A stretch of 64,000 nucleotides of DNA from Thermococcus sp. P6 (GTDB lineage: Archaea; Methanobacteriota_B; Thermococci; Thermococcales; Thermococcaceae), in NCBI RefSeq assembly GCF_002214525.1, contig NZ_CP015104.1, forward strand, positions 1,054,001 through 1,118,000, read 5' to 3'. The position numbers were made by a program, and so were the translations under genes. The notes beneath the pieces were generated by a model. That model worked only from the letters and a program-made list of their open reading frames with translations. It ran no database searches and had not been told where the DNA came from. Positions 1 through 64,000 of this stretch are shown here, piece after piece. How positions within the stretch are numbered: the first letter of the stretch is position 1; each line of letters begins with the position of its first letter.

Positions 1-116
1 TCACGGCAATAGTCATCGGCGTTGCAACGACCGCAATGGCCCTTAGCGCCGCCATTCTGATCTATGAGAAGTATGGAACGCTCAACGTTGAGGAGATAAG
101 GAGGTTGAGAGGATGA
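1..116 (+). CDS. mbxG: MBS complex subunit G, NuoK/MnhC-like (3' end only)
   Basis: Only the last 37 or so codons are inside the window, read in the frame that starts at base 3. They encode a hydrophobic stretch ending in a charged tail (LNVEEIRRLRG) and stop at a TGA that overlaps the ATG of the next gene. The position directly before two large antiporter-like subunits, within an Mbx-type gene order, points to the small NuoK/MnhC-like membrane subunit of the sulfane reductase. The identity rests on context more than on the short sequence. Confidence 0.7.
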   Translation, partial: TAIVIGVATTAMALSAAILIYEKYGTLNVEEIRRLRG

Positions 117-1600
117 ACGGACAGTACGCTTCGCTGCTCATAGCTTTACCCCTCATCAGCGCCTTCTTCGTGCCCCTGCTCAAGGGGGCCGGAAAGAAGG
201 CCGTCGGCTACTTCCTCGTAGTGGTCACGGCCCTTCAGGCGGTGATAGCGACCCTCGTCTTCCAGCAGGTCTACGACACGGGAAAGCCAATAATCGTCAT
301 GGCCGGTGGCTGGAAACCGCCCGTGGGAATCAACCTCTACATCGGCCACTTCGCGGCACTGTTCGTTCTTATAGTTGCGGTGGTGAGCTTTCTGGTGGCG
401 GTGTTCAGCCTCAGAGCTGTCAAAGTCGAGCCGATCGATAAGTACGCGATGCTCCTGCTGCTCCTCATGCTCGGTGCAACGGGCATGATCGCCACGGGAG
501 ACATCTTCAACCTCTTCGTCTTCATGGAGATAACCTCCATCAGCGCCTACGCTCTCACGGCCTACAACAAGACGGGAGAAGCGGCGGAAGCTTCCATGAA
601 GTACATTATCCTCGGTGGAATCGGCTCGAGCTTCTTCCTCATAGGCGTGGCGTTGATCTACGGCTCCCTCGGGACCCTCAACATGGCCCACATAAGCGAG
701 CTCGCCTGGACCATGAACCCGACGGTTGCGGAGGTCGGGCTGGCGCTGATAGTCTTCGGTCTGGCGGTTGAGGCCGAGATATTCCCGCTCAACGCATGGG
801 CGCCCGATGCCTATCAGGCCGCACCCCACCCGGTTACCGTGATGTTCTCGGCCTTCGTGGTCAAAGCCGGCCTTTACGCCATGGCCAGAATAGTTTACCT
901 CATGAAGGACCTCTGGAACTGGAGCTCCATCCTGAGACTGCTCGTCATACTGGCGACCCTCACGGTGATCGTTGGGGAGCTTGCAGCGTTGAGGCAGAGG
1001 AACGTCAAGAGGATGGTGGCCTACTCCAGCATATCCCAGATAGGCCTGATGGCGCTCGCCTTCGCCCTCGGCACCGAAGCTGGGGTCGATGCCGGAGTCT
1101 TCCACATGGTGAACCACGCGATAGTCAAGACCCTGCTCTTCCTCGGCGTGGGCTACGTTGCGCTCACTCTCGGCGGGACGGGAATCGAGAACTTCAGGGG
1201 GCTTGGAAGGAGGATGCCCGTTACCGCCTTCTCGATATCCGTCGGTGCCGTTGCCACGGTGGGAGTGCCACTCTTCAACGTCTTCTGGAGCAAGGTAAGG
1301 ATAATCCTGGCCACCCTTGACGTGGGCTACACCTGGGCCGCAGTCCTCGTCCTCGGGGCCAGCGTTGTGGAAGCGGTCTATTACTTCAGGCTGCTCCACA
1401 CGATGTGGTTCGGCGAAGGAGGGGAGAGAAGGGACGAAAGCCTGACCATGGGCCTTATAATGCTCTTGCTGGCCCTTCTGGTCATAGCAATAGGCGTCTA
1501 CCCGGACTACGTGTGGAACATCGCCCAGAAAGCTGGAAACGACATCTTCAACGTCGCCCAGTACGTTAAGAACGTGCCACTGATGGGGGTGGGAGCATGA
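113..1600 (+). CDS. mbxH: MBS antiporter-like subunit H (NuoM/MnhD family)
   Basis: This is a 495-residue polytopic membrane protein of the NuoL/M/N (MrpA/D) family, the ion-translocating module of the membrane-bound sulfane reductase. It shows the family hallmarks: a membrane glutamate in FMEITS near residue 143, HPVTVMFSAFVVKAGLY with its membrane lysine, the VAYSSISQIG segment, and a second lysine in NHAIVKTLLF. The start ATG overlaps the stop of the preceding subunit, and the stop overlaps the next ATG, so translation is coupled. The order G-H-H'-M-J-K-L-N matches the Mbx/MBS operon of Thermococcales and not the Mbh hydrogenase, which lacks H'. Confidence 0.92.
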   Translation: MNGQYASLLIALPLISAFFVPLLKGAGKKAVGYFLVVVTALQAVIATLVFQQVYDTGKPIIVMAGGWKPPVGINLYIGHFAALFVLIVAVVSFLVAVFSLRAVKVEPIDKYAMLLLLLMLGATGMIATGDIFNLFVFMEITSISAYALTAYNKTGEAAEASMKYIILGGIGSSFFLIGVALIYGSLGTLNMAHISELAWTMNPTVAEVGLALIVFGLAVEAEIFPLNAWAPDAYQAAPHPVTVMFSAFVVKAGLYAMARIVYLMKDLWNWSSILRLLVILATLTVIVGELAALRQRNVKRMVAYSSISQIGLMALAFALGTEAGVDAGVFHMVNHAIVKTLLFLGVGYVALTLGGTGIENFRGLGRRMPVTAFSISVGAVATVGVPLFNVFWSKVRIILATLDVGYTWAAVLVLGASVVEAVYYFRLLHTMWFGEGGERRDESLTMGLIMLLLALLVIAIGVYPDYVWNIAQKAGNDIFNVAQYVKNVPLMGVGA

Positions 1601-3459
1601 TTAACGAACTCCTGATCATAATCTTCGCGCCCCTCATAGCGGGGGTCCTGGCATGGTGGCTCGACGTTAGGGGGATAAGGGAAATCCTCGGCGTGGCCGG
1701 ACCGGCCGTTTCCCTGTCCTACCTCGTCAAACTTTACACGACGATAGATAGCGGAGGGTTCGTCAATTACACGGTGAACCTCGGGGGCTTCTCCTTCAAC
1801 TTCGCCCTGACCCAGCTCAGCTGGATATTCGGCATGATAGCCGGCGTTATCGGTCTGGCGGCGGCGCTCGGAATGGCCTCGACCTCGAAGAGCGGCTACG
1901 AGTGGCTTTTCGCCCTCATGAGCCTCACGGGTGTCCTCGGGGTGTTCCTTTCCTACGACCTGCTGGCCTTCTTCATATTCTGGGAGATCATGACCTTTGG
2001 ATCATTCATGATGGTGCTCAGGTACAACAGGTCGGCATCGCTCAAGTACTTCGTCCTGAGCGTCATAGGGGCCTACGCCATGCTGCTGGCCATAGGGCTC
2101 ATCTACGCCAGAGTCGGCTCCTTCAGCTTCGTCGACGTCTACAGGGCCTTCGCTCAGGATGCGGCCCTCGGAGTGGCCGGGGGAAGCACGGTGTTCAGCA
2201 CCTTTGATATGGCGGCCATCTTCGGCCTCCTGCTGGTGGCCTTTGGGGTTAAGGCCGGACTCTTCCCGCTCCACGTCTGGGCGCCCGACGCTTACAGCGA
2301 GACCAACCAGAGCTACACCGCGATGTTCAGCGGGGTCCTCAGCAAGGCTGGAGTTTACGGCTTCATAATCCTCTACATGCTCATGGGCTACAGGCTCGTG
2401 TCTGCTTTGGGAACGTTCAGGGGCGTTCCTTCCTTCGGATACTTAATAGCTTTCCTCGGGGGCCTGACGATAATCGTCGGTGGTCTCCTCGCGGCCCTTC
2501 AGGAGGACATAAGGAAGCTGTTCGCCTACTCCAGCATAAGTCAGGTGGGTTACGTCCTCGTCGCCGTCGGCGTCGGCAGTGCCCTCAGCATGGAGGCCGG
2601 CGTATACCACGCCATAAGCCACGCCCTCTTCAAGGGGCTCTTCTTCCTCGTCGTGGCGGCCATCGTCCACAGAACGGGCAAAACGGAGTTCAAGGACATG
2701 GGCGGCCTCGCTGAGAAGATGCCCGTGACCTTCGCCATGGCCTTCGTGGCCATCCTGAGCCTGGCGGGAATACCCCCCATGGTGGGCTTTGCCAGCAAGT
2801 GGTTGATATTCGAGGCCGTCATAAGCCAGAACCTGCCCATACTCGGTGGCATGGTGTTCTTTGGAAGCGCCATAGGCTTCGTGTACCTCATAAGGTTCAC
2901 CTACGCGGTGTGGTTCGGGCAGAGGCCAACCGACCTTGAGGATACCAGAGACGCACCCCTTCCGCTTGCCATCGGAATGGGCATACTGGCCCTGCTGAAC
3001 GTGGTCTTCGGTATCGCACCGGGCCTCGTGGCCGGAGAGCTCAACAAGATAATAGGTAAGGAAGTCATCGGCGGAACCATATGGGAGCTCGACATCGGCG
3101 TCGGAAGGTACAACGGACTTCTACTGACCGTATGGCTCATCGTAGGCCTCCTGATAGCCGCGATAATATACTTCCTCGGGGCAAAGGCCAGGAGGGTTCC
3201 GGTCACGGACACCTACCAGTCCGGAAACCCCGTTACCATGGAGTACAACCTCACCATAAGGAGGGACTTCTTCAGGCCTCTCAGGGAGGCCCTCTCCTTC
3301 TGGCTGGGGATAAGCTTCGACGACCTCTACCGCGACGTTGCCAAGGCCACGGAGGAGTTCGCGGACATCTTGAGGAGGTACGTTTACAACGGAAACGCAC
3401 AGAGCTACGCCTGGTATCTGGGCATAATCCTTCTGATACTGGCAATATGGGGGGTGTGA
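1597..3459 (+). CDS. mbxH': MBS antiporter-like subunit H' (NuoL family)
   Basis: This is the second, longer antiporter-like subunit, 620 residues. It has a glutamate in FFIFWEIMTF, a lysine in the MFSGVLSKAGVYG helix and another in HALFKGLFFL, all typical proton/sodium-path residues of NuoL-type proteins. A C-terminal extension of about 130 residues ends in a further hydrophobic helix, as expected for the lateral helix found in NuoL-type subunits. The start overlaps the stop of mbxH by four bases. A tandem H/H' pair is the diagnostic difference between MBS and the Mbh hydrogenase, so this gene largely decides the name of the operon. Confidence 0.92.
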   Translation: MINELLIIIFAPLIAGVLAWWLDVRGIREILGVAGPAVSLSYLVKLYTTIDSGGFVNYTVNLGGFSFNFALTQLSWIFGMIAGVIGLAAALGMASTSKSGYEWLFALMSLTGVLGVFLSYDLLAFFIFWEIMTFGSFMMVLRYNRSASLKYFVLSVIGAYAMLLAIGLIYARVGSFSFVDVYRAFAQDAALGVAGGSTVFSTFDMAAIFGLLLVAFGVKAGLFPLHVWAPDAYSETNQSYTAMFSGVLSKAGVYGFIILYMLMGYRLVSALGTFRGVPSFGYLIAFLGGLTIIVGGLLAALQEDIRKLFAYSSISQVGYVLVAVGVGSALSMEAGVYHAISHALFKGLFFLVVAAIVHRTGKTEFKDMGGLAEKMPVTFAMAFVAILSLAGIPPMVGFASKWLIFEAVISQNLPILGGMVFFGSAIGFVYLIRFTYAVWFGQRPTDLEDTRDAPLPLAIGMGILALLNVVFGIAPGLVAGELNKIIGKEVIGGTIWELDIGVGRYNGLLLTVWLIVGLLIAAIIYFLGAKARRVPVTDTYQSGNPVTMEYNLTIRRDFFRPLREALSFWLGISFDDLYRDVAKATEEFADILRRYVYNGNAQSYAWYLGIILLILAIWGV

Positions 3460-3462
3460 AGG

Positions 3463-4392
3463 ATGTTTGAAGTCGCGCTCAAGGCCCTGTTAATACTGAT
3501 CTATGGAACCCTCGTGGGGTTCCTCTTCATGGGTATCGTGAGGAAGGTGAGTGCAAGGATACAGAGAAGGGTTGGCCCTCCCCTCTACCAGCCCATCCTC
3601 GATACCATAAAGCTCCTTTCAAAGGAGAGCAACATAACCCACGGCCGCATCTACGATTTCGGTGTCGTCTTCGCCCTCGGGGCCACGATACTGGCCCTGT
3701 TCTTCATCCCGCTCGCCAACGTGAGCCTGCTCAGATCCTACGGTGATCTGATCCTCATCTCCTTCCTGCTCGAGATACCCATGCTCGGAATCATGTTCGC
3801 CGCGATGAGCTCAGGAAACCCGTGGGCCGGGCTCGGTGCCCAGAGGGCACTGCTGACCCTGCTCGCGATACAGGTCCCCCTCGGCTTCGCCATAGTCGCC
3901 CTCGGTGAGTTCTACGGAACCTTCAGCACCTACGGAATAGTGATGGCGCAGCAGAACTCGGGATGGAGCATAATCCACCCCTCGCTCCTGCTCGCTGCCA
4001 TAGCCTACGACATCGTGCTTCAGGCGATGTTCGGGAAGGAACCCTTCGACATAATGATCGCACCGGGTGAGATATCCCTCGGTCCCATGGTGGAGTTCGG
4101 CGGCAAGCACATGGGGCTCCTCCAGATACAGCACGCCATAGCGCTCTTCGCGGAAACGCTGTTCTTCAGCAACATATTCCTCGGCGGTGGAGTCGTAAGC
4201 GCGTTCGCAAGCCCGGTACTGAACGCTGTGGCCAGCCTTGGGATACTCCTGATAAAGCAACTGGCCGTGCTCATGGTGGCGATATTCATAGGCAGCATCT
4301 TCCCGAGGTTCACGATAGACCAGGCGGCCAAATTCTACTGGAAGTGGCCCACCATAATAGCCGCCCTTGGAGCGATACTCGCAAGTCTGTGA
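3463..4392 (+). CDS. mbxM: MBS subunit M (NuoH family membrane anchor)
   Basis: This 309-residue NuoH/Nqo8 family protein anchors the hydrophilic arm to the membrane arm. The N-terminal signature is clear: an RRVGPPLYQPILDTIKLLSKES segment sits around residues 38-60, followed by several membrane helices. An ATG preceded by GAAGG lies three bases after the stop of H'. In MBS order, M precedes the peripheral subunits J-K-L-N, as seen here. Confidence 0.92.
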   Translation: MFEVALKALLILIYGTLVGFLFMGIVRKVSARIQRRVGPPLYQPILDTIKLLSKESNITHGRIYDFGVVFALGATILALFFIPLANVSLLRSYGDLILISFLLEIPMLGIMFAAMSSGNPWAGLGAQRALLTLLAIQVPLGFAIVALGEFYGTFSTYGIVMAQQNSGWSIIHPSLLLAAIAYDIVLQAMFGKEPFDIMIAPGEISLGPMVEFGGKHMGLLQIQHAIALFAETLFFSNIFLGGGVVSAFASPVLNAVASLGILLIKQLAVLMVAIFIGSIFPRFTIDQAAKFYWKWPTIIAALGAILASL

Positions 4393-4403
4393 GGTGATGT
4401 GAG

Positions 4404-4997
4404 ATGGACCTAAAGCTGTGGGAACCGTTGATTGATTTCGCAAGGAAGAGGAGCCTCTGGATTGTGTCCTTCTGTACGGGGTGCGGTGGTATAGAGCTGC
4501 CACCGCTCATGACCTCCAGATACGATCTGGAGCGCTTCGGAATGATGCCGAACCCCTCCCCGAGGATGGGTGACCTGTTCCTCATAACCGGTTACGTCAC
4601 CCCGAAGACGCTCAAGAGGATCATCATAACCTACGAGATGCAACCCGATCCAAAGTACGTTATGGGCTTCGGTTCGTGCACCATCAACGGAGGCGTCTAC
4701 TGGGACTCCCCCAACTCAATAAAGCGCCTCGATAAATACATCCCGGTGGACGTTTACATAGCCGGCTGCATGCCGAGGCCCGAGTCGATAATGCACGGTA
4801 TCAGCAAGATGATGGAGCTTATAGAAACCGGCAGGGCGGATGGCTGGAAGAGGTACAGGGAGAACTACGATTACTACCGGGAGAATCAGGACAGACTCCT
4901 TGGAGAAGGCTGGCGTGAGAAGACCGCGAAGAGATGGATCCCGTGGTTGATGGACGAGGTCAGAAAGGCCGAAAAGGAGCGTGAGAGGGATGACTGA
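4404..4997 (+). CDS. mbxJ: MBS subunit J (NuoB family, proximal 4Fe-4S)
   Basis: This 197-residue protein is of the NuoB/small-hydrogenase-subunit family and carries the proximal iron-sulfur cluster next to the active site. The cluster ligands are visible as Cys24 and Cys27 (FCTGCGGIE), Cys92 (GSCTINGG) and Cys122 (AGCMPRP). The C-terminal 50 residues are highly charged and probably contact the other peripheral subunits. A GAGGTGATGTGAG leader precedes the ATG, and the stop overlaps the next gene. Confidence 0.93.
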   Translation: MDLKLWEPLIDFARKRSLWIVSFCTGCGGIELPPLMTSRYDLERFGMMPNPSPRMGDLFLITGYVTPKTLKRIIITYEMQPDPKYVMGFGSCTINGGVYWDSPNSIKRLDKYIPVDVYIAGCMPRPESIMHGISKMMELIETGRADGWKRYRENYDYYRENQDRLLGEGWREKTAKRWIPWLMDEVRKAEKERERDD

Positions 4998-5505
4998 CTA
5001 CGAGAGGCTCGTTTCAGAGATAACTGAAAAGGCCCCCTACGCGGAAGGAAAGGTCCGGAGGGAGAGGAGGATAGAGTTCAGGGTTCCCGCGGACAGGGTG
5101 AGGGAGTTCCTCGAACTGCTTAAGGATAAGGCCTTTGAGCTCCTGCTCCAGATCACGGCCGTTGACTGGCCCGACAGGGGAGAGATCGAGCTCATCTATC
5201 AGGTCTTCAGCATAACCCACGGAACGCACACCTTCGTAAGAACTTCCATACCGAGGGAGGATGCGGTTATATCAACCGTCAGGGACGTCTATCCCGCTGC
5301 CGAGACCTACGAGAGAGAAGTTCACGACTTCTTCCAGGTGGTCTTCGAGGGGAACCCGAAGATCGAGATGCCATGGATACTGGAGGACATAGACAAGGAA
5401 CAGGGGCTATCCTACAGGAAGGACTTTGACCTTCTCGGCTACGTGAAGAGGAAGTACGGGACACTGGACAGGTACGATGAGGATAAGGACTACTACGTTA
5501 TCTGA
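4990..5505 (+). CDS. mbxK: MBS subunit K (NuoC family)
   Basis: This is a 171-residue NuoC/30-kDa-subunit homologue. The family signature is visible around residues 75-135: ITAVDWPDRGEIELIYQVFS, then ISTVRDVYPAAETYEREVHD and FGV-type motifs. I chose the ATG at 4990 (MTDYERLV), which overlaps the mbxJ stop, over an in-frame GTG slightly upstream. The protein has no cofactor ligands. It binds the L and J subunits in the peripheral arm. Confidence 0.9.
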   Translation: MTDYERLVSEITEKAPYAEGKVRRERRIEFRVPADRVREFLELLKDKAFELLLQITAVDWPDRGEIELIYQVFSITHGTHTFVRTSIPREDAVISTVRDVYPAAETYEREVHDFFQVVFEGNPKIEMPWILEDIDKEQGLSYRKDFDLLGYVKRKYGTLDRYDEDKDYYVI

Positions 5506-5515
5506 GGTGATGATG

Positions 5516-6691
5516 ATGGTCTCAGAGAGCGAGCTTATTAAGGAGGCAAGGGAGAACGGGATGGACCTTCTGCCGCTGGGTAAGGACACCTACGAGCTTC
5601 TATTCGGTCCCCAGCACATGGCAACCGAGAACTACAGCCTGATCCTCAAAATGGACGGTAATAGGGTCGCTAAAGCCATAGCAAACCCCGGCTTCCTCCA
5701 CAGGGGTTTCGAGAAACTGGCCGAGTACAGGCCGTGGCACACGAACATAGCCCTTCTCCTGAGGATCTGCGTTCCAGAGTCGGACGTACCCGAGAACATC
5801 TACTCCATGGCCGTTGAGGAGATACTCGGATGGGAGATTCCCGAGAGGGCCCAGTGGATAAGGACAACCGTCCTTGAGATGGCCAGAGTCTCAGCCTACC
5901 TGTTCTGGATCATGGGGATGTCCTTCAAGCTCGGTGTCTACACAGCAGGTCAGTGGGCCGTGGCCTACCGTGAGAGGCTCCTGGCCCTCTTCGAGCAGCT
6001 CACGGGGGCGAGGGTGTACCACATCTACACGGTCCCTGGAGGTGTCAGGCGGGACATCCCGGGCGATGCCTGGCTCCGCAGACTCGGGGATACCGTCGAA
6101 TACATAAAGGACAAACTGAAGGACTTCGATGAGATACTCTTCGAGAACTACATCTCCCACCGCAGGCTTGAGGGCATAGGCGTGATGGACAGGAAGTTCG
6201 CCCTCGAAGAGGGCGTCACCGGTCCCAACCTCCGCGCCACAGGTGTTCCCTACGACGTAAGGCGCGTCGATCCGTACCTCCTCTACCCGGAGCTCGACTT
6301 CGAGGTCCCCGTGCTCAGGGAGGGAGACGCCCTCGCGAGGTTCCTCGTGAGGAGATACGAGCTCGAACAGGACCTCTACATCCTCGAACAGCTTCTTGAT
6401 ATGGGGCCGCCGGATGGACCCCACATGGTCAGCGATCCGAGGCTAAAGAACCTGCCGAGGTTTAAGGTGCCCGAAGGGGACGCCTTCGCCCACGTCGAGA
6501 GTTCCAAGGGTGATTTTGGGGCATACGTGGTCAGCAACGGCAAGAACAAACCCTACAGGGTGCACGTCAGGGGACCGAGCATAGCCCACGGTATCAGGGT
6601 GATAGAGCAGCTTCTCGTCGGGGCGAGAATAGCCGACGTGCCCGTGATACTGACGAGTCTTGACAACTGCCCACCGGATATAGACAGGTGA
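5516..6691 (+). CDS. mbxL: MBS catalytic-arm subunit L (NuoD / large hydrogenase-like, degenerate NiFe site)
   Basis: This is a 391-residue homologue of the NuoD/[NiFe]-hydrogenase large subunit. The region HRGFEKLAEYRPW matches the family. At the two places where hydrogenases carry CxxC nickel ligands, this protein has RICVPES (Cys85, then Glu) and DNCPPD (Cys385, then Asp), so only the first cysteine of each pair remains. That is incompatible with a normal NiFe centre and agrees with the sulfane-reductase assignment. Three ATGs follow the RBS GAGGTGAT. I chose the last (MVSESELI), but 5510 and 5513 are possible. The gene overlaps mbxN as TGATG. Confidence 0.92.
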   Translation: MVSESELIKEARENGMDLLPLGKDTYELLFGPQHMATENYSLILKMDGNRVAKAIANPGFLHRGFEKLAEYRPWHTNIALLLRICVPESDVPENIYSMAVEEILGWEIPERAQWIRTTVLEMARVSAYLFWIMGMSFKLGVYTAGQWAVAYRERLLALFEQLTGARVYHIYTVPGGVRRDIPGDAWLRRLGDTVEYIKDKLKDFDEILFENYISHRRLEGIGVMDRKFALEEGVTGPNLRATGVPYDVRRVDPYLLYPELDFEVPVLREGDALARFLVRRYELEQDLYILEQLLDMGPPDGPHMVSDPRLKNLPRFKVPEGDAFAHVESSKGDFGAYVVSNGKNKPYRVHVRGPSIAHGIRVIEQLLVGARIADVPVILTSLDNCPPDIDR

Positions 6692-7383
6692 TGAGGATGG
6701 AAGTCGATTTTAAAATAGCCCCAGAGAAACGGATCCGGAAGAAGCCCTCCTACGTCAAGCCGTGGATGGGTTTGAAGTACCTCTTCAAGAAGCCGGTCAC
6801 GATAAAGATACCCTACGAGAAGACAGAGGTGGCAAAAAGGTACCGCGGTGTCCACACGCTCGACTGGAAGAAGTGCGTCGGCTGCAACTTCTGCGGTCAG
6901 ATATGCCCGGCGAGGGCCATAGAGATGACCTGGATCGAGAAGGACGGCAAGATGGAGAAGAGACCCCACCCGAAGATAGACTACGGGAGGTGCACCTTCT
7001 GCCAGTTCTGCGTTGACGTGTGCCCCACCGGAGCCCTCGGCTTCATCGAGACCTTCGTTATAACCACCACGGGGAACGAGGAAGAGCTCCAGCTCTACGA
7101 CTGGGTGCCCATCCATCCGGACGAGTTCAGGAAGTATCAGGACGAGTACGGCGACTACCTCTTCCCTGTTGAGAAGATAGAGTTCGATAAGGAGAGCCGG
7201 GAGGTAACCTACCACCTCAGGGACGGCTCGATCTTCAAGTTCAAGATACTGGGCTACGGCATAAGGCCGCCGAAGAGACCAACTCCGAAGAGGCCAACTC
7301 CGGCCAAACCCGCGGCAAAGGAGGAAAAGAAAGCCTCCAAGCCAGCGGATGGAAAGGCTCCGGCAGAGGAAGAGAAGAAGTGA
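6691..7383 (+). CDS. mbxN: MBS subunit N (NuoI family, two 4Fe-4S clusters)
   Basis: This NuoI-type ferredoxin-like subunit passes electrons from ferredoxin to the J/L site. Two classical 4Fe-4S motifs are present: CVGCNFCGQICP around residue 66 and CTFCQFCVDVCP around residue 104. The last 45 residues are a low-complexity tail rich in Lys, Pro, Ala and Glu, including a repeated PKRPTP unit. I cannot assign a role to this tail. The ATG at 6691 overlaps the mbxL stop; ATG 6697 is an alternative start. It is the last gene of the operon, followed by a pyrimidine-rich run at about 7385-7402 that may end transcription. Confidence 0.92.
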   Translation: MRMEVDFKIAPEKRIRKKPSYVKPWMGLKYLFKKPVTIKIPYEKTEVAKRYRGVHTLDWKKCVGCNFCGQICPARAIEMTWIEKDGKMEKRPHPKIDYGRCTFCQFCVDVCPTGALGFIETFVITTTGNEEELQLYDWVPIHPDEFRKYQDEYGDYLFPVEKIEFDKESREVTYHLRDGSIFKFKILGYGIRPPKRPTPKRPTPAKPAAKEEKKASKPADGKAPAEEEKK

Positions 7384-7707
7384 TCCCTCCTTTCCTTTTC
7401 TTCATGGTGCGCCTTTTGACGCGTTTGAAAAGGGTCTCTACCCGGGCCTTGGGCTTTTTCAGGCTTTACTTGGAACCTTCCACATCCCCGGGAGCAGGGT
7501 ATTGACACCCATCAAACCTCAGATGCTCCTCTGGTTAGGAGCCCGAACCGAATTGCCAGAACACCGTACCTGTTTTCCTTCCGCTTATTCCGGTGGCTCT
7601 TCCTCAAAATGGCGGGGATTTGAGGATAATCACTATAAGTTGAAAACCCATCACGGGATGTCTCAAAAACCCAAACGTTTTTATAAAACCGTTCGGAAGT
7701 TTGAGAC
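7384..7707. other. Intergenic region between the MBS operon and the accessory island
   Basis: These 324 bases contain no gene I can support. They begin with a T-rich run likely to terminate the MBS transcript. At 7602-7608 and 7619-7625 is a short inverted repeat (CCTCAAA / TTTGAGG), and the stronger operator of the next gene lies at 7659-7708. A minus-strand reading around 7512-7580 encodes RYGVLAIRFGLLTRGASEV in a protein-like manner. It lacks a start, an RBS and a partner domain, so it may be a gene remnant at the island edge. Confidence 0.5.
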
Positions 7708-7708
7708 A
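7659..7708 (+). promoter_or_regulatory. Palindromic operator flanking a TATA box, probable autoregulation site
   Basis: TGTCTCAAA at 7659-7667 and its exact complement TTTGAGACA at 7700-7708 flank the TATA box TTTTTATAAAAC at about 7678-7689. The imperfect match extends inward to CAAACG / CGTTCG. The right arm ends on the A of the start codon at 7708, and the TATA-to-ATG distance of about 25 bases predicts a leaderless mRNA. A dimeric regulator bound here would cover both the TATA box and the transcription start. The HTH protein encoded immediately downstream is the obvious candidate. Confidence 0.75.
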
Positions 7709-8658
7709 TGACACTTACGAAGGCCGAGCTCAATGTGCTTTTAGAGATTGAGGAACCCATAACGTTAAGGGGGTTATCTGAGAAGCTCGACCTCTCAAAG
7801 AGTACGCTCTCATCGACCCTTCACTCCCTTGAGAGAAAGGGCCTCGTCGAGCTCGAAGGGAAGAAGCCGATAACAGTTAAGCCTGCGGAGAACAATGTAA
7901 TTGAGCTCCTGAGAAGGATTATCATGGAGTATCCTCACGTAAACGCCGCACCCATCCTCACAGGGAACCGCCTCAAAGTTCTCGCAGCCCTTGAAGTTGA
8001 AAACCCCCAGCCCCTCTGGCTCATCCAGTTAAGGACGGGAGTGAGCAGGGCGACGCTCCACAGGATTCTCAACGGGCTTATGGAAGCTCTCATCGTGGGA
8101 AAGAGAGACAGAGGCTACTTCCTGAGTGAGCGATTTGCTCCCTTCAAAGCCTTCGCTGACGAGTACTTTTACCTTCAGAACTCGATTAAAGCGAAGGAGT
8201 TTGACCCCGGCGCCTCACCTGTTTGGAGTGGTGTGGAGGAGCTGATACTCGCGACCGGGAACTTCAAGGGGGAGAGTGTTGGCGGCTTTCAGCTCACCGG
8301 ACTCGCCCGCTTCTCCGACTTTGGCCTTCCACTCATCTCGTCAGGGATTTACCATTATTACTGGCCTTCGAGAGGATTGAGCATTGAGGAGGTCGCTGTG
8401 CACACCTTGACGGTCGGAAGGGATGCAAGGGAGCTGCTTTACACCATCGTTCTCCTTAAGGGTAAAGATTTTGATGAACGCAAACTCAGGAGGCTCTCCG
8501 CCAAGTTTGGTGTTTCCTCCACCGTAGAGGAACTGCTCGAATATCTTAAGGGTATGGATAAACCGTATCCCTTCCCGTCAAGGGAGGAAGTCGAGGAGCT
8601 CTGCAGGCAATATTTTGGGGGGTGTAAGAATGATAACAAGGGACAGACTGATCCGTGA
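7708..8658 (+). CDS. Two-wHTH regulator, putative antitoxin of an AbiE-like pair
   Basis: This is a 316-residue protein with two winged-helix segments: residues about 5-55 (LRGLSEKLDLSKSTLSSTLHSL) and about 85-130 (QLRTGVSRATLHRILNGLME). The C-terminal part from about 150 is not recognised. It ends inside the next gene with a 29-base overlap. An HTH protein translationally coupled to a nucleotidyltransferase is the arrangement of type IV (AbiEi/AbiEii-like) toxin-antitoxin and HTH-MNT modules, in which the HTH protein represses its own promoter. The upstream palindrome fits that. The antitoxin role is inferred from context, and a plain regulator is possible. Confidence 0.65.
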   Translation: MTLTKAELNVLLEIEEPITLRGLSEKLDLSKSTLSSTLHSLERKGLVELEGKKPITVKPAENNVIELLRRIIMEYPHVNAAPILTGNRLKVLAALEVENPQPLWLIQLRTGVSRATLHRILNGLMEALIVGKRDRGYFLSERFAPFKAFADEYFYLQNSIKAKEFDPGASPVWSGVEELILATGNFKGESVGGFQLTGLARFSDFGLPLISSGIYHYYWPSRGLSIEEVAVHTLTVGRDARELLYTIVLLKGKDFDERKLRRLSAKFGVSSTVEELLEYLKGMDKPYPFPSREEVEELCRQYFGGCKNDNKGQTDP

Positions 8659-9358
8659 GTTTGCCCTGCTTGATGAGAAGGCTTGGCTCATGGGTTCAGA
8701 GGAGATCCGTGTTTACCTCATCGGAGGCGGGAACCTCGCTTTGAGAGGCATAAAACCGGCAACTGCGGATGTTGACGTAATAGTTGAGGATTACAGGAGT
8801 TTGAAAGCCCTTGATTCCATCCTTACAGATCCATCTCCAGAGCTGAGGACGAGCGGTGGAATCGTGGTTTACCTGAAGGTCTTTGGACATGAGTATGAGG
8901 AAAAACTTGGCGCTGATTCGGTTTATCAAAAGATTGACCCAGAAACGGGCAACTTTAACCTTGACGTTTTCGTAAAGCGCGTCATGAGAGGTATCCAACT
9001 GACCGAGGGGATAAAAAGTCGGTCCCTTGTGTCCGAGGAGTTTCAGGAGCTGAAACGGTTAAGGGTTTATCTCGTTTCCCTTGAGGACATCTTTTTGTTC
9101 AAGGGCGTTACATCGCCTGGCCGTTCAAAGGACGTTGATGATATCCTGCGGATCCTCGAAGCCGGGGTTGACTTTAATGTGATCCTCGACGAGATCAAAG
9201 CTCAGAGGAGGGTAATCGAATCTGAAAGATCTGGACGCCTTGCGGCTGTTTTCCTTGAAAAGATGGAAGGTGTTCGGGAAATTCTAAGGGGAAGGGGTCT
9301 GAGGAGTCTTGGGCTGGATAATTTCATTGATTCTCTTGAGGAATTGTTATCCGGATAA
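8630..9358 (+). CDS. Nucleotidyltransferase-fold protein, putative AbiEii-like toxin
   Basis: This protein has 242 residues if it starts at ATG 8630, which follows the strong RBS GGGGGGTG at 8617-8624; an in-frame TTG lies at 8615. The nucleotidyltransferase signature is visible near residues 29-50: LIGGGNLALRG, then a DVDVIV pair of metal-binding aspartates, with a third acidic residue in NLDVF. A later motif, SLEDIFLFKGVTSPGRSKDVDDI, resembles the K...R..D segment of AbiEii/MenA-type toxins. The partner is the overlapping HTH gene. I infer a tRNA- or protein-modifying growth-inhibiting enzyme. A plain DUF6036-type nucleotidyltransferase annotation would also be correct. Confidence 0.7.
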   Translation: MITRDRLIREFALLDEKAWLMGSEEIRVYLIGGGNLALRGIKPATADVDVIVEDYRSLKALDSILTDPSPELRTSGGIVVYLKVFGHEYEEKLGADSVYQKIDPETGNFNLDVFVKRVMRGIQLTEGIKSRSLVSEEFQELKRLRVYLVSLEDIFLFKGVTSPGRSKDVDDILRILEAGVDFNVILDEIKAQRRVIESERSGRLAAVFLEKMEGVREILRGRGLRSLGLDNFIDSLEELLSG

Positions 9359-9436
9359 TTGCCCCCGGCAAATTTAATAACCCTGAAGTTAGTATTTCTC
9401 TTAGGGGTTGAAAATTCATCGCAAGGGTGAATAAGG

Positions 9437-12400
9437 ATGGAGCTCGAGAGGAGAATTGAAAATATTCTAAAGGAGCTCACTCCGGAGACGAAACCGGAAG
9501 AGGCAATAAGGATTTTCAGGGACCTTTTTAAGGAAGCATGGGGGTTCGCATACGCGGACGAAACCATAAACCTCCAGCAGATTGAGGATTCAACGGTCGG
9601 GGAACTCACCCGGCTGCTCAAGGTCATAGGGAGGAGCAAGCCCCCGGCAGGGGAGAGCTTCCACGTCTTCTATGCTAAAAGCCCGAAGAAGGGCGGGGAC
9701 ACCGTAAGGTACAGGCAGAGGCTGGTAAGGTATCTAATCAACATCACCGATTCGATCGATCTGGAGTTTGCAAACTTCCTCGTTATCGTTGATTACTTCG
9801 GATACTGGAAGCTCCTCGTCCCGGTGTACAGAAAGGAAGTCGAAAGAACCAGAATCAACGTATATACCATCGACCCTGCTGCAGGGAAATTCCGGACGCT
9901 GGTCAAGAACATGGCGGAAGTTGGGAGGGCCATCCGGGAAAAGAAAAGACTCACGGCGAGCGATATAAAGGAGATAATCGATGAGCACATGCAGGTCAGG
10001 CCCCTGACGGAAGAGTTCTTCCGGGACTACAGGAGGTACTACTACAGGCTCAAGGATGAGATAAAGAGGCTTTACGGAAAAGAACTGGAGGAAGCCTATA
10101 GGGGTGATCTCAAAAAGGAGATCTTCGTCGAGAGGGCAACCAAAACCTTTGCCCACACCTTCCTAAACAGGTTGATGTTCGTTTACTTCCTCCAGAAAAA
10201 GGGGTGGATCGTTGAAAAAGGGACCCTCAGAAGGGATCTCAGGGAGAGGGTGGACGTTAAGAACTTCGTGAGATGGCTTTACGAAAACTACAGGGAGCAC
10301 GGCGGGGAGTTCTACAGGGACTACCTCAGGGTTCTCTTTCTCCACGCTATGAACGGGCCCAGAGGAGTTACGCCCGCAGGGACAACGAGGAGATAAAAAG
10401 GGTCCCGTCTGAGGACGTCAGGGACGTCTTCTTCTACGGCGTTCCCTACTTCAACGGCGGCCTTTTTGCCCGTGTTAAGCTCGAGAACGTTGATCTGGAC
10501 GGTATAATCTCCTCCCTTCCGGAGGATCTCGTGAAAGAGATTGTCTTCGAGTTCTTTGAGGCCTACAACTTCACTGTAACAGAGGAGACGCCCTACGAGG
10601 TTGAGGTTGCCGTTGACCCGGCGATGCTCGGTAAGATCTACGAATCGCTCATAGCCGAGGAGGAGAAGGCCCTTGAGGAGGAAGAGAGGAGGGTCTCCGG
10701 GATCTTCTACACGCCGAGGGCCGAAGTGGACTTCATGTGCAGGATGGCGGTTTACGAGTACCTCCGGAGAAACCTCGAGGTGGACGATAGGCTCCTCAGG
10801 GAGTTCGTCTTTAAGCCGCTTCACGAGTGGGAGCCGAGAGCTTTACCCCGGGAGCTTGTTACGGCCCTTGAAGACGTTAAGATAGTTGACCCGGCAGCCG
10901 GAAGCGGGGCCTTTCTCGTCGGGATGTACCACCTTTTAACGGAGCTCTACGAGAAGGCCAACCTTTCGGTTGACTACGACAGGAAGCTCGAGATAATCAG
11001 GGAGAACATCTACGGGGTTGACGTGAAGGAGTGGGCCATAAGGGTTGCGAAGCTGAGGCTCTGGCTGGCGCTCATCGAGGATGAGGAGAGGATCCCCAAC
11101 GAACCGATTCTGCCGAACCTCGAGACGAAGCTGAAGGTCGGCGACTCCCTCGCACCGCCCCACTTTATCCTCAAGATTGACAGCCGGAAGAAGGTGGTCG
11201 AGATTCCGCTGGCCAGATTCAGGGAGAGCCTCAAGCTCCTCTGGGCGAAGGGGGGTATGGGTGAGGCCATGGTGGCCTACAGGGAGCTCGTGAGAAAGTA
11301 CTACATGGGTGAGAGAATAGACGGCAGACCCGTTACCTTCGAGGACATCGAGAGGGCCAGATGGGGCGTTCTTCAGGAGTTCCTTGAGGGGGCACTCGAG
11401 GAACTCAAAGCCCGGGAAAGGAAGGATATTAACCTGCTCCTCGAGGCCGTCAGGAACGAAAACCTCTCGGCCCTTGAGAAGCCTCCCTTCATCTGGGAGC
11501 TGGACTTTCCGGACGTGATGCTCGAGAAGAGGGGCTTTGACATCGTTATAGCGAACCCTCCCTACGTAAGGCAGGAGAGGATATACCCTGAACAGTACGA
11601 TCTGGCGGAGTTCGGGATGCTCGGCAAAAGGGAGCAGGAAAAACTTAGAAAGGATTACAAGAATAAGATAATCAGTCACATGGAGACCCTGATAAGGGAG
11701 AAGTTCGGGCACGAGATGAAGCTTCCGAAGAGGAGCGACCTCTATGTGTACTTCTTCATACAGGGCGTCAACCTTCTGAATCCAAAGGGTTCGCTGATTT
11801 TCATCACCTCCAACTCGTGGCTGGACGTTGACTTCGGAAAGGCCCTGCAGGAGTTCTTCCTCAGGTTCACCCATCTGAGGGCGGTTATTGACTACACGAG
11901 GAGGAGCTTCGAGCAGGCGGACGTTAACACCGTCATCACGGTTCTGACGAGGAAACCAAAGGGGCTCTTCAACACCGTTGGGACGGAGTGCGTGAACTTC
12001 GTCCTTCTGAAGAGGGACTTCGGGGAGCTTGGACTTAATGTTATCGACAGACTGCTCGAGTGCTACGCGGGAAAGGTCGATGGAGTTGAGGTCTTCGGGG
12101 GGAAGGTTTACAGTTACGAGGACGACGAGCTGAGGGTGAGGAGCGTTAGGGCCGTGGAGTTAGCGAAGATGGGAGGCCTGAGCATCGGGAAGATGAACCA
12201 GATCCTGAGGGCCTACAACGTCTCGGGCGAGTACGAGGGGATGAAGTGGGGTGGAATACTCATCAGGGCTCCGGGGATATTCTACGTGATCCTCCGGAAG
12301 GGAAAGGGAAAACTGGTGAGGCTCGGAGATATCGCCGAGGTCAGATTCGGCATAAAAACGGGAGCGAACGAGTTCTTCTACCTTGAGCCGATTAAGAACC

Positions 12401-13290
12401 CTGTGGAGTGGCCGGTCTGTCAGGTTTGCGGAAGGGTTCATAAACCGGACGAGGGGTTAATTGCCGTGAGGAACAAGGCTGGATGGGAGGGCTACATCGA
12501 GGAGGAGTTCTTGAGGCCTGTCATAGTAAGTCCCCGTGAAATCAAAAAAGCTTTGGTTGATGTTTACGGATTAAAGATGAGGGCATTAATCTGTAACGAA
12601 CCTTTAGATTCGTTAAAGGATAAACTAAAGGTTCATGTTCTGAATTACATTAGATGGGGGGAACACATGGGTTATCCCGAGCGAAGAACTCTTAAGAGTA
12701 GAAAACCTTGGTACAAATTAGTCCCACATGATACTCCAGATGTTTTATGGCCAATGATACACAACGATCGGCTAATTGTTGGGATGTTACGAAACAAAGA
12801 TATTGTAGTTGATCATAATCTCTTTGAAATAAAAGCCAATAAAAACGAATCGCCTCTTGTTCTTTTTGTGTCTTTGTTTTCGACTTATCAGGCACTCATT
12901 AGAGAACTTCTCGGGCGTTCAAATCTCGGAGAGGGGGCATTAAAAACTGAGGGCATTGACATTAAAAAACTCATTGTCTTCAAAAAAGAAGCTTTAGCTG
13001 GATCTATGGATCAGTTAAACCAGATTGTCAGAAAATTAGGGGATTATAAAATCAAATCCATCTTCGAAGAACTCGGCCTGCCGAAGCCCAACCGCGACCT
13101 GAGCAACATCAACCCCGATGATGTGTCCCTCGATAGGATCATGCCGGACAGAAGGGAGCTCGACAGGGTCGTCTTCGAGGCCCTCGGGTTAACGGAGGAG
13201 GAGCAGCTGGAGGTTTACAGGGCCGTTGTCGAACTCGTGAAGGCGAGGCTGGTGAAGGCGAGGACGTTCAAGAAGAAAAAGCGGAAATGA
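9437..13290 (+). pseudogene. Type IIG / PglX-like adenine DNA methyltransferase, frameshifted
   Basis: Two reading frames together encode one protein of about 1280 residues. The first starts at ATG 9437 behind AAGGATG and makes about 307 sensible residues to HAMNG, then runs into nonsense and stops at 10396. The second frame takes over sensibly at about 10360 (QRSYARRDNEEIKRVP). Loss of one base in GGGCCC at 10355-10360 explains the break. The second part carries SAM motif I (DPAAGSG, about 10888) and the N6-adenine catalytic motif NPPY at 11554-11565. The C-terminal half should hold the target recognition domain, where bases about 12540-13070 are strikingly AT-rich. I saw no convincing PD-(D/E)XK nuclease in the N-terminal part. 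Real decay, an assembly error or recoding cannot be separated here. Confidence 0.8.
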
Positions 13291-13351
13291 TGCCGGACCA
13301 CTCCCAAGATTGGATGCGGCCGATAGATTAGATGGAGGGCCTCCAGAAGGC

Positions 13352-13942
13352 TTAGAGTTCCCTAATAACCTCCTCAATACACTCGATTACGGTATTTCTC
13401 TGAGTTCTTAAAATATATTTTAAGGTCCCATTGTTGGAATCTTCAAGTAACCGCTCTATTGATTCGTACTTTTTCAAAGATTTAACAGCCTGTTCTTTCT
13501 TGGAGAAATCCACAGGCTCCTCTATGCGTCCCTGTTTGATCTTCGTATTGTTGCTAAGGTCGTAGTCGGCGGCGTTTCTGAGTCCCCTTAAATACATAAT
13601 GGAGTTGTGCGCCTGTCTCAGCTTGAGGTCCTTGACCCTATGTTTTAATTTTTCTAAAAACAGCGCCACGGCCTTATGCGATCTCGGTCCGTCAAGTTCA
13701 TTCAAAAAATCTTCAAGGCTTCCTCTGGAACGGGTATTCGTGGGATAACTGTTTAGCTCGACTTTTAGAACTTTTCTGAGTTGCAAAAAGGCAGAATAGT
13801 AATATCTTCCAACAATGGTCCTATTAACGGCATCGGATGGGGGGAGCTCTGGATCATTACGCGTTTCCGATGGGGTTTTATCAGACAGACGCAGCAGGTA
13901 GTCTCCAACATGCTTAAACCCCTTTGGATCAAAGCCGGGCAT
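13352..13942 (-). CDS. Unknown protein, possibly HEPN-like, third gene of an opposite-strand trio
   Basis: This is a 196-residue, mostly helical, charged protein. Residues about 40-62 (RTIVGRYYYSAFLQLRKVL) and 118-128 (RGLRNAADYDL) resemble the two conserved helices of HEPN-superfamily proteins, including an R..ADYD motif. The classical RxxxxH nuclease motif is not evident, so I hold the assignment loosely. The start ATG follows GGTGGGG, and the gene lies 12 bases behind its upstream neighbour, so the three minus-strand genes probably form one transcript. Base composition is clearly more AT-rich than the housekeeping genes. It ends convergently with the methyltransferase. Confidence 0.6.
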   Translation of the reverse strand: MPGFDPKGFKHVGDYLLRLSDKTPSETRNDPELPPSDAVNRTIVGRYYYSAFLQLRKVLKVELNSYPTNTRSRGSLEDFLNELDGPRSHKAVALFLEKLKHRVKDLKLRQAHNSIMYLRGLRNAADYDLSNNTKIKQGRIEEPVDFSKKEQAVKSLKKYESIERLLEDSNNGTLKYILRTQRNTVIECIEEVIREL

Positions 13943-13954
13943 GTTCCCCCACCG

Positions 13955-14446
13955 TCATTCAAAAAACGAGTATACCAGTATCCTGTTCGATATATCGGGA
14001 TCAGCAGTGAGGATTTTGTATTCTAACTCCTCTGAGAGGTCGACGACGTTTTCGGCGTCAGCAGAAAATCTGACGATGAGAATCACGTGGGGGCTGAAGC
14101 CTTCTTCCGGAGCGCCTCCGGTAATTTTCACATATTTGATCTCAGGCATCTTCAAAAACTTGGGAAGAAGGTTAGTTAAGTACTGATAGGTATTCAGGTA
14201 TTGATTAATGTGTCTCCGGTCCGATACAAGTAATTCAATAAGAGCTTCGTCATCGATTTTAAGTTTTCCCGAATACTTCTTCTCCAGTTCTTTTAATCTG
14301 AATAGGGGCATTAGTATCTTTAAGAGCCGTTTAAGTTCTTCATTAATTCTGGCATAACTTTCCGTAGAGGCATCCTCCAAAAGAACAACATCACGATCTT
14401 TTTCAAAGAATAACCACTGGTCTGCCACCTTAGCTGACATCGCCAT
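13955..14446 (-). CDS. Unknown 163-residue protein, middle gene of the trio
   Basis: I do not recognise this protein. The N-terminal half is helical and charged (SYARINEELKRLLKILMPLF, then RLKELEKKY). The C-terminal half looks like beta strands with SPHVILIVRFSADAENVVDL. There is no signal peptide or membrane segment. The ATG lies inside the end of the upstream gene with a 17-base overlap, behind GAGGTG, so the two are translationally coupled. AT-rich composition and location between a methyltransferase and a nuclease-helicase suggest an accessory or regulatory part of the defence locus. Confidence 0.6.
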   Translation of the reverse strand: MAMSAKVADQWLFFEKDRDVVLLEDASTESYARINEELKRLLKILMPLFRLKELEKKYSGKLKIDDEALIELLVSDRRHINQYLNTYQYLTNLLPKFLKMPEIKYVKITGGAPEEGFSPHVILIVRFSADAENVVDLSEELEYKILTADPDISNRILVYSFFE

Positions 14447-14999
14447 CTTTGAGCACCTCGTTTAATATTTCCCGAAACTTCTTCAGGTCGTTTTTTGTTA
14501 TTATGAAATTCACAGTATTCGGTTTTTTGGATCGCATGTGCTCAATTTTCAGGAGGTAATACTCCAAAGGCTCATCGATGTTTAGTGTCGCTCTATACAG
14601 GTTGATCCCGTCAACGACTGGAATTGAATATTCCCTTTTAAGTTTGGCCTTTGTTCTCATATCCGGAACGTTAAATTTTTCAAACACTTTTTTTTCAAAT
14701 TCATTTTCGGGCTGTTTTTCATTAAATATGAGTTCGCCCAGCGTTCCAAGTATCCTCTTTGTAGCGAGATTAACGTACTTTTTCTCCTGATCTGGGGGTA
14801 TTCCTAACTCCCTCAGGTATGGGCGTATCTCGCCAGTTGAAACCGAAAGCCCGACCTCCCCCTCACCACTCACGATAGCCTTTAAATTCGTAAGTGACAG
14901 GATCTTTTCTATAACCCCGCTTACCTTGGATTCGTCAGTGGGAGTTTCCTCGTATTCAACAAGTTTTTGGAGAAGTTTAATGAGGTCACTGTCTGCCAT
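14430..14999 (-). CDS. Unknown 189-residue protein, first gene of the trio
   Basis: The family is not recognised. I take ATG 14999 (MADSDLIKLLQ), preceded by GGGTGTGAG, over an in-frame start 15 bases upstream. The N-terminus is helical and acidic. Residues about 125-150 (YSIPVVDGINLYRATLNID) look like strands, and the C-terminus is a charged helix. It overlaps the next gene. A TATA-like TTTTTAAGAG lies about 30-45 bases upstream on the minus strand (15031-15043), giving a very short leader. Local GC in one 60-base line (14461-14520) is about 28 percent by hand count, well below the rest of the window. Confidence 0.6.
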   Translation of the reverse strand: MADSDLIKLLQKLVEYEETPTDESKVSGVIEKILSLTNLKAIVSGEGEVGLSVSTGEIRPYLRELGIPPDQEKKYVNLATKRILGTLGELIFNEKQPENEFEKKVFEKFNVPDMRTKAKLKREYSIPVVDGINLYRATLNIDEPLEYYLLKIEHMRSKKPNTVNFIITKNDLKKFREILNEVLKDGDVS

Positions 15000-15074
15000 A
15001 GAACTCACACCCACACACTTTTACATAACTACTCTTAAAAACATTTCGACAATTCCAGATAACGAATCCACTGT

Positions 15075-15118
15075 ACACCAAACCCTTAAATAAATGAAGC
15101 TCCACTATTAGATGGTGT
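15075..15118. promoter_or_regulatory. Inverted hexamers flanking a TATA-like element
   Basis: ACACCA at 15075-15080 and TGGTGT at 15113-15118 flank the TATA-like CTTAAATAAAT at about 15085-15095. The layout repeats that of the operator at 7659-7708: complementary half-sites on each side of a TATA box. It lies in the 246-base divergent gap between the opposite-strand trio and the nuclease-helicase gene. It could be a regulator site, but hexamer arms are short and chance is possible. Confidence 0.3.
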
Positions 15119-15245
15119 TCACTTTGTTCAGCACGCGTAACGGCATATTAAGCGTCGAGGTGCTTTGAGCGAAGGACGATCCGGATGGAGGGAGTAAGAA
15201 ATTTTATTAGAGTCCTATCAAATGTAATGATGGAAGGTGATTCTT

Positions 15246-18200
15246 ATGTCCGCGATCGGCCTTCTCAATAAATACGGTCTCGTTGATAACCAGAGGGTAA
15301 AGCTCCTCGATGTTCTAAGGGAAGTTTTAACGTCCGGAAACTACAGGAAGGTAGACGTTGCGGTCGGCTTTCTCTTCGTGAGCGGATTGAAGGAGATTCA
15401 GGGAGAGCTTGATGAATTTTTCTCACGGGGAGGGAAGATGAGGATAATGATCGGAAACCAGACGAACAGGGAAACCTACGAACAGCTCAGCATGGCTTAC
15501 CACTCCCTCGAAACTTTAAGGAAGCTCAAGGAACGGAACCGGTGGGCCGAAACCACTCCGGGGGAGCAGGTTGAGGATCTGGAGAAAAACGTCAACTTCA
15601 TGGAGCAGAACCGGGAAAACGAGGAGTTTTTGGATAGGCTTATCGGATGGCTGGAAAGCGGGAGCATTGAGATCCGGGTTTACACGAAGGAGTTCATGCA
15701 CGCCAAGGCCTACCTCTTTTATCCGGAAAGTGAGTCCATCTCCCCGGTCGGCCTCGTCGGTTCGAGCAACTTCAGCCTCGCCGGACTTTACGGGAACACC
15801 GAGCTGAACGCCGGGCTTTTCTCGGTTCATTTTGAGAGTCTGAGGGAATGGTACGAGGCGCTGTGGGAGGAGGCCGAACCCTTCAGTCCCCTTCTCATAG
15901 ACGTTATCAAAAGGGGCTGGCCCGGTCAGAAGCCGGGGAACTTCCCCTCCCCCTACGAGGTTTTCATAAGGGGTCTTTACGAGCTCTACAGGGAGGTTGT
16001 GGACAGGGATTCCGGCTTCCTCGTGAGGAACCTTCACGACGTTCTTTACGACTTTCAGATGGACGCCGTCAGGAGGGGCATATCCATTGTAAATAAGTAC
16101 GGTGGAGTTCTGATAAGCGATGTCGTCGGGCTGGGGAAGAGCTACATTGGTCTCGCCATTCTGGAACACTTCTCCCTGCTGGATCTGCTCAACGGAAGGT
16201 CGAAGGGAGTGGCCGTAATCGCTCCCCCCGAGCTCGTTGGCTACTGGCGGGAACTCCTCGGGACATATAACGTTGAGGGAAGGGTTTTCTCCGCCGGGTT
16301 GCTTCCGAGAAAAGAAACTTCCGGAGAAAAGTACGGGGAGATGGAGAATTACATAAGGAATCAGGCAAACACCGTTCTGGTAGATGAATCCCATCACTAC
16401 GCAAACCCCTCGACCAAGTCCTACAAAAACCTTCAGGAGCTCCTGATCGGAAAGAGGGTGATCTTACTTACGGCGACCCCATACAGGAGGCAGTACCGTG
16501 ACATCATAAATCAGATCCGCCTTTTCAGGCCCGAGAGGAGGCATCCCTTCCCGATAACACCCCAGACGTGGGATGACCTCATCAGGGCGATTGAAAAGGG
16601 GAACGTGGATCCTTCCTACGTCCTCAGGGAGATCATGGTGAGGAGAACCAGACACGACATCTTAAGGCTCTACGGAGGAAAGGAGGGCTGCATTAAGGCG
16701 GGGAAGAAAAGGCTCTGCTTCCCAGACAGGAAGCTGAAGAGCATTGAGTACGGAATATCCGAGGTCTATCCGCTGGAGAAGGTCCCTCCGGAGCTTCTGG
16801 ACGAGATCTCAAGGGGTTCGAACATCGAGCCGGTTGACATCTACACCCTCTTTCTTGCCGGCATAAACTCCATGAAGTACGCGAGGTTCGCGCTCTATGA
16901 CTACGTAAAACCGCAGTTCAGGGATAAGTCCCCTTACGTAGACCTTTCCGTCGGGAGAAACCTGAGAGGGCTGGAAAGGATCCTTTACCTCAAAAGGCTG
17001 GAGAGTTCGTGGTACTCGATGTATCAGACTCTCAGGAGGGACATCATCAAAACCGAGAACTTCCTGAGATTCGTAAAGCACGGGTTCATTCCTGCGGGGG
17101 ATGAGTTTGATGAGGTCCTGCTCGGCGGTCTAAATAAAGAACCGCACGTTCTGGACGATGGGGAAATAATGGATTTCATTGAAAAATACAGGAAAACAAA
17201 AGAGCCGGAATACAAGAAGGGCGCTTTTAACTTAAATAGACTTATCTCGGATCTGGAACACGATCTGAGGAAATTGAAAGCCATGGAAGAAGTATTAAGA
17301 CCCCTTAAGGAGGGCCTTGAAGAGAATCCGGAGAAGGACCCAAAGCTGTCAAAGCTGGCCTCGTTGATAGATGAGCTGATGCAACCGCGGAGGAAGATAC
17401 TCATCTTCAGTGAATTCGAGGAGACCGTCCGGTGGATCTACAAAGGACTGGAAAGGCTCGGCTACACCCGGAATTACAGGATAGAAATGGTGAGCTCCAG
17501 TACGAAGGGAATAGCGGATAAAGTCAGACGCTTTGCACCCCGGTCGAACAACTACGAGACCGAGGATGAGATCGACGTACTGATATCCACGGACGTCCTC
17601 AGTGAGGGACTCAACCTGCAGGACGCGAACGTAGTCATAAACTACGACCTGCACTGGACGCCGATAAAGCTCATCCAGAGAATAGGCAGAGTTGACAGGA
17701 TCGGAACCGGGCATGATGAGATACTCGTTTACAATTTCTTCCCGGAAAAAGGACTGGAGGAGAACCTTGGCCTCCTTGAAAAGGTCAGGAGAAGGATAAC
17801 CGAGTTCAACAACGCGCTGGGTGCCGATGGCAAAATCCTTGAGGAGAGCGAGGAATGGAACCCTTCAGCCCTCGAAGCGATATATGGGGGAAACATTGAA
17901 GAACTTGAGAAGGGTGTCGAAACCCTTACGGTAACCACCCTTGCGGAGAAGCTCGTGAGGGAGTTCAGGGAGGGACACAAAAACCGGTTTGAGGAGATAA
18001 TAAAGAGACACTCCATGAGAAGCGTGGTTAGGTATCCGGGCTCCGACTATTATGCATTTTTCGTTTGCAGCGATGGAATAATGGCCCAGAACTTCATATA
18101 CCGGAAGAAGGGGGATAAATGGATATCCGAAAACATGCCACTTGAGAAACTTCTGGACCTCACGGGATTAACGGAGAAATCCCGGCCATTCAATGGATTC

Positions 18201-18665
18201 AAGGATATGGGAATATACTATGAAGCTGCGGAGAGGGCATTGGACGAGTTCAGGGAGCTCCGCACTATAAAAACAAGTACGTTAACCTTCAAGAAACGCC
18301 GCAGGAATCCCGAGAAAATTAAACGAATCCTGAAAAAACTCAAAGCCGCAAAACTCAAAGCGAAGACGGATTCCGATAGGTACTACCTAAGCCAGCTCCT
18401 TGATCTTGTTAGATGGGGGTATGCAAACCATGAGCTCTTCGCCAGGGCGCTCAGAGAGATCAATCCCAGCATGGCATCGGACAGGGTGGTCAGGGCCTGT
18501 GAGGCATTGATAGTAAAATATCAGATCTCATCATGGAAACAGCAGGTAGAAGCCCGGAGAAGGGAACTGGGCGAGAAAGGCATTAAGCCCCATATCGTAT
18601 CCGGCATCCTATTCGTTCCCACCCTGCCGGATTACCCCGAAGCCGGCGCGGGAACCAAACCCTGA
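15246..18665 (+). CDS. PLD nuclease-SNF2 helicase fusion, putative restriction/defence effector
   Basis: This 1139-residue protein starts at ATG 15246 behind GGAAGGTGA; an in-frame GTG at 15237 is less likely. The N-terminal 200 residues form a phospholipase-D-type nuclease domain with HAK at residue 152 and GSSNFS at 172. A superfamily-2 helicase follows: Walker A GLGKS near 295, DESHH at 380, TATPYRR at 409, and the motif VI-like RIGRVDRIG near 812. The last 300 residues are unassigned. This fusion recurs beside large adenine methyltransferases in prokaryotic defence islands. The role here is inferred as ATP-driven recognition or cutting of foreign DNA. A TATA box (AATTTTATTA) lies near 15200. 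Confidence 0.85.
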   Translation: MSAIGLLNKYGLVDNQRVKLLDVLREVLTSGNYRKVDVAVGFLFVSGLKEIQGELDEFFSRGGKMRIMIGNQTNRETYEQLSMAYHSLETLRKLKERNRWAETTPGEQVEDLEKNVNFMEQNRENEEFLDRLIGWLESGSIEIRVYTKEFMHAKAYLFYPESESISPVGLVGSSNFSLAGLYGNTELNAGLFSVHFESLREWYEALWEEAEPFSPLLIDVIKRGWPGQKPGNFPSPYEVFIRGLYELYREVVDRDSGFLVRNLHDVLYDFQMDAVRRGISIVNKYGGVLISDVVGLGKSYIGLAILEHFSLLDLLNGRSKGVAVIAPPELVGYWRELLGTYNVEGRVFSAGLLPRKETSGEKYGEMENYIRNQANTVLVDESHHYANPSTKSYKNLQELLIGKRVILLTATPYRRQYRDIINQIRLFRPERRHPFPITPQTWDDLIRAIEKGNVDPSYVLREIMVRRTRHDILRLYGGKEGCIKAGKKRLCFPDRKLKSIEYGISEVYPLEKVPPELLDEISRGSNIEPVDIYTLFLAGINSMKYARFALYDYVKPQFRDKSPYVDLSVGRNLRGLERILYLKRLESSWYSMYQTLRRDIIKTENFLRFVKHGFIPAGDEFDEVLLGGLNKEPHVLDDGEIMDFIEKYRKTKEPEYKKGAFNLNRLISDLEHDLRKLKAMEEVLRPLKEGLEENPEKDPKLSKLASLIDELMQPRRKILIFSEFEETVRWIYKGLERLGYTRNYRIEMVSSSTKGIADKVRRFAPRSNNYETEDEIDVLISTDVLSEGLNLQDANVVINYDLHWTPIKLIQRIGRVDRIGTGHDEILVYNFFPEKGLEENLGLLEKVRRRITEFNNALGADGKILEESEEWNPSALEAIYGGNIEELEKGVETLTVTTLAEKLVREFREGHKNRFEEIIKRHSMRSVVRYPGSDYYAFFVCSDGIMAQNFIYRKKGDKWISENMPLEKLLDLTGLTEKSRPFNGFKDMGIYYEAAERALDEFRELRTIKTSTLTFKKRRRNPEKIKRILKKLKAAKLKAKTDSDRYYLSQLLDLVRWGYANHELFARALREINPSMASDRVVRACEALIVKYQISSWKQQVEARRRELGEKGIKPHIVSGILFVPTLPDYPEAGAGTKP

Positions 18666-18692
18666 ACCGGGACGCCGGTATTCAGGAGGAGT

Positions 18693-18848
18693 ATGCTGAA
18701 GGAGTTCGCCCATCCCGGAGGGTACTTCCTCGACGTTTACCTCATAAGCGATTCAATCCGGGACGGCTTAGAGGGAAAAGCCCGGGAGCTGGAGGACGGG
18801 ATTATGGTAAAGCTCCGGGTGGCAGGATTAAAGCCCGGCTCAGGGTGA
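18693..18848 (+). CDS. Short ORF of 51 residues, unknown
   Basis: ATG 18693 is preceded by a very good ribosome binding site, AGGAGG, five bases upstream. The product begins MLKEFAHPGGYFLDVYLISD and ends KLRVAGLKPGSG. It has no signal peptide or membrane helix. The stop overlaps the stop of ccdA on the other strand. The sequence is protein-like but short, so it may be either a small gene at the end of the helicase transcript or the surviving end of a longer one. Confidence 0.4.
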   Translation: MLKEFAHPGGYFLDVYLISDSIRDGLEGKARELEDGIMVKLRVAGLKPGSG

Positions 18849-19574
18849 GGATCCCGTAAGCACCCAGAGCCCCACGGCTATGAGGAGCATCCCGGCCATA
18901 ACGGAGAGCTCCCTCCCGTGCCGCACCATCATCCGGGAGAAGTTCTTGCTCTCCACGAGGCTCCCCATGACGAGGAGTATGACGAACAGGGGAAGGACGA
19001 AGATCAGGTTGTAGAGGCCGAGGAGGAGAAGGGCGAGCCTCCTTCCGGCTCCGGAGATCAGTATGGCGTAGACGAGGTAGCTTCCGGCGGAGCAGGGAAG
19101 AAGGGTCGTCGAGACCGTAATCCCGAGGGTGAGGGCCCCGATGATGGTTGCGTCACGGCCGAACAGCATCCGCCGGATCCTCCCCTTATCGCCTATGCGG
19201 GATCTCTCAACGAGACCTGTTACCACCGTGTAGACACCAAAGGCTATGGCCACAATCCCGGCGACCCAGACGGGGATGAGGCCGGCGAAGTAGAGGAGGC
19301 CGACCCCGAGGAGGTAGTAGGAAACGTAAACCGCGCCGATGAAGGTTGTCCCTATGAGGTAGAGCCTCTTCTTCGATACCTCCCTGACGGAGATCGCTAT
19401 GAGGAGCATCGTGTAGACGACGAAGGTGCAGGGGTTTATGGAGTCGCTCATCGCGAGGGCGAGGAACTCCGGCAGAAAGTTCACCATGCCGAGGAGGTAA
19501 AGTGCGAGCGTGCTTATCCCGAAAGAGGCGAGCAGAATGACAACCAGTCCCTTTACCTCACCCTTCATGTGCAC
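18840..19574 (-). CDS. ccdA: CcdA/DsbD-type transmembrane thiol-disulfide carrier
   Basis: This is a 244-residue membrane protein with about six hydrophobic helices. It has the two single-cysteine motifs that define the CcdA/DsbD membrane domain: DSINPCT near residue 46 and TTLLPCSAGSY near 159. Such proteins move reducing equivalents from cytoplasmic thioredoxin across the membrane. The gene sits 56 bases behind a secreted thioredoxin-like protein on the same strand, which is the likely partner receiving the electrons. Confidence 0.88.
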   Translation of the reverse strand: MHMKGEVKGLVVILLASFGISTLALYLLGMVNFLPEFLALAMSDSINPCTFVVYTMLLIAISVREVSKKRLYLIGTTFIGAVYVSYYLLGVGLLYFAGLIPVWVAGIVAIAFGVYTVVTGLVERSRIGDKGRIRRMLFGRDATIIGALTLGITVSTTLLPCSAGSYLVYAILISGAGRRLALLLLGLYNLIFVLPLFVILLVMGSLVESKNFSRMMVRHGRELSVMAGMLLIAVGLWVLTGSSP

Positions 19575-19630
19575 TTCTTCCCGGGGACTCTTTTTGTGGA
19601 TTTCGAAAACGGAAAGTTGAAAACGAAACG

Positions 19631-20194
19631 TTAACGCCTTTTCCTGAGAAAGACCGGAAGAAGGGCGAGTGCCACCATCGTACCCGGCCCGCAGGTGCCA
19701 CCGTTGCCGGGGGTTTTTGTCCCATCCTCCCCGGGCAGCCTGTGCTCGACGTATATCTCCTGAAGCTTCCGGGTTACCGTTTCGTTCTTTATTATGTAAG
19801 CCTTGCCCCCCACGAAGAGCAGCAGGCCGTTGTTCTCAAGGGCCGTCCTTACGATATCGGGTGTGGCCGAGACGTTGTATTCTCCCTCGACTATCGCCAC
19901 GAGTTTCCCGTCGTAGGCTATCCCTATGGCCGGAACCCCGGCTATTCCCGTGTAGTTGTACTGGGCCGAGAAGAGCCGTTCGTTTTCATCGTTGTTGAGC
20001 AGTTCGTAGTAGGTCAGGCTGTTCTCGCCGTAGATTTCGGGTATCTCCTCCTTCATGCGCTTACAGTGGGGACAGGTCGCCATGCCGTACATGTAAAAGT
20101 GAATCCTGTTTGGATCGACCCCGGCTTCAGCGAGGGCGTAGGAAACCGTCGAGAGCATCAGCAGGGCCGTGAACAACAGAGCCATCCTCTTCAT
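19631..20194 (-). CDS. Secreted thioredoxin/glutaredoxin-like protein with CGP-CTERM anchor
   Basis: This 187-residue protein starts with a signal peptide (MKRMALLFTALLMLSTVSYALA). A thioredoxin-fold domain follows with an active-site TCPHCKRMK near residue 37 and a cis-proline context AGVPAIGI. The C-terminus is GTCGPGTMVALALLPVFLRKRR: a CGP tripeptide, a short hydrophobic segment and a basic end, that is, the CGP-CTERM sorting tail known from Thermococcaceae. It is therefore probably exported and anchored to the outer face, where it can exchange disulfides and be recharged by the adjacent CcdA. Confidence 0.88.
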   Translation of the reverse strand: MKRMALLFTALLMLSTVSYALAEAGVDPNRIHFYMYGMATCPHCKRMKEEIPEIYGENSLTYYELLNNDENERLFSAQYNYTGIAGVPAIGIAYDGKLVAIVEGEYNVSATPDIVRTALENNGLLLFVGGKAYIIKNETVTRKLQEIYVEHRLPGEDGTKTPGNGGTCGPGTMVALALLPVFLRKRR

Positions 20195-20285
20195 CTTCTC
20201 ACCTGAGACCCTTCTCGCCGGGGGTTATAAGCTTTAACCGCGGAAAGCTTAAATCCTTTGAGCTCCAGAAGTTACGGGGGTTGTC

Positions 20286-20750
20286 ATGCAGGAGTGGTAC
20301 CAATCCCGGGCGCTCTACGATGCGGTTCTTAAGCTCCTGAACTCCGGAAGGCTGGAGGAAGCCACGGAGATGGCCGGCGGGATACCGGATAGGATGATCA
20401 GGTCCAAGGCCCTCTCCCGGATAGCGGTTGAGACCGCACGAAGGGGCCTGCCCTACGGGGAAGCCCTCGACAGGGCCATCGAAGCGGCGCGGGAAATAGG
20501 AAACCCTGAGGAGAGCACGAAAGCCCTGATGAGCCTTGCCTTTGAATTCCTGAACATGGGGAAGGTCGAGGACGCCCTCCGGATCTCGGAGCACATCACC
20601 GACCTTTCCAGCAGGTCGAAGGTGGAGGCCGAGGTTGCGCTCGCACTCGCAAAGGGGGGAGACGTCTCAAGGGCCATGAAGATCATCAACTCGATCCTCG
20701 ATGAGGACGTTAAAACGTGGGCTATGTCGAGACTGGCGAACCAGTTTTAG
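20286..20750 (+). CDS. TPR-like helical repeat protein, 154 residues
   Basis: This short alpha-solenoid is built of helix pairs such as SGRLEEATEMAGGIPDRMIR, then ALMSLAFEFLNMGKVEDALR, then ALAKGGDVSRAMKIINSILD. The repeat resembles the larger protein encoded at 29731-30858, which has the same alternation of RA-rich helices, so the two may be paralogues. No catalytic residues are seen. Such repeats usually bind other proteins; the partner is unknown. It is transcribed away from the thioredoxin-like gene. Confidence 0.7.
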   Translation: MQEWYQSRALYDAVLKLLNSGRLEEATEMAGGIPDRMIRSKALSRIAVETARRGLPYGEALDRAIEAAREIGNPEESTKALMSLAFEFLNMGKVEDALRISEHITDLSSRSKVEAEVALALAKGGDVSRAMKIINSILDEDVKTWAMSRLANQF

Positions 20751-20850
20751 CTTTACCTGTCCATTTTTCCCGGAGTTTGGGGAGATTTCAACACGAATCC
20801 AGCCAAAAGGCTTTTTTACGCCCCGCCCCCTTCTGCCGGGGGTGAAGGGA

Positions 20851-21108
20851 ATGAACGGCGGAGAGATAATAGGACTCGTGGGAATGCTCCTTCTCGTGAG
20901 CTCGTGGGTTCCCCAGACGTGGGAGACGATAAGGACGAGGAAGTGCCCGCTCAACACGGGCTTCGTGTTGATCTACGTCACGGCTTCAACCCTGCTCACA
21001 GTTTATTCTTACCTGATAGGTGACCCGATATTCCTTGTCCTGAACTTCCTCGCGGCCTTCCAGAGTGCGGTGAACCTCGCGGTAAAAATAATGGAGAAAA
21101 AAGCCTGA
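20851..21108 (+). CDS. SemiSWEET / PQ-loop small membrane protein
   Basis: This 85-residue protein is preceded by GGGGGTGAAGG and starts at ATG 20851; an upstream in-frame extension has no good start. There are three hydrophobic helices. The first ends with the PQ motif in SSWVPQTWETIRTRKC, and the third contains LNFLAAFQSAVNL. Length, three-helix plan and PQ motif fit the SemiSWEET/PQ-loop family, which dimerises to carry small sugars or related solutes. The substrate cannot be told. Confidence 0.7.
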   Translation: MNGGEIIGLVGMLLLVSSWVPQTWETIRTRKCPLNTGFVLIYVTASTLLTVYSYLIGDPIFLVLNFLAAFQSAVNLAVKIMEKKA

Positions 21109-21110
21109 GC

Positions 21111-21668
21111 TCACCTCCTCTCGTAGAGGCCGATGAGTTCACCCTGCTGGATCACGTGGCCCCTCATGGCCCTCTCCAGTTCCTCCCTGCTCGAACCGGG
21201 TTTAAGGTCAAGGGTGGTATCGAGGGCGTAGACCCTGAAATGGTAGTGGTGTACCCCGTGCCCCCTCGGCGGACATGGCCCGCCGTAGCCTATCCTTCCG
21301 AAGTCGTTGCGCCCCTGAACGAGTCGTATGGGGGCTTCAACTTCCGGTTGGGCTGGCAGACCCTCTGGTATCTCCCCGAGCGGTGGGATGTTCCACGCTA
21401 TCCAGTGGGTGAAGGTTCCCGCCGGGGCGTCGGGATCGTCCACTATTATCACCAGACTTCTGGCACCCGGATCTATGTGCCCGATGAAGATGGGCGGGTT
21501 AACGTCGTCGCCGTCGCAGGTAAACTCCACGGGTATGTAATCCCCATTGTGAAACACCGAACCAACCTCAAGGTCCATACCAACCCCTCCTTCTGGCCTT
21601 TCCATGGAGGTGCATCCCGTTGATAGCATTCCAAAAACCAAAAGGAACACCACCGCGAGTTCCCTCAT
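21111..21668 (-). CDS. PEBP / YbhB-like lipoprotein
   Basis: This is a 185-residue protein with an N-terminal hydrophobic segment and a lipobox-like LSTGC at residues about 15-19, so it is probably a membrane-attached lipoprotein. The mature part is a phosphatidylethanolamine-binding/Raf-kinase-inhibitor-like domain. Its conserved blocks are visible as LVIIVDDPDAPAGTFTHWI and YGGPCPPRGHGVHHYHFRVY. The natural ligand of archaeal members is unknown. It is divergent from the short-chain dehydrogenase gene. Confidence 0.88.
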   Translation of the reverse strand: MRELAVVFLLVFGMLSTGCTSMERPEGGVGMDLEVGSVFHNGDYIPVEFTCDGDDVNPPIFIGHIDPGARSLVIIVDDPDAPAGTFTHWIAWNIPPLGEIPEGLPAQPEVEAPIRLVQGRNDFGRIGYGGPCPPRGHGVHHYHFRVYALDTTLDLKPGSSREELERAMRGHVIQQGELIGLYERR

Positions 21669-21763
21669 GTTGGTATGTTCCTTTTCAAACGTAAAAACTT
21701 TTCGGGGTTAAAACCCCACCAAGGTTTATTAACTTCAAACACAAGGTGGAGATGGTGCTGACC

Positions 21764-22486
21764 ATGGAGCTGAAGGGAAAGGTCGCCCTCGTTACGGGGG
21801 CCGGAAGGGGAATAGGACGGGCCATAGCCATCGCCCTCGCCCGGAAGGGTGCGAACGTTGGCGTGAACTACGCCCACCGCTTGGAAGAGGCGAAGGAAGT
21901 GGTTGAGCTGTGCCGTTCCTATGGTGTGGATGCCATCGCCCTGAAGGCCGACGTGAGGGACCGCGGTGAAGTGAGGGAGATGGTCGAGCGGATGATCGAC
22001 CGCTTCGGAAGGATAGACGTCCTCGTGAACAACGCGGGGATCCTCGGGAAGGCCATGAAGCCGATGGAGGTGAGCGATGAGGAGTGGGACGAGGTCCTCG
22101 GCGTCAACCTCAAGGGGGCCTTCATCGTCACGCAGGAGGTTCTAAGGTACATGAAAAAGGGCAAGATCGTCAACATAGCCTCGATAGCCGGAAAGGACGG
22201 CGGAACGGTCGGGCCGCACTACGCCGCATCGAAGGGCGGACTGATAGCCCTCACCTTCAACCTCGCGAGGCACCTCGCCCCGGACGTGCTGGTCAACGCG
22301 GTTGCCCCGGGTCCCGTGGATACATCCCTCATAAGCCCGGAGGTAAAGGAGAGGCTCCGCTCGCTCTCGCTGACGGGAGAAATAGCCAGACCCGAGGATA
22401 TAGCCCATGCCGTGATCTTCCTCCTTGAAAACGACCACGTCACCGGGGAAGTGGTGGACGTCAACGGCGGCAGGCTGATGGACTGA
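21764..22486 (+). CDS. Short-chain dehydrogenase/reductase (FabG-like)
   Basis: This Rossmann oxidoreductase has about 240 residues. It shows the cofactor motif TGAGRGIG near residue 13, VNNAG near 88, and the catalytic Ser...YxxxK set in NIASIAGKD...PHYAASKGG. It ends in the FabG-like GEVVDVNGGRLMD. I chose ATG 21764 (MELKGKVALVTG) as the family-typical start; GTG 21746 and ATG 21752 are in frame upstream. A TATA-like GGTTTATTAAC at about 21723 implies a short leader. The arginine after the NADP loop hints at NADPH use, but the substrate is not known. Confidence 0.88.
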   Translation: MELKGKVALVTGAGRGIGRAIAIALARKGANVGVNYAHRLEEAKEVVELCRSYGVDAIALKADVRDRGEVREMVERMIDRFGRIDVLVNNAGILGKAMKPMEVSDEEWDEVLGVNLKGAFIVTQEVLRYMKKGKIVNIASIAGKDGGTVGPHYAASKGGLIALTFNLARHLAPDVLVNAVAPGPVDTSLISPEVKERLRSLSLTGEIARPEDIAHAVIFLLENDHVTGEVVDVNGGRLMD

Positions 22487-22523
22487 GCCCGATCGGAAGG
22501 GTTTTTAACCCGTTTTCCAATCG

Positions 22524-22991
22524 ATGGACATGAAGGTGATCTGGGAGAGGGAGATTCCGGCGGAGGATATAGTGGTTTCGCCGAGGCCCGTCTGGAAGTG
22601 CCGTTCCTGTCCCATGTACGGCAGGAGACCGAGCTGTCCTCCCCACGCTCCGGACTGGAGGGAGGCGAGGGAGTGGGTGCGCCACTTCAGAAGGGCCCTT
22701 CTGGTGAAGTTCGGTGTGGACATGGACCGCTTTGAAAGGGACAAGCGGGAGGCCATCCTCTACCTCCTGAAAAAGGAGGCCGAGTTCTTCAGGGAGGGGA
22801 AGATGTACGCCACCGCACTGTTTCCCGGGAGCTGTAACCTCTGCGACGACTGTCCCTTCGAGAGGGGCGAAGCCTGCAGGATGCCCGAAAAGGTCAGACC
22901 GAGCATAGACGCCGTGGGGATTGAGATCGGGAGGCTGGTGAAGATAGACTTCTCGGAAAGCGTTCTTTACGGGATGGTGCTGATAGAATGA
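22524..22991 (+). CDS. DUF2284 predicted metal-binding protein
   Basis: This 155-residue protein is rich in cysteine clusters: CRSCPMYGRRPSCPPHAPDW near residues 24-43 and CNLCDDCPFERGEACRMPEK near 96-115, followed by PSIDAVGIEI. These match the DUF2284 family, which is believed to bind a metal or iron-sulfur cluster. The biochemical role is unknown. The start ATG is about 20 bases from a TATA-like TTTTTAAC, so the mRNA may be leaderless. It follows the SDR gene by 37 bases. Confidence 0.8.
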   Translation: MDMKVIWEREIPAEDIVVSPRPVWKCRSCPMYGRRPSCPPHAPDWREAREWVRHFRRALLVKFGVDMDRFERDKREAILYLLKKEAEFFREGKMYATALFPGSCNLCDDCPFERGEACRMPEKVRPSIDAVGIEIGRLVKIDFSESVLYGMVLIE

Positions 22992-23064
22992 GCCCTTCCG
23001 GATTCGGGGGAGAGGGAGCGATTGCCTACGTAACTGAGAGATGAGGGGATGAAATAGAAAGGGG

Positions 23065-24387
23065 TCAGCTGAGCATTCCCTCGAGCTCCTCGACGAACTT
23101 AATGCTCCTCCTGAGGTCAGCGAAGTAGTCCCTGGCCCTTTCCACGTGCTCCCTGCGTATTTTTCCACCTCCGGCGAGCACGCTTGCCGGGCCCAGAAGC
23201 TGTACGGCGTAGCGCAGGCTCGTCTTCTCCCCGAGGTCAGCCAGATACTCCACGGCCTCCTCGTCCACCTCGATCTTCTCCTCCCGGGCACGGATTTTAA
23301 CGATCTCCCTGATCTCGTCCCTGTTGTAGGGGGCGGTGTTGATTATGAGCAGTCTGTCGAGCATGTCTATGGGTATGCCGTGCGGTGCCTCGATTTCGGT
23401 GCCCCTTATCTTCGTTTTCCCCCTGTTGGTGGCGAGGATGAGGATGGGCGCCAGATCGCTCTCCATGGCCCTCGCGAGGAAGGAGAAGGCCTCTATGTCG
23501 AGCATATGACACTCGTCGATGAAGAGAACCCCCGGAACGAGGCTGGCCTTTCCTTCCTCAACCCACTTCTTGACGGTTTCATCAACCCTCCGCCTTATCT
23601 CGTCGTCTATCTCCATGCCCGTGCTGAAGAGCATGCCGATTATGTTACCGCGGGCGTTGGCGACGTCCAGATCGTGAAGCGTAACCGTGTAGGTGAACTC
23701 CTTTATCTTGAGGACCGTACCGCCGGGAAGGTTCACCCTGCGTTTCAGGAAGAGGCCCTCCTCCTCTCTGGTCGTTCCGATCTTGGAGATCCTGCCGGTT
23801 TCTGCGTCTATCTGTATGACGTCGCCCTCTTCAACGCCCATCTCGAGGAGCTGGTAGGCTATCTCCCTCCCGGCCCGGATCGTTTTCTCGTCGTCCTTCG
23901 TGCGCAGCGTTATGACCACATCCTGCGGGACCTCGGCGTAGGGGTTGAGGGGGTGCTTGGCCCTGTTTATCCTGATCTCCTTCACCTCGCCCTCGTAGAC
24001 CTTTCTCTCCTCGCTTATCCTAACACCAATCGCGCGTCTCAGGGCCTCCTTGAGGAACTCCGTCTTCTTGACCTCCGTTGAGTAGATCTCGCTCCCGGCT
24101 ATCTGGACGAAGGGAACGTCCTCGCCGAGCTCCCTCGCTATTCCCATGGCTATGGCCGTCTTACCGCTGCCCGTCGGGCCGACGAGGAGGATTCCCTTTC
24201 CGGCGAGCTTGCCCCTCTTGATCAGCTCGACCGCTATCCCCGCGGCCTCCCTTGCCTTCGTCTGCCCGACCATTCCATCGGCTATGAAGCGCGCCCTTCC
24301 CTTATCATCCAGTCCAAGGCCCCTTATGTGCGAATGCATGCCGACTCTCTCGAACCTCCTCGGTGCCACCTCCTCTATCACGGGCAT
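23065..24387 (-). CDS. TIP49/RuvBL-type AAA+ ATPase
   Basis: This 440-residue AAA+ protein has Walker A GPTGSGKT near residue 69 and Walker B FIDECHMLDIEAFSFL near 286. A long insertion after Walker A carries the beta-barrel domain typical of TIP49 (RuvBL1/2) proteins, including KTEFLKEALRRAIG and HDLDVANARG. Archaeal members have one gene in place of the eukaryotic pair and act as hexameric DNA/RNA-linked ATPases. The gene starts behind AAAGGAGGTGA. Confidence 0.93.
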   Translation of the reverse strand: MPVIEEVAPRRFERVGMHSHIRGLGLDDKGRARFIADGMVGQTKAREAAGIAVELIKRGKLAGKGILLVGPTGSGKTAIAMGIARELGEDVPFVQIAGSEIYSTEVKKTEFLKEALRRAIGVRISEERKVYEGEVKEIRINRAKHPLNPYAEVPQDVVITLRTKDDEKTIRAGREIAYQLLEMGVEEGDVIQIDAETGRISKIGTTREEEGLFLKRRVNLPGGTVLKIKEFTYTVTLHDLDVANARGNIIGMLFSTGMEIDDEIRRRVDETVKKWVEEGKASLVPGVLFIDECHMLDIEAFSFLARAMESDLAPILILATNRGKTKIRGTEIEAPHGIPIDMLDRLLIINTAPYNRDEIREIVKIRAREEKIEVDEEAVEYLADLGEKTSLRYAVQLLGPASVLAGGGKIRREHVERARDYFADLRRSIKFVEELEGMLS

Positions 24388-24454
24388 GGCTTCACCTCCT
24401 TTCGACTTAATGTTTCCGGAGGTTACTAAAGGCTGGGGCTTAAAAATTTGACGC

Positions 24455-25216
24455 TCAAAGGACGTTGAGGTACTTGTGGACCTGAAAGCTCAGACCAACG
24501 TTCTTCCGGCCGAGGATCAGCGCCGCCTCGCGGTACATGTCCATGAGCTCCCCCTGACTCATCTCCATGGGTTCCTTCGGCTGTATCACGAGGGGGGCGA
24601 GGCCCTTCAAAAGTTCCGCGTACCAGCGGACGTTCTCGACCCTCGTCCGCGGGGTCACCACGAGCTTGGCGTAAACCTTAGCTCCGGCCCTCTTCAGTAT
24701 CCTGATGCTCTCGACCTCCCTCAGAACGAGGCCCCTCCAGTCGGGCGTTGCCCGGGCGCTCTCGTCCTTTACGTCAACGCTCGCGTAGTCAGTGAGCTCA
24801 GCAACCTCCCCAACAAACTCTGGAAGTCCCCCGTGGGTTTCGAGGAAGTTGTCGAAGCCGAGCTCCTTCATCTCGCCCATGAGGGCCTTCAGGGGCCCGA
24901 TCTGGAGGGTGGGTTCTCCGCCCGTGTAGCTTATGGAGTGAACGTCCCCAGTGTCGAGGTTCAGGACGGATTCCACAACCTCTTCGAGCGAGGCCGGGTT
25001 CCGCCTATACTCGAACCTGCCCGTGAAGGGCTCGACCTCCCGCCTCCACCGGGAAACCCGCGACGCGTCGATGTACTCCCGGGAATCGCACCAGAGGCAG
25101 TTAAGATCACAGCCCGCAAACCTGACGAAGATCTGCCTCCTGCCGAAGGCCGAACCTTCAACGCTTCCCCCCTCACCCTGCCAGCTGTTGAAGACCTCGG
25201 CCATGATCAGCCTCAT
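24455..25216 (-). CDS. queE: 7-carboxy-7-deazaguanine synthase, radical SAM
   Basis: This 253-residue radical SAM enzyme carries the cluster motif CDLNCLWC near residue 34, the N-terminal FNSWQGEGGS and the SAM-binding YTGGEPTLQ. It makes 7-carboxy-7-deazaguanine, an early step towards archaeosine in tRNA. The first ATG (MRLIMAEVFNSWQGEG) has GAGGTG upstream and is chosen. It lies 9 bases behind a small unknown gene with which it may be co-transcribed. Confidence 0.92.
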   Translation of the reverse strand: MRLIMAEVFNSWQGEGGSVEGSAFGRRQIFVRFAGCDLNCLWCDSREYIDASRVSRWRREVEPFTGRFEYRRNPASLEEVVESVLNLDTGDVHSISYTGGEPTLQIGPLKALMGEMKELGFDNFLETHGGLPEFVGEVAELTDYASVDVKDESARATPDWRGLVLREVESIRILKRAGAKVYAKLVVTPRTRVENVRWYAELLKGLAPLVIQPKEPMEMSQGELMDMYREAALILGRKNVGLSFQVHKYLNVL

Positions 25217-25225
25217 ACCGACACC

Positions 25226-25486
25226 TCACAGTTCCTCAACGTCAACGCCCCGGACCCTTTCGCTCACGTACCCCTCGAGTATCTCGACCCTTACCTCCCT
25301 CTCCTCCCCCCTAAGGCTCGCCATGAGCCTCACGGCGTTCGAGTAGTCCCAGAGCCTTCTCCGGGCTTCGTCCGTAACCCTCTCGGCCATCACTATTATC
25401 TCCCTCTCCCCGGGCCTCTGGCTCACGAACTCCACGACCTTCCTCGCGTCCTCCTCCGTAAAAGTTCCCCTCTTCTTGAAAAGCAC
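25226..25486 (-). CDS. Small unknown protein, 86 residues
   Basis: I do not recognise this protein. It starts at GTG 25486 behind GGGGGTGAGG. It has a basic N-terminus, a charged helix (TEEDARKVVEFVSQR) and alternating strand-like segments (REIIVMAERV, REVRVEILEGYV). No cysteines or membrane helices are present. It is tightly placed between the gene at 25506 and queE on the same strand, so the three are probably one operon. A role in tRNA modification would be only guilt by association. Confidence 0.65.
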   Translation of the reverse strand: MLFKKRGTFTEEDARKVVEFVSQRPGEREIIVMAERVTDEARRRLWDYSNAVRLMASLRGEEREVRVEILEGYVSERVRGVDVEEL

Positions 25487-25505
25487 TCCCTCACCCCCGG
25501 GGGGA

Positions 25506-26003
25506 CTAAACGTACTTAATCAACAGCTTAACGGCCCTCTCGAAGTCCTCCCTTTCATCTCCCTCAAGAATGCCGTCGAGGTAGGCCAGGTTGGGCAGGT
25601 TGAGGATTATGTAGGCAGTGTTCCTCTCGAGACCGAGGTCGTAGGCCTCGTAGTAGACCATCTCCTCCCCGAGCTCCTCGTTGAGAAGGTCCACGAGACG
25701 GGCGATGTCCTCCACCCCGAGATCGTCCCTCCCCTTCATCTCATCGAAGTGGCGTTCCATAACCTCCAGCGTCTCAGGGTCAAGATCGAGCGTCCCCCTG
25801 AGCCGGGAGAACTCGCCCACTCGAAAAACTTTCACACCCTCTCTGTCCCGGACACCGACGTAATCCCAGAGGATTATCCCCTCCACCGGGTTGTGGCCGT
25901 ATTTAACCGCCAGACGGGAGAAGATCTCCATTGCCTCGCCCACATCGTCGATGAACTCCTCCTCGTCCCTGAAGCGAATTACCTTGCTCACGGTTCCAGC
26001 CAT
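25506..26003 (-). CDS. Unknown acidic protein, 165 residues
   Basis: This is an acidic soluble protein of unknown family. I start it at ATG 26003 (MAGTVSKVIRF) after GGTGCGAAAC, and not at an in-frame TTG further out. The middle part (HNPVEGIILWDYVGV, then KVFRVGEFSRLRG) looks strand-rich and the rest helical. It is the first gene of a likely three-gene unit ending in queE. A minus-strand TATA-like CTTATAACG lies about 30 bases upstream, so the leader would be short. Confidence 0.7.
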   Translation of the reverse strand: MAGTVSKVIRFRDEEEFIDDVGEAMEIFSRLAVKYGHNPVEGIILWDYVGVRDREGVKVFRVGEFSRLRGTLDLDPETLEVMERHFDEMKGRDDLGVEDIARLVDLLNEELGEEMVYYEAYDLGLERNTAYIILNLPNLAYLDGILEGDEREDFERAVKLLIKYV

Positions 26004-26056
26004 GTTTCGCACCAACCATAGGTCGGCCAAAACGTTATAAGGTTTTATGCGTAAAG

Positions 26057-26116
26057 GGACTGCCCGAGGAGTTCCGGGTTGCGATGACCTCGGGACCCCC
26101 AGGGGGGCGACAGTCC
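26057..26116 (+). ncRNA. Candidate structured small RNA
   Basis: The stretch can fold into a closed structure. GGACTG (26057-26062) pairs with CAGTCC (26111-26116). Inside, CCCGAGG (26063-26069) pairs perfectly with CCTCGGG (26088-26094), and a C-run at 26096 can pair with the G-run ending at 26107. The larger loop contains GCGATGA, a kink-turn-like element, and ACA occurs at 26110-26112, so an H/ACA-type guide is conceivable. A TATA-like TTATAAGG at about 26034 lies the right distance upstream of 26057. No gene occupies this gap. The RNA class is not established. Confidence 0.4.
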
Positions 26117-26208
26117 GAACGGCCCCCCGCTTTCTATCGTCCTGATGGTTTTAAAGGGAGAAGTTCAAACCTGTGAACTTAGGGGTCCTTACATTTTTCG
26201 GGCAAAGG

Positions 26209-26218
26209 TTTATAAAAC
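26209..26218 (+). promoter_or_regulatory. TATA box of the L37Ae operon
   Basis: TTTATAAAAC preceded by the purine-rich GCAAAGG (BRE-like) lies 57 bases before the L37Ae start. Transcription should begin near 26243, leaving about 32 bases of leader that contain the RBS AAGGGGTGAT. Confidence 0.7.
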
Positions 26219-26274
26219 GTCCCCTGAAAGAGGTTTCCAGTCGTGAAAGAGGGTTAGCTTAAGGGGTGATGCTC

Positions 26275-26535
26275 ATGGGAAGGACTACCAAGGTTGGTTC
26301 CGCGGGAAGATACGGCCCGAGGTACGGTCTCAAGATCAGAAGAAGGGTGGCGGCCGTCGAGGCCAGGATGAAGCAGAAGCACGTCTGTCCGGTCTGCGGA
26401 AGGAAGGCCGTTAGGAGGATAAGCACTGGCATATGGCAGTGCCAGAAGTGCGGTGCCACCTTCGCCGGTGGAGCCTACCTCCCGACGACTCCGGCCGGCA
26501 GGGTAGCCAAGCGCGTCATGGCCTCCAAGGTCTGA
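26275..26535 (+). CDS. rpl37ae: Large-subunit ribosomal protein L37Ae (eL43)
   Basis: This 86-residue basic protein has a C2C2 zinc ribbon: CPVCGRKAV near residue 39 and [11 protein letters not shown] near 58. [18 protein letters not shown] is the usual N-terminus, which fixes the start at ATG 26275 after AAGGGGTGAT, nine bases inside the longer reading frame. It is the first gene of a cluster devoted to ribosome, RNA polymerase and protein folding functions. Confidence 0.96.
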
Positions 26536-26561
26536 TGCCCTTTTTCATCCGGGTGATGGGC

Positions 26562-26711
26562 ATGGTGCTGGCCGTTTACCGCTGTGCAAAGTGCGGGAAG
26601 GAAGTCGAGCTCGACCTCGAGACCGCAAGGGAAGTTCGCTGCCCCTACTGCGGCAGCAGGATACTCTACAAGCCCCGGCCCCGGGTGGCCCGGCGCGTAA
26701 AGGCCATCTGA
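26562..26711 (+). CDS. rpoP: RNA polymerase subunit P (Rpb12/RPC10 family)
   Basis: This 49-residue zinc-binding subunit of archaeal RNA polymerase has YRCAKCGKEV and RCPYCGSRILYKPRP, the classic Rpb12 ribbon with its basic C-terminal tail. I take ATG 26562 (MVLAVYRC); an ATG two codons upstream is possible. It lies 26 bases after L37Ae. The rpl37ae-rpoP pair is common in archaea. Confidence 0.95.
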   Translation: MVLAVYRCAKCGKEVELDLETAREVRCPYCGSRILYKPRPRVARRVKAI

Positions 26712-26754
26712 TTCTTTCGTTATCCATACAGCCTGAAGGTTTTGAGTGAGGACT

Positions 26755-27390
26755 ATGATGCTGATAACCACCTCCCACAGGCCTACGAGGCGGACGAGGA
26801 GCTTCGGACACGATCTTGAGAGGGTCTTTCCGGGTTCCCTCTACCTGACCCGGGGTAAGAAGACCCTGCAGGATCTGCTCATGGAGGCCTACGACAGGAA
26901 CTACGAGAGGCTTCTGATAATCAACGTCTGGAAGGGCAACCCCCTGAAGATGACCTTCATCAGGGTCGATCCGGAGGACTGGGGTTACCTCGGCTACCTC
27001 TACCTCCACGGGATAAAGCTCCAGCGGGAGATCGGTTTCAGGAACCTCAGGCCCATACGCGAGGAGATGCCCTTCGTGGTAACCACGGCAAAGAGGGTCG
27101 GGGTGGATCATATGGCCTTCGCCCGGGCCTTTGCTGAGCTGACCGGCGGGAAGTTCGTTCCCCGGGGGAAGGGGAGCATCGAGACGATAGCCGGGAAGAA
27201 CAACACCGACGTCGTGGGGGTCGTGGAGAACTACCCGAGGGGCATGGCCGTCAACTTCTACCGCCTCGACGTAACGAGGGAAAGGGCCGTTGGTCCCCTC
27301 GTTCTCGTCAAGATATGGATAATGGAGGACGGAAGAAGATGGGACTACAAGGAAGCCCTTCCCCGGAGGAGTGGCCGATCGAAGGCCTGA
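26755..27390 (+). CDS. Brix-domain ribosome-biogenesis protein
   Basis: This protein of about 211 residues has a Brix/Imp4-like fold. It begins MLITTSHRPTRRTRSFGHDL and continues with VFPGSLYLTRGKKTL, both typical of archaeal Brix proteins that act in pre-rRNA processing and large- or small-subunit assembly. Two consecutive ATGs at 26755 and 26758 follow GAGTGAGG, and either may be used. Its 3' end overlaps pcc1 by about 50 bases in another frame. Confidence 0.9.
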   Translation: MMLITTSHRPTRRTRSFGHDLERVFPGSLYLTRGKKTLQDLLMEAYDRNYERLLIINVWKGNPLKMTFIRVDPEDWGYLGYLYLHGIKLQREIGFRNLRPIREEMPFVVTTAKRVGVDHMAFARAFAELTGGKFVPRGKGSIETIAGKNNTDVVGVVENYPRGMAVNFYRLDVTRERAVGPLVLVKIWIMEDGRRWDYKEALPRRSGRSKA

Positions 27391-27611
27391 TAGAGCTCTC
27401 TTTTCCCGATGAGGAGACCGCGAGAATAGTTTACGAGAGCGTTCTTTACGAGCACGATTCCGTCCCCTACAGGAGGAGCAGGGTGGAGTTCCTCCGGGAG
27501 GGGAGGAGGATAATCCTTAGGTTCACTGCCAGGGACAACTCAGCTTTGAGGGGAACGCTCAACTCCTACCTCAGATGGATCGCCGTGGCGGTTAACTCCA
27601 TTGAGCTGTAA
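27339..27611 (+). CDS. pcc1: KEOPS complex subunit Pcc1
   Basis: This 90-residue protein is the dimerising core of KEOPS, which makes t6A in tRNA with Kae1, Bud32 and Cgi121. Visible family features are IELSFPDEETARIVYESVLYEH in the first half and the C-terminal SALRGTLNSYLRWIAVAVNS. The start is ATG 27339, inside the Brix gene, behind GGAAGA. The overlap indicates coupled expression. Confidence 0.9.
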   Translation: MGLQGSPSPEEWPIEGLIELSFPDEETARIVYESVLYEHDSVPYRRSRVEFLREGRRIILRFTARDNSALRGTLNSYLRWIAVAVNSIEL

Positions 27612-27677
27612 TGCTTCCCAAACTTTCTTAAACCTGCGGGCTTATTCTAACCGGACATTGAAGGGGAGGTGTTGGTT

Positions 27678-28028
27678 ATGCAGAACGTTCCACCTCAGGT
27701 TCAGGCCATGCTCGGCCAGCTTGAAGGTTACCAGCAGCAGCTTCAGCTCGTCATCCAGCAGAAGCAGAAGGTCCAGCTCGAGCTTAACGAGGCAAAGAAG
27801 GCCCTTGAAGAGCTCGAGAAGATCGATGAGGGAAGCACGGTGTACAAAACCGTGGGGACCCTCATGGTGAAGACGGACAGGAATAGGGCAATCGAGGAGC
27901 TCAGGGAGAACATAGAGACCCTCGAGGTTCGTTTCAACGCCCTTGAGAGGCAGGAGAAGAAGCTCAACGAGAGGCTCAAGGAGCTCACGGCGAAGGTACA
28001 GTCCGCCCTCAGACCCGCGGCGGGTTGA
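27678..28028 (+). CDS. pfdB: Prefoldin subunit beta
   Basis: This 116-residue coiled-coil protein has the prefoldin beta plan: an N-terminal helix (MQNVPPQVQAMLGQLEGYQQQ), a strand-rich hinge (STVYKTVGTLMVKTDRN) and a C-terminal helix. With prefoldin alpha it forms the jellyfish-shaped holdase that hands unfolded proteins to the thermosome. ATG 27678 follows GGGGAGGTG, which decides the start. Confidence 0.95.
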   Translation: MQNVPPQVQAMLGQLEGYQQQLQLVIQQKQKVQLELNEAKKALEELEKIDEGSTVYKTVGTLMVKTDRNRAIEELRENIETLEVRFNALERQEKKLNERLKELTAKVQSALRPAAG

Positions 28029-28054
28029 TCCTTTACCTTTTTGGGGTGAGAGGA

Positions 28055-28387
28055 ATGGCGGAAAGGCAGGGAAGGAGGGGCGTGGTCAACATAGGTCTGC
28101 CCGAGCTCAGCGAGGAGGAGATCGTGGAGGTGGGCGAGCTCGCACAGGAAACCGTAATCGGGCACGTTTTCAGCGTCCTCAGGGGGAGTGAGGTTAAGGA
28201 CATAGAGGTCACGACGAGGATAAACCGCGGGGAAACCCTTGATCTTGAGGTTGAGGTTTACCTTGAGGTTCCGGTTTTCGTCAGGATCGATGTGGAGAGG
28301 CTCGTTAACGAGGCCCTCGAGAGGGCTTACGATGCCGTTGAGAGGAGATTAAGGGAGATCGCCGATGAAAGGAAAGATAAAGCTTAA
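28055..28387 (+). CDS. DUF3194 family protein
   Basis: This 110-residue protein, in the usual place behind prefoldin beta in Thermococcales, starts at ATG 28055 after GGGGTGAGA. It has a helical N-terminal half (LSEEEIVEVGELAQE) and an amphipathic strand region (VEVTTRIN-like, DLEVEVYLEVPVFVRIDVE), then a C-terminal helix. Function is unknown. It overlaps the DHH gene by 23 bases. Confidence 0.8.
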   Translation: MAERQGRRGVVNIGLPELSEEEIVEVGELAQETVIGHVFSVLRGSEVKDIEVTTRINRGETLDLEVEVYLEVPVFVRIDVERLVNEALERAYDAVERRLREIADERKDKA

Positions 28388-29348
28388 GCGCTTCCTCGAG
28401 AAATCGAGGGACAGGTCCTTTCTTCTGCTCTGTCATCACAACGCCGATCCCGATTCACTCGGCTCGGCCATAGCCTTTGCCATCTACCTCAAATCCATCG
28501 GCGTGGAGAGGGTGAGGATAGGGATACCCCAGAGCGTGTCCTCCTACGCCCGGAGGATGCTAACCCTTTCGCCCGTTCCGGTCGAAAAAAACCCCCGGGT
28601 TCTGGAGGAAGTTATCATAGTTTTTGATACCTCGTCCCCGGAACAGCTCGAGCCGATTGAAATTCCTGATGATAGGGTGCTCATCGTCATAGATCACCAC
28701 ATGGAGAAGGAGGGACCCATCAGGGCCGACATAACCGTCGTCGATTCCTCCCGGACCTCCACCGCTGAGGTTGTATGGGAGCTCTTCAAGTACTTCCGTT
28801 TTGCCGATGAGAACGCCGTTAGGGCACTTCTGGCCGGAATCGTTACGGATACCGCGAACTTCCGATTTGCAAACGCCCGGACGTTTAGGGCCGTGAGCGA
28901 GATGCTCGATCTTTTCCCGATTGGGATGGGGGAGATCCTCCAGCTCGTTGCTCCTGCAAGCGGGGAAAACGTTGAGCACTCGAAACGTGCGGCCGTCCTC
29001 AAGGCCTGCCAGAGGATGGAGCTGAGGAAGTTCAGGGGGTATCTGATAGCCGTTTCAAGGGTTTCCGCCTACGAATCCCTCGCCTGCAAGGTCTTCATCC
29101 AGCTCGGGGCGGATGTGGCCGTGGTTGGTAGCGAGAAGGGAGGCGTTAGAATCTCCGCAAGGGCCCGGGAAAGCCTCGTCAGGAAGGGCCTTCACCTCGG
29201 CAGGATAATGGAGAAGGTCGGACCGCTGATAGATGGCTCGGGGGGAGGGCACGCCGGGGCGGCCGGGGCGAACGGCAGATCCAACCTCGACGGGGCGATA
29301 AAGCTGATCCTGAAGGAGATAGAGAGGGCCCTGAGTGAACTGGGATAA
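28365..29348 (+). CDS. DHH-family phosphoesterase (NrnA/RecJ-like)
   Basis: This 327-residue DHH/DHHA1 protein has the manganese-binding motifs in order: HHNADPDSLGSA near residue 24, VFDTSS near 86, the DHH triad in VIDHHME near 110, and the C-terminal substrate loop GSGGGHAGAAG near 298. Such enzymes cut short oligoribonucleotides or pAp; the RecJ-like replication nuclease GAN is longer. It is the last gene of the L37Ae cluster. Confidence 0.9.
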   Translation: MKGKIKLKRFLEKSRDRSFLLLCHHNADPDSLGSAIAFAIYLKSIGVERVRIGIPQSVSSYARRMLTLSPVPVEKNPRVLEEVIIVFDTSSPEQLEPIEIPDDRVLIVIDHHMEKEGPIRADITVVDSSRTSTAEVVWELFKYFRFADENAVRALLAGIVTDTANFRFANARTFRAVSEMLDLFPIGMGEILQLVAPASGENVEHSKRAAVLKACQRMELRKFRGYLIAVSRVSAYESLACKVFIQLGADVAVVGSEKGGVRISARARESLVRKGLHLGRIMEKVGPLIDGSGGGHAGAAGANGRSNLDGAIKLILKEIERALSELG

Positions 29349-29384
29349 ACGTTTAAAACGACCGCCGCGTAGTGGGGTGGGGTG

Positions 29385-29717
29385 ATGAAGTTGGCCAGAT
29401 GCCCGCTCTGTGGGGCGCCCCTTGACTGGGCCGGGCTCATCGAGCAGATGCTCACCATGGAGAACGCCCGTGAGGTCTTCAGCGACGGTGAGAAGTTCAT
29501 GAAAGCCTTCGAAGAGTTCGTCTTTAAGTGTCCCAGCTGCGGTGAGGAGTTCTACGGAAGGAACCTCCCGGCAAAGGAAGCTGAGAAGGTCTTCTCCCTT
29601 CTCAACGAGTTCAGGGGCTCGATAGACTGGGAGAGGGGAAAGGTTCGCCTCAGGCTCAACAACCTGCTCGCCCTCGACACGATGCTCGAACGGTGGGATG
29701 AAAGGGTGAAGGGTTAG
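29385..29717 (+). CDS. Zinc-ribbon protein, 110 residues, unknown
   Basis: The N-terminus holds CPLCGAPLDW near residue 6, and a second knuckle, FKCPSCGEEFYGR, lies near residue 47. Together they probably form one zinc site split by a helical insertion. The remainder is charged helix (AKEAEKVFSLLNEF, then LNNLLALDTMLERW). GGGGTGGGGTG precedes ATG 29385. Thermococcales have many such small zinc-ribbon proteins of unknown role. It precedes the helical-repeat gene by 13 bases. Confidence 0.7.
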   Translation: MKLARCPLCGAPLDWAGLIEQMLTMENAREVFSDGEKFMKAFEEFVFKCPSCGEEFYGRNLPAKEAEKVFSLLNEFRGSIDWERGKVRLRLNNLLALDTMLERWDERVKG

Positions 29718-29730
29718 CCTTCCCCGGTCG

Positions 29731-30858
29731 GTGGTTTCCGTGGAAGTTGAAGGTTACATCTCCCGGGGCGATTACAGGGGTGCCCTGAAGGGGGCCCTTG
29801 AGATCGAAAACCCGTTAAAAAGGCTCGTTGCCCTTGCGAAGATCCTGTCGGCCTTCCCCCGGGAGGAGGTTCTCTCAAAAATGCTCGACACGATCGAGCC
29901 CTTGAGAAGTGCCCCGGAAAGGGCGCTCGCGTACGCCATTCTGGGAAGGGCGCTCTACACCCTCGACAGGGATCACGATGCCGGGATTTACTTTGAGGAG
30001 GCCATCGAGCTGGCCGGATCGATAGGCTCCGCGAGGTTGAGGGGCGAGGTTCTGGCCGGGATAGCGAGGAACCTCGTTCTATCTGACAGGTACAGCGAGG
30101 CCCTCGAGCTTTTCGGGAAGGCCATCGAGTTGTTGCAGACGTCGAGGGCCTACTCCGCATCGGTGTCATCCCTCATAACGGTGGCGAGGCTCGTGGAGAA
30201 GAGCGCCGATGAAATACCCAACGGGATGGCCATCGACTTTTACAGACTCGCAAGGGACGTTTACTCCTCCCTCCGCTTCACACTTCAGGCCAGACACCTT
30301 GAGGAGAAGATGGAGCTCGTAAGGGACGTTTTGAAGAGGGGAAAGAACGTAGTTGAGGAACTCCTCGAGAGGGGCGAGGTTGAGCGGGCCGTTGAGATGA
30401 TGCGCTTTCTCCCGCTGGAGGAGAGGGCCATCTCGATGCTCGAGCTTTCCTACTGGCTCTTCCTCCACGGTAACCTGCAGCTCGGGAGGAGGACCTTCGA
30501 GGATGCCCTTGAGATAATGCTGGTGGGCAAGTTCAAACCGGGGGATGGGGAGCTCAGGGGTATCGGGGAGAGGTTCCTCCGCATAGGCTTCCTCAGGGAG
30601 CCCATGATAATAGCCGGCCTTATAAGGGATGAGGGAACGGCCTCGGAGCTGCTCGGTGAGATAGCCCTTTCCTACGCCCGCAGGGGTGAGATGTCCAGAG
30701 CCCTGTCCATAGCCGAGGCGATAGGGGACGAAAGCGTTAAGAAGCGCCTTCTGAAAGTTCTGGAGGGTGAAGAAGGTGTGGGACACGAGCAAGGATTACC
30801 GTCTGCTGGTGGCGGAGAAGGCGGTGGAACTGTTCCTGAAGACGATCGAGGGGGCTAA
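29731..30858 (+). CDS. TPR-like alpha-solenoid protein, 375 residues
   Basis: This is a long helical-repeat protein with many units such as [21 protein letters not shown], then [20 protein letters not shown] and [16 protein letters not shown]. It starts at GTG 29731 without an obvious RBS, probably coupled to the gene before. The last 27 or so residues (from [14 protein letters not shown]) are read out of frame across the start of the next gene and do not look like the rest. The natural end was probably near LKVLEGE. Related in style to the 154-residue protein at 20286. Partner unknown. Confidence 0.75.
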
Positions 30859-31501
30859 GTTCAAGGGCAAGTGGGACAAGAAGCGGGCCACCCAGCTCGC
30901 CAGGGAGATGATACCCGAGATACAGGCAATGCGTTACTCCTACCTCGAGCCTCAGGAACTCGTGGATACCCCCCAGATGCGGGCCCTGAAGGAGAAGGCC
31001 GAAGGCATAATCGAGGCCCTCGGAGGGGAGGACTGGTACCACAAATTCCTCAGTCTGGCCCGGGGGAACGAGCGCGAGAAGGTCGAGGAAGCGGTAGCTA
31101 AGATAAGGTTCTTCCTGAACACCATCCTGAACCTCGACGATCGCCTGAAGCTCGGGAAGATAAACGATCCCGTCATAGCCGTGGACATAAAGGCCGGCGA
31201 GGTAATGAGCGTTGGAAGGCATCCGAACGCGGACAGGCTTCTGATAACGAACGTTAACATCGGTGAGAGGGCCGTAACCGTGGTTACCAACGATCTGAGC
31301 GTTAAGGAAGGCGACCGCGTCGCCGTGGCCCTGCTTCCTCCCGCGAACTTCCGGGGGGTTGTCAGCGAGGGGATGTTCCTCGGGGCCGGTGAGGGCGTTC
31401 TGAAAAACGTTAAGGGGGAAGTCGGGGGACTTCCAAGGGGGGTTCCCATCGAGGCCTTTAAAGAGACGCGGAATCTGGTGGAGGCCTTCCTTCAGGGCTG
31501 A
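30776..31501 (+). CDS. tRNA-binding-domain (EMAP/MetRS-beta-like) protein
   Basis: This is a 241-residue protein starting at GTG 30776, five bases behind GGAGGGTGA. The N-terminal half is helical ([20 protein letters not shown]). The C-terminal half is an OB-fold tRNA-binding domain: [40 protein letters not shown] and [12 protein letters not shown]. Such domains support tRNA handling by aminoacyl-tRNA synthetases or act as free tRNA chaperones. The exact partner is not shown by the sequence. Confidence 0.85.
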
Positions 31502-31502
31502 A

Positions 31503-32327
31503 TCAGACGCATCTCCGGGCCCTTTCCCTGTCCTCCTTTGAGAGCCTCCAGCCCATCGCACCGGCGTTTTCCTCAACGTGTTCCTTTCTTCCCGCCTTTG
31601 GAATGGCCACGACGTTGTCGTTCCATATGAGGTAGTTAAGGGCAACCTGAGCCGCGCTCTTTCCGTAGTTCCTCCCGATCCCGGCGAGGCATTCGTTCAT
31701 CGCGAGGGAGCCCTTCTCCAGCGGGGTGTAGGCTATGAGGGCAATCCCATCCCGCTTCATGTAGTCGAGGAGCCCGCTGTCTTCGGGCCAGCGGTCTTTC
31801 AGGGAGTACTTAACCTCGTTGGCGACTATCTCGTACCTCCTCATGGCCTCCTGACTTCTCTTCAGGAGCTCCAGATCGAAGTTGCTAACGCCCACGTACC
31901 TTATGAGTCCTTCATCCACCAGATCTTCGAGGGCGTGGAGCGTCGCCTCAATCTTTCCAAAGTCATCCACCGGCCAGTGGAGGAGGTACAGGTCTATGTA
32001 CGTTCCAAGGCGTCTGGCACTGGCCCTTGCCGCTTTCTTCGCCTCCTCGTATCCGAAGTGGGTCGGCCAGACCTTGCTGATGATGAAGATGTCCTCCCGG
32101 GGGAACCCTTTGATGGCCATGCCGACGAGTTCCTCGCTGTGGCCCGCACCGTAGAACTCGGCCGTGTCTATGAGGTTTATCCCGAGCTCGAGGCCGTGGC
32201 GGAGGACCTCAACGCTCTCCCCGTCTCTCGAGTGATCGGCGGTCTCCCTTCCTCCGATGCCCCATGTGCCCATCCCTATGGAGGTTACCCTGTCATCGCC
32301 TATAACCTTCATATCCTTCATCTTCAT
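31503..32327 (-). CDS. Aldo/keto reductase
   Basis: This NADPH-dependent TIM-barrel reductase has about 274 residues. The catalytic tetrad is visible as DTAEFYG (Asp and Tyr), ISKVWPTHFG (Lys) and LYLLHWPVD (His). VGVSNFDLELL and the C-terminal IPKAGRKEHVEENAGA cofactor loop are standard. A TATA-like AATATAAA at about 32353 on the minus strand places transcription near 32331, so ATG 32327, 32321 or 32312 may be used with almost no leader. Substrate not known. Confidence 0.9.
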   Translation of the reverse strand: MKMKDMKVIGDDRVTSIGMGTWGIGGRETADHSRDGESVEVLRHGLELGINLIDTAEFYGAGHSEELVGMAIKGFPREDIFIISKVWPTHFGYEEAKKAARASARRLGTYIDLYLLHWPVDDFGKIEATLHALEDLVDEGLIRYVGVSNFDLELLKRSQEAMRRYEIVANEVKYSLKDRWPEDSGLLDYMKRDGIALIAYTPLEKGSLAMNECLAGIGRNYGKSAAQVALNYLIWNDNVVAIPKAGRKEHVEENAGAMGWRLSKEDRERARRCV

Positions 32328-32387
32328 CACCGGTAAAAGAGTTGTCAAAGAAGAATATAAACATGTCGAGATGAAAGGAGAAAGCGC

Positions 32388-33623
32388 TCAGGCCCCGAAC
32401 TTTACGCTCCTGTTCATGAGGTCCATCATTATCGGAACGATGTCGTGCCCCCTGATCCTTCCGAGGCCCCCGCGCATGCACTCGCGCTCGCCGAAGCCCT
32501 CCGTGTGGTCCCTCCTAACGCCACCTCCTGCCATCAGGAGCGGCACGGGATCCCCGCTGTGGTTCTTGACCTCACAGGGCGTTGAATGATCGCCGGTTAT
32601 GGCTATGACGGTTTCCTCAAGGTTAACGTGGTCGACTATGTAACCTATCATCCTGTCGGCTTTCTCTATCATCTCCACCTTCCTCTCCGGATTGCCGTCG
32701 TGACCGGCCGCGTCGGTCGGTTTGAAGTGGAGGAACACGAAGTCGTAATCCCTGAGGAGCTCGACGGCCTTCCTCGCTTTCGCCATGGCGTCGGTATCGT
32801 ACTCGCCCGTCGCACCCTCCGGGGTGTAAACGTCGAACCCTATGGCCCTCGCAACGCCCCTGACGAGGGAAACGGCCACAATCGCGGCGGCTTTTACCCC
32901 CCACTGTTCGGTGAATTTCATCGGGACGTCGGGATGGGTCCCGGCTCCCCTCACGAGGAGGTAGTTCGCAACGGGCCTGCCGGCCTTTCTGCGCTCCCGG
33001 TTTATCGGATGCCCATCGAGGACCTCGTGGCTTTTCCTCACGAATTCCTCCAGTATACCGGCGACCTTCCTGCTCTCCTCGTCCTCCCAAGTGAATTCGT
33101 GGGGCGGTTTACCCGCTTCGTGGGGGTCGTTCCCCCCAACGCGGTAGCCCCTTGCAAGCCCCCTGAGGACCAGCACGGCCCTGTGGCCCGTGGCCCCCGC
33201 GAAGATGAAATCAACCGGGAGCTTTACCTTTTCCTGAACCGCCTTGGCGAGCTCGTGGGCCTCCGCAGTGCTTATTCTCCCGGCCCTTCTGTCCGTTACG
33301 ATGCCATTTTCGAGGGTGGCGAAGTTCACCCTGAAGGCCAGATCGTCCTCGTTGAGATCCAGCCCGATGCCGAGAGCCTCGAGGAAGCCCCTGCCACGGT
33401 AAACCCTGTAGGGATCGTAGCCGAAGATGCTTAGATGGGCCGTGTCGCTTCCCGCCGGCTGACCGGGTTTTATCGGGTCCTGCTGGCCGAGGATCCCGGA
33501 CCTCGCAAGGCTGTCCATGTTCGGCGTTTCCGCGTACTCAAGGGGGGTCTTTCCGCCAAGTTCCCTGACCGGTCTGTCCCCGAGACCATCGAGGATCACG
33601 AGAAGTCCCTTCCTCTTCTCCAT
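32388..33623 (-). CDS. apgM: Cofactor-independent phosphoglycerate mutase, archaeal ApgM
   Basis: This 411-residue alkaline-phosphatase-fold mutase interconverts 3- and 2-phosphoglycerate in glycolysis/gluconeogenesis. The metal site and nucleophile region are seen as LLVILDGLGDRP near residue 7, PAGSDTAHLSIFGYDP near 56 (catalytic Ser), HFKPTDAAGHDGN near 300 and ITGDHSTPCEVKNHSGDP near 340. ATG 33623 follows CGGGTGAT. Confidence 0.94.
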   Translation of the reverse strand: MEKRKGLLVILDGLGDRPVRELGGKTPLEYAETPNMDSLARSGILGQQDPIKPGQPAGSDTAHLSIFGYDPYRVYRGRGFLEALGIGLDLNEDDLAFRVNFATLENGIVTDRRAGRISTAEAHELAKAVQEKVKLPVDFIFAGATGHRAVLVLRGLARGYRVGGNDPHEAGKPPHEFTWEDEESRKVAGILEEFVRKSHEVLDGHPINRERRKAGRPVANYLLVRGAGTHPDVPMKFTEQWGVKAAAIVAVSLVRGVARAIGFDVYTPEGATGEYDTDAMAKARKAVELLRDYDFVFLHFKPTDAAGHDGNPERKVEMIEKADRMIGYIVDHVNLEETVIAITGDHSTPCEVKNHSGDPVPLLMAGGGVRRDHTEGFGERECMRGGLGRIRGHDIVPIMMDLMNRSVKFGA

Positions 33624-33743
33624 GCGTATCACCCGGAGTGGGTAGCTGTCGGGGGTTAAAAGGTTTGCCGGCTGATCCTGAGAGGGAGGGGGACTTCAAA
33701 AAGCTTTTAACCCTTCCCCGGTTCTCCCACTGGAGGTGAGGAG

Positions 33744-34244
33744 ATGAAGGTCCTCTGGGCACCGTGGCGCATAGAGTACATACGCTCACCGAAGCACGAT
33801 GGATGCATATTCTGCGACTTCCCGAAGGAGAACAGGGACAGGGAGAGGCTCATCCTTTACCGCGGAAGTTATGCCTTCGTGATAATGAACAACTACCCCT
33901 ACAACCCGGGCCACGTCATGATCGCCCCCTACAGGCACGCTGGAAGGTGGGAGGATCTTACGAAGGAGGAGCTCCTCGAGATAATGGAACTGTCCCAGCT
34001 CATGATAAGGGCCATCAAAAAGACCATGAACCCCGACGGCTTTAACATGGGCGTGAACCTCGGGAGGGTCGCCGGCGCTGGAATAGACGACCACGTTCAC
34101 CTCCACATAGTGCCGAGGTGGAACGGGGATACCAACTTCATGCCCGTCGTGGCGGACACTAAGGTCATCCCGGAATCGCTCGATGAAGCGTACGAAGAGC
34201 TCAAAAAAGCGATAGATGAGATCGTCGGGGCTTCTAAAACCTGA
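33744..34244 (+). CDS. HIT-family nucleotide hydrolase/transferase
   Basis: This 166-residue protein has the histidine-triad motif HVHLHIVPRW near residue 112 and the HIT N-terminal CIFCDFPKE, whose cysteines suggest a zinc site. LMIAPYRHAGRWEDL-like spacing is conserved. It is similar in length to ApaH/AP4A-type HIT proteins that hydrolyse dinucleoside polyphosphates or AMP-lysine. GGAGGTGAGGAG precedes the ATG. It is divergent from apgM. Confidence 0.9.
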   Translation: MKVLWAPWRIEYIRSPKHDGCIFCDFPKENRDRERLILYRGSYAFVIMNNYPYNPGHVMIAPYRHAGRWEDLTKEELLEIMELSQLMIRAIKKTMNPDGFNMGVNLGRVAGAGIDDHVHLHIVPRWNGDTNFMPVVADTKVIPESLDEAYEELKKAIDEIVGASKT

Positions 34245-34255
34245 CGTGAAGGAGC

Positions 34256-35014
34256 CTAAGCCTTCGGTTTTGAACCCGCTAAGGCTTTCCATTTCTCCCT
34301 CGTCCTCTTCCAGCAGCCCGGCGGCATTAACTCCCCTTCGGGGCAGTAACCGAGCTGGACGCACCTCGGCCCGAGCTTCGCCCACCCTATAATCGGCCTC
34401 AGCTCCTCGTTTTTTGCGATCTCCTCGAGCATCTTCCACGCCACTTCCCTTATCTCCCACTGGGCCCTCTCGCAGGCCCTGAGGCCGAGGAAGTGCTTCA
34501 ATTCCCTCAGATTCATCGTGACGACGATTTTTGTGCGCACCGCCTGAGGAAGGATGAAGCGCGCGTCCTCCTGATGAACTCCCTTCCCGCAACTCTCCTC
34601 GTAGAGCTCCATGGCTTCCCTCATAAGACGCTTCCACTTCTCATACAGCTCCGGATGGTCTTTTACGGCCCCGGGGATGACGAAGGTCTCTTCAACGTCC
34701 ATCGGATTGAGTTTGATGTACCTCTGGCTCTGCTGGGTGTAGCTCGCCAGCCTGTGCCTCACGAGCTGATGGCTGCAAACCCTTGAGCAGCCCTCTATCG
34801 AGAACGTCAGAACGGCGTGCTCGAGTATGCTTTCATGCCCGTAACCAAGAACCCTCGGCAGGTGGTTTTCCACATCGCTCATAGTTGTCCTCTCAAAGGC
34901 CTCGCTCTCCCATTCGTCCCAGTAGCTTATCAGAGCTGCCCATGTGACGGTTTCCATTGGTTTTTTTGTATAGTTGACAAGCCTGACCCTGATCTTCCCC
35001 CTTATAGATGCCAC
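34256..35014 (-). CDS. thyX: FAD-dependent thymidylate synthase ThyX
   Basis: This 252-residue enzyme makes dTMP from dUMP with FAD. The ThyX signature RHRLASYTQQSQRY lies near residue 83, and the preceding GYGHESILEHAVLTF block is typical. The start is GTG 35014; no RBS is seen, and a TATA-like TAATAAAC lies about 28 bases upstream, so a leaderless transcript with GTG is likely. It ends 11 bases from the HIT gene. Confidence 0.94.
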   Translation of the reverse strand: MASIRGKIRVRLVNYTKKPMETVTWAALISYWDEWESEAFERTTMSDVENHLPRVLGYGHESILEHAVLTFSIEGCSRVCSHQLVRHRLASYTQQSQRYIKLNPMDVEETFVIPGAVKDHPELYEKWKRLMREAMELYEESCGKGVHQEDARFILPQAVRTKIVVTMNLRELKHFLGLRACERAQWEIREVAWKMLEEIAKNEELRPIIGWAKLGPRCVQLGYCPEGELMPPGCWKRTREKWKALAGSKPKA

Positions 35015-35129
35015 CCGGGAGTAAAGAGGAGAGGAGTTTATTAGCTTATCGATAAGGTGCCCCGTTGGATAATTCTACTGGGAATAAAAATTGGAAATAT
35101 GCTCAACACGGCAGGTTAAAGAGGGAACG

Positions 35130-35645
35130 TTAAGCGAGGAGTGCGGTTCCCTCGGGTTCCTCAAGCTCATCCGGAAGGGAGAAGAAGGCCACTATCTCGA
35201 GGATCCACGCTATCAGCAGTATCAGAAAGCCGATGAAAACCACCGCCAGCAGGCCCCCTAAGAAGTACGCCATTCCCGCGTCACTGAACTTCTTTACCCC
35301 GGTTTCTTCGGCTATCATGTCATAGCTCTTCTTCATCAGCCAGCCCCCGAGTATGAGGAGGGGCACCCCCACGACGATAAGCACCCCTATGGTGCCCGTT
35401 AGTATCATGCCTATATCAGAGGCTCCAATAAGACCCGTCATCCATAACGCGGCCCCCACACTGCCTATAAACCACAGTATAACCCCCAGGAGGTACTTTT
35501 TGAATATCTCCTCCTTTCCGAGGGCCTCGGCGATTTCCTTAACGGCAAGAACCTTCATTGCAAAGCCCAGGATGGCAACTCCACCTATCATGCTCAGGGC
35601 GGCGCCTATTCCCCCCATAAGTTTTGCGTTCCTTATCTCGGTCAA
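35130..35645 (-). CDS. DUF996 membrane protein
   Basis: This 171-residue protein has about four hydrophobic helices and soluble loops (EIAEALGKEEIFKKYLLG). The plan and the motif NAKLMGGIGAALSMIGG at the start match the DUF996 family. It starts at TTG 35645, five bases after GGTGAT. Function is unknown. The acidic C-terminus LPDELEEPEG is probably cytoplasmic. Confidence 0.75.
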   Translation of the reverse strand: MTEIRNAKLMGGIGAALSMIGGVAILGFAMKVLAVKEIAEALGKEEIFKKYLLGVILWFIGSVGAALWMTGLIGASDIGMILTGTIGVLIVVGVPLLILGGWLMKKSYDMIAEETGVKKFSDAGMAYFLGGLLAVVFIGFLILLIAWILEIVAFFSLPDELEEPEGTALLA

Positions 35646-35847
35646 AGGATCACCTTTATTTTTTAAGAAATTTTTGTATAAAAAGATTTCGATTTTAAAC
35701 AGTAAACTTCACCTTCGTCCCACGGGAGGCCGAACGTTACGTTTGAAAAGTCAGGGTGCATTGACACTTAAAAGATTTCTATTGCGGGACATCCTTTCCG
35801 ACGAAAGGGTTATTAAAATCCCGGGAGAGTATCGAACGGTGATGCAC

Positions 35848-36795
35848 ATGGTGGTTAGTCTGGCAGGAAGGGACGTTCTCTGCCTTCAGGACTTCACGAG
35901 GGAGGAGATTGAAACAATCCTCAAGACCGCTGAAATGATGAAGATCTGGAACAAGATAGGCAAACCCCACCGCGTTCTCGAGGGGAAGACCCTCGCAATG
36001 ATCTTCCAGAAGCCCTCTACAAGAACCAGAATAAGCTTTGAGGTTGGGATTTACCAGCTCGGCGGCTACGGACTCTACCTTAACGCTCAGGACCTTCAGC
36101 TGAGAAGGGGTGAAACCATAGCCGATACAGCGCGCGTTCTCAGCCGCTACGTGGATGGCATAATGGCGAGGGTTTACGCCCACAGGGACGTGGAGGATCT
36201 CGCAAAGTACGGAAGTGTTCCGGTCATCAACGGGCTCAGCGATTTCTCCCATCCATGCCAGGCCCTTGCGGACTATCAGACGATACTCGAGAAGAAGGGC
36301 AGGATAGCGGGCCTTAAAGTGGTCTACGTCGGCGACGGGAACAACGTTGCTCATTCGCTCATGATAGCCGGGACAAAGCTCGGGGCAAACGTGGTGGTTG
36401 CAACGCCCGAAGGCTACGAGCCGGATAAAAAGGTAATAAAGTGGGCCGAGGAGAACGCGGCGGAAAGCGGTGGAAGCTTCGAGCTTCTCCACGATCCGGT
36501 TAAAGCGGTTAAGGATGCCGACGTGGTCTACACGGACGTCTGGGCCTCGATGGGACAGGAAGCTGAGGCAGAGGAAAGGAGAAAGATATTCATGCCCTTC
36601 CAGGTCAATAAAGAGCTCGTAAAACACGCGAAGCCGGACTACATCTTCATGCACTGCCTTCCGGCGCACAGGGGCGAGGAGGTTACCGATGAGGTTGTGG
36701 ACTCACCGAACAGCGTCGTCTTCGATGAAGCTGAGAACCGCCTGCACGCCCAGAAGGCTCTGATGGCCCTCGTCATGGGTGGTATAAAGGTTTGA
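35848..36795 (+). CDS. argF: Ornithine carbamoyltransferase
   Basis: This 315-residue enzyme of arginine/citrulline metabolism has carbamoyl-phosphate site SxRT-type FQKPSTRTRISFEV near residue 50, DFSHPCQALADYQT near 130, and ornithine-binding HCLPAHRGEEVTDEV near 268. MVVSLAGRD at ATG 35848 matches the known Pyrococcus N-terminus, and the RBS is GGTGAT. The much longer upstream reading frame is out of phase with the DUF996 gene on the other strand and has no support. Confidence 0.95.
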   Translation: MVVSLAGRDVLCLQDFTREEIETILKTAEMMKIWNKIGKPHRVLEGKTLAMIFQKPSTRTRISFEVGIYQLGGYGLYLNAQDLQLRRGETIADTARVLSRYVDGIMARVYAHRDVEDLAKYGSVPVINGLSDFSHPCQALADYQTILEKKGRIAGLKVVYVGDGNNVAHSLMIAGTKLGANVVVATPEGYEPDKKVIKWAEENAAESGGSFELLHDPVKAVKDADVVYTDVWASMGQEAEAEERRKIFMPFQVNKELVKHAKPDYIFMHCLPAHRGEEVTDEVVDSPNSVVFDEAENRLHAQKALMALVMGGIKV

Positions 36796-36858
36796 TAACG
36801 TTCTTTTTCTTTTCCTTCGGGGCGGGAGACTTTTAAACCCCCCTTCCAATCCCCGGCC

Positions 36859-37788
36859 ATGATCGAAAGACTCTTCAGTCTCGGCTATTCAAGAACGTTC
36901 GCGGAGCGATATTACGAGCTCTGGGGAGAGAGGGCTTTGAGGATAGCCGAGGCCATGGAAAAACCCCTTCCGAGGTGCTTCCGGGTTAACACCCTCAGAA
37001 CAAAAATTCAGGAACTCACCAGACTCCTCAACAGGAAGGGATTCCAGTTCAAAAGAATTCCCGGTATCAGGGAGGGCTTCTGCCTTACGAGGGAGCCCTT
37101 CTCAATAACCTCCACACCAGAGTACCTGAGCGGCCTCCTCTACGTTCAGGAGGCGAGCTCCATGTTTCCGGCGGTTGCCCTTGATCCGAAGCCCGGTGAA
37201 ACCGTTGCGGACATGGCCGCGGCCCCCGGCGGGAAAACGTCCCACCTTGCCCAGCTCATGGAGAACAGGGGCATAATCTACGCTTTTGACGTGAAGGAGG
37301 AGAGATTGAGGGAAACCCGGCTGAACCTTTCCCGCCTTGGGGTCATAAACGCGGTGCTGATCCACGGCTCGTCCCTCCACATAGACGAGCTCGGGGTTGA
37401 GTTCGACAGAATACTCCTCGATGCACCCTGCACGGGTAGCGGAACGATACACAAGAATCCCGAACGGAAGGCCAGCAGGACGATGGATGACGTTAAGTTC
37501 TGCCAGGGCCTTCAGATGAGGCTCCTCGAAAAGGGGTTGAGCGTCCTTAAAAGGGGCGGGGTTCTGGTTTACTCCACCTGCTCCCTCGAACCGGAGGAAA
37601 ACGAGTTCGTGATTCAGTGGGCCCTCGAGGGCTTCGACGTTGAGCTCCTGCCCCTCCGCTACGGCGAGCCGGCTCTTGTTAATCCCTTTGGAATAGCACT
37701 GAGTGAGGAGATAGCGAAGGCGAGGCGTTTTTACCCCGACAGACACGGCACGAGCGGTTTCTTCATAGCAAAGCTCAGGAAGCTTTAG
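36859..37788 (+). CDS. NSUN/RsmB-type RNA m5C methyltransferase
   Basis: This is a 309-residue SAM-dependent RNA (cytosine-5) methyltransferase. Motif I is MAAAPGGKTSHLAQL near residue 117. The two catalytic cysteines are in DAPCTGSG near 194 and STCSLEPEENE near 243. An N-terminal RNA-binding part contains FRVNTLRTK. The size fits the archaeal tRNA m5C enzymes of the Trm4/NSUN6 type. It overlaps the convergent gene at 37775 by 14 bases. Confidence 0.92.
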   Translation: MIERLFSLGYSRTFAERYYELWGERALRIAEAMEKPLPRCFRVNTLRTKIQELTRLLNRKGFQFKRIPGIREGFCLTREPFSITSTPEYLSGLLYVQEASSMFPAVALDPKPGETVADMAAAPGGKTSHLAQLMENRGIIYAFDVKEERLRETRLNLSRLGVINAVLIHGSSLHIDELGVEFDRILLDAPCTGSGTIHKNPERKASRTMDDVKFCQGLQMRLLEKGLSVLKRGGVLVYSTCSLEPEENEFVIQWALEGFDVELLPLRYGEPALVNPFGIALSEEIAKARRFYPDRHGTSGFFIAKLRKL

Positions 37789-38755
37789 CCCCTTCCTCGA
37801 CCAGTTTTGCCTCGATTTCACGGAGTCTCTCGAGGACGTTTTCGCTCAGGTTTTTCTCCAACTCCTCCCGGGCGGCCCTTGCGAGCTCGAACTTCGAATT
37901 GAAATCCCCGAGGGAGGTCCAGCTTATCTTCTTCCCCTCGAGAAAAACGTCTATGTCGCAGAGCCTTCTGTACTCGAGGTACTCGATGCCCTTGAGGAGG
38001 AACTTGAGGCGCACGGGATCTTCCCATGTGAGGAGCCTGAGCCTGTAGATCGGGACGCGCATAAAGGGCCTCGGGTAGTCCCAGCCCCAGCCCTCGCCGA
38101 CGACGAAGCCCAAGTCGAGGTCCTCTATGACCATCATCAGTCTCTCCACGTTCTCCTCGTAGCGTTTGTTCGTGTCGTAGATCTTGATGGTGATCTCCTT
38201 CCACCCGGGCATCAGCTTGAGCAGAAGAAGGGGGACGTCGATCGTCAGTTCGCGGTAAACCTCCAGAAAATCCCTGTGTATCAGGACCGCTCTTTCTATG
38301 TCCTCCGGTCCAATTGGCGAGCTGAGTTTCTTCCGCGTCACCCCTATTATCGTGTCTCCGACTTCCCCTTCATCGAAGGCACTTCTTATGTCCATTATCT
38401 CCCCGCCGTATTTCTTTACCAGGAACTGAAGCCCCTCCTCCAGTCTCTCGGGAATTCTCATGAATATCAGCGTGCTCTCCACGTGAACCTTTTCAACGGG
38501 GAGCCTTTTGTTCACCACCGTGCTCAGAACGGCCGGCGTGTGACATCTCAGGAGAAAGGCCGTGTCGGGAGGGATCGTCTCCTTTTCCCACTCATCGGTG
38601 ACGAAAAGGATCGTCTCAAACTCCCTGCTCTCCCGTATTGCCCTGTCGGTGGGCATCTCCTCAACCCCGAAAAGCCGGGAGATCGCCGATTTAACGGCCT
38701 CCATTTGGGACGTTCGAAGGAAGATTATGGACGGCCCGAAACGAAGGACCCTCAT
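37775..38755 (-). CDS. Unknown protein, 326 residues, coupled to a phosphoesterase
   Basis: This is a soluble mixed alpha/beta protein of unknown family. The start MRVLRFGPSIIFLRTSQ overlaps the stop of the upstream phosphoesterase by one base (TGATG), so the two are made together. It has no cysteine clusters and no membrane helix. Notable conserved-looking stretches are LLLLKLMPGWKEITIKIYD and GFVVGEGWGWDYPRP, and the C-terminus is a charged helix. I cannot assign a function. Confidence 0.75.
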   Translation of the reverse strand: MRVLRFGPSIIFLRTSQMEAVKSAISRLFGVEEMPTDRAIRESREFETILFVTDEWEKETIPPDTAFLLRCHTPAVLSTVVNKRLPVEKVHVESTLIFMRIPERLEEGLQFLVKKYGGEIMDIRSAFDEGEVGDTIIGVTRKKLSSPIGPEDIERAVLIHRDFLEVYRELTIDVPLLLLKLMPGWKEITIKIYDTNKRYEENVERLMMVIEDLDLGFVVGEGWGWDYPRPFMRVPIYRLRLLTWEDPVRLKFLLKGIEYLEYRRLCDIDVFLEGKKISWTSLGDFNSKFELARAAREELEKNLSENVLERLREIEAKLVEEGAKAS

Positions 38756-39333
38756 CACATACCCCTCCACGTTCTGTAACCCCTATCGAAGTCCGTTCCC
38801 CCGGGGTATTTTATTCTGTAGGTCCTCCCGCTGGGAAGGAGAACGAAGTTAACCCCGAGAACACCGTTTAGGCCCCCCTCTATTAACCTGAAGTTGTGGC
38901 CGTAGAGTTTAAAGTCCGCGTCGAGCCCGGCAACGTCCCTCCAGCTGTGGCCGAGGGCGAACCTTCTTCCCCCGATATCGATGACGCTACCCGGCTTCAT
39001 CACCGCCCTCCCGAAAAACTCCCTAAGGAGCTCAACGCTGTCCTCGTTGCCCGGGACGATGTAGACAACCGCGTCGGAGCCCTTGAGGATGCGTGCCAGT
39101 TTTCTCAGGGCTCCCCTGTATTCGGATATCAGCTCCGGCCTTCTCTCAAGCTTTAGGTTGTCCGCCACGTCCCCGGTGTGGACGATGTAATCCGGCCCTG
39201 TCTTTTCTATGAGTTTCTCTATGAAGCGGTAAACGCTCTCCGGCGTGTCGCTTACGTGCATAACCTTTCTCTCCCCGGAGGAAGAGAGCAGGTCCAGTAC
39301 GTTTTTCCTGAAGAGGGAGATTTTGAAGGGCAT
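38755..39333 (-). CDS. Calcineurin-like metallophosphoesterase
   Basis: This 192-residue metallophosphoesterase shows the family order MHVSDTP near residue 26, VHTGDVADN near 51, VPGNEDSVE near 94, ALGHSW near 127 and LYGHNFRL near 143. These supply the two-metal site, although the first motif is DTP instead of DxH. The substrate is unknown. It is co-expressed with the unknown gene at 37775. Confidence 0.88.
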   Translation of the reverse strand: MPFKISLFRKNVLDLLSSSGERKVMHVSDTPESVYRFIEKLIEKTGPDYIVHTGDVADNLKLERRPELISEYRGALRKLARILKGSDAVVYIVPGNEDSVELLREFFGRAVMKPGSVIDIGGRRFALGHSWRDVAGLDADFKLYGHNFRLIEGGLNGVLGVNFVLLPSGRTYRIKYPGGTDFDRGYRTWRGM

Positions 39334-39392
39334 CTGTAAAGGTGGGAGCAGGGCTTATATATACCTTGCCACCAGCTGAAGAGGGGATTGAA

Positions 39393-40658
<1,266 letters not shown>

Positions 40659-40753
40659 ATTGGGTAGAAAAATTACACAATGTTTTTATATTCCCTCATC
40701 ATTTACCGTCTTTAACGAACCGATGCCAGTTTTATTGCAGGGGGTGCGAATCG

Positions 40754-42133
40754 ATGAGAAAGGTAAGTTTCCTGATGGCGTTTTTGATAACGGGGTACAT
40801 ACTCGGGATCTGGAACTTCCTCATACTGCCGAAGTACTACATAACCTTTGGCCTCAGGGGATCCCTGATAGCACTGGTGACGATGCTCGTTGCCCTCTTC
40901 CTGATATTCGGCGAGGCCGAGAGCACCAGGAAAACCCGGTACCTGATATACGAGCTGTTCTTTAAAGTTGCCCGCACTCCGGCACTGATCTTTACCCTGC
41001 TAACCTTCCTGCTCGTGATGCTCGGAATAACGACCTACTACTCCTCCTACGGCATTGTCTATGCCTTCGATATCCCTCAGGGTTACCTTCCCGCCATAAC
41101 CCTCGGGACCCTGCTCCTGGCGATGATCCTCCTCGTCCTCGCCAAGGGAAGGACTCTTGAGGTAATCTCAGTGCTCTCGATACTCTTCATACTCTTTGCG
41201 GTAACATCGGCGGTCTTTATCAGGGATCAGGCACTTAGCACCGTTAGGGCACCGCAGGCGGTCCGGTACATGGAAAACGCGGTCTCGGCGATTACCTCCC
41301 CAGGGGCTCCCCTGACATTCAGAGGCGTGGTTTACCTGATAGTTTCCGTGCTCATCTCCTCCGGTCTCGGTGCGGGGGTTTACTACGTCGTGGGAAGCTT
41401 CGCTCCCGAGGACCTCGATCTCAGGAAAGTACTGGCCGGTGTTCTACTTCTCCAGGTAATACTCAGCTTCGCCGCAGCCTTCACCGTTGCCTATTCCCTC
41501 GGTACGGCCTATCAGGGGTTCGGGAGGGCTTTCCGCAACCCCAGCGTACCCGCCGAGGAGTCCATGAGCCTGTTCCTCAAATTCCAGAACCTCAAGGAGT
41601 ACACCACCAACAGCGAGAAGAGCCCGATCAACTCCATCGAAGTCTTCTACTCGATCCCGTACGTGCTCAGGGGCAACGTTCCAAACGCCGGGAGGTTGAT
41701 ATACCTGCTCATGTTCTCGCTTTACTTCGCCGGTCTTACCACCATAATAGTCCTGCTCGAGATGGGCGGTCAGATGCTGTCGGAGGTCATGCAGCTCAGA
41801 AGGGGGACGAGCCTGACGGTGGTGGCGCTCCTCGGCTTCCTGCTCTCGGCGGTTATGATGGTGGCCGAGGTCAGGGTGATGTTCCTCGTGGTGCCCTTCA
41901 GCGTTGGCGCCATAGTTGTGGCCCTAGAGGCCTATCCTCTTCTTTCGTCGGAACTTGAGAAAAACAGTATTGCGGTGGGGGCCACGATGGTCCTCCTCCT
42001 GATCGTAGGTCTTTACACGCTCTACAACTCCTTCAGGGCATCCACGAGCACGGTGAAGCTCGGCGCTATCATCGGGCTGGTACTCTTCGTGCCGCTGTTT
42101 ATGAACGGGGTGCTGCTCAGGGGCAGGCGTTGA
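40754..42133 (+). CDS. Multi-pass membrane protein, divergent NSS-like
   Basis: This 459-residue protein has about eleven or twelve hydrophobic helices. The first helix region (ITGYILGIWNFLILPKYYITFG) and the helix ending in FGEAEST recall the first two helices of sodium:neurotransmitter symporters (the GNIWRFPY and P..E landmarks). Key substrate and sodium residues are not clearly kept. It could be a transporter or a sensor-like relative. ATG 40754 follows GGGGGTGCG. Confidence 0.6.
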   Translation: MRKVSFLMAFLITGYILGIWNFLILPKYYITFGLRGSLIALVTMLVALFLIFGEAESTRKTRYLIYELFFKVARTPALIFTLLTFLLVMLGITTYYSSYGIVYAFDIPQGYLPAITLGTLLLAMILLVLAKGRTLEVISVLSILFILFAVTSAVFIRDQALSTVRAPQAVRYMENAVSAITSPGAPLTFRGVVYLIVSVLISSGLGAGVYYVVGSFAPEDLDLRKVLAGVLLLQVILSFAAAFTVAYSLGTAYQGFGRAFRNPSVPAEESMSLFLKFQNLKEYTTNSEKSPINSIEVFYSIPYVLRGNVPNAGRLIYLLMFSLYFAGLTTIIVLLEMGGQMLSEVMQLRRGTSLTVVALLGFLLSAVMMVAEVRVMFLVVPFSVGAIVVALEAYPLLSSELEKNSIAVGATMVLLLIVGLYTLYNSFRASTSTVKLGAIIGLVLFVPLFMNGVLLRGRR

Positions 42134-42145
42134 GCTTTCATTCAA

Positions 42146-42175
42146 AAATTTTTTAAAGACCCCCTCCAAGGGGGT
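42146..42175 (+). promoter_or_regulatory. aIF5A promoter with a perfect inverted repeat
   Basis: A TATA-like AATTTTTTAAAG at about 42147-42158 is followed at once by ACCCCCT (42159-42165), CCA and AGGGGGT (42169-42175), a perfect 7-base inverted repeat between the TATA box and the expected start near 42178. It could be an operator for the aIF5A operon or the terminator hairpin of the gene upstream. Confidence 0.45.
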
Positions 42176-42201
42176 TTAGGAAGCTTAGGGAGGGCTGAAA
42201 A

Positions 42202-42612
42202 ATGGGAGATAAAACGAAGACTCAGGTAAGCAAGCTCAAACGCGGAAGATACATCCTCATTGACGGGGAACCCTGCAGGATAGTTAACATAACCGTTTCC
42301 TCACCCGGAAAGCACGGTTCCGCCAAGGCAAGGATAGAGGCCGTTGGGATCTTTGACGGTAAGGTCAGGAGCATCGTCAAACCCACCAGCGCCGAGGTTG
42401 ACGTGCCTATAATCGACAAGAGAACCGCCCAGATTATCTCGATTACCCCCGACACGGTCCAGATAATGGACATGGAGACCTACGAGCTCTACGACGTTCC
42501 GATAGAGGGCGGCGTCGATGATGAGATCAAGGACCAGCTCAGGGAGGGCATTAACGTCGAGTACTGGGAGACCCTTGGCAGGATAAAGGTGATGAAGCTC
42601 AAGGGTGAGTGA
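42202..42612 (+). CDS. eif5a: Translation factor aIF5A
   Basis: This 136-residue protein has the hypusine loop [21 protein letters not shown] near residue 33; the lysine after PG is the site modified from spermidine. The N-terminal SH3-like domain and the C-terminal OB fold are of normal length. RBS: TTAGGGAGGG. The next gene encodes agmatinase of polyamine synthesis, 41 bases away, so supply of the hypusine precursor and its target protein are linked in one transcription unit. Confidence 0.96.
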
Positions 42613-42653
42613 GTCCCCCTCTTTTTCTATCCTCTTCCCCGGAGGTGCCGTGG

Positions 42654-43511
42654 ATGGATTTTCTTTACACCCACGAGGGTTTTAGACTGGAGTTTCCCCT
42701 TGTGGAACCCGAAAAGGCCAGATTCGTTATTCTTGGGGTTCCCTTCGACGGTACGACGAGTTTTAAGCCCGGGGCGAGGTTCGGGCCGACGCTCGTAAGG
42801 CACGCGACCCTCAACCTTGAGAGTTACATCCTCGATTACGATGTGGACATCGCGGAGCTTCCCATAGCCGATGCCGGTGATGTTACGGTTGTGGCCGGGG
42901 ATCCGAGGGGAACGGCCGACAGGGTGAGGGAAACCATAGAAGAGCTCAAAAGCGTGAACCCCGATGCCATACCGATACTTATCGGTGGCGAGCACTCGCA
43001 GACCCTTGGAGCCGTTGAGGCACTCAGACCTTCGAGCTACGTGGTCTTCGATGCCCACCTCGATCTGAGGGATTCCTACGAGGACAACCCCTACAACCAC
43101 GCCTGCGTGGCGAGACGGATTCGGGAACTCGGGGTGAAGGAGGCCATCTTCGGGGTAAGGAGCGGGACGAGGGAGGAGGTCGCCTACGCGAGGGAAGAGG
43201 GGATCCCATGGGTGCACGCCAGAGATTACGACTTCGATGCCTTTGTCGAGCTGGTGAAGAGTCTTCCAGAGCCGGTTTACCTGTCCGTTGACGTGGATGT
43301 CTTCGATCTCCCGCTCGTTCCTTCAACCGGAACACCTGAGGCCGGAGGACTGGGCTTCTGGGAAGTGGTGGATGCGATGGAGTGGCTCGTGGAGAACAAG
43401 GAAGTTGCTGGCTTTGATATAATGGAAGTCGGCGGAAGCGAGCTCGGAGACCCCACCGCTCTGACGGCCGCAAAGCTTCTCTTCCACTTCATGGGAGCAA
43501 AGGGGAGGTAA
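42654..43511 (+). CDS. speB: Agmatinase / aminopropylagmatine ureohydrolase
   Basis: This 285-residue ureohydrolase has the binuclear manganese motifs GGEHSQT near residue 109, DAHLDLRDSY near 131 and SVDVDVFD near 213, plus the substrate loop FKPGARFGP. It releases urea from agmatine or N1-aminopropylagmatine, leading to putrescine or spermidine in Thermococcales. ATG 42654 follows GGAGGTG and fixes the start. It lies behind aIF5A. Confidence 0.93.
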   Translation: MDFLYTHEGFRLEFPLVEPEKARFVILGVPFDGTTSFKPGARFGPTLVRHATLNLESYILDYDVDIAELPIADAGDVTVVAGDPRGTADRVRETIEELKSVNPDAIPILIGGEHSQTLGAVEALRPSSYVVFDAHLDLRDSYEDNPYNHACVARRIRELGVKEAIFGVRSGTREEVAYAREEGIPWVHARDYDFDAFVELVKSLPEPVYLSVDVDVFDLPLVPSTGTPEAGGLGFWEVVDAMEWLVENKEVAGFDIMEVGGSELGDPTALTAAKLLFHFMGAKGR

Positions 43512-43631
43512 CCGTCGCTTACATCCGGATTTAGGGGTATACCGGACGCCTCCCCTTCAAACGTCGCGGCGTTCTGATACCACCAGAAGCTTTAAATGGT
43601 CTTTCTCCTTTTCCCGGAATAGGTGGTAGCG

Positions 43632-44126
43632 ATGGAGGCCGAATCTGCCCTTGAAAGCCTTCATTCCCTAATCTTAAAAGACATCATGCCGAAAATCGAG
43701 ACGATGCCGGTTGTTACCTCTGATACGGACGTCATCAACGTCCTCAAGGTACTGAGGAGCAGACACCACGTCTGGGTCGTCGAGGACAGGGAGAGCATGG
43801 AGCTCGTGGGCGTCATCAGGTACCTGGACGTTATAGACGTTCTCCTTTCACCGGATACCCACAACTTCAAACTGGGTATGACGAGCAGGAGCCTGAAGTC
43901 ACTGCTCGGTGGCGCCACCAGGGCCGGGGATATAGCGGAGAGGTACGTCCTCACGATAGAGGAAGACGCCACCGTCCTTGATGCCCTGAAGAAGATGCGC
44001 AGGTACAGGATACAGGTGCTGGCGGTCGTGAAGGATGGAAGACTCGTTGGTGAGATAAGCCTGCGCATACTCATAAACGAACTTCTGAGACTTCTCAGGG
44101 TGGGTGGGACCCAATGGAAACCGTAA
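43632..44126 (+). CDS. Two-CBS-domain protein coupled to an antiporter
   Basis: This 164-residue protein contains two CBS domains (residues about 20-75, PVVTSDTDVINVLKVLRSRH, and about 100-155, YVLTIEEDATVLDALKKMRR). Such pairs bind adenosine nucleotides. The gene overlaps the antiporter gene by 13 bases, and the ATG follows AGGTGG. I infer that it controls the antiporter by energy or ligand state; the ligand is unknown. Confidence 0.85.
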   Translation: MEAESALESLHSLILKDIMPKIETMPVVTSDTDVINVLKVLRSRHHVWVVEDRESMELVGVIRYLDVIDVLLSPDTHNFKLGMTSRSLKSLLGGATRAGDIAERYVLTIEEDATVLDALKKMRRYRIQVLAVVKDGRLVGEISLRILINELLRLLRVGGTQWKP

Positions 44127-45433
44127 CGTGGCTTCTGTTCACCATAGGGATCTCCCTGATCCTTGCGAAGATTGGAGACAGCCTAATAGAACGATTCCGG
44201 CTACCGGGCGTTCTGGGAGAGCTAATAATGGGCATGATCCTCGGAAACATCGTCTATTTTGGTGTGGTCTCTCCGCAGTACCTTCCCATAGTGAGCGGCG
44301 AGGGCTTTACAACCGATGCGACGGTGGTTTCCAGCTTTCTGGCCAAGCTGGGCATAGTGTTCCTCCTCTTCCTCGGTGCCCTCGATGCCGACATCGAACA
44401 GCTCAAGAAAACCGGACTTACCGCAACGGTCTCCACGGTTCTGGGCGTCTTCGTGCCCCTGGTCATGGGCTGGTTTGCCCTCATGGAGCTTGGATACCCC
44501 AGCAGGGAGGCCTTCGCTGGAGGCGTTTTGCTGACGGCCACGAGCATCGGGCTAACCGTCCGCGTTATGATGGATCTTGGCGTTCTCAAGAGCGAGGTCG
44601 GTGCGGCTTCCATGAGTGCGAGCGTCATGGACGACTTCCTCGGTATAGCCCTCATTATATTCGCGGTCGGGAGTGGAAGTCTGATCGAGCTCAGCCTGAA
44701 GATCGTAGCCTTCTTCGTGATAACGGGCGTTCTCTGGTGGTATCTTGTTGACCACTACGTAAGGTTCGCCGAGAGGCTCCACGTTGAGAAGGGCGTGCTG
44801 GGGAGCGTACTGGGGATGATGTTCCTCTTCGCGGCTCTGGCCGAGGGCTGGTTCGCGGCGGCCATCGAAGGTGCGTTCATGATGGGCCTCGTGCTCTCGA
44901 AGCTCCCGGAGGGTAAGCGCATCATGGAGGACGTCAAGGCCATAGGCTACGGTCTGCTCATACCCTTCTTCTTCGTCCACACGGGTGCGATGCTTAACCT
45001 GACGGTCTTCGAGAAAGCCAGCGCCCTGCTTCTCGCGGGAGTTCTAACGACCGTTGCCGTCGTTGGAAAGGTCTTTGGAAGGGGTTTGGGAGCATGGCTG
45101 ACCGCGTGGGGTCGTGGCAGGGAGTTCCTATTCAGGGAGGAGAACTTCTGGATGTCGCTCCAGATGGGCATCGGCTCGATTCCGAGGACTGAGGTGGCCC
45201 TCGTTGACCTGATGGTGGCGATACACGGGGGTGCTATAAAGCCTCAGGATGCCCCGGATTTCATAGCCGCGACTCTGATATTCATAACGGTCTCCGTGCT
45301 GATAACACCACCACTCCTCAAGTGGGCCTTCAGGAGGGAGATCAAAACGGCTTCCGAGGAAAAGGTTGCGAGGAAGGTGGAGAGAATCAGGGAAACAAAG
45401 AAGAGGATACAGGAGATAAAGGGCCGGCGCTGA
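44114..45433 (+). CDS. CPA2-type Na+/H+ (or K+/H+) antiporter
   Basis: This is a 439-residue protein with about 12 membrane helices of the NapA/KefB-like CPA2 family. It begins TWLLFTIGISLILAKIGDS and contains the LGVFLG-type gate LPGVLGELIMGMILGN and the paired acidic region ASVMDDFLGIALI near residue 173, which supplies the cation-binding aspartates. The C-terminus is a basic cytoplasmic helix. It is coupled to the CBS protein. Confidence 0.9.
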   Translation: METVTWLLFTIGISLILAKIGDSLIERFRLPGVLGELIMGMILGNIVYFGVVSPQYLPIVSGEGFTTDATVVSSFLAKLGIVFLLFLGALDADIEQLKKTGLTATVSTVLGVFVPLVMGWFALMELGYPSREAFAGGVLLTATSIGLTVRVMMDLGVLKSEVGAASMSASVMDDFLGIALIIFAVGSGSLIELSLKIVAFFVITGVLWWYLVDHYVRFAERLHVEKGVLGSVLGMMFLFAALAEGWFAAAIEGAFMMGLVLSKLPEGKRIMEDVKAIGYGLLIPFFFVHTGAMLNLTVFEKASALLLAGVLTTVAVVGKVFGRGLGAWLTAWGRGREFLFREENFWMSLQMGIGSIPRTEVALVDLMVAIHGGAIKPQDAPDFIAATLIFITVSVLITPPLLKWAFRREIKTASEEKVARKVERIRETKKRIQEIKGRR

Positions 45434-45442
45434 ACTCACGGT

Positions 45443-45913
45443 TCAGCCAAAGAAGGCCCCCATGGCGTCCATCTCTTCCTCGCTCATCCCCTTTACCCTG
45501 AACTCTGGCATTTTCTGGAGTAACTCCCTGTGCTCTTCCCCGGTTATTTTCTCCACCCTTCCGTCCTTAACGAGGTAGAACAGGCCTTCCTCGGGACCGC
45601 GGTAGGCGACGAGAAACTCGTTGACCTCCACGTCCTCAAACCTCACGAAGATAACGTTCCCTCCCGTGTAGGGCCTTTTGCACCTGAAGGGGAAGCTCGA
45701 GGAGTTGAGCATGGCATCGCCAAGGGCTTGGTTTGCCCTCTCGCCGTTTATCTCCGTCCAGAACTTTTTACCCTCAAAGTCACCTTCAACGACTATGAGG
45801 AACCTCTCCCCGTCGAGCTCGATAAGGGGGGCACCCTTCTCCTCGAGTATCTTGAACAGTTCATCCAGCGTTTCCGCGTTCCGCAGGGAAGCAACAAAAC
45901 CTTCGACCTTCAT
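45443..45913 (-). CDS. Unknown acidic protein, 156 residues
   Basis: I do not recognise this soluble protein. I start at ATG 45913, seven bases behind GGTGA; an in-frame GTG is at 45922. It begins with a helix (LRNAETLDELFKILEEKG), then strands (RFLIVVEGDFEGKKFWTEI, NVIFVRFEDVEVNEFLVAYRG). It ends in an acidic helix rich in Met and Glu. No cysteine cluster or membrane segment. It is convergent with the antiporter. Confidence 0.7.
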   Translation of the reverse strand: MKVEGFVASLRNAETLDELFKILEEKGAPLIELDGERFLIVVEGDFEGKKFWTEINGERANQALGDAMLNSSSFPFRCKRPYTGGNVIFVRFEDVEVNEFLVAYRGPEEGLFYLVKDGRVEKITGEEHRELLQKMPEFRVKGMSEEEMDAMGAFFG

Positions 45914-46015
45914 AACCTTCACCGTAAGGGATTTTCAGGAGGGTATAAAAGCTTAAGCTTTTTATTGGGAGAATCGATTGAACGTCGATGACGTCCGGAG
46001 GGGAGAGGTGTCCCT

Positions 46016-47281
46016 ATGTTCGTTGATGCGGACCTTCACATACATTCCCGCTATTCAAGGGCCGTTTCAAAGGCAATGACGTTTCCCAACCTCGCCGAAA
46101 ACGCGGGGCTTAAGGGCCTGCAAATGGTGGGCACCGGAGACATACTGAACCCGAGGTGGGAGGAAGAACTTTTAAAATACGCCCGGAAGGTGGATGAGGG
46201 GACCTACGAAAAGAAGGGGGTTCGCTTCCTCCTCACCGCCGAGGTCGAGGATAATAGAAGGGTGCACCACCTCCTTATCTTCCCGAACCTATCGACCGTC
46301 GGGGAGATGCGTGAGAGGTTAAAGCGCTATTCCGGCGATATTGAAACCGAGGGACGGCCGAGGGTCAACCTTTCGGCGGCTGATATAGCAGACCTTGCCA
46401 ACGAGCTGGAGGTTCTGATAGGACCGGCTCACGCCTTCACGCCGTGGACGGCGCTCTACAAGGAGTACGACAGCATTCGAGAAGCGTACGGAGGGGCGAG
46501 GGTGGACTTCCTCGAGCTCGGTCTTTCCGCCGACAGCGAGATGGCGGACAGAATTAAGGCCCACCACCGCTTGACCTATCTCTCAAATTCTGATGCCCAT
46601 TCTCCCCAGCCCCACCGCCTCGGGAGGGAATTCAACCGCTTTGAAATCCAGGAGGCAACCTTTGAGGAGGTGAGAAAGGCCATCCTCAGGAGGGGTGGAA
46701 GAAAAATCGTTCTCAACGCCGGCTTGGATCCGAGGCTGGGGAAGTATCATCTCACCGCCTGTTCAAGGTGCTACACGAAGTACAAACTTGAAGACGCCCA
46801 GAGGCTTGGGTGGAGGTGTGAGCTCTGCGGGGGGATTATAAAGAAGGGCGTTCACGACAGGATCCTCGAGCTTGCCGACACGGAAGAAAAACCCGAGGAT
46901 AGGCCCCCTTACCTTCATCTCGCTCCTCTGGCTGAGATAATTGCGATGGTTCTCAATAAGGGGGTTAACACAAAATCCGTAAAAAGCGTATGGGCGCGGC
47001 TCTTAAAGGAGTTTGGAAGTGAGATCAGGGTTCTCGTTGACGTCCCTGTGGAGGGCATAGCATCGGTTATTGGAGATGATATAGCAAAAGCAATCTGGGC
47101 TTTTAGGAATGAGAAGCTTATCGTCATCCCCGGCGGCGGGGGGAAGTACGGGGAGATAAGACTGCCGGAAGAGGTCAAAACGGCAAAACTCGAAGATCTC
47201 GAAAACATCGAGGTTAAAAAGGAGAACGTGTATTATAAACCAAAGCAGAGTTCAATCCTGAGTTTTTTGAAGAAAAACTAA
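46016..47281 (+). CDS. Endonuclease Q (PHP domain, PCNA-binding tail)
   Basis: This 421-residue DNA-repair nuclease cuts 5' of deaminated bases in DNA. The PHP metal-binding motifs are seen as DADLHIHSRYS near residue 4, VGTGDILNP near 39, TAEVEDNRRVHH near 74, GPAHAFTPW and SNSDAHSPQPHR near 191. A zinc ribbon follows (CSRCYTK, CELCGG, near residues 250-272). The C-terminus QSSILSFLKKN is a PIP box for PCNA. This domain order matches EndoQ of Pyrococcus and Thermococcus. Confidence 0.93.
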   Translation: MFVDADLHIHSRYSRAVSKAMTFPNLAENAGLKGLQMVGTGDILNPRWEEELLKYARKVDEGTYEKKGVRFLLTAEVEDNRRVHHLLIFPNLSTVGEMRERLKRYSGDIETEGRPRVNLSAADIADLANELEVLIGPAHAFTPWTALYKEYDSIREAYGGARVDFLELGLSADSEMADRIKAHHRLTYLSNSDAHSPQPHRLGREFNRFEIQEATFEEVRKAILRRGGRKIVLNAGLDPRLGKYHLTACSRCYTKYKLEDAQRLGWRCELCGGIIKKGVHDRILELADTEEKPEDRPPYLHLAPLAEIIAMVLNKGVNTKSVKSVWARLLKEFGSEIRVLVDVPVEGIASVIGDDIAKAIWAFRNEKLIVIPGGGGKYGEIRLPEEVKTAKLEDLENIEVKKENVYYKPKQSSILSFLKKN

Positions 47282-47365
47282 ATGAGGCCCTTCGTGGAAC
47301 GACGTTTAACCACTTTCTCCAAAGGTTTTTAACGCTGGGGAAGTGTACTATTAAAGGGGATTGCT

Positions 47366-48304
47366 TTGGAGGGGGATATAATCGAGCTCTTTATGAGGCA
47401 CCTCAGGCTTCAGGGAGACCTGCCGCTGGGCGATGACGCCGGGGCGGTGAGGCTGGGCAACGAATGGCTCGTGGCGACGAACGATATGCTCGTGAGGAAA
47501 ACCGACGTACCTGATTTAATGACGCCCGAGCAGGTCGGCTTTAAGGTCTTTACCATGAACGTCAGCGATATAGCCGCCATGGGGGCTAAACCAGTAGGCT
47601 TCCTCTTCTCCCTCGGCGTCCCGAAGGATCTTGACTTGGCTTACCTCGAAGGGATTGCAAGGGGAATTGCCCGAGCGTCCGAATTCTACGAAACGCCCAT
47701 CTTGAGTGCGGATACAAACGAGGCCGATGACCTGATAATTGACGGAATGGCCCTCGGAAGGGCTGAAAGGTTGCTCACGAGGGGCGGGGCAAAGGTTGGG
47801 GATCTTGTCTGCGTAACGGGTGACGTGGGAAGGGCACTGGCCGGGTTGCTCCTGTGGAAGAAGGGCATCGAGGCTCCCATGGGGTTCTACGAGAAGCTTC
47901 TCGAACCGAAGGCGAGGGTTAAGGAGGGGGCCGTTTTAGGCGGGCACGCCAGTGCCGCAATCGATATAAGCGACGGCATGAGCAAAGAGTTACACCTGAT
48001 CGCTCAAATGAGTGGCGTTAAGATTTTAATCGATGCCGAGAGAATTCCCATAAGGGAGGAAGTCTTTGAGGTCGCTGAGTTTTTGGGGATCGATCCCCTT
48101 AGGGTTGCCCTCGCGAGCGGGGAGGAGTTTGAACTGATATTCACCCTTCCGGAAGAACGTCTGGATGAGCTTGACTTCAACTTCACGGTTGTAGGCAAGG
48201 TTGAAAGGGGAGAAGGGGTCTACCTGAGGAGGAACGGAAGAGTTGAGAGGATGCCCCTTTTGGGATGGGAGCATCTATCCGGATCAATCGAAAATGGGGT
48301 ATAA
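47366..48304 (+). CDS. thiL: Thiamine-monophosphate kinase
   Basis: This 312-residue ThiL protein phosphorylates thiamine monophosphate to thiamine diphosphate. Conserved segments are LGDDAGAV near residue 21, NDMLV and NVSDIAAMGAKP near 67, CVTGDVGRALAG near 150, and AIDISDGMSKELHLIA near 200. It starts at TTG 47366 with AGGGGAT upstream. It ends normally; the next real gene is 255 bases away. Confidence 0.92.
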   Translation: MEGDIIELFMRHLRLQGDLPLGDDAGAVRLGNEWLVATNDMLVRKTDVPDLMTPEQVGFKVFTMNVSDIAAMGAKPVGFLFSLGVPKDLDLAYLEGIARGIARASEFYETPILSADTNEADDLIIDGMALGRAERLLTRGGAKVGDLVCVTGDVGRALAGLLLWKKGIEAPMGFYEKLLEPKARVKEGAVLGGHASAAIDISDGMSKELHLIAQMSGVKILIDAERIPIREEVFEVAEFLGIDPLRVALASGEEFELIFTLPEERLDELDFNFTVVGKVERGEGVYLRRNGRVERMPLLGWEHLSGSIENGV

Positions 48305-48558
48305 TTGGGATTATTGATTTTGGGAGCAATCATCGTTATCCTTATCCTTTCCCACTTATTAAGCTAGCTTGTCCTTTTGCTCACGCCCACCTAGGAGAGC
48401 CGAGGGTTTACTTCGCCCATCACTGGGAATTCGTGGGCATGCAGCGGGAAAGGGGGAAGAAGTCGATTTTACATATTAAAAGCTACGCGGGCTTCTCGGC
48501 TTCGGTTGGAAGCGTCACCCTTAGCTCGATGCACTCCGGCACCTATCCGGGGGGACCG

Positions 48559-49041
48559 ATGTCAAAATCCGGGGGCGGGATTAAGGGTGGAGAACTTGAC
48601 TCCAGCAGGTGCGATGTTTGCAAGCTAAAAGCGGCGATGGTCGGTGTCGTAGAGGGTGAATCCTGCAGGCTCTGCTGCCTTAGTAGCAAGAACTTCGGGC
48701 CGGCGGTGGTGTTCAATTACCTCTTCTCCGCTGTCTGGGAAGCAATAGACCGCTTTGAGTGCCCGACCCCATGGCCGCCGATGCCTGAAACGAATTCCGT
48801 CGTTGGAGACGATGGTACAAACAGCTACGCCGATGACCTGAAGGACAGCCTTCCAACGTTCGGATGGGGAGACATACACCCGTGTCTGGGATTCCTGGAT
48901 GGTTTTGACCCCTCGGATCCGGATGCAATATGCACTGCCCTCGAGTGTGCGGAGGTAGACTTCGACTGCGACTGCTACGTTACCTGTTTCTTCGGGCCCT
49001 TCAAAGTATGGAATGCCTTCATAACGTGCGCAGGCGGTTGA
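48559..49041 (+). CDS. Unknown Cys-rich protein, 160 residues
   Basis: ATG 48559 follows CCGGGGGGACC. Bases 48305-48558 contain a likely TATA (CATATTAAAAG near 48474) but no convincing coding, so I do not use the longer in-frame extension. The protein has 13 cysteines in clusters: CDVC at 18-21, CRLCC at 36-40, then CTALEC, CDCYVTC and a terminal CAGG. Its middle is Pro- and Asp-rich (PTPWPPMPETN), and it has no signal peptide. It could be metal-binding, or a precursor of a Cys-rich peptide. The clustered-Cys layout vaguely recalls halocin C8-like proteins, without real support. Confidence 0.55.
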   Translation: MSKSGGGIKGGELDSSRCDVCKLKAAMVGVVEGESCRLCCLSSKNFGPAVVFNYLFSAVWEAIDRFECPTPWPPMPETNSVVGDDGTNSYADDLKDSLPTFGWGDIHPCLGFLDGFDPSDPDAICTALECAEVDFDCDCYVTCFFGPFKVWNAFITCAGG

Positions 49042-49098
49042 AGGCTTTCTCTTTTTTTAACCGGAAGACTAATAATTCATGGGAGCAACAATCCGAAT

Positions 49099-49275
49099 AT
49101 GAAGCGTCTGAAGATCGGGATACCCAGCACCGGAGAGCTTTCAGCCGGCTTCAAATGGTTCCTTGAAGTGACGGAATGGGCCTACGGGGATACCTACTTT
49201 ATCGTGGACGGTGATGTTGTAAAACTGGTCGAGATTAAGTTCAAGGATCTTAGAGCTCCAGAGAGCATTGGGTAA
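49099..49275 (+). CDS. Small unknown protein, 58 residues
   Basis: An ATG about 25 bases after a TATA-like CTAATAATTC opens a leaderless-type reading frame. It begins MKRLKIGIPSTGELSAGF and continues with alternating strand-like residues (TYFIVDGDVVKLVEIKF). Base use resembles real genes in this window. No RBS is seen. It ends 43 bases before vapB. It may also be a remnant of a longer protein. Confidence 0.4.
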   Translation: MKRLKIGIPSTGELSAGFKWFLEVTEWAYGDTYFIVDGDVVKLVEIKFKDLRAPESIG

Positions 49276-49286
49276 AACTTTTTAAC

Positions 49287-49312
49287 TTAACCAACAAACA
49301 TAAATTGGTGAA
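49287..49312 (+). promoter_or_regulatory. Likely VapB operator over the vapBC start site
   Basis: TTAACCAA (49287-49294) and TTGGTGAA (49305-49312) form an inverted repeat with one mismatch. It lies just downstream of the TATA-like CTTTTTAAC at about 49279 and 7 bases before the vapB ATG. VapBC complexes typically bind such repeats at their own promoter. Confidence 0.5.
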
Positions 49313-49318
49313 TGTAGG

Positions 49319-49552
49319 ATGATAACTACAAAAGTTTCCTCAAAGGGGCAAATTGTCTTACCAAAGAGCATCAGGGAAAAGTTCGGGATATCCCCGGGAG
49401 ACGAGGTGGAGATCCTCGAGTTCGGTGGTGAGATAGTCATCGTGCCCCTGAAGGGCAAAAGGCTCAGGGGGCTGGTAAAGTTCGAGGAGTCTGTCAGGCA
49501 TATCCTTAGAGAATCCAGGGAGGAAGAGGAAGAACTGGAGGAACGGAAATGA
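49319..49552 (+). CDS. vapB: VapB antitoxin, AbrB/SpoVT family
   Basis: This 77-residue protein has an N-terminal swapped-hairpin DNA-binding domain (TTKVSSKGQIVLPKSIREKFG, then PGDEVEILEF) and a highly acidic C-terminal helix (SREEEEELEERK) that would wrap the toxin. It overlaps vapC by four bases (ATGA). It should repress its own promoter together with VapC. Confidence 0.9.
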   Translation: MITTKVSSKGQIVLPKSIREKFGISPGDEVEILEFGGEIVIVPLKGKRLRGLVKFEESVRHILRESREEEEELEERK

Positions 49553-49944
49553 AAGCCGTACTCGACAGCTACGCGGTTCTTGCTTATATAGCTGATGAGG
49601 AAGGAGCGGACAGGGTTGAGGAGTACCTGAAACTCTCAAAGGAGGGAAAAATCGAGCTCTACATGAATGCTGTCAACCTCGGTGAAGTGTATTACATAAT
49701 CGCACGGAGGAAGAACGTTGATACCGCCGACATCGCCATCGCGCTCCTAAAGAAGGAGCCAATAAATATCGTCCCCGCTGACGAAAGACTCTCTTTGATC
49801 GCCGGAAGAATAAAGGCATTTCACAGACTCAGTTACGCCGATGCCTTTGCTGTCGCGACGGCCCTGGATCTCAACGCCACACTCCTAACGGGAGACGACG
49901 AATTCCGGAGCGTTGAGGGTATAATAGAGGTTGAGTGGCTTTAA
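49549..49944 (+). CDS. vapC: VapC toxin, PIN-domain ribonuclease
   Basis: This 131-residue PIN protein has acidic metal-binding residues in VLDSYAVLAYI (Asp6), NLGEVYYI (Glu near 44), LSYADAFAVATAL (Asp near 95) and LLTGDDEF (Asp near 113). VapC toxins cleave specific RNAs, often tRNA or rRNA loops. It is paired with VapB as a type II module. Confidence 0.92.
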   Translation: MKAVLDSYAVLAYIADEEGADRVEEYLKLSKEGKIELYMNAVNLGEVYYIIARRKNVDTADIAIALLKKEPINIVPADERLSLIAGRIKAFHRLSYADAFAVATALDLNATLLTGDDEFRSVEGIIEVEWL

Positions 49945-50057
49945 GTTACTTTCAATTCTCACGGACGGGAATATGTAAGGGATAAGTCCAGCTTTCCCGC
50001 ACATGTGCGGGGTTAGTTATAAGTACATCAACGACCTTATTTTAAACAGGTGAAAGC

Positions 50058-50907
50058 ATGCCCCTCATTGAGGTTAATAACGTTAAGAAGTATTACGGCG
50101 ATGTTAGAGGCGTGGAGAACCTAAGCTTTGAGGTCGAAGAAGGGGAAATCTACGGTTTTCTCGGGCCCAACGGTGCGGGGAAAACGACCACGGTAAAGGT
50201 ACTGGTCAGGATCATCAGGGACTACACCGGCGACGTGAGGGTTTTTGGAAAGGACCTGAAGGAGTGGGGCAAGGACTACTACAACAAAATCGGCGTTTCA
50301 TTTGAGTTTCCGGCCCTTTACTCAAGGCTAACCGCCCTCGAAAACCTCGAGTTCTTCGCATCCTTCTACGGGAAACATCTCGATCCCATGGAAGTCCTCA
50401 AGATGGTGGGTCTCCGATAAAGAGACCGACCAGCTGGTTGCGGGGTTCTCAAAGGGTATGAAGAAGAAACTCGATCTCGTGAGGGCTCTTTTACCCGATC
50501 CTGAAATACTGTTCCTCGACGAGCCCCTCGAAGGTCTGGATCCCGCGAGTGCGAGAAAAATCAAGGATTTACTGCTCGGGATGAAAGAAAATGGAAAAAC
50601 CATCTTCCTGACCACGCACAACATGTACGTAGCAGACGAGCTCTGCGACAGGGTGGCTTTCATAGTTGACGGCGCTGTAAGGCTCGTGGACAATCCGAAA
50701 GAGCTCAAGGTTAAGATGGGGAAAAGGCTGGTCAGGGTGGAATACATCGATGGTGATGTTAAGGTCAGGGAGTTCCCGATTGAGGGAATCGGCCGGAACA
50801 GAGAGTTCCTCGAGGTTATCAAAAATCATGAAGTACGCAGAATCAACACCGAGGAGCCCACCCTTGAAGAGATCTTCCTCAAAGTAACGGGGAGGAGACT
50901 TGTATGA
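50058..50907 (+). pseudogene. ABC-transporter ATP-binding protein, frameshifted
   Basis: The N-terminal frame from ATG 50058 contains Walker A GPNGAGKTTT near residue 37 and stops at 50420 soon after LKMVGL. The rest continues one frame over: ETDQLVAGFSKGMKKKLDLVRAL (signature), then Walker B LFLDEPLEGLDPAS and the switch histidine region TTHNM, to 50907. Removing one C from CTCCGATAAA near 50409 restores the family sequence, so an extra base has split the gene. It is either a true pseudogene or an assembly artefact. Two permease genes follow directly. Confidence 0.85.
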
Positions 50908-51605
50908 TGCGGAACATAATCAGGACGAACCTCGTCCTTGGAGTGAGAAGCTACGTTTACCCGATATACGTGCTGATAGGACTGGCCTACGGGCTGATGC
51001 TGATGGTATTTCCCGAGCAGTACCTTCCCACCATGGTGCCGGTTTTCATACTCTTTGAGCCCGGGCTCGTGGGTTTTATGTTCGTGGGGACTGAAATCTT
51101 CGCCGAAAAGAAAGACGGTGCAATAGGCGCTCTATCCGTTACGCCAATAGACTGGAGGAGTTACATCGTCGCCAAAACCCTCATCATGGGCCTGTTATCG
51201 GTCGTCGGTGCAGTTCTGATAATGATGGTTGGAACGAGGTCCCTCGAAGGCGTCTCCTACGTAATAATCGGCGCGTTCCTCGTTTCAATCGTTTACACTC
51301 TCCTTGGAATAGGAATCTCCGCAAAATACCACGATCTGGACGACTACTTCGTTCCGATAATGGTGGTTCTGATAGTTTCGCTCCTTCCCTTCGCCCACTA
51401 CCATGGATACCTTACAAACGGGATCTGGAAGGTTCTCTACCTCATCCCGAGCTACCCGGGGATCTACTTCTTCAGGGCGCCCTTCGAGGACATACCAGCG
51501 AAGACGCTCGCCCTTTCCACAGCCGCCCTGCTTCTCTGGGCGGTCATAGCGTATTACGTGGCTAAAATAAGGTTCTACAAATACGCCGTGGAGGGATTGA
51601 GATGA
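50904..51605 (+). CDS. ABC-2 type permease, first subunit
   Basis: This 233-residue membrane protein has about six helices of the ABC-2 exporter class (SYVYPIYVLIGLAYGLMLMVF near residue 18; LIMGLLSVVGAVLIMM). The ATG overlaps the end of the ATPase gene and the stop overlaps the second permease. The export substrate is unknown; a drug or peptide is possible. Confidence 0.8.
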   Translation: MMRNIIRTNLVLGVRSYVYPIYVLIGLAYGLMLMVFPEQYLPTMVPVFILFEPGLVGFMFVGTEIFAEKKDGAIGALSVTPIDWRSYIVAKTLIMGLLSVVGAVLIMMVGTRSLEGVSYVIIGAFLVSIVYTLLGIGISAKYHDLDDYFVPIMVVLIVSLLPFAHYHGYLTNGIWKVLYLIPSYPGIYFFRAPFEDIPAKTLALSTAALLLWAVIAYYVAKIRFYKYAVEGLR

Positions 51606-52306
51606 GTTTTGTGAAAAAATTTGGGGCTATATACAAAACGGACCTTAAGCTTTTGCGGAGGGACCCGATGCTCCTCTACAGCCTTGCCATGATATTCGTC
51701 CTCCTCTTCATCGTCCGTTACTTCAAGGAGCGCGTTGGGGTTTACTACCCGCTTCTGGCACTGCTGACGCTGATATTCATCCCCATGATACTTGGCATGG
51801 TGCCGGGTTTCATGATGGCGGACGAGAAGGAGGATAAGACCATACAGGCCCTGCAGGTAATCCCCCTCTCGAGCGAGGCGTTTTTGGCCTACAGGCTTAC
51901 GTGGGCCTCCATAACCACGGCGGTGCTAACCGCGGTATCCCCAAAAATCCTCGATGTAGAGCTATCACAGAGGGGCCTTCTTGCTCTGGGTGTTCTCTTC
52001 ATCCTCGAGGTCTGGATTTTCGGGCTTCTGATAACGGTGTTTTCCGAGTCCAGAATGCAGGCGTTGACGGTTTCCAAAATCATCGGATGGTTTCTGTTTC
52101 TTCCGCCGCTGATAAAGCTCGTCGTGGTGTGGAGGAACCTTTCGACCGACTGGAGCAGATTTACGGCGTTTTTACCAACCTACTGGCTCTATAAGGCCTT
52201 TGAAGGTATTCCTAAAGGGGATTACGGCGACCTTCCGGTGGCCATAGCGGTCCATCTGGTGTGGCTGATTCCCCTCGTTGTTCTCTTCAAAAGAAGGATT
52301 CTCTGA
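51602..52306 (+). CDS. ABC-2 type permease, second subunit
   Basis: This 234-residue membrane protein of the same class is closely coupled to the first permease. It has hydrophobic helices and the cytoplasmic motif DEKEDKTIQALQVIPLSSE that is usual in ABC-2 permeases. With the frameshifted ATPase it would form a heterodimeric exporter. If the ATPase is truly inactive, the transporter would need another energy subunit. Confidence 0.8.
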   Translation: MSFVKKFGAIYKTDLKLLRRDPMLLYSLAMIFVLLFIVRYFKERVGVYYPLLALLTLIFIPMILGMVPGFMMADEKEDKTIQALQVIPLSSEAFLAYRLTWASITTAVLTAVSPKILDVELSQRGLLALGVLFILEVWIFGLLITVFSESRMQALTVSKIIGWFLFLPPLIKLVVVWRNLSTDWSRFTAFLPTYWLYKAFEGIPKGDYGDLPVAIAVHLVWLIPLVVLFKRRIL

Positions 52307-52414
52307 CCTTTTTCTCTTTTGACCGAAAGGTTAAATTACGTTCATAGCTTACTCACGATGAAGGTTTGATTCCGGCTTTGAACCTGATCTGAAAAATCTT
52401 CACGGTGATGAGCC

Positions 52415-53458
52415 ATGCGCGAGGCGATGTACTGGGAGCCCCTCGAGGGGAACAGGGTGAGATGCCGTCTGTGTCCCCTGAACTGCATCATAAACGAGGG
52501 GCAGAGGGGCTCATGCAGGGTGAGGAAGAACGTGGGTGGAAAGCTCTACACACTCAACTACGGGAAGGTCTCTTCCATTGCCCTTGATCCCGTTGAAAAA
52601 AAGCCCCTCTTTCACTTCTACCCGGGCTCGTGCGCCTTCTCCATAGGCACCATCGGATGCAACATGCATTGCAAACACTGCCAGAACTGGGAGATAAGTC
52701 AGGCCGATGAGAGCTTCCCCTATCTGCAAAACGCCACACCGGAGGGCATAGTGAACCTTGCAAAGCACTATGGATGTAAGAGCATAGCCTACACCTACAA
52801 TGAACCAACTATATGGTACGAGTTCGTCCTTGACACGGCAAAGCTCGCCAGAAAAGCGGGATTGAACAACATCCTCGTCACCAACGGTTACATAAACGAG
52901 GAACCCTTCCGCGAGCTGGCACCCTACGTAGATGCCATGAACATCGACATCAAGGCGTTTGATGACAGGTTCTACATGAAGATAGCGAGCGTGCCCGGTG
53001 GGGAGGCGAGCAGAGAAATTGCAAAGATGGCAAAAAAGGAGTTCGGGATCCATGTGGAGCTCACCTACCTTATAATACCCACCCTGAACGACGACGAAGA
53101 GGAGATAAGAGCTTTCGTGAGGTGGGTCCTTGAAGAGCTCGGTGACGATACCCCGGTGCACTTCTCCCGCTTCTTCCCCCACTACAGGCTTTTAGACCTT
53201 CCGCCCACGCCCCTGAAGACGATAGAGAAGGCCTACGGCATAGCGAGGGAAGAGGGGCTTAAGTTCGTCTACGTGGGCAACATACCGGGCCATAGGGGGG
53301 AACACACCTACTGCCCAAAATGTGGAAAACCTTTAATAGTCCGCTGGGGCTTTACGATTGAGGAATATCACGTAAAGGATGGAAAATGTGAATACTGCGG
53401 TGAACCGATACCAATAATCGGGGAATATAAAAAGGAACGAAATAGCTGGATGTGGTGA
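52415..53458 (+). CDS. amrS: AmmeMemoRadiSam-system radical SAM enzyme (AmrS)
   Basis: This is a 347-residue radical SAM protein of the pyruvate-formate-lyase-activating type. The cluster motif CNMHCKHC lies near residue 84. N-terminal CRLCPLNC and SCRVR are typical of the AmrS family, and a C-terminal zinc ribbon holds CPKCGKPL and CEYCGEPIP. The reaction is unknown. The usual partners (AMMECR1 and MEMO-like proteins) are not adjacent here. The start ATG follows CGGTGATGAG. Confidence 0.88.
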   Translation: MREAMYWEPLEGNRVRCRLCPLNCIINEGQRGSCRVRKNVGGKLYTLNYGKVSSIALDPVEKKPLFHFYPGSCAFSIGTIGCNMHCKHCQNWEISQADESFPYLQNATPEGIVNLAKHYGCKSIAYTYNEPTIWYEFVLDTAKLARKAGLNNILVTNGYINEEPFRELAPYVDAMNIDIKAFDDRFYMKIASVPGGEASREIAKMAKKEFGIHVELTYLIIPTLNDDEEEIRAFVRWVLEELGDDTPVHFSRFFPHYRLLDLPPTPLKTIEKAYGIAREEGLKFVYVGNIPGHRGEHTYCPKCGKPLIVRWGFTIEEYHVKDGKCEYCGEPIPIIGEYKKERNSWMW

Positions 53459-54276
53459 AATTGGCCGGGATTGAGGTCATTTTTTACATAGAAGGGATGG
53501 GAAACGACAGGAAAGTTTTAGAAAGGGCCCTGAAGGATACGGCGGAGAACCTCAGGAACGAGAGGGGAGTTAAGATCGGGTACGTGAAGCTCGAAGATAT
53601 CATAGAAAGTGAGGGGGAGCCCTTAAAGTACTCCGGGATGATAGAGGCAAAACTTGAGGGAAGCCTCGGGGAAGTGGTCCGTCTTGTCCTGAGGTACTCC
53701 CCGGCGATCGTGGAGGTCCTGAAACCCGGGAAGCTGGAGGTTGAGTCGAGGGAACTGATGAAGATCCTCGGGGAAGTTTCGCTCTTCATGGGAAAGCTGA
53801 TGGAACAGTTCGGTGGTCTGGCCGTTTATCCCAAACTCGAGGATCTTCCGGAGCCGAGGATAGGCTACTCCCGGGATGAAATCGAGGAGCTCATCCTCGA
53901 AGACAGGAACCTCCTGTACCGCTTCGTCGTGGAGGTTTTTGGGGAGGACGGGGAAGGCATAAGGGAGACCATGGGGAGGGCTCTGACCTTCGAGGGATGC
54001 AGGATAAACAAGCTCGTCGTTCAGGGGGAGAAGGAGGGGGAGAAGTTCAAGGGACTGCTGGCAGCCGAACTCCTCTCGTCTTTCGAGACCCTGTTTCAGC
54101 TGACCGCCAAGTACGCCCCCGTTGCGATCTCCATACTTGAGCCAGAGGTTGTGGACGTAACTGCCAGCGAGCTTCAGAACGCTCTCACCGATCTGGGCGG
54201 GTTCGTTAACGAGCTGGTCACGAGGCCCGTGAAGAGGCAGCTGATGGAAGGGCAGAAGGAGGAGTCCAAGCTGTGA
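53452..54276 (+). CDS. Unknown protein made of two similar halves
   Basis: This 274-residue protein starts at GTG 53452 inside the end of amrS. The N-terminal half (residues about 1-120) and the C-terminal half (about 140-262) share the same order of elements. Compare EAKLEGSLGEVVRLVLRYSP with AAELLSSFETLFQLTAKYAP, and later LMKILGEVSLFMGKLM with LQNALTDLGGFVNELV. This indicates an internal duplication. No known catalytic motif. Coupling to a radical SAM gene is by position only. Confidence 0.7.
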   Translation: MVKLAGIEVIFYIEGMGNDRKVLERALKDTAENLRNERGVKIGYVKLEDIIESEGEPLKYSGMIEAKLEGSLGEVVRLVLRYSPAIVEVLKPGKLEVESRELMKILGEVSLFMGKLMEQFGGLAVYPKLEDLPEPRIGYSRDEIEELILEDRNLLYRFVVEVFGEDGEGIRETMGRALTFEGCRINKLVVQGEKEGEKFKGLLAAELLSSFETLFQLTAKYAPVAISILEPEVVDVTASELQNALTDLGGFVNELVTRPVKRQLMEGQKEESKL

Positions 54277-54386
54277 TATTATCGGCAAAAGGCGAAAGGC
54301 CTGCAGACATTCGGTTAATGCTTCTTTCCGTTTTTACGGCAATAGGCGAGCTTTTTTTAGCCGAAGAAAGGGTCTGAAAGCGAAAA

Positions 54387-54467
54387 GTATATATACCCCA
54401 AAGGGATAGGAAGCTATTGACAACATGTTAGATATCCCAAGGGCGTAAGCCCAAACTTAAGGAGGTG
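54387..54467 (+). promoter_or_regulatory. Strong promoter and RBS of the S-layer gene
   Basis: The TATA box AGTATATATACC begins near 54387 after a purine-rich run (GCGAAAAG). Transcription should begin around 54420, giving a leader of about 55 bases. That leader holds AAGGAGGTG at 54459-54467, a near-perfect anti-16S match seven bases before the GTG start. Both suit a highly expressed gene. A T-run at about 54351-54358 lies upstream. Confidence 0.75.
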
Positions 54468-54474
54468 TTGGGAA

Positions 54475-56283
54475 GTGAAGGTGAAAAAGATCGCGGCCCT
54501 TGCAGTTGGTGCCGCAATGGTCGGAGCCACCATGGGTTTTGCCAGCGCTCAGACAACCGTTCCGAACATACCGAAGGACTTCTTCGTCAAGGATGGAACC
54601 CCGAACGTTAAAATCGTGGTGGGAAGCAACGCCGCTGCGATGGACGTTGCCAGTGCCGCTGACATAGCCGTGGCCCTCGGAAGCCTGCTCTACACCACCG
54701 AGCAGGCCGAGGTCCAGAACGGATACGTGAAGGTGAAGGCCGAATACCCGCCGGCCGTAGTTGACTCCAGGACGATTTACGCTTACAACTACGACACAAT
54801 GACCCAGGATCACGGGCTCACGATCAACGGTAGCGAGAACTGGGCCACCAAGTACGAGGAGCTTCCGGGAGACTACTGGTGGAACGGTGCCGCCTACAAC
54901 GGTGCTTACAGCGACTTCCAGAGCTCCGTCAGCTTCAGTATTGACCTGGGGGACAAGGACAAAATCAACGATGAGCAGCTCGTCGACTGGCACATCACCC
55001 TCAGCAACATAGGTCTCAGCTCCAAGGATCCGGCCAACTGGGATGAGAGCAGGCCGCCCAAGGATGCCGACCTCGTCATCACTCCGGGGAACGTGACGGT
55101 ATTCGTTGACTACAAGCTCTACAACTACAGCGTCACAAGTACCCAGCAGGTCAGGGACGAATACCCGGAGTGGGGTGTCCCTGCCGATTCCCAGGACGTT
55201 ACCAGCTACTACATCGGAGACGCTGAGAACGTCGCCGCGGACGGTGGAACCATCGTCAGCACCTACAAGGAAGGTGTTGGGGCCGGTGATACGTTCACGG
55301 TCTTTGGAGAGACCTACTACGTCCTCAGCGTCGGCGACAACGGCTTCACCGCCGGTCTCGACAAGGGTACTGACTGGTACCCTGTGGACGAGCCGAAGAC
55401 CATAGAGGGTACCGACTGGGTGGTAACCGCCCTCGACATAAGCCTCGTCGACCAGAGGGCCCTTGTGGAAGTCAAGAACTCCGTAACCGGTCAGGATAGC
55501 GGTGTGGTAACTCTTGAGAAAGACACGCCCGTCGATATCTTCGGAGACGGAAGCGTCATCCTCACCCTGAAGGACACCTTCATCGGTGTAAACGGCCACC
55601 TCATAGCCGAAATCGAGGCGCAGGTGGACGTTAAGGACTACTCAAGCGGTGACACCCTCACCTACGACGGAAAAGAGTGGGAGATGACCATAGCGACCGA
55701 CAACGGTTACATAACCAACATTACCCTCACCAACAAGGACACCCTCGAGGGCAACCCCGTGGACATATTCGGTGCCTACAACCTCTGCTACGGATTCGAA
55801 CTCAAAACCCTGAACGAGCAGGACGTTAACTACGACATCGACGGTGACGGTTCCATCACGGACACCGACCGCGTCGTCGCTTACGCCTATGTCAAGCTCA
55901 AGGAGAAAGAGGGCACCGTCGTCGAGGAAACGCTCGCAGTCGGTGATCAGGTCCTCGATACCGACTACACAGTCGAGGGAATCTACGGCGACGTCATCAC
56001 CGTAAACACGGTCACCGAGCCCATAACCGTCATGGACTACGAGGTCAACCTTGACGATCCGGGAAGCAACCTTATCCTCGTCGGCGGACCCGTGGCCAAC
56101 CAGGTCACCAAGTACCTCGTCGACCAGGGTATCAGCACGGTTGACTGGGTCAACAGCCCCGGTGACATCGAGTACCTCCAGGGTGCCCTTGGGGGCTACG
56201 ACGTGGTCATCGTCGCCGGTGCAACCAGGAACGAGACCAGGGTTGCCGCTGAGGCCCTCATGCAGTACCTCGCTGGCCTCTGA
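54475..56283 (+). CDS. S-layer protein
   Basis: This 602-residue secreted protein begins with a signal peptide (VKVKKIAALAVGAAMVGATMGFASA). The rest is acidic, beta-rich and low in Cys, with N-glycosylation sites. A conserved core (NVKIVVGSNAAAMDVASAADIAVALG near residue 43) and a C-terminal domain, LILVGGPVANQVTKYLVDQ, are the halves of the Thermococcales S-layer family that form the cell-surface lattice. It includes a DIDGDGSITDTDR stretch that looks like a calcium-binding (dockerin/EF-hand-type) loop. Confidence 0.92.
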   Translation: MKVKKIAALAVGAAMVGATMGFASAQTTVPNIPKDFFVKDGTPNVKIVVGSNAAAMDVASAADIAVALGSLLYTTEQAEVQNGYVKVKAEYPPAVVDSRTIYAYNYDTMTQDHGLTINGSENWATKYEELPGDYWWNGAAYNGAYSDFQSSVSFSIDLGDKDKINDEQLVDWHITLSNIGLSSKDPANWDESRPPKDADLVITPGNVTVFVDYKLYNYSVTSTQQVRDEYPEWGVPADSQDVTSYYIGDAENVAADGGTIVSTYKEGVGAGDTFTVFGETYYVLSVGDNGFTAGLDKGTDWYPVDEPKTIEGTDWVVTALDISLVDQRALVEVKNSVTGQDSGVVTLEKDTPVDIFGDGSVILTLKDTFIGVNGHLIAEIEAQVDVKDYSSGDTLTYDGKEWEMTIATDNGYITNITLTNKDTLEGNPVDIFGAYNLCYGFELKTLNEQDVNYDIDGDGSITDTDRVVAYAYVKLKEKEGTVVEETLAVGDQVLDTDYTVEGIYGDVITVNTVTEPITVMDYEVNLDDPGSNLILVGGPVANQVTKYLVDQGISTVDWVNSPGDIEYLQGALGGYDVVIVAGATRNETRVAAEALMQYLAGL

Positions 56284-56319
56284 AGGCTTTCCCTCTTTTA
56301 ATTCCCTTTTCTGGGGGTT

Positions 56320-57099
56320 TTGAAGTTGAATCAAAGAAGACTGGTAGCGCTTCTTGTGGTCTTTCTGATTGTCGTGTCTCCGATCGGTTACGTTCTCTAC
56401 TCCTACCACGGGTTTAACGCTCTCCTCAACCCGGGAACGCCCAGGGCCTCTGCCGGTTACGTGGTCGTGTACACCCCGTCGGGTCAGTTCTACACCCTGA
56501 GCTCAGAGGAATCCCGGAAGCTTCTGGATAGTGGGGGGCTTCCTTCGGGCTCAAAGCTCTTCAACGTTACGGTCGAGAGCTACCTCACCGGAAGCCCGGG
56601 GGTGGACCTCAACCTCACCCTCAGGAGCCTTTACGAGCATTTCACGGTGGTCATGGGGGATCCATCGGTAACGAACTGCGAGAGCTCGCCCGTGCTGTAC
56701 GCGGGAAACTGCAGGTACAGGGTGGCCACGGTTTCCGAGGTGGCCGCCATGGTCTCCAGCATATTCACGACGAACTACTACCTGAGGGGACTCCAGATGG
56801 GCTACGATAACGCCACGGCAAAGCAGTACGCCTTCAACCAGACGTGGCTCAGGTACAGGAAGGCTTACCTGACGTTCTGGACCAAACTGGAGATAGGGAG
56901 TGGGAGGATAGGAAACAAAGACCACCTCGCGATCATCCTCATAGGTCCGGCAGAGAACGCCGTGGAGAACAGAATATTCACCCCGCGCAGGGGAGTGCTC
57001 GTGATAGAGGGCAAAACGGACGAGGCGCTTAGGGCGGAGGTTGTCCTCATCGAGAACCTGATAGGCTTCTCATGGCCCGGTAACTCCACTAAAGGGTGA
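56320..57099 (+). CDS. Membrane-anchored extracellular protein, unknown
   Basis: This 259-residue protein has one N-terminal hydrophobic helix (LVALLVVFLIVVSPIGYVLY) and an outward-facing domain. Several NxT/S sequons (FNVTV, LNLTL, FNQTW, NSTKG) fit a glycosylated surface protein. A single pair of cysteines near residues 116 and 126 (CESSPVLYAGNC) could form a disulfide. The start is TTG 56320 after GGGGGTT. It follows the S-layer gene and may share its transcript. Function unknown. Confidence 0.7.
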   Translation: MKLNQRRLVALLVVFLIVVSPIGYVLYSYHGFNALLNPGTPRASAGYVVVYTPSGQFYTLSSEESRKLLDSGGLPSGSKLFNVTVESYLTGSPGVDLNLTLRSLYEHFTVVMGDPSVTNCESSPVLYAGNCRYRVATVSEVAAMVSSIFTTNYYLRGLQMGYDNATAKQYAFNQTWLRYRKAYLTFWTKLEIGSGRIGNKDHLAIILIGPAENAVENRIFTPRRGVLVIEGKTDEALRAEVVLIENLIGFSWPGNSTKG

Positions 57100-58834
57100 T
57101 CCAGGGATCGAGCGTTTTCCTCTTATCTTCCCCTACGGCATCAAAAAACTCGTCTCTGCTTTTAAACGGTCTTCTGGAGAGTATCTTGACGACGTTCTTC
57201 TTCCCTATCCCGGGGAGGTAGCGTAAAACACTGGAAGGCTCGGTGTTCACCCTGACGGGAACGGGTATTCCGGTTATGCTTCTAAAGCCGTGGTCGACTA
57301 TTAGCACATCGTAAAACCTGTTGAGTTCGAGCCTCTTGGGAATCCCAACTATCAGGGGATAGCTTCCTATCTGCCTCCCGTAGGTAAGATTACCATCGAA
57401 AACTTCAGCGCGCACATCCCTGAGAACCGTACCTACGGGAACGAGGCGTTTGAGCATTGGAAGGTCTATCTCGTGCCGTATCCTGTACCTGTAGTGCTGG
57501 ATGAGCTTTTTGTGCTTCTGAACCTTTACCCTATCCCGGAGATGCCAGAGGGGCGTGCCCGGGAAAACGACAACCTGCCGGATGTTTATGCGCCTCACCA
57601 TCAGTCCGTCGTCCAGAAGGCGCTTAAGGAACTGAAACGTCAGTTCGTAGCTTTTCTTGGTTTCTCCCGGAAGGCCGAATAAAATGTTTATTCCGGGTAA
57701 CAGCCACGGCATTCCGTTGTAACCGCGCTTCGCCCCGACTTCGTTGAGTATCCTCACAGCCTCGTAGGTCTCCTCGGCGGTGGCGTTCAGGTTGTTGAGC
57801 CTTGCAACCTTTGGATCCGCACTCTCGAGGCCGAAGGCCACAACGTTAGCCGGGGTTCCGTATTTTATCAGTGCCTTCGCTATTCTCCTGCTATCCTCCG
57901 GATGATTGGCTATAACGGCGGGATTGGCGTTGTCAACGTGGAGGGTTTTGACGTCGGGCGCGACGGAGCGAATCCCCCTGAAGAGCCTCTCGATAGCGTC
58001 CGGATTGGGAACCGGAACGCGGCCGTTCGGCTTCGCCATGTAGGAGAATATGCAACTCTGCCTCCCGATCCTGAAATGCCTCACTCCGAGCTCGTAGAGG
58101 CCCCTTATTTCCTCCACAACATCCTCTATCGGCCTGTCCTCGACCCTTCTGTATCTAACGGGCTCGGTACAGAAGGAGCACCCTCCTATTCCCGCTGCCT
58201 TGGGACATCCCCGCTGGGTCTCGATCTCAACTATGACGAAGTCCGGGTAATCCGGAAACTGCTTCACGACCTCTGCACCTAAAATGGCGTAGTCCCTGAG
58301 CTCTTCATACGTTCTGAAGCGGAAGGGGTCGGCCTCCTTCGGATCGGTTATGAGGTCATAGAGGAATGCCTCCAGATCGCCGTAGACGATGTGATCGAAT
58401 ACCTCGCTGGCAAGACCGAGCTCCCGGGAGAGGATTCTGGTACCCCCGCCGTGCGCGGATCCCATAAAAGCGGGCCCGCCGAGGACCTTAACCCCCCTGA
58501 ACTGCCTTATGAACGCGGCCACCTCTTCCACCTGCGAGGGAACCGCGGAAAGGTATTTCCCCGGCGTGTGGAGGCCGCCTATGTAAACGATAAGTTCCGC
58601 CTTTTCGAGTATCTCCCGGGTTTTCGGGTAGTTGGGGGTTTTGTTCCGGGTTCTTATGCCGTTCTCTCCCTCGAACGTGGCCCTGAGATCGTCTATGGTC
58701 AGGTAAAAGACGTTAACATCCCCTCTGGCCTTCTTAACCGCCCCGTAAGCGTAGCGCGGGTATATGCCGAGGTAGGGTGGAACTCCAAGTCCGGCCGGTT
58801 CGTCGGTGTAGCCGTCTATCAGGGCGATTATCAT
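57089..58834 (-). CDS. Radical SAM protein with B12-like N-terminus and HhH tail
   Basis: This 581-residue protein is in three parts. The N-terminal region (to about 180) has GGLHTPG and GGPAFMG motifs reminiscent of a B12-binding fold. The radical SAM core has its iron-sulfur cysteines in RGCPKAAGIGGCSFCTEP (the first gap longer than the usual CX3CX2C). The last 50 residues (LRYLPGIGKKNVVKILSRRP) are a helix-hairpin-helix, suggesting nucleic-acid binding. ATG 58834 fixes the start. The exact reaction is unknown. Confidence 0.85.
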   Translation of the reverse strand: MIIALIDGYTDEPAGLGVPPYLGIYPRYAYGAVKKARGDVNVFYLTIDDLRATFEGENGIRTRNKTPNYPKTREILEKAELIVYIGGLHTPGKYLSAVPSQVEEVAAFIRQFRGVKVLGGPAFMGSAHGGGTRILSRELGLASEVFDHIVYGDLEAFLYDLITDPKEADPFRFRTYEELRDYAILGAEVVKQFPDYPDFVIVEIETQRGCPKAAGIGGCSFCTEPVRYRRVEDRPIEDVVEEIRGLYELGVRHFRIGRQSCIFSYMAKPNGRVPVPNPDAIERLFRGIRSVAPDVKTLHVDNANPAVIANHPEDSRRIAKALIKYGTPANVVAFGLESADPKVARLNNLNATAEETYEAVRILNEVGAKRGYNGMPWLLPGINILFGLPGETKKSYELTFQFLKRLLDDGLMVRRINIRQVVVFPGTPLWHLRDRVKVQKHKKLIQHYRYRIRHEIDLPMLKRLVPVGTVLRDVRAEVFDGNLTYGRQIGSYPLIVGIPKRLELNRFYDVLIVDHGFRSITGIPVPVRVNTEPSSVLRYLPGIGKKNVVKILSRRPFKSRDEFFDAVGEDKRKTLDPWITL

Positions 58835-58881
58835 GTTCGGAGCTTGACGGCATCTTTTAAAAAACAATCGGAAGCAAAAGG

Positions 58882-58889
58882 TATAAATC
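58882..58889 (+). promoter_or_regulatory. TATA box of the ferritin-like gene
   Basis: TATAAATC follows the purine-rich GCAAAAGG and lies 40 bases before ATG 58922. Expected transcription start is near 58910, with the RBS GGAGTGAT just after it. Confidence 0.6.
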
Positions 58890-58921
58890 TTCAAAGACCT
58901 AAGGTATCAGGAGTGATACTT

Positions 58922-59461
58922 ATGAAGCGAACCCGCTCTATGACCGGGGAGCAGAAGATTGAATTTAAGAGGATACTCGAAGCCCTATCCCATCTGGACA
59001 GAAAGGAACTTATGTCCTACTGGATCGATCAGGAGGTAGGGGAAGCGGAGATGTACTACCACCTCTACGAGCTCAGTAAGGAGGTAAACTGGGATAAGCG
59101 TGTCCCAGCGCTGTTCTTCCAGCTCTACAAGGAAAGCCTCAAACATGCGGAAATACTGCTGGGGACGTTCAAGGAGATGTTTCCGGAAGAACAACCCCCT
59201 AAGGTTGAGCTCCCCTCCCTTGAAGTTGAGCTCTCGGGTGAGAAACTTGAGGAGATGGTTTACAGGGGCAAACTCCGGGACATCCTCGAGTACCTGATGG
59301 GAACCGAACTTCTGGCTCACGACGTTTACGAGTACCTCGCGGAGAAAACCGAAAACGAGAAGATAAGGGCAACTCTAATGTGGCTTGCTGACATTGAGAA
59401 CGGCCATTACCGGAAGCTGAAGGAGGCTTACACCGCCCTTTTTGGGGATGAAGAAGAGTAG
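58922..59461 (+). CDS. Ferritin-like diiron-fold protein
   Basis: This 179-residue four-helix protein has repeated acidic helix motifs, WIDQEVGEAEMYYHLYELSKEV near residue 35 and ESLKHAEILLG near 75, then TELLAHDVYEYLAEKT and LADIENGHYRKL. The E..H-type spacing is that of the rubrerythrin/ferritin-like superfamily and could hold two irons. It could store iron or act against oxidants. The 3' end overlaps rsmA convergently by 34 bases. Confidence 0.85.
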   Translation: MKRTRSMTGEQKIEFKRILEALSHLDRKELMSYWIDQEVGEAEMYYHLYELSKEVNWDKRVPALFFQLYKESLKHAEILLGTFKEMFPEEQPPKVELPSLEVELSGEKLEEMVYRGKLRDILEYLMGTELLAHDVYEYLAEKTENEKIRATLMWLADIENGHYRKLKEAYTALFGDEEE

Positions 59462-60282
59462 TCCCTGAGAACCCCCTCGGCTCTCAGAAACTCCTCGATC
59501 TCCTCAACTTCTGCGGGGGAGAGCTGGAAGACCCGCTTTTCCCGGTGTGGCATTCTCGAGAAGGCCTCCTTCATCTCCCTAAAGGTCCGCCCTTCAAGGC
59601 CCAGCATGTGGCGGGACTTCTTCAAAGCGGCAAGGGCCGTGCTTCTCCTGTGCTGAAAGAGGGCTCTTACAAGGTTCTCGTTTAGGTTTATTCGCTCTCC
59701 TTTGGGTTTGGGCTCCATGACCACAACGGCCGAGTCCACCTCAGGTTTCGGCCAGAAAGCGCCCCGACCTATCCTCTCTACGAGCTCCGCGTGGGCCTTC
59801 GCCCCGATCATGAGGGACAGGCGGGAGTAGTTTTTATCCCCGGGTTTTGCCACGATTCTCCGGGCGAACTCCAGCTGGTACACCAGAACGGCCCGTTCGA
59901 ATTCATGCCTGAGGAAGCGGAAGGTTACGGGCGATGAGATGCCGTAGGGGAGGTTTGACACTATCTTGTTGAACTCTGGAAACTCCACCCTGAGGGCGTC
60001 GCCCTCGATTACCTCCACGTTTGGCCAGTTGTATTCCCTTCGAAGTATCTCAACGAGACGATGGTCCCGTTCTATGGCGTAAACCTTTCCCGCGCGCTCC
60101 CTCAGTGCCTCGGTGAGGAACCCAAGGCCGGGGCCAACCTCGAGGACGGTGTCCTTCTCGTTGACCTCCGCTCTCTCGACGTTCCTCTCGATAACATCGG
60201 GGACTATCAGAAAGTTCTGGCCGAGGTTTGGGTTGATCCTCAGGTTGTATTTTGAAATGATGGAGAAGAGACGCTCTTTCAT
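59428..60282 (-). CDS. rsmA: 16S rRNA dimethyladenosine transferase RsmA/KsgA
   Basis: This 284-residue enzyme dimethylates the two adenines of the 16S helix 45 loop. SAM motif I is VLEVGPGLGFLTEAL near residue 45, the catalytic motif is IVSNLPYGISSP near 108, and the N-terminal NPNLGQNFL is typical. It overlaps the DUF655 gene by four bases in the L21e-RpoF-DUF655-RsmA operon. Confidence 0.95.
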   Translation of the reverse strand: MKERLFSIISKYNLRINPNLGQNFLIVPDVIERNVERAEVNEKDTVLEVGPGLGFLTEALRERAGKVYAIERDHRLVEILRREYNWPNVEVIEGDALRVEFPEFNKIVSNLPYGISSPVTFRFLRHEFERAVLVYQLEFARRIVAKPGDKNYSRLSLMIGAKAHAELVERIGRGAFWPKPEVDSAVVVMEPKPKGERINLNENLVRALFQHRRSTALAALKKSRHMLGLEGRTFREMKEAFSRMPHREKRVFQLSPAEVEEIEEFLRAEGVLRDYSSSSPKRAV

Positions 60283-60908
60283 GGGCGGAATATCCTCCCC
60301 GGGCCTACAAAGAGCCTGTACCTGTCCTTCCCCTGAAGCTCGTCAACTATTCTTCTTGCTATCATCTTCGCCGGTTCAGGCAGTCCTTTGACACGGCTGT
60401 GGAGGTCCTCGAAGCTCTTGAAAGGCTCTCTCCTGCGTTCGTCGATTATCTCCCACATGTGCTTTTTCCCTATTCCCGGGAGCAGTTCCAGACTGTGAAG
60501 CCTGTTGGTTATGGGCGGGGCCACGTTGAAGAACTGGACGAAGTAGTCCTCGTTGCGTTTAACTATCTCCTCGACAACGTAGGGAAGCTCGGCCCTGGCG
60601 GTTGCCGTTAGGTCATCGTAGTGAATCTTCCTGTTGATCTTGAAAACCTTATCCCTTTTCCCCTTGCCCACGAAAACCCTCTCGTAGGGCTGGAGGTCCC
60701 CTATGGGGGTAACCTCAAGGAGCGTGAAGGCCCTCTCACCCACAACCTGAGCCACGGGTTTCCCCATTCTCCTTCCGGTGCTAAGATCAACGTAACCCTC
60801 GGGCAGGTAATCAAGCACGTAGGCGTACTCCTCGTACTCTTCGTACTCAGCGTTCCTCCTCTTCTTTTTGAGACTCTCCCTGTAGGAATGTCTCCTGTAT
60901 CTGTCCAT
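60279..60908 (-). CDS. DUF655 RNA-binding protein
   Basis: This 209-residue protein has a basic N-terminus (RYRRHSYRESLKKKRR), an OB-like central part (YVLDYLPEGYVDLSTGRRMGK, then GERAFTLLEVTPIGD) and a helix-hairpin-helix LELLPGIGKKHMWEIIDERR near residue 140. This is the DUF655 family, usually encoded between RpoF and RsmA, probably acting in rRNA handling. Confidence 0.9.
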   Translation of the reverse strand: MDRYRRHSYRESLKKKRRNAEYEEYEEYAYVLDYLPEGYVDLSTGRRMGKPVAQVVGERAFTLLEVTPIGDLQPYERVFVGKGKRDKVFKINRKIHYDDLTATARAELPYVVEEIVKRNEDYFVQFFNVAPPITNRLHSLELLPGIGKKHMWEIIDERRREPFKSFEDLHSRVKGLPEPAKMIARRIVDELQGKDRYRLFVGPGRIFRP

Positions 60909-60974
60909 CGTCTCTCCCCCAGAAAATATGTCCTCACTGGTTTTTATACTTTATCTAAGAAAGGAAAAGAGAAA

Positions 60975-61337
60975 TCATTCCCTGTAATCGTCGAGGAGCC
61001 TTACTATCTCGCGGGCTTCCTCTTCTGTGGGGATGTAGCCCTCCTTGGCGAAGATCACCCGCAGGTCGAAGTAGTCCTCCGGCATGAGGTCAACGATCTT
61101 GGCGGCGAGCCTCTCGTCCATCCACTCGAAGAGCTCCATGAGCTTCCCCTTAAGCTCCTCCGCCTTCTCCGGGCTAAGGCTTGCAAAGCGCTCCGCATGT
61201 TCGAGGCTAACCCTCGCCTCGTAGAACATCGGCTCCTCGGGGTTCTCCTCCATGCCCTCCGCCTTTCGCCTTTCAAGGAGCTTCCGGGTCTCGGCTATCG
61301 TGAGGTACCGCTCCTCGAGTTTCTTCCTGCCTATCAT
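60975..61337 (-). CDS. rpoF: RNA polymerase subunit F (Rpb4)
   Basis: This 120-residue HRDC-like subunit pairs with RpoE' to form the polymerase stalk. It begins MIGRKKLEERYLTIAETRKLL and has the C-terminal helix bundle (VDLMPEDYFDLRVIFAKEGY). ATG 61337 is family-typical; ATG 61343 overlaps the L21e stop and is equally possible. It lies in the L21e operon. Confidence 0.94.
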   Translation of the reverse strand: MIGRKKLEERYLTIAETRKLLERRKAEGMEENPEEPMFYEARVSLEHAERFASLSPEKAEELKGKLMELFEWMDERLAAKIVDLMPEDYFDLRVIFAKEGYIPTEEEAREIVRLLDDYRE

Positions 61338-61339
61338 GC

Positions 61340-61636
61340 TCATCCCTTCTGGGGCCTCAGGTGGACCGGATGGATGAAGAAGGTCTTAACCTTTCCCCCG
61401 TCCTTAATCTGAACGATGTAGGCGTCACCGCGCTTTCCAACGACGGTCCCGGTCCTCCCGTGAAACCTCGGGTCGGGCATGCCCCTGTGGTAGCTCGGCT
61501 CGATGACTATGTGGACCCTCTGGCCGGCCTCGAACCCCTGAAGGAATCTGGTAACGGGGGGCATTCCTCTCCTTCGGGGGCTCTTGCTGAGCTTTTCACG
61601 GGTCTTCCTCCTAAAGCTGTGGGCTTTTTTGACCAT
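61340..61636 (-). CDS. rpl21e: Large-subunit ribosomal protein L21e
   Basis: This 98-residue basic protein has [19 protein letters not shown] at the N-terminus and [23 protein letters not shown] in the SH3-like barrel, both typical of eL21. It is the first gene of the operon with rpoF. GTGAGGTGATGG precedes the start on the minus strand. Confidence 0.96.
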
Positions 61637-61755
61637 TTTCCATCACCTCACGGGGTTGTATCCAGCACGGACTTCACAAAGGGCTTTCAGCCTTTTCAAA
61701 CCTTTCCGGCGTATCAACTAAGCCTGTTACGGCCTCGCTATCCACTCATGAAAAC

Positions 61756-61767
61756 CTTTTATAAAGT
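61756..61767 (-). promoter_or_regulatory. Probable TATA box of the L21e-RpoF-DUF655-RsmA operon
   Basis: On the minus strand ACTTTATAAAAG follows a purine-rich GAAAA and lies about 120 bases before the L21e start, next to the stop of pus10. Transcription from it would begin near 61735 and leave a leader of roughly 95 bases, long for this window, in which nothing else is encoded. Confidence 0.5.
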
Positions 61768-61769
61768 TT

Positions 61770-62930
61770 TCAGTCCTCGAGAACGTTCAACACGTCGAGC
61801 CTCTCACACCATGCAGATTTTCCAAGCAACCCGCTGACCGAGGGCTTCGTCCTTCCCCCGTCTCCGGACACGAGCTCTTTGATGTAAAGACCTCCATCGG
61901 TAACCAGCCTGAGCAGGAAATGTTTCTCATCGAGCCATCTGGCTTCGGCATCGTGAACCCGCCTGATCCTCACCCTGTCGGCCCTGACCTTTCTCACGCG
62001 CCATGGGGTTCTCTGGTGGATTTCCATACCTTTGAGTTTTGAAGCCACCTCTTCCGCTTCCTCGGGGGTTACCCCCTCATCGACGCGGACGAGGGCGAGG
62101 TATTCCTTTCTGTGTCTCCGGGTGAGGACTTTCCTTGCCTCGTCCCGGGAGATAAAGCTAAGGTCCGAAACCAGAACCTTTCCGGTTGAGTTTACCTCCT
62201 TCGCCAGCTCTTCCAGATCGAGGTTTCTGCGTCTCGGACGTTTGATCTCAAGCACAAAGGGCCTTCCGTTGCCGAGCGTTCGAACGTCAACATCCTCCCT
62301 CCCGGCGGCCTTGAAAACGCACTTCCCTTCGGATGCCCTTGAAAATGGGCCGCACACTATGGAAGCAACGCTCTCCTTAAAACCGGACAGGGGGGTCTGC
62401 GGGATACCCCTTACGAGCTTCCTGTAGCGACCGTAAACGTAGAGGGAAGCTATCCGGAGCTCGATCTTATTTGAGTAGGGCTCGACGATAAAAACCACGT
62501 CAGGGTCTCTGGAGAACTCCTTTCCCGTGGCCTTTTCAAAGGCCTTTCCGAGCTCCCGGTTGAACTCCCGGTTTATGGGCTCCGCACTTTCTATTCCAAA
62601 CTCCCTCCAGATGGACTCTTCCCTCTCCACAACCTCCGGAGGAAACCGGGAGCCAACGAGGAAGGTCCCGAACTCTATTCCCGAGGAGGCTTTTTTCATG
62701 TCCTCAACGAGCCGGGGGATCCTCTCGAAGACGTTGCCACACAGCCCGCAGGTCTCAGGCTCGGGGATGGGATCCAGTCCTCTGGCGGAGCGCTCCATGT
62801 TGAGGACGAACCTTATGGCTCTACCCCTGTTCTCGTTGGTGCCCTTCCCCAGCTTTCCGAAGAGTCTTCCCAGACAGTGGTCGCAGAGACCGTAGACTTC
62901 CAGCACCTTTTCCGCCCTTTCGATTATCAT
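61770..62930 (-). CDS. pus10: tRNA pseudouridine synthase Pus10
   Basis: This 386-residue archaeal Pus10 makes pseudouridine 54 and 55 in tRNA. The N-terminal THUMP-like part has a zinc site (GLCDHCLGRLFG near residue 14; CGLCGNVFER near 61). The catalytic core shows YVYGRYRKLVRGIPQT near 168 and the aspartate region REDVDVRTLGNGRPFVLEIK near 210. It is read leftwards, ending just before the L21e promoter. Confidence 0.93.
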   Translation of the reverse strand: MIIERAEKVLEVYGLCDHCLGRLFGKLGKGTNENRGRAIRFVLNMERSARGLDPIPEPETCGLCGNVFERIPRLVEDMKKASSGIEFGTFLVGSRFPPEVVEREESIWREFGIESAEPINREFNRELGKAFEKATGKEFSRDPDVVFIVEPYSNKIELRIASLYVYGRYRKLVRGIPQTPLSGFKESVASIVCGPFSRASEGKCVFKAAGREDVDVRTLGNGRPFVLEIKRPRRRNLDLEELAKEVNSTGKVLVSDLSFISRDEARKVLTRRHRKEYLALVRVDEGVTPEEAEEVASKLKGMEIHQRTPWRVRKVRADRVRIRRVHDAEARWLDEKHFLLRLVTDGGLYIKELVSGDGGRTKPSVSGLLGKSAWCERLDVLNVLED

Positions 62931-62977
62931 CCTTTCACCCCAAGTTTTATATTCCCCGGACCAGAAATTCCCGCGCG

Positions 62978-63271
62978 ATGATGAGTCGCAGGCAGAGGAT
63001 AATAAAACTTTTGGAGGAGCGGGACTACAGCGTGAGCGAGCTTGCGAGGGCCCTCGAGCTTCGTGGCAGGGGCTCGGGGAAGGTAATCCTCGAGGATCTT
63101 AAGGTCATCCGAAGGACGCTCAAGCATCAGGGCAGGGTGCTCCTCATAAAGCCCGCGGAATGCAGGAAGTGTGGCTTCGTCTTCAGACCGGAGATACGCG
63201 TTCCCTCGCGCTGTCCAAGGTGTGGCTCGGAGTGGATAGAGGAGCCGAGGTTTAAGATCGAAACCCGGTAG
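62978..63271 (+). CDS. Small HTH/zinc-ribbon transcriptional regulator (COG3357-like)
   Basis: This 97-residue protein has a winged-helix N-terminus (RRQRIIKLLEERDYSVSELAR) and a zinc ribbon of two knuckles (CRKCGFVF near residue 62, CPRCGSEW near 78). This domain pair defines a small archaeal regulator family. It is divergent from pus10 with 47 bases between, so it may act on that region. Target unknown. Confidence 0.85.
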   Translation: MMSRRQRIIKLLEERDYSVSELARALELRGRGSGKVILEDLKVIRRTLKHQGRVLLIKPAECRKCGFVFRPEIRVPSRCPRCGSEWIEEPRFKIETR

Positions 63272-63375
63272 CCGTCATTCAGACAACATAACCCCGAAAT
63301 TCTGGCCGGATTTCGTCACCCGTCCAGCCCCAAGGTTTATATTAAAGGAAAAGCACCTTCTCCGGAGGGTGGGTC

Positions 63376-64000
63376 ATGCGTAAAGTGGAGAGGTTTATGA
63401 GGGATAAGGACCTCAGGGTCGGAGATCGCGTCCGGATAATCGAAAAGGAGGACGGAAAAACGAGCACCTATGAGGGCATCGTGATGAACCCCTACGAGCT
63501 TTCCAGTGGGGAAACGCTCACGCTGAAGCTCGACAACGGCTACAACATCGGGATACTGATAGACCAGATAGAATCCGTCGAGGTGGTTGAGAGGGCGTCT
63601 CAAAAGGAGGGGCCAACCTTCAGGGAAGTTCTCCCAAAGAAGCCCGGCCTCCCGGGCGTTGCGATAATCGGAACAGGCGGGACCATAGCGAGCAGGATAG
63701 ACTACAAGACCGGGGCCGTTCACGCGGCCTTCACCGCCGAGGAGCTCGCAATGGCCGTTCCGGAGATATTCGAGGTAGCCAACGTAACACCGAAGCTTCT
63801 CTTCAACATAATGAGCGAGGATATGAGCCCCAAACACTGGGTTAAAATAGCCCACGAGGTTGCAAAAGCCCTGAACGACGGCGAGGACGGTGTCGTGGTG
63901 GCCCACGGAACGGACACGATGGGATACACCGCGGCAGCCCTCAGCTTCATGCTCCGCGATCTCGGTAAGCCGGTTATCCTCGTCGGTTCTCAGAGGAGTT
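63376..64000 (+). CDS. gatD: Glu-tRNA(Gln) amidotransferase subunit D (5' part)
   Basis: The gene runs off the window end after about 208 codons. ATG 63376 follows GGAGGGTGGG. The N-terminal SH3-like domain (VGDRVRIIEKEDG) is followed by the asparaginase-like core with the threonine nucleophile in IIGTGGTIASR near residue 96 and VVAHGTDTMGYTA near 174. With GatE it releases ammonia from Asn/Gln to make Gln-tRNA(Gln) in archaea. A TATA-like GTTTATATTAAAG lies about 35-45 bases upstream. Confidence 0.94.
   Translation, partial: MRKVERFMRDKDLRVGDRVRIIEKEDGKTSTYEGIVMNPYELSSGETLTLKLDNGYNIGILIDQIESVEVVERASQKEGPTFREVLPKKPGLPGVAIIGTGGTIASRIDYKTGAVHAAFTAEELAMAVPEIFEVANVTPKLLFNIMSEDMSPKHWVKIAHEVAKALNDGEDGVVVAHGTDTMGYTAAALSFMLRDLGKPVILVGSQRS

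Follow-up and report, generated by a model that had tools for sequence, protein, structure and literature searches.

In AbiE systems, described in Streptococcus agalactiae and as Rv2827c-Rv2826c in M. tuberculosis, the antitoxin binds inverted repeats that span its promoter and thereby represses its own synthesis (PMC3985639, PMC7319586). The repeats have perfect arms of 11 bp spaced by N27, with an extended 23-3-23 arrangement (PMC3985639, PMC7319586). The C proteins of type II restriction systems are autoregulators that form a small circuit, and their genes lie just ahead of the restriction gene (PMC12255303). Toxin genes are also found within type I restriction-modification (RM) systems: the RRDM island of EPEC, a type I RM system controlled by RptR, carries DarTG2 between hsdS and hsdR (PMC12255303), and the latent toxin PrrC is embedded in the type I RM operon of EcoprrI (PMC3874165).

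Here we analysed a 64-kb stretch of the Thermococcus sp. P6 genome (hereafter the window), in which a preliminary description had recognized a leaderless, AbiE-like unit of an HTH regulator and a nucleotidyltransferase (NTase) with a palindrome around its TATA box. The products belong to two groups, HVO_2833-type regulators and DUF6036 nucleotidyltransferases, that are without an assigned function, and none of the papers covered by our literature search named HVO_2833 or DUF6036. We think it probable that the two genes form an autoregulated, toxin-antitoxin-like pair that serves as a control and effector module of archaeal mobile defence and plasmid loci.

Results

The two genes and their products

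The first gene of the pair (7708..8658, plus strand), which is probably leaderless, encodes a tandem winged-HTH (wHTH) regulator of 316 aa, the predicted autorepressor and antitoxin. Pfam HTH matches cover residues 7-60 and 86-139, and HVO_2833_C (PF24271) covers residues 194-302 with 67.3 bits against a cut-off of 34, placing the protein among the HVO_2833-type HTH regulators. An AlphaFold model built with 8 sequences (mean pLDDT 73.7 for the whole model) has two winged-helix domains, for the most part at a pLDDT of about 90; a long helix (141-165) and an uncertain C-terminal domain come after them. Only the two wHTH domains of the model are of good quality, and fold comparison with it returned generic wHTH matches, none with an E-value below 0.001.

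The second gene (8630..9358, plus strand) encodes a nucleotidyltransferase of 242 aa, the predicted toxin, and adjoins the HTH gene in homologues. It matches PF19502 with 25.9 bits (cut-off, 23.6), indicating that it belongs to DUF6036. As had been described, the two genes overlap by 29 bases, from the NTase ATG at 8630 to the end of the HTH stop codon at 8658. The NTase contains the pol-beta motif hGG...DxD, whose GGG and DxD are invariant in 27 sequences. From Thermococci to haloarchaea, GGG, R, T-x-D-x-D, D112, K158, R165, D168 and D171 are invariant, and G32-G34, R39, K42, T45, D47 and D49 are conserved, a layout that would be expected of an active polymerase-beta-type nucleotidyltransferase. 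The start of the protein, MITRxRL, is likewise kept in homologues. A structure model of the NTase was too poor for use (pLDDT 51.9), and fold comparison gave no match.

The term AbiE-like holds for the logic of the unit, an autoregulated HTH gene followed by an NTase gene with inverted repeats across the promoter, but not for family membership, which we rejected from family models and a profile comparison and from the differing architecture of the regulator. No AbiEi model was among the best 25 of 36 Pfam matches of the HTH protein (to an E-value of about 0.05). When the 94 genomes were searched with PF08843, no NTase of such a pair was among the matches listed; the window NTase matches PF19502 only. 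PF08843 matched 7 of 20 NTase homologues weakly (best E-value, 0.0043), and hhalign of the DUF6036 NTases against 13 archaeal AbiEii proteins gave an E-value of 0.14, with the Lys-Arg-Asp block aligned.

A dyad over the promoter is conserved and covaries

The promoter of the HTH gene is covered by an imperfect dyad of 52 bp (7658..7709, centre at 7683/7684), the predicted operator, in which 20 of the 25 symmetric pairs match. This is the unique maximum in the 64-kb window, with a score of 17 for the next best centre. On the plus strand, the outer left arm, ATGTCTCAAA (7658..7667), is the exact complement of the outer right arm, TTTGAGACAT (7700..7709), and covaries with it between subfamilies; the right arm runs into the start codon, its final two bases being the first two of the ATG at 7708. 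After three unpaired positions come the inner half-sites, CCAAACG on the left (7671..7677) and CGTTCGG on the right (7690..7696), which pair at 6 of 7 positions. The TATA box, TTTATAAA (7680..7687), lies at the centre of the dyad and is itself palindromic, and its central columns are kept in homologues.

Thus the exact arms that had been reported to enclose the TATA box and to reach the start codon are present, and at 10 bases each they are one base longer than claimed. Exact 10-nt arm pairs with a spacer of up to 60 are not rare, occurring 7 times in the window, and arm length alone is therefore no argument. What is rare is the whole dyad, together with its position and its conservation, rather than the exact arms. 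A second, weaker repeat noted upstream also exists (TCCTCAAA at 7601-7608 and TTTGAGGA at 7619-7626), but with 0.3 such repeats expected per 400 bp it is at chance level and is missing upstream of homologues, and we rejected it as a meaningful element.

The same dyad, without gaps, is found at the same place in homologues from Thermococcales, Geoglobus and haloarchaeal plasmids. Its centre lies 24-25 nt before the start codon in Thermococcales and 27 nt before it in haloarchaea, and the TATA box is always covered. The outer arms vary by subfamily yet stay complementary (TGTCTCAAA/TTTGAGACA, GTATCAAAA/TTTTGATAC, GTGCCAAAA/TTTTGGCAC and TGTCCAAAAA/TTTTTGGACA; in haloarchaea, TGTAACA/TGTTACA). 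Only a degraded dyad is present in the promoter on a Thermococcus profundus plasmid (L007/L078).

Covariation was measured in a gapless alignment of 17 divergent promoter 52-mers, using as controls the same alignment with the partner slid by 1-3 columns and 500 shuffles. In the dyad, 75.3% of the cells were paired compared to 31-48% in the slid controls, 55 cells were changed on both sides compared to 10-21, and covariation was 0.290 compared to 0.059-0.100. None of the 500 shuffles attained the paired fraction or the covariation of the dyad. The paired positions fall into three groups (the outer block, the inner block and the core with the TATA box), with unpaired positions between them, and from this pattern we infer that each monomer may read two half-sites with its two winged helices.

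A relaxed operator pattern found 14 sites in 94 genomes, with at most one site per genome and one in the genome that contains the window; the reversed control pattern found none in the same genomes. Because these sites are few and nearly all are HTH-gene promoters (12 of the 14), the HTH protein is most likely a dedicated autorepressor. We also observed two orphan dyads in genomes without a full-length HTH gene of the window's clade: one precedes hsdR (L141 in genome G015, about 7020-7070), and the other is near a DUF499/PLD-helicase (Hma-like) locus (G038:C1:348077-348117).

One could argue that the palindrome is no operator but arose by chance or has a structural basis, such as a terminator or a mobile repeat. 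Besides the frequency of exact 10-nt arms in the window, the symmetry that palindromic TATA boxes contribute themselves and the presence of the dyad in the two genomes just named (G015 and G038), which lack a full-length HTH gene of the clade, would speak for this explanation. We nevertheless regard it as very improbable, given the compensatory changes of the arms between subfamilies, the fixed position relative to the start codon and the limit of one copy per genome even with the relaxed pattern. Judged from these comparisons, the operator is very likely real and conserved, and the HTH protein probably represses its own promoter; the covariation of the dyad arms lends strong support to the earlier proposal that the unit is autoregulated through its HTH partner.

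The predicted leaderless start was supported as well. Work on Thermococcus onnurineus placed the TATA box between -30 and -20 and mapped 117 leaderless genes (PMC5316973). The A+T core in the window lies ~24.5 nt before the ATG, and the constant distance from dyad centre to start codon fits the Thermococcus TATA position, making leaderless initiation of the HTH gene a good prediction.

Distribution of the pair and decay of the nucleotidyltransferase

Homologues of the HTH protein are present in 37 of 94 Thermococcales genomes and those of the NTase in 32 of the 94, and any Thermococcales NTase homologue beyond fragment size neighbours an HTH gene. Both proteins also have homologues in Archaeoglobales. 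The pair is carried by a 38-kb plasmid of Thermococcus profundus and by >100 mainly haloarchaeal plasmids, on one of which a transposase separates the HTH gene from the NTase. The overlap of the two genes, their stable pairing and their mobile, patchy distribution are what one expects of a toxin-antitoxin pair. A viral origin was considered and rejected, as viral contigs and phage records yielded no relatives.

On haloarchaeal plasmids, the annotated order usually begins with orc1/cdc6 or an AAA ATPase gene and a divergent gene for a 108-aa product; the HTH gene comes next and overlaps the DUF6036 gene behind it by 4 bases. In two haloarchaeal plasmid loci (L080 and L083), a second palindrome, TTAACCAACA...TGTTGGTTAA, lies at about -124 to -84 upstream of the HTH gene; being located between this gene and the divergent 108-aa gene, it is perhaps an operator of the latter. 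On three haloarchaeal plasmids (L079, L120 and L122), VapBC-type PIN/AbrB genes stand behind the HTH gene in place of the NTase.

To compare the decay of the two genes, we used 50 loci with an intact HTH gene, 35 from Thermococcales and Geoglobus and 15 from haloarchaea, the last obtained via the HTH gene. In about 16-17 of these 50 loci, which are not phylogenetically independent, the NTase has been disrupted or displaced or is missing. Nine of the losses fall in the Thermococcales and Geoglobus set, and some of them, being single frame changes near the N terminus, may reflect errors of assembly. In three loci (L008, L018 and L020), the NTase has a frame change or no start within the first 25 codons and the remainder is mostly open; sequencing error, decay or an unusual start may each account for this 5' anomaly. 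Conversely, no locus combined an intact NTase with an adjacent HTH gene that is truly broken, the apparent case (L149) ending at a contig edge, and an independent NTase search of the 94 Thermococcales genomes returned no full-length NTase without an HTH gene.

This asymmetry fits a toxic NTase that can be lost and a regulator that has to stay, although retention of the HTH gene could instead reflect regulation of the downstream gene (hsdR) rather than an antitoxin role. On balance, the pattern of loss inclines us to regard the NTase as the toxin.

Restriction genes beside the pair

In the window, a type IIG restriction-modification gene (9437..13290, plus strand; PADLOC REase_MTase_IIG) begins 78 bp downstream of the NTase and is a possible third cistron. 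A frameshift near 10360 splits it into frames of 319 and 1005 aa, whereas its homologues in other Thermococcales have one uninterrupted frame of about 1300 aa. The gene has its own SD and a possible weak TATA box, and read-through from the pair is therefore only a possibility here. A PLD/SNF2 helicase gene follows the IIG gene. Between the two, on the minus strand (13352-15014), are three small genes with almost no family matches, one of which encodes a 196-aa product with a weak match to a HEPN model. The idea that the mbhN-ccdA interval is a defence hotspot was rejected: relatives have about 50 bp or ordinary metabolic genes there, and thus it is a point of rearrangement or insertion.

Four Thermococcales (L124-L127) have the HTH gene inside a type I system, between its hsdS and hsdR genes, and in three genomes the full order is hsdM-hsdS-[operator]-HTH-NTase-hsdR, with the operator in the 110-140 bp between hsdS and the HTH gene. 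The dyad is absent from the hsdM promoters. The NTase reading frame extends past the hsdR start codon in two loci (L125 and L127), about 16 bp separate the genes in a third (L126), and in each of the three an SD for hsdR lies inside or beside the NTase end. Since the genes overlap or abut, hsdR would have to share the upstream transcript, barring a promoter inside the NTase gene. In the fourth locus (L124, genome G087), an in-frame deletion took the NTase core and left HTH and hsdR intact. In G015, both HTH and NTase are lost and the operator is still present before hsdR. The overlap or abutment of the pair with hsdR, together with this operator-only locus, suggests that the switch probably limits the restriction subunit too. 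In a further genome (G083), the pair precedes a decayed hsdR. A different arrangement was seen in G004 (L166), where a gene for a 385-aa ATPase-like protein occupies the hsdS-hsdR slot and is followed, before hsdR, by a remnant resembling the tail of an NTase; judged from these genes, the slot looks like an exchange spot inside the type I operon.

Other members of the window's clade have Hma, Gabija/OLD-like or type I genes nearby. In the remaining two Thermococcales subfamilies (B and C), the neighbours are surface-polysaccharide or other genes, not restriction genes, and the link to restriction is thus a property of one clade. The hsdR type of this clade occurs in 7 genomes, and the type I link may go back to one or a few insertions. 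Placing the unit at the edge of a defence island, as was done initially, is right for the window but understates the link, as relatives have the pair inside a type I restriction operon.

The finding that groups B and C have no adjoining restriction genes raises the question of whether the pair is a plain toxin-antitoxin addiction module that stabilises mobile DNA, its restriction neighbours being incidental and without a regulatory tie. Its patchy distribution (37 of 94 genomes), its presence on the T. profundus plasmid and on the many haloarchaeal plasmids, often by orc1/cdc6, and the three plasmids with VapBC in the NTase's place agree with such a role. We judge it unlikely, because in the type I loci the overlapping or abutting NTase and hsdR genes leave no space for an hsdR promoter between them and because the orphan operator of G015 stands before hsdR.

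Alternatively, the HTH protein might be a dedicated, C-protein-like restriction controller, and the NTase, instead of being a toxin, might modify another component such as the HTH protein or the restriction complex. G087, which retains HTH with hsdR after deletion of the NTase, is in line with this, and work on HEPN/MNT reports that nucleotidyltransferases of the MNT type can serve as antitoxins by AMPylating their partner (PMC7641770). However, the HTH-NTase pair also occurs without restriction genes, and an intact NTase was never found without the HTH gene, as expected for a toxin; we consider this second alternative improbable.

Our preferred reading remains an autoregulated, toxin-antitoxin-like pair that has probably been drawn into restriction control in one clade. 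A restriction controller should have its operator in the promoter of the restriction gene, and gene order and overlap fit this in the type I loci. We consider that control of the restriction gene by the switch is likely in the type I loci and rather doubtful in the window itself.

Discussion

The dyad, its conservation and covariation, the order of the genes, their overlaps and the decay of the NTase are features of the sequences themselves. The mechanism that we infer from them, comprising binding, repression, dimer stoichiometry, toxicity and read-through, is as follows. A dimer of the tandem winged-HTH protein would bind the 52-bp dyad, and with two DNA-reading domains per chain it would read four half-sites. 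The bound dimer would cover the TATA box, the BRE and the start site and block TBP/TFB, and in this way the protein would repress its own leaderless transcript. The NTase, as the toxic partner, would be translated from the HTH message through the short overlap, and the HTH protein would restrain it at least by repression and perhaps also as an antitoxin. In the window's clade, the repressed promoter would read on into a restriction gene (hsdR, or possibly the IIG gene in the window), which would make the HTH protein also a controller that limits restriction activity. The methylase genes would be expressed from a separate promoter.

If hsdR is indeed under the switch, some archaea control type I restriction transcriptionally, with a toxin partner in the same transcript. 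The covarying operator provides a concrete candidate binding site in genetically tractable hosts (Thermococcus and Haloferax), and the matched natural variants of operator and protein offer a way to ask how tandem wHTH proteins read DNA.

The pair resembles AbiE type IV systems (AbiEi, COG5340; AbiEii, DUF1814, PF08843) in being a bicistronic unit of an HTH regulator and a nucleotidyltransferase, and its NTase has hGG...DxD and a later Lys/Arg/Asp block in a similar layout. It differs in that the window regulator consists of two wHTH domains and HVO_2833_C, whereas AbiEi has one N-terminal wHTH and the AbiEi C-terminal domain. A further mark of AbiE is a toxic NTase whose neutralisation involves no complex with the antitoxin. 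In addition, the window unit has an archaeal TATA promoter with a predicted leaderless start, and its NTase is a DUF6036 protein.

Like the RptR island, the type I loci have toxin-antitoxin genes, here predicted ones, between hsdS and hsdR, and their predicted repressor likewise has a promoter that contains an operator of its own. However, RptR is a 79-aa repressor encoded upstream of hsdM that controls the whole island, whereas in Thermococcales the regulator is in the slot and the operator precedes only HTH, NTase and hsdR. EcoprrI also carries a toxin gene inside its type I RM operon, but this toxin, the anticodon nuclease PrrC, is restrained by the restriction complex itself, and there is no HTH regulator or operator of this kind. 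The C proteins share with the HTH protein the position of an autoregulator encoded upstream of a restriction gene; they differ in being lambda cI-like, in acting as both activator and repressor and in having no nucleotidyltransferase partner.

As a tentative and rather speculative extension, the module in the hsdS-hsdR slot might be a deeply conserved archaeal one that combines a tandem-wHTH autorepressor and an NTase toxin under one dyad promoter that serves only the toxin and the restriction subunit, such that loss of the repressor or inhibition of the system would release restriction and cell arrest together. It would then be a counterpart, of its own origin, of C-protein control combined with guarding of the PrrC/DarTG type. 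Compared to the known systems, three things are new: the family to which the pair belongs, the predicted operator together with its covariation in two archaeal classes, and the position of this operator, which would bring the HTH gene, the NTase and the restriction subunit under its control while leaving out the methylase.

Follow-up and report, generated by a model that had tools for sequence, protein, structure and literature searches.

Evidence for cassette exchange of an AT-rich target recognition segment in a type IIG/IIL-like methyltransferase of Thermococcales

The window, i.e. the whole stretch of 64,000 nucleotides analysed here (G000:C1:1054001-1118000), belongs to a genome of 1.52 Mb in one contig. 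A reading made from the sequence alone had placed a single methyltransferase gene at 9437-13290, but this region holds two overlapping open reading frames on the plus strand in different frames, ORF A (9437-10396) and ORF B (10273-13290). While most relatives encode the enzyme in a single frame of 1284-1349 aa, the window gene is split, with the frame break lying at approximately 10340-10396 (plus strand), where both frames are open together. ORF A is homologous to the N-terminal ~310 residues of these one-ORF relatives, in which its counterpart is the nuclease/spacer part. Its residues 180-306 match the PADLOC IIG profile, while a Pfam search of ORF A returned no match and no conserved PD...ExK was seen by eye in the N-terminal part of a 14-row alignment. 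The frame break may be a real lesion or a sequence error. Since the reading frame is broken, the activity of the window copy is uncertain, and judged from its sequence it may not be a working restriction enzyme.

ORF B encodes an adenine methyltransferase domain, a target recognition domain (TRD) and a C-terminal tail. It matches the Pfam families Eco57I (7.8e-31) and MmeI_Mtase (1.1e-13) as well as the PADLOC profile REase_MTase_IIG (7.3e-53). Residues 206-215 (10888-10917) read DPAAGSGAFL, which we take to be the SAM-binding motif and of which DPAAGSGAF falls in invariant columns of alignment A1; the catalytic NPPY motif occupies residues 428-431 (11554-11565), where the columns N428-Y431 are likewise invariant. 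Two features of IIG/IIL enzymes, a Gamma-class N6-adenine methyltransferase with SAM motif and NPPY and a C-terminal TRD in the same polypeptide, were found. The predicted methyltransferase fold matched that of BrxX (9ewz_C, Z 20.7, rmsd 4.1, 344 residues aligned) and CamA (8cxs_A, Z 22.3, rmsd 19.6, 417 aligned). The confidence of the structure prediction is low (pLDDT of 62 for the whole protein and 49.7 for the TRD alone), so that the trustworthy part of the predicted structures is the methyltransferase fold only, and the TRD fold is not confirmed by the model. A sequence search for TRD relatives among solved structures found none, the best match having an E-value of 0.35.

The TRD region consists of two parts. 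The first (residues 691-750, 12343-12522) usually stays with the backbone, although it has also been replaced in three relatives (G038, G005 and G094) and partly in a fourth (G008). The second (residues 751-930, 12523-13062) is the AT-rich segment that profiles, identity, trees and composition mark as an exchangeable cassette. Within it, residues 783-921 match PF22837 (M_Eco57I_C) at 8e-4, below the gathering score, and the C-terminus of the PADLOC MTase_II profile at 3.7e-14; the latter profile is matched by 9/9 members of the TRD alignment. As these type II methyltransferase C-terminal profiles cover residues 783-921, the AT-rich island does lie in the specificity region, as had been proposed. 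It is followed by a GC-rich, conserved C-terminal tail (residues 931-1005, 13063-13287), which forms the common right edge of the exchanges described below and is 81-91% identical to the window in amino acids in 16 of the 17 relatives, compared with 39% in the distant G074.

The island itself is sharply delimited. Its 540 bp have a GC content of 0.369 (37%) and a fourfold-site GC of 0.358, while the flanking parts of ORF B have a GC content of 0.56 (10543-12522) and 0.58 (13063-13287). In sliding windows, GC falls from 0.55-0.57 before ~12500 to 0.367 (12600-12899) and has returned to 0.53 by 13000-13299. Fourfold-site GC is 0.72 in the core of the gene versus 0.36 in the island, and the island's GC3 of 0.30 compares with 0.77 expected from the codon use of the gene's own core (z -14.9). 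GC at codon positions 1 and 2 changes only modestly, from 0.44 to 0.38; the shift is mostly synonymous, being confined almost entirely to third codon positions. In 20 genes of 600 aa or more from a 400 kb sample of this genome, the internal 540 bp GC contrast reaches at most 0.108, in another IIG-like gene, compared with 0.188 in the methyltransferase gene. Windows as AT-rich as the island make up 35 of 1825 in-gene 540 bp windows in the same sample. The sequence-only reading had described this island with edges at 12535 and 13065 and GC-rich coding resuming in the same frame; its existence is confirmed by the sliding GC, the codon use and a contrast beyond that of any other sampled long gene, its edges agree with the points at which identity to relatives breaks (12523-12535 on the left and ~13057-13063 on the right), and one reading frame runs unchanged through the island and both flanks.

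To place the segment among its relatives, 61 genomes of the genus, the window's own included, were searched, and 115 genomes of the phylum for the TRD. A full-length ortholog is present in nine other genomes of the genus, with more orthologs in further genera. In a windowed comparison of nine relatives, most amino acid identities to the window lie at 60-100% outside the segment. Within its limits, G006 and G051 reach 57-93%, and the remaining seven 14-57%. Alignment reveals conserved flanks with a very different centre in seven of nine relatives, while G006 and G051 share the centre. The right edge at ~13060 is sharp in all, and the left edge lies at ~12525 in most, at ~12330 in G038 and G094 and at ~11560-11600 in G005.

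Pairwise identities among 16 aligned sequences (120 pairs) point in the same direction. Wherever two cores are at least 90% identical, as in eight pairs, the TRDs share just 22-41% and the tails 83-93%, these pairs coming from three clades and not representing eight independent events. Conversely, the TRD is more alike than the core in six of the 120 pairs, and distant backbones repeatedly carry TRDs of the same type. In approximately unbiased (AU) tests on groups picked after the identity matrix had been seen, the core data rejected monophyly of the TRD types (p 1e-65 to 1e-67), and the TRD data rejected monophyly of the core clades (p 6e-7 and 5e-6). The clearest single case is a ~420 bp tract at 12641-13062 shared by G110 and G093, which belong to different genera: 402 of 419 positions (95.9%) are identical in DNA, compared with 75.0%, 75.8% and 76.3% in three neighbouring stretches, which makes it a recent cross-genus transfer of the cassette. 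In G006 and L046, one of the six pairs in which the TRD is the more alike, the core is 47% identical, the TRD 80% and the tail 90%. L046 is a contig (MAG) labelled Aciduliprofundum with a diverged core and a Thermococcus-like TRD and tail; it is possibly a cross-phylum exchange or a chimeric assembly.

These comparisons strongly support real and frequent exchange of the segment among Thermococcales orthologs, and the proposal that the region is exchanged by recombination between orthologs is borne out by the conserved flanks, the dissimilar centre, the tree conflict and the 95.9% tract. The alternative that there is no exchange, and that point mutation under pressure from viruses simply makes the TRD evolve fast, would fit the hypervariability of the TRDs and the fact that all of them align as distant homologs. 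It does not account for the abrupt edges, the near-identical TRDs in diverged backbones or the conflict between the trees, and is contradicted by the G110/G093 tract within flanks of ~75% identity, which leaves it extremely improbable. Combined, we consider it very probable that the enzyme is a type IIG/IIL-like (Eco57I/MmeI/PglX-related) N6-adenine methyltransferase, that the island is the main part of its TRD and that the TRD segment acts as an exchangeable cassette in Thermococcales, these statements being judged jointly.

In the mechanism we propose, a very different TRD would be swapped in by homologous recombination within the conserved coding stretches that flank the segment, with the right edge always at ~13060 and the left edge usually at ~12525, sometimes at ~12330 or 11560-11600. 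The catalytic core and the tail would remain, and the in-frame exchange would yield a working enzyme with a new target. We infer that the recognised motif follows the TRD type. Because one TRD directs the whole enzyme, a single exchange of this kind would change the methylated and the defended sequence together. Recoding of MmeI has reportedly been described by Morgan and Luyten, and Furuta and Kobayashi are said to have described TRD movement between non-orthologous proteins. A joint change of methylation and defence has been argued for MmeI-family enzymes in the available part of PMC4833311.

The sequence-only reading had further regarded the island as a recent replacement in this genome, which the comparison with the two relatives sharing the window's TRD does not support. 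Relative to G006, amino acid identity is 71-72% in the TRD versus 79% in the core, with a fourfold-site identity of 0.45 in both; relative to G051, it is 71-72% versus 76%, with fourfold-site identities of 0.36 (core) and 0.38 (TRD). The two therefore share the TRD at near-flank identity, and its fourfold sites are as saturated as those of the core. The nearest TRD to the window's is 72% identical in amino acids, no closer donor was found in the 115 genomes of the phylum, and the next-best TRDs there reach at most 33% identity (38% over part of the domain in G038). The reading had itself named two observations as speaking against it, relatives that share the centre and AT-rich centres throughout the family, and both were largely made: G006 and G051 share the centre, and the centre is AT-rich in 18/18 aligned sequences, so that AT-richness gives no date for the exchange. 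A recent replacement of the window's TRD from an AT-rich donor would agree with the fourfold-site GC of 0.36 versus 0.72 in the core, with the frequency of exchange in relatives and with the one recent transfer documented elsewhere in the family. However, TRDs of the same type in G006, G051 and L046 are equally AT-rich, fourfold sites are as saturated in the G006 and G051 TRDs as in the core, and no near-identical TRD occurs in the 115 genomes, and we regard this reading as unlikely. On the present sequences, whether the window lineage or the other lineages did the swapping cannot be polarised. The case also carries the caution that GC content alone does not date a swap.

What, then, keeps the cassette AT-rich? 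The TRD lies below the core, or below the expectation from it, in GC, fourfold GC and GC3 in each of the 18 aligned sequences. Conservation or variability as such was rejected as a cause: in the core, fourfold GC is 0.74 in variable and 0.71 in conserved columns, while the conserved TRD columns are AT-rich (0.25, 40 sites). In addition, the drop in GC3 starts with the exchange edge, falling from 60-80% to ~38% at 11593 in G005 and setting in at 12313 in G038 and at ~12553 elsewhere. Upstream of the TRD, 21 low-identity blocks have a mean ∆GC3 of -0.27 compared with +0.01 in 471 others (p 1e-7), and without G005, 12 blocks have -0.20 compared with +0.02 in 448 (p 0.005), the blocks in both comparisons not being independent. 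Three low-identity upstream blocks (in G018, G008 and G110 at 12013) are exceptions and are not AT-rich. This suggests that low GC3 tracks the replaced tract and not a fixed position in the protein, and that the cassettes come from an AT-rich pool.

Two explanations that keep the AT-richness in place have to be weighed. Selection on AT-rich codons (slow translation for folding, or mRNA structure) or relaxed selection on a variable domain, which would have no bearing on the origin of the cassettes, is consistent with AT-richness in all 18 sequences whatever the host composition and with its persistence across saturated synonymous divergence within one TRD type. The GC-rich variable core columns and AT-rich conserved TRD columns argue against it, as does the shift of the AT-rich stretch with the exchange edge in G005 and G038, and it appears improbable. 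Alternatively, GC-biased gene conversion could keep recombining DNA high in GC while the TRD, whose divergence would prevent internal recombination, drifts towards an AT-rich balance, which likewise predicts that AT-richness follows the diverged tract. Against this, the Thermococcus-like stretches of L046 outside the cassette are GC-rich (fourfold GC of 0.74 and 0.91, the latter in the tail) and the tract common to G110 and G093 is AT-rich in both, so that the composition of imported stretches looks inherited from the donor; we consider biased conversion quite improbable.

Throughout the family, the replaced tracts accordingly retain their AT-rich codon usage over the long term, and an AT-rich reservoir is the simplest reading of this. 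Specifically, we tentatively propose that TRD cassettes circulate via such a reservoir (plasmids, low-GC hosts or solitary methyltransferase genes of AT-rich composition) and that their re-import outpaces any reshaping by host codon usage, the GC3 trace marking tract and break points; this may be so, at somewhat less than an even chance. Candidates are a stretch of the Thermococcus profundus plasmid with 45% GC and solitary methyltransferases that are AT-rich throughout (0.35-0.45 GC) and have a TRD of distant homology. The proposed reservoir was not found in phage, plasmid or viral-contig searches: tblastn with the TRD gave no match in 50,697 phage records and four matches in 72,556 plasmid records, among which the T. 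profundus plasmid gave the best (35% identity) and none was a donor, while a scan of the viral_contigs set found nothing with the TRD alignment and six distant relatives with the whole enzyme. If the proposal is true, the third-position GC trace could find specificity swaps in single genomes, offering a possible compositional test for swaps.

TRD exchange itself is a known kind of evolution, and the lasting codon-usage signature is the one unusual trait here. In Helicobacter pylori, exchange or domain movement of TRDs is established for type I, III and IIG specificity genes, according to the available parts of PMC3077401 and PMC3983042. As in the H. pylori systems outlined there, conserved flanks enclose exchangeable target recognition sequences that fall into homology types, with recombination at the flanking conserved DNA. 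In contrast to those accounts, the present case concerns one TRD in the fused C-terminal domain of an archaeal methyltransferase, exchange reaches across genera and possibly phyla, the replaced tract keeps its AT-rich codon usage, and the window genome holds no second copy of the TRD. A search of G000 returned a single match at E ≤ 0.001, so the second or silent TRD copy expected of a phase-variable (shuffling) specificity locus was not found there. Bacterial restriction systems are well known to switch specificity; this hyperthermophilic archaeal enzyme adds a case with sharp edges, cassette types repeated across genera and one recent transfer, and its natural pairs with near-identical cores and different TRDs are ready for linking TRD sequence to recognised motif. 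A literature search at title level, which carries no claim of absence, turned up nothing on AT-rich TRDs or on exchange of TRDs in Thermococcales. An archaeal survey tabulates the restriction-modification systems of 44 Thermococci genomes, as far as the accessible part of PMC10609329 goes.

Like the MmeI-family IIL/IIG enzymes and TkoI/TkoII, as portrayed in the parts of PMC4833311 and PMC8172983 at hand, the window enzyme combines a Gamma-class adenine methyltransferase with a C-terminal TRD and a helical tail. Unlike them, going by the same parts, it has no clear PD-(D/E)XK motif seen in its N-terminal part and its gene has an HKD-SNF2 helicase gene as a linked neighbour. TkoI and TkoII of T. 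kodakarensis are characterised IIL enzymes that recognise GTGAAG and TTCAAG (PMC8172983, available part). TkoI is only weakly similar to the window enzyme; in its gene (L017, assigned via coordinates in the same part of PMC8172983), a milder drop in GC follows the catalytic domain. The resemblance to BREX PglX/BrxX, as these are presented in the accessible portions of PMC11341690 and PMC12839542, covers the methyltransferase domain, which is similar in profile and fold, and the presence of a helicase gene in the locus. However, the scores of 72 bits against the BREX-1 PglX model NF033452 (cut-off 500) and 59 against NF033451 (cut-off 400) do not reach the family level of BREX PglX. None of the eight window proteins that were profile-scanned matched PglZ, in a scan not dedicated to PglZ.

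The HKD(PLD)-SNF2 helicase gene lies at 15237-18665 on the plus strand. Among the related loci taken in (L032-L053 and L084-L090), such a gene follows the methyltransferase in 18 of 22; of the four without it, L033 and L050 are contigs that end early, L041 has a distant methyltransferase and L087 is a broken second copy. Methyltransferase and helicase thus form a widespread pair of genes that enclose variable cargo. Besides Thermococcales, the pair was seen in one viral contig and in contigs labelled Proteobacteria, Melainabacteria and Dehalococcoidia. A joint methyltransferase and helicase-nuclease system in which the TRD would set the target of both is plausible. In the window, the cargo comprises three small AT-rich genes on the minus strand, a HEPN-like gene at 13352-13942 (PADLOC 1.8e-5) and two genes at 13955-14446 and 14430-15014. 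The three occur together in L032, L040 and L087 and partly in L039, with other genes elsewhere. Five loci (L035, L037, L038, L039 and L040) have a gene pair directly before the helicase; on the T. profundus plasmid, its second gene carries the annotation AbiEii/AbiGii nucleotidyl transferase. In the window, a DUF6036 nucleotidyltransferase at 8615-9358 is present instead of this pair.

The T. profundus plasmid itself is a contig of 38,045 bp (G018 C2), identical over the 19 kb compared. In its locus (L037:4839-5806), ~770 bp of the N-terminal coding region (5037-5804) lie in inverted orientation at their original position. The ends of the inversion showed no long inverted repeat, and the inverted part keeps an open frame; this may be a DNA inversion switch or a single rearrangement event. 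Finally, the window's genome carries a second IIG-like gene at G000:C1 ~1365654-1369173, with an in-frame stop and an AT-rich 3' part.

What the first reader, a model, noticed from the sequence alone, without database searches (positions are those of the whole stretch)
13352..14999. Opposite-strand AT-rich trio inside the defence island
Three coupled genes (189, 163 and 196 residues) of unknown family run against the methyltransferase and nuclease-helicase. The last has two helices reminiscent of HEPN proteins. One 60-base line here is about 28 percent GC. Such enclosed, tightly coupled genes may be an effector-inhibitor set or a later insertion.
Basis: inference. Interest (0 to 1): 0.6.

Follow-up and report, generated by a model that had tools for sequence, protein, structure and literature searches.

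The report
Archaeal three-gene HEPN RNase toxin cassette
Three small genes lodged inside a DNA-defence locus of a Thermococcus archaeon look like a self-contained toxin cassette: an RNA-cutting HEPN enzyme with the same active-site residues as the killer protein of a bacterial retron, but with no reverse transcriptase, led by two partner proteins, one of which is predicted to fold like the COMMD proteins of animal cells.

Summary
Genes A (189 aa), B (163) and C (196) form a tightly coupled, AT-rich minus-strand operon (13352-14999) between a type IIG-like methyltransferase and a PLD-SNF2 helicase. C is a HEPN protein of the retron type IX family. Across 25 relatives at about 20% identity only R41, Y48, Y49, H89, L118, R122, D126 and Y127 are invariant. 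These match Y40-42 and R122 of retron-Kva2, and probably its H64, which are essential for Kva2 defence. No reverse transcriptase occurs in any of 11 carrier genomes, so this is an RT-free use of that effector.

A-B-C recurs in six Thermococcales restriction loci (one has lost A), in contexts without restriction genes, and in a Methanocaldococcaceae genome. Gene relationships show that it moved independently of its flanks. The slot it fills holds AbiE, nucleotidyltransferase-HEPN or PIN genes in other genomes. It therefore looks like a swappable toxin-antitoxin or abortive-infection cassette: C effector, B probable inhibitor, A probable sensor or scaffold. A's model best matches COMMD proteins, but confidence is low there, sequence tests are inconclusive and the hallmark Trp is absent. 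Toxicity and antiviral function are untested.

The parts
14430..14999 (-). Gene A, 189 aa: helical N-terminal part plus beta-beta-beta-alpha C-terminal domain; predicted COMMD-like; first gene of the operon, proposed sensor or scaffold
   Evidence: AF2 model pLDDT 65; Foldseek top hits COMMD-like 9q6a and human COMMD, VIA Z 7.0-7.4; homologues G018, G093, G113, G108, G011, G107, G131
13955..14446 (-). Gene B, 163 aa: long helix plus alpha-beta-beta-alpha-beta C-terminal domain; directly upstream of the HEPN gene; proposed inhibitor (antitoxin-like)
   Evidence: AF2 model pLDDT 84; only weak fold matches, KH-like/RBM type; homologue in Methanocaldococcaceae, hhalign E 1e-18
13352..13942 (-). 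Gene C, 196 aa: HEPN RNase of the retron type IX family; proposed effector/toxin. Key residues Y47-49, H89, R122, D126, Y127
   Evidence: PADLOC HEPN_IX, PDB 36ht_I retron-Kva2 HEPN E 1.5e-5, invariant residues in 25 sequences
15000..15060 (-). Upstream region of A with an archaeal promoter-like CGAAATGTTTTTAAG
   Evidence: sequence inspection only; not tested
9437..13290 (+). Flanking type IIG-like adenine methyltransferase, in two frames (frameshift at about 10360); left edge of the cargo slot
15249..18665 (+). Flanking PLD nuclease-SNF2 helicase (PADLOC C3a139 'HKD+Snf2'); right edge of the cargo slot

Best explanation
A-B-C is a mobile, RT-free HEPN RNase cassette of the toxin-antitoxin/abortive-infection type. 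C is the effector: a homodimeric HEPN RNase whose active site is built from H89 and R122 of both subunits, with the YYY47-49 motif positioning the RNA (inferred from homology to retron-Kva2; the substrate is probably tRNA). B, made just before C by coupled translation, most likely binds C and keeps it silent. A, the first and most replaceable gene, most likely senses the trigger or scaffolds the A-B-C complex, so that infection or loss of the restriction locus releases C, which cuts RNA and stops growth. The cassette sits as interchangeable cargo between a type IIG-like MTase and a PLD-SNF2 helicase, where other genomes carry AbiE, nucleotidyltransferase-HEPN or PIN genes. Shown: operon structure, HEPN family and active-site conservation, absence of RT, recurrence as a unit, independent movement. 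Inferred: RNase activity, B as inhibitor, A as sensor, antiviral role.
For: C matches PADLOC HEPN_IX in all 10 members tested and retron-Kva2 HEPN (36ht_I, E 1.5e-5). In 25 diverged relatives the invariant residues are R41, Y48, Y49, H89, L118, R122, D126, Y127. Kva2 H64A, R122A and Y40-42A abolish defence, and Kva2 also lacks RphiXXXH (PMC13405049). No RT in 11 carrier genomes while controls ring. The trio or its B-C part occurs in 6 restriction loci, and A-B-C occurs outside them in G011, G107 and G131. A gene ends next to the HEPN start in 41 of 44 loci. Trio genes share one set of relationships that contradicts the helicase's. The slot holds AbiE, Polbeta-HEPN and PIN cargo elsewhere. G041 lost A and the N-terminus of B but keeps C, so A is not needed to survive C.
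Against: No toxicity, RNase, binding or antiviral data. H89-H64 equivalence rests on position and invariance, because the HMM put Kva2 H64 in an insert. B homology beyond the Thermococcus and Methanocaldococcus types is marginal, so 'constant B' is mainly positional. Near-universal HEPN loci of this family in Methanocaldococcaceae (12 of 14 genomes) could hint at a housekeeping role in that group.
Confidence: 0.62

Rival explanations
1. A selfish addiction cassette: C and B form a plain toxin-antitoxin pair that stabilises the restriction locus or the mobile element carrying it, with no antiviral trigger; A is an accessory regulator.
For: A two-gene upstream-gene/HEPN arrangement is common in Methanocaldococcaceae; mobile-element-like contexts in G011 and G024; AbiE and nucleotidyltransferase-HEPN genes occupy the same slot.
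Against: Three-gene form with a large extra protein maintained by purifying selection, and swaps of gene 1, suggest more than simple addiction. The two readings overlap.
Confidence: 0.22
2. The trio encodes extra subunits of the restriction system, acting with the methyltransferase and helicase on DNA.
For: Conserved position between the two genes in six Thermococcales loci.
Against: The eight other loci with these flanks that I read lack it; it occurs without the flanks in G011, G107 and G131; relationships discordant with the helicase; opposite strand; C is a HEPN of an RNase family.
Confidence: 0.07
3. A classical HEPN/MNT pair in which B is a degenerate minimal nucleotidyltransferase that modifies the HEPN tyrosine.
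For: B ends with a beta-beta-alpha-beta order resembling MNT, and C keeps an invariant DY.
Against: B has no GS-x-DxD motif and no NTase hit by sequence; fold search gave KH-like/RBM matches only; the same slot elsewhere holds a clear Polbeta-HEPN pair that looks different.
Confidence: 0.06

Closest known systems
Retron type IX (retron-Kva2) HEPN effector
   Same: HEPN family by profile; YYY motif and R122 align, conserved His; no RphiXXXH motif; encoded with small partner proteins
   Different: No reverse transcriptase, hence no msDNA-based sensing; partners are A and B instead of RT and the winged-helix protein; archaeal
HEPN/MNT (HepT-MntA) toxin-antitoxin; candidate PDC-M05
   Same: Small HEPN gene coupled to a small upstream partner; patchy distribution in archaea
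   Different: Partner lacks nucleotidyltransferase motifs; three genes; different HEPN motif layout
COMMD proteins of the Commander complex and bacterial COMMD-like MBK5214510 (PDB 9q6a)
   Same: Predicted helical N-terminal part plus beta-beta-beta-alpha C-terminal domain; top Foldseek and VIA matches
   Different: No tryptophan at all; Pfam COMM below cut-off; low model confidence; lies in a toxin-like operon
AbiE type IV TA cargo in the same locus
   Same: Occupies the same slot between methyltransferase and PLD-SNF2 helicase
   Different: Unrelated proteins; nucleotidyltransferase toxin
TIGR04255 - small protein - HEPN loci in Nitrospirota-phylum genomes (L064, L065)
   Same: Same gene order, with a HEPN of the same profile family at the end
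   Different: First gene is a TIGR04255 protein; B relation not established

Membership tests
HEPN superfamily, retron type IX-like branch | Significant profile similarity | tested here: met
   PADLOC HEPN_IX 1.8e-5 for C, best 9.8e-9 among relatives, 10 of 10; 36ht_I E 1.5e-5 with the 25-sequence profile
HEPN superfamily, retron type IX-like branch | Tyr triplet and Arg used by Kva2 (Y40-42, R122) | tested here: met
   Aligned directly with Kva2; Y48, Y49 and R122 invariant in 25 sequences
HEPN superfamily, retron type IX-like branch | Catalytic His (Kva2 H64) | tested here: inconclusive
   H89 invariant at a plausible position, but the HMM alignment leaves Kva2 H64 in an insert
Retron type IX system | Reverse transcriptase with msr-msd | tested here: not met
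   No PF00078 match in 11 carrier genomes; controls ring
Retron type IX system | Winged-helix partner protein | tested here: inconclusive
   Neither the A nor the B model shows a winged helix among its matches; absence from the lists is not proof
Canonical HEPN RNase motif | R(phi)XXXH | tested here: not met
   C has RNAADYD; most relatives also lack His there; L012 and L034 have DYH
HEPN/MNT toxin-antitoxin | MNT antitoxin with GS...DxD | tested here: not met
   Motif absent from B; no NTase family hit
COMMD/COMM domain | COMM fold | tested here: inconclusive
   Foldseek E 8.6e-5 and all top hits COMMD; VIA Z 7.4, rmsd 1.9 over 62 residues; that part of the model has pLDDT 44-64
COMMD/COMM domain | Strictly conserved COMM tryptophan (PMC10187114) | tested here: not met
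   No Trp in any of eight A homologues
COMMD/COMM domain | Pfam PF07258 above cut-off | tested here: not met
   Best 0.082 for one C-terminal segment; the best hit in genome G107 falls on A's C-terminus at E 0.25
Toxin-antitoxin / abortive infection module | Toxicity of the effector and neutralisation by a partner | not testable with these tools
   Needs expression experiments

The most novel reading that the evidence does not exclude
A is a true archaeal COMM-domain protein that scaffolds and controls a HEPN RNase alarm complex, so the COMMD family, held in 2023 to have arisen on the eukaryotic stem, has relatives, possibly its roots, in prokaryotic toxin/defence cassettes.
Probability: 0.3. 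Interest if true: 0.85.

Novelty: new variant of a known kind. Interest (0 to 1): 0.6.

Why it matters
It shows the type IX retron effector working without a retron, controlled by other partners, which makes the sensor-effector split directly testable. It reveals a cargo slot inside an archaeal restriction locus where toxin cassettes are exchanged. If A is COMMD-like, it offers a prokaryotic system in which the biochemical role of COMM rings could be studied.

Tried and rejected
Pfam, NCBIfam and PADLOC gave nothing usable for A or B. Profile searches of PDB sequences with A found nothing credible. The viral contig scan with C found no relative, and plasmids gave no match. No Rfam family at 7000-20000, so no known ncRNA partner. 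First genes of L036, L028 and L035 are not related to A by hhalign. B as one deep family: only Thermococcus and Methanocaldococcus long forms are firmly related; the rest is marginal. B fold: no match above Z 6.6, so no function read from it. Restriction-subunit and classical MNT readings rejected as above. I read the third gene of L073 as PIN-like by eye; Pfam did not support it. No paper found joining HEPN with TIGR04255 or with COMM domains.

Full report
OBSERVATION. The three minus-strand ORFs are present as described. In transcription order they are A (14999-14430, 189 aa), B (14446-13955, 163 aa) and C (13942-13352, 196 aa). A and B overlap by 17 bp, B and C are 12 bp apart, and both downstream starts follow GGTG-type sequences. 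The trio is 42.3% GC in a 54.9% GC window; only 2 of 1040 equal-length windows are as AT-rich, and GC3 is about 0.47 against 0.67-0.70 for the flanking genes. Relatives show dN/dS of 0.07-0.26, so these are real selected genes. The genome shares its genus with G041, whose 39854-base contig is that of Thermococcus sp. S013_22.

GENE C. Pfam recognises nothing above cut-off, but PADLOC HEPN_IX matches C (1.8e-5) and all ten relatives tested. A 25-sequence profile hits retron-Kva2 HEPN, PDB 36ht_I, at 1.5e-5 along most of its length. In that alignment Kva2 Y40-Y42 fall on our Y47-Y49, and Kva2 R122 (RGIVDYE) falls on our R122 (RNAADYD). Invariant residues of the family are R41, Y48, Y49, H89, L118, R122, D126 and Y127. 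In Kva2, H64 and R122 of both subunits form the active site, Y40-42 position RNA, mutants of each lose defence, and there is no RphiXXXH motif (PMC13405049). C is therefore very likely a working HEPN RNase. The H89-H64 match is positional. Eleven carrier genomes have no reverse transcriptase, so this is not a retron.

GENE B. An ORF ends within about 160 bases of the HEPN start in 41 of 44 loci (a few loci overlap each other). B's model (pLDDT 84) has long helices and an alpha-beta-beta-alpha-beta domain resembling KH-like and ring-building folds only weakly. Window-type B is firmly related to the B of a Methanocaldococcaceae trio (hhalign 1e-18), while other lineages' B proteins are only marginally related. 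I infer that B is the inhibitor, because B-C pairs exist alone and because G041 keeps C with a shortened B after losing A.

GENE A. The model (pLDDT 65) has a helical N-terminal part and a beta-beta-beta-alpha end. Foldseek's best matches are a bacterial COMMD-like protein (8.6e-5) and human COMMD proteins. VIA gives Z 7.0-7.4 with rmsd 1.7-1.9 over 62-64 residues for two COMM domains, against 5.0 or less for non-COMMD rows. Against this, that region has pLDDT 44-64, Pfam COMM is below threshold, and none of eight homologues has any Trp, whereas the COMM Trp is strictly conserved in eukaryotes and no prokaryotic homologues were reported in 2023 (PMC10187114). I call it COMMD-like, tentative. 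A also occurs with unrelated downstream genes in G137 (L073).

CONTEXT. The same flanks with trio genes occur in G018, G093, G108 and G113, and in G041 without A. The helicase is found in 18 Thermococcales genomes, and in eight further loci read with these flanks the slot lacks the trio; most hold AbiE pairs, Polbeta-HEPN pairs, PIN or OLD genes instead. A-B-C also occurs without the flanks in G011, G107 and Methanocaldococcaceae G131. G011 carries it near HerA-like and AbrB-like genes that resemble an integrated element (inference). For the helicase the window is closest to G113 (73%); for A, B and C the window is the outlier (41-52%) and G113 groups with the others (63-72%). The trio thus moved as a unit, independently of its flanks.

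MECHANISM. I propose a swappable, RT-free HEPN cassette: C effector, B inhibitor, A sensor or scaffold. Established here: operon, HEPN family, active-site conservation, RT absence, mobility as a unit. Inferred: RNase and tRNA target, inhibition by B, sensing by A, antiviral benefit. A plain addiction function is the main rival and overlaps with it.

NOVELTY. HEPN toxins and HEPN-containing retrons are known. An RT-free archaeal three-gene version with a COMMD-like first gene I did not find described in the papers available, which are only part of the literature.

Noticed in passing
window 10340-10400: The type IIG-like methyltransferase is split by a frameshift near 10360 (N-terminal frame 9437-10393, main frame 10276-13290), whereas relatives G018, G041 and G093 have one 1283-1324 aa ORF. 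Could be decay or a sequencing error.
   Followed up: partly
L098 (G009) 4838-8831: The N-terminal part of the same methyltransferase lies on the opposite strand from the rest, as if that segment were inverted; only short inverted repeats were found.
   Followed up: partly
L010 7987-8559, L011 8239-8973, L031 4348-5058, L033 8124-8870, L095 8180-8956, L099 10334-11071: An uncharacterised 190-258 aa helical protein recurs in the same cargo slot, with or without the trio; function unknown.
   Followed up: no
L073 (G137) 324-1974: A COMMD-like A gene is followed by a 141 aa gene and a 239 aa gene unrelated to HEPN; possibly another toxin pairing.
   Followed up: partly
window 7708-9358: A two-gene unit next to the restriction locus: an HTH regulator (HVO_2833 C-terminal family) overlapping a DUF6036 nucleotidyltransferase, resembling a type IV toxin-antitoxin pair.
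   Followed up: no
L064, L065: TIGR04255 protein, small protein and HEPN in one coupled row: TIGR04255 proteins of unknown function may be the sensor part of similar HEPN modules.
   Followed up: partly
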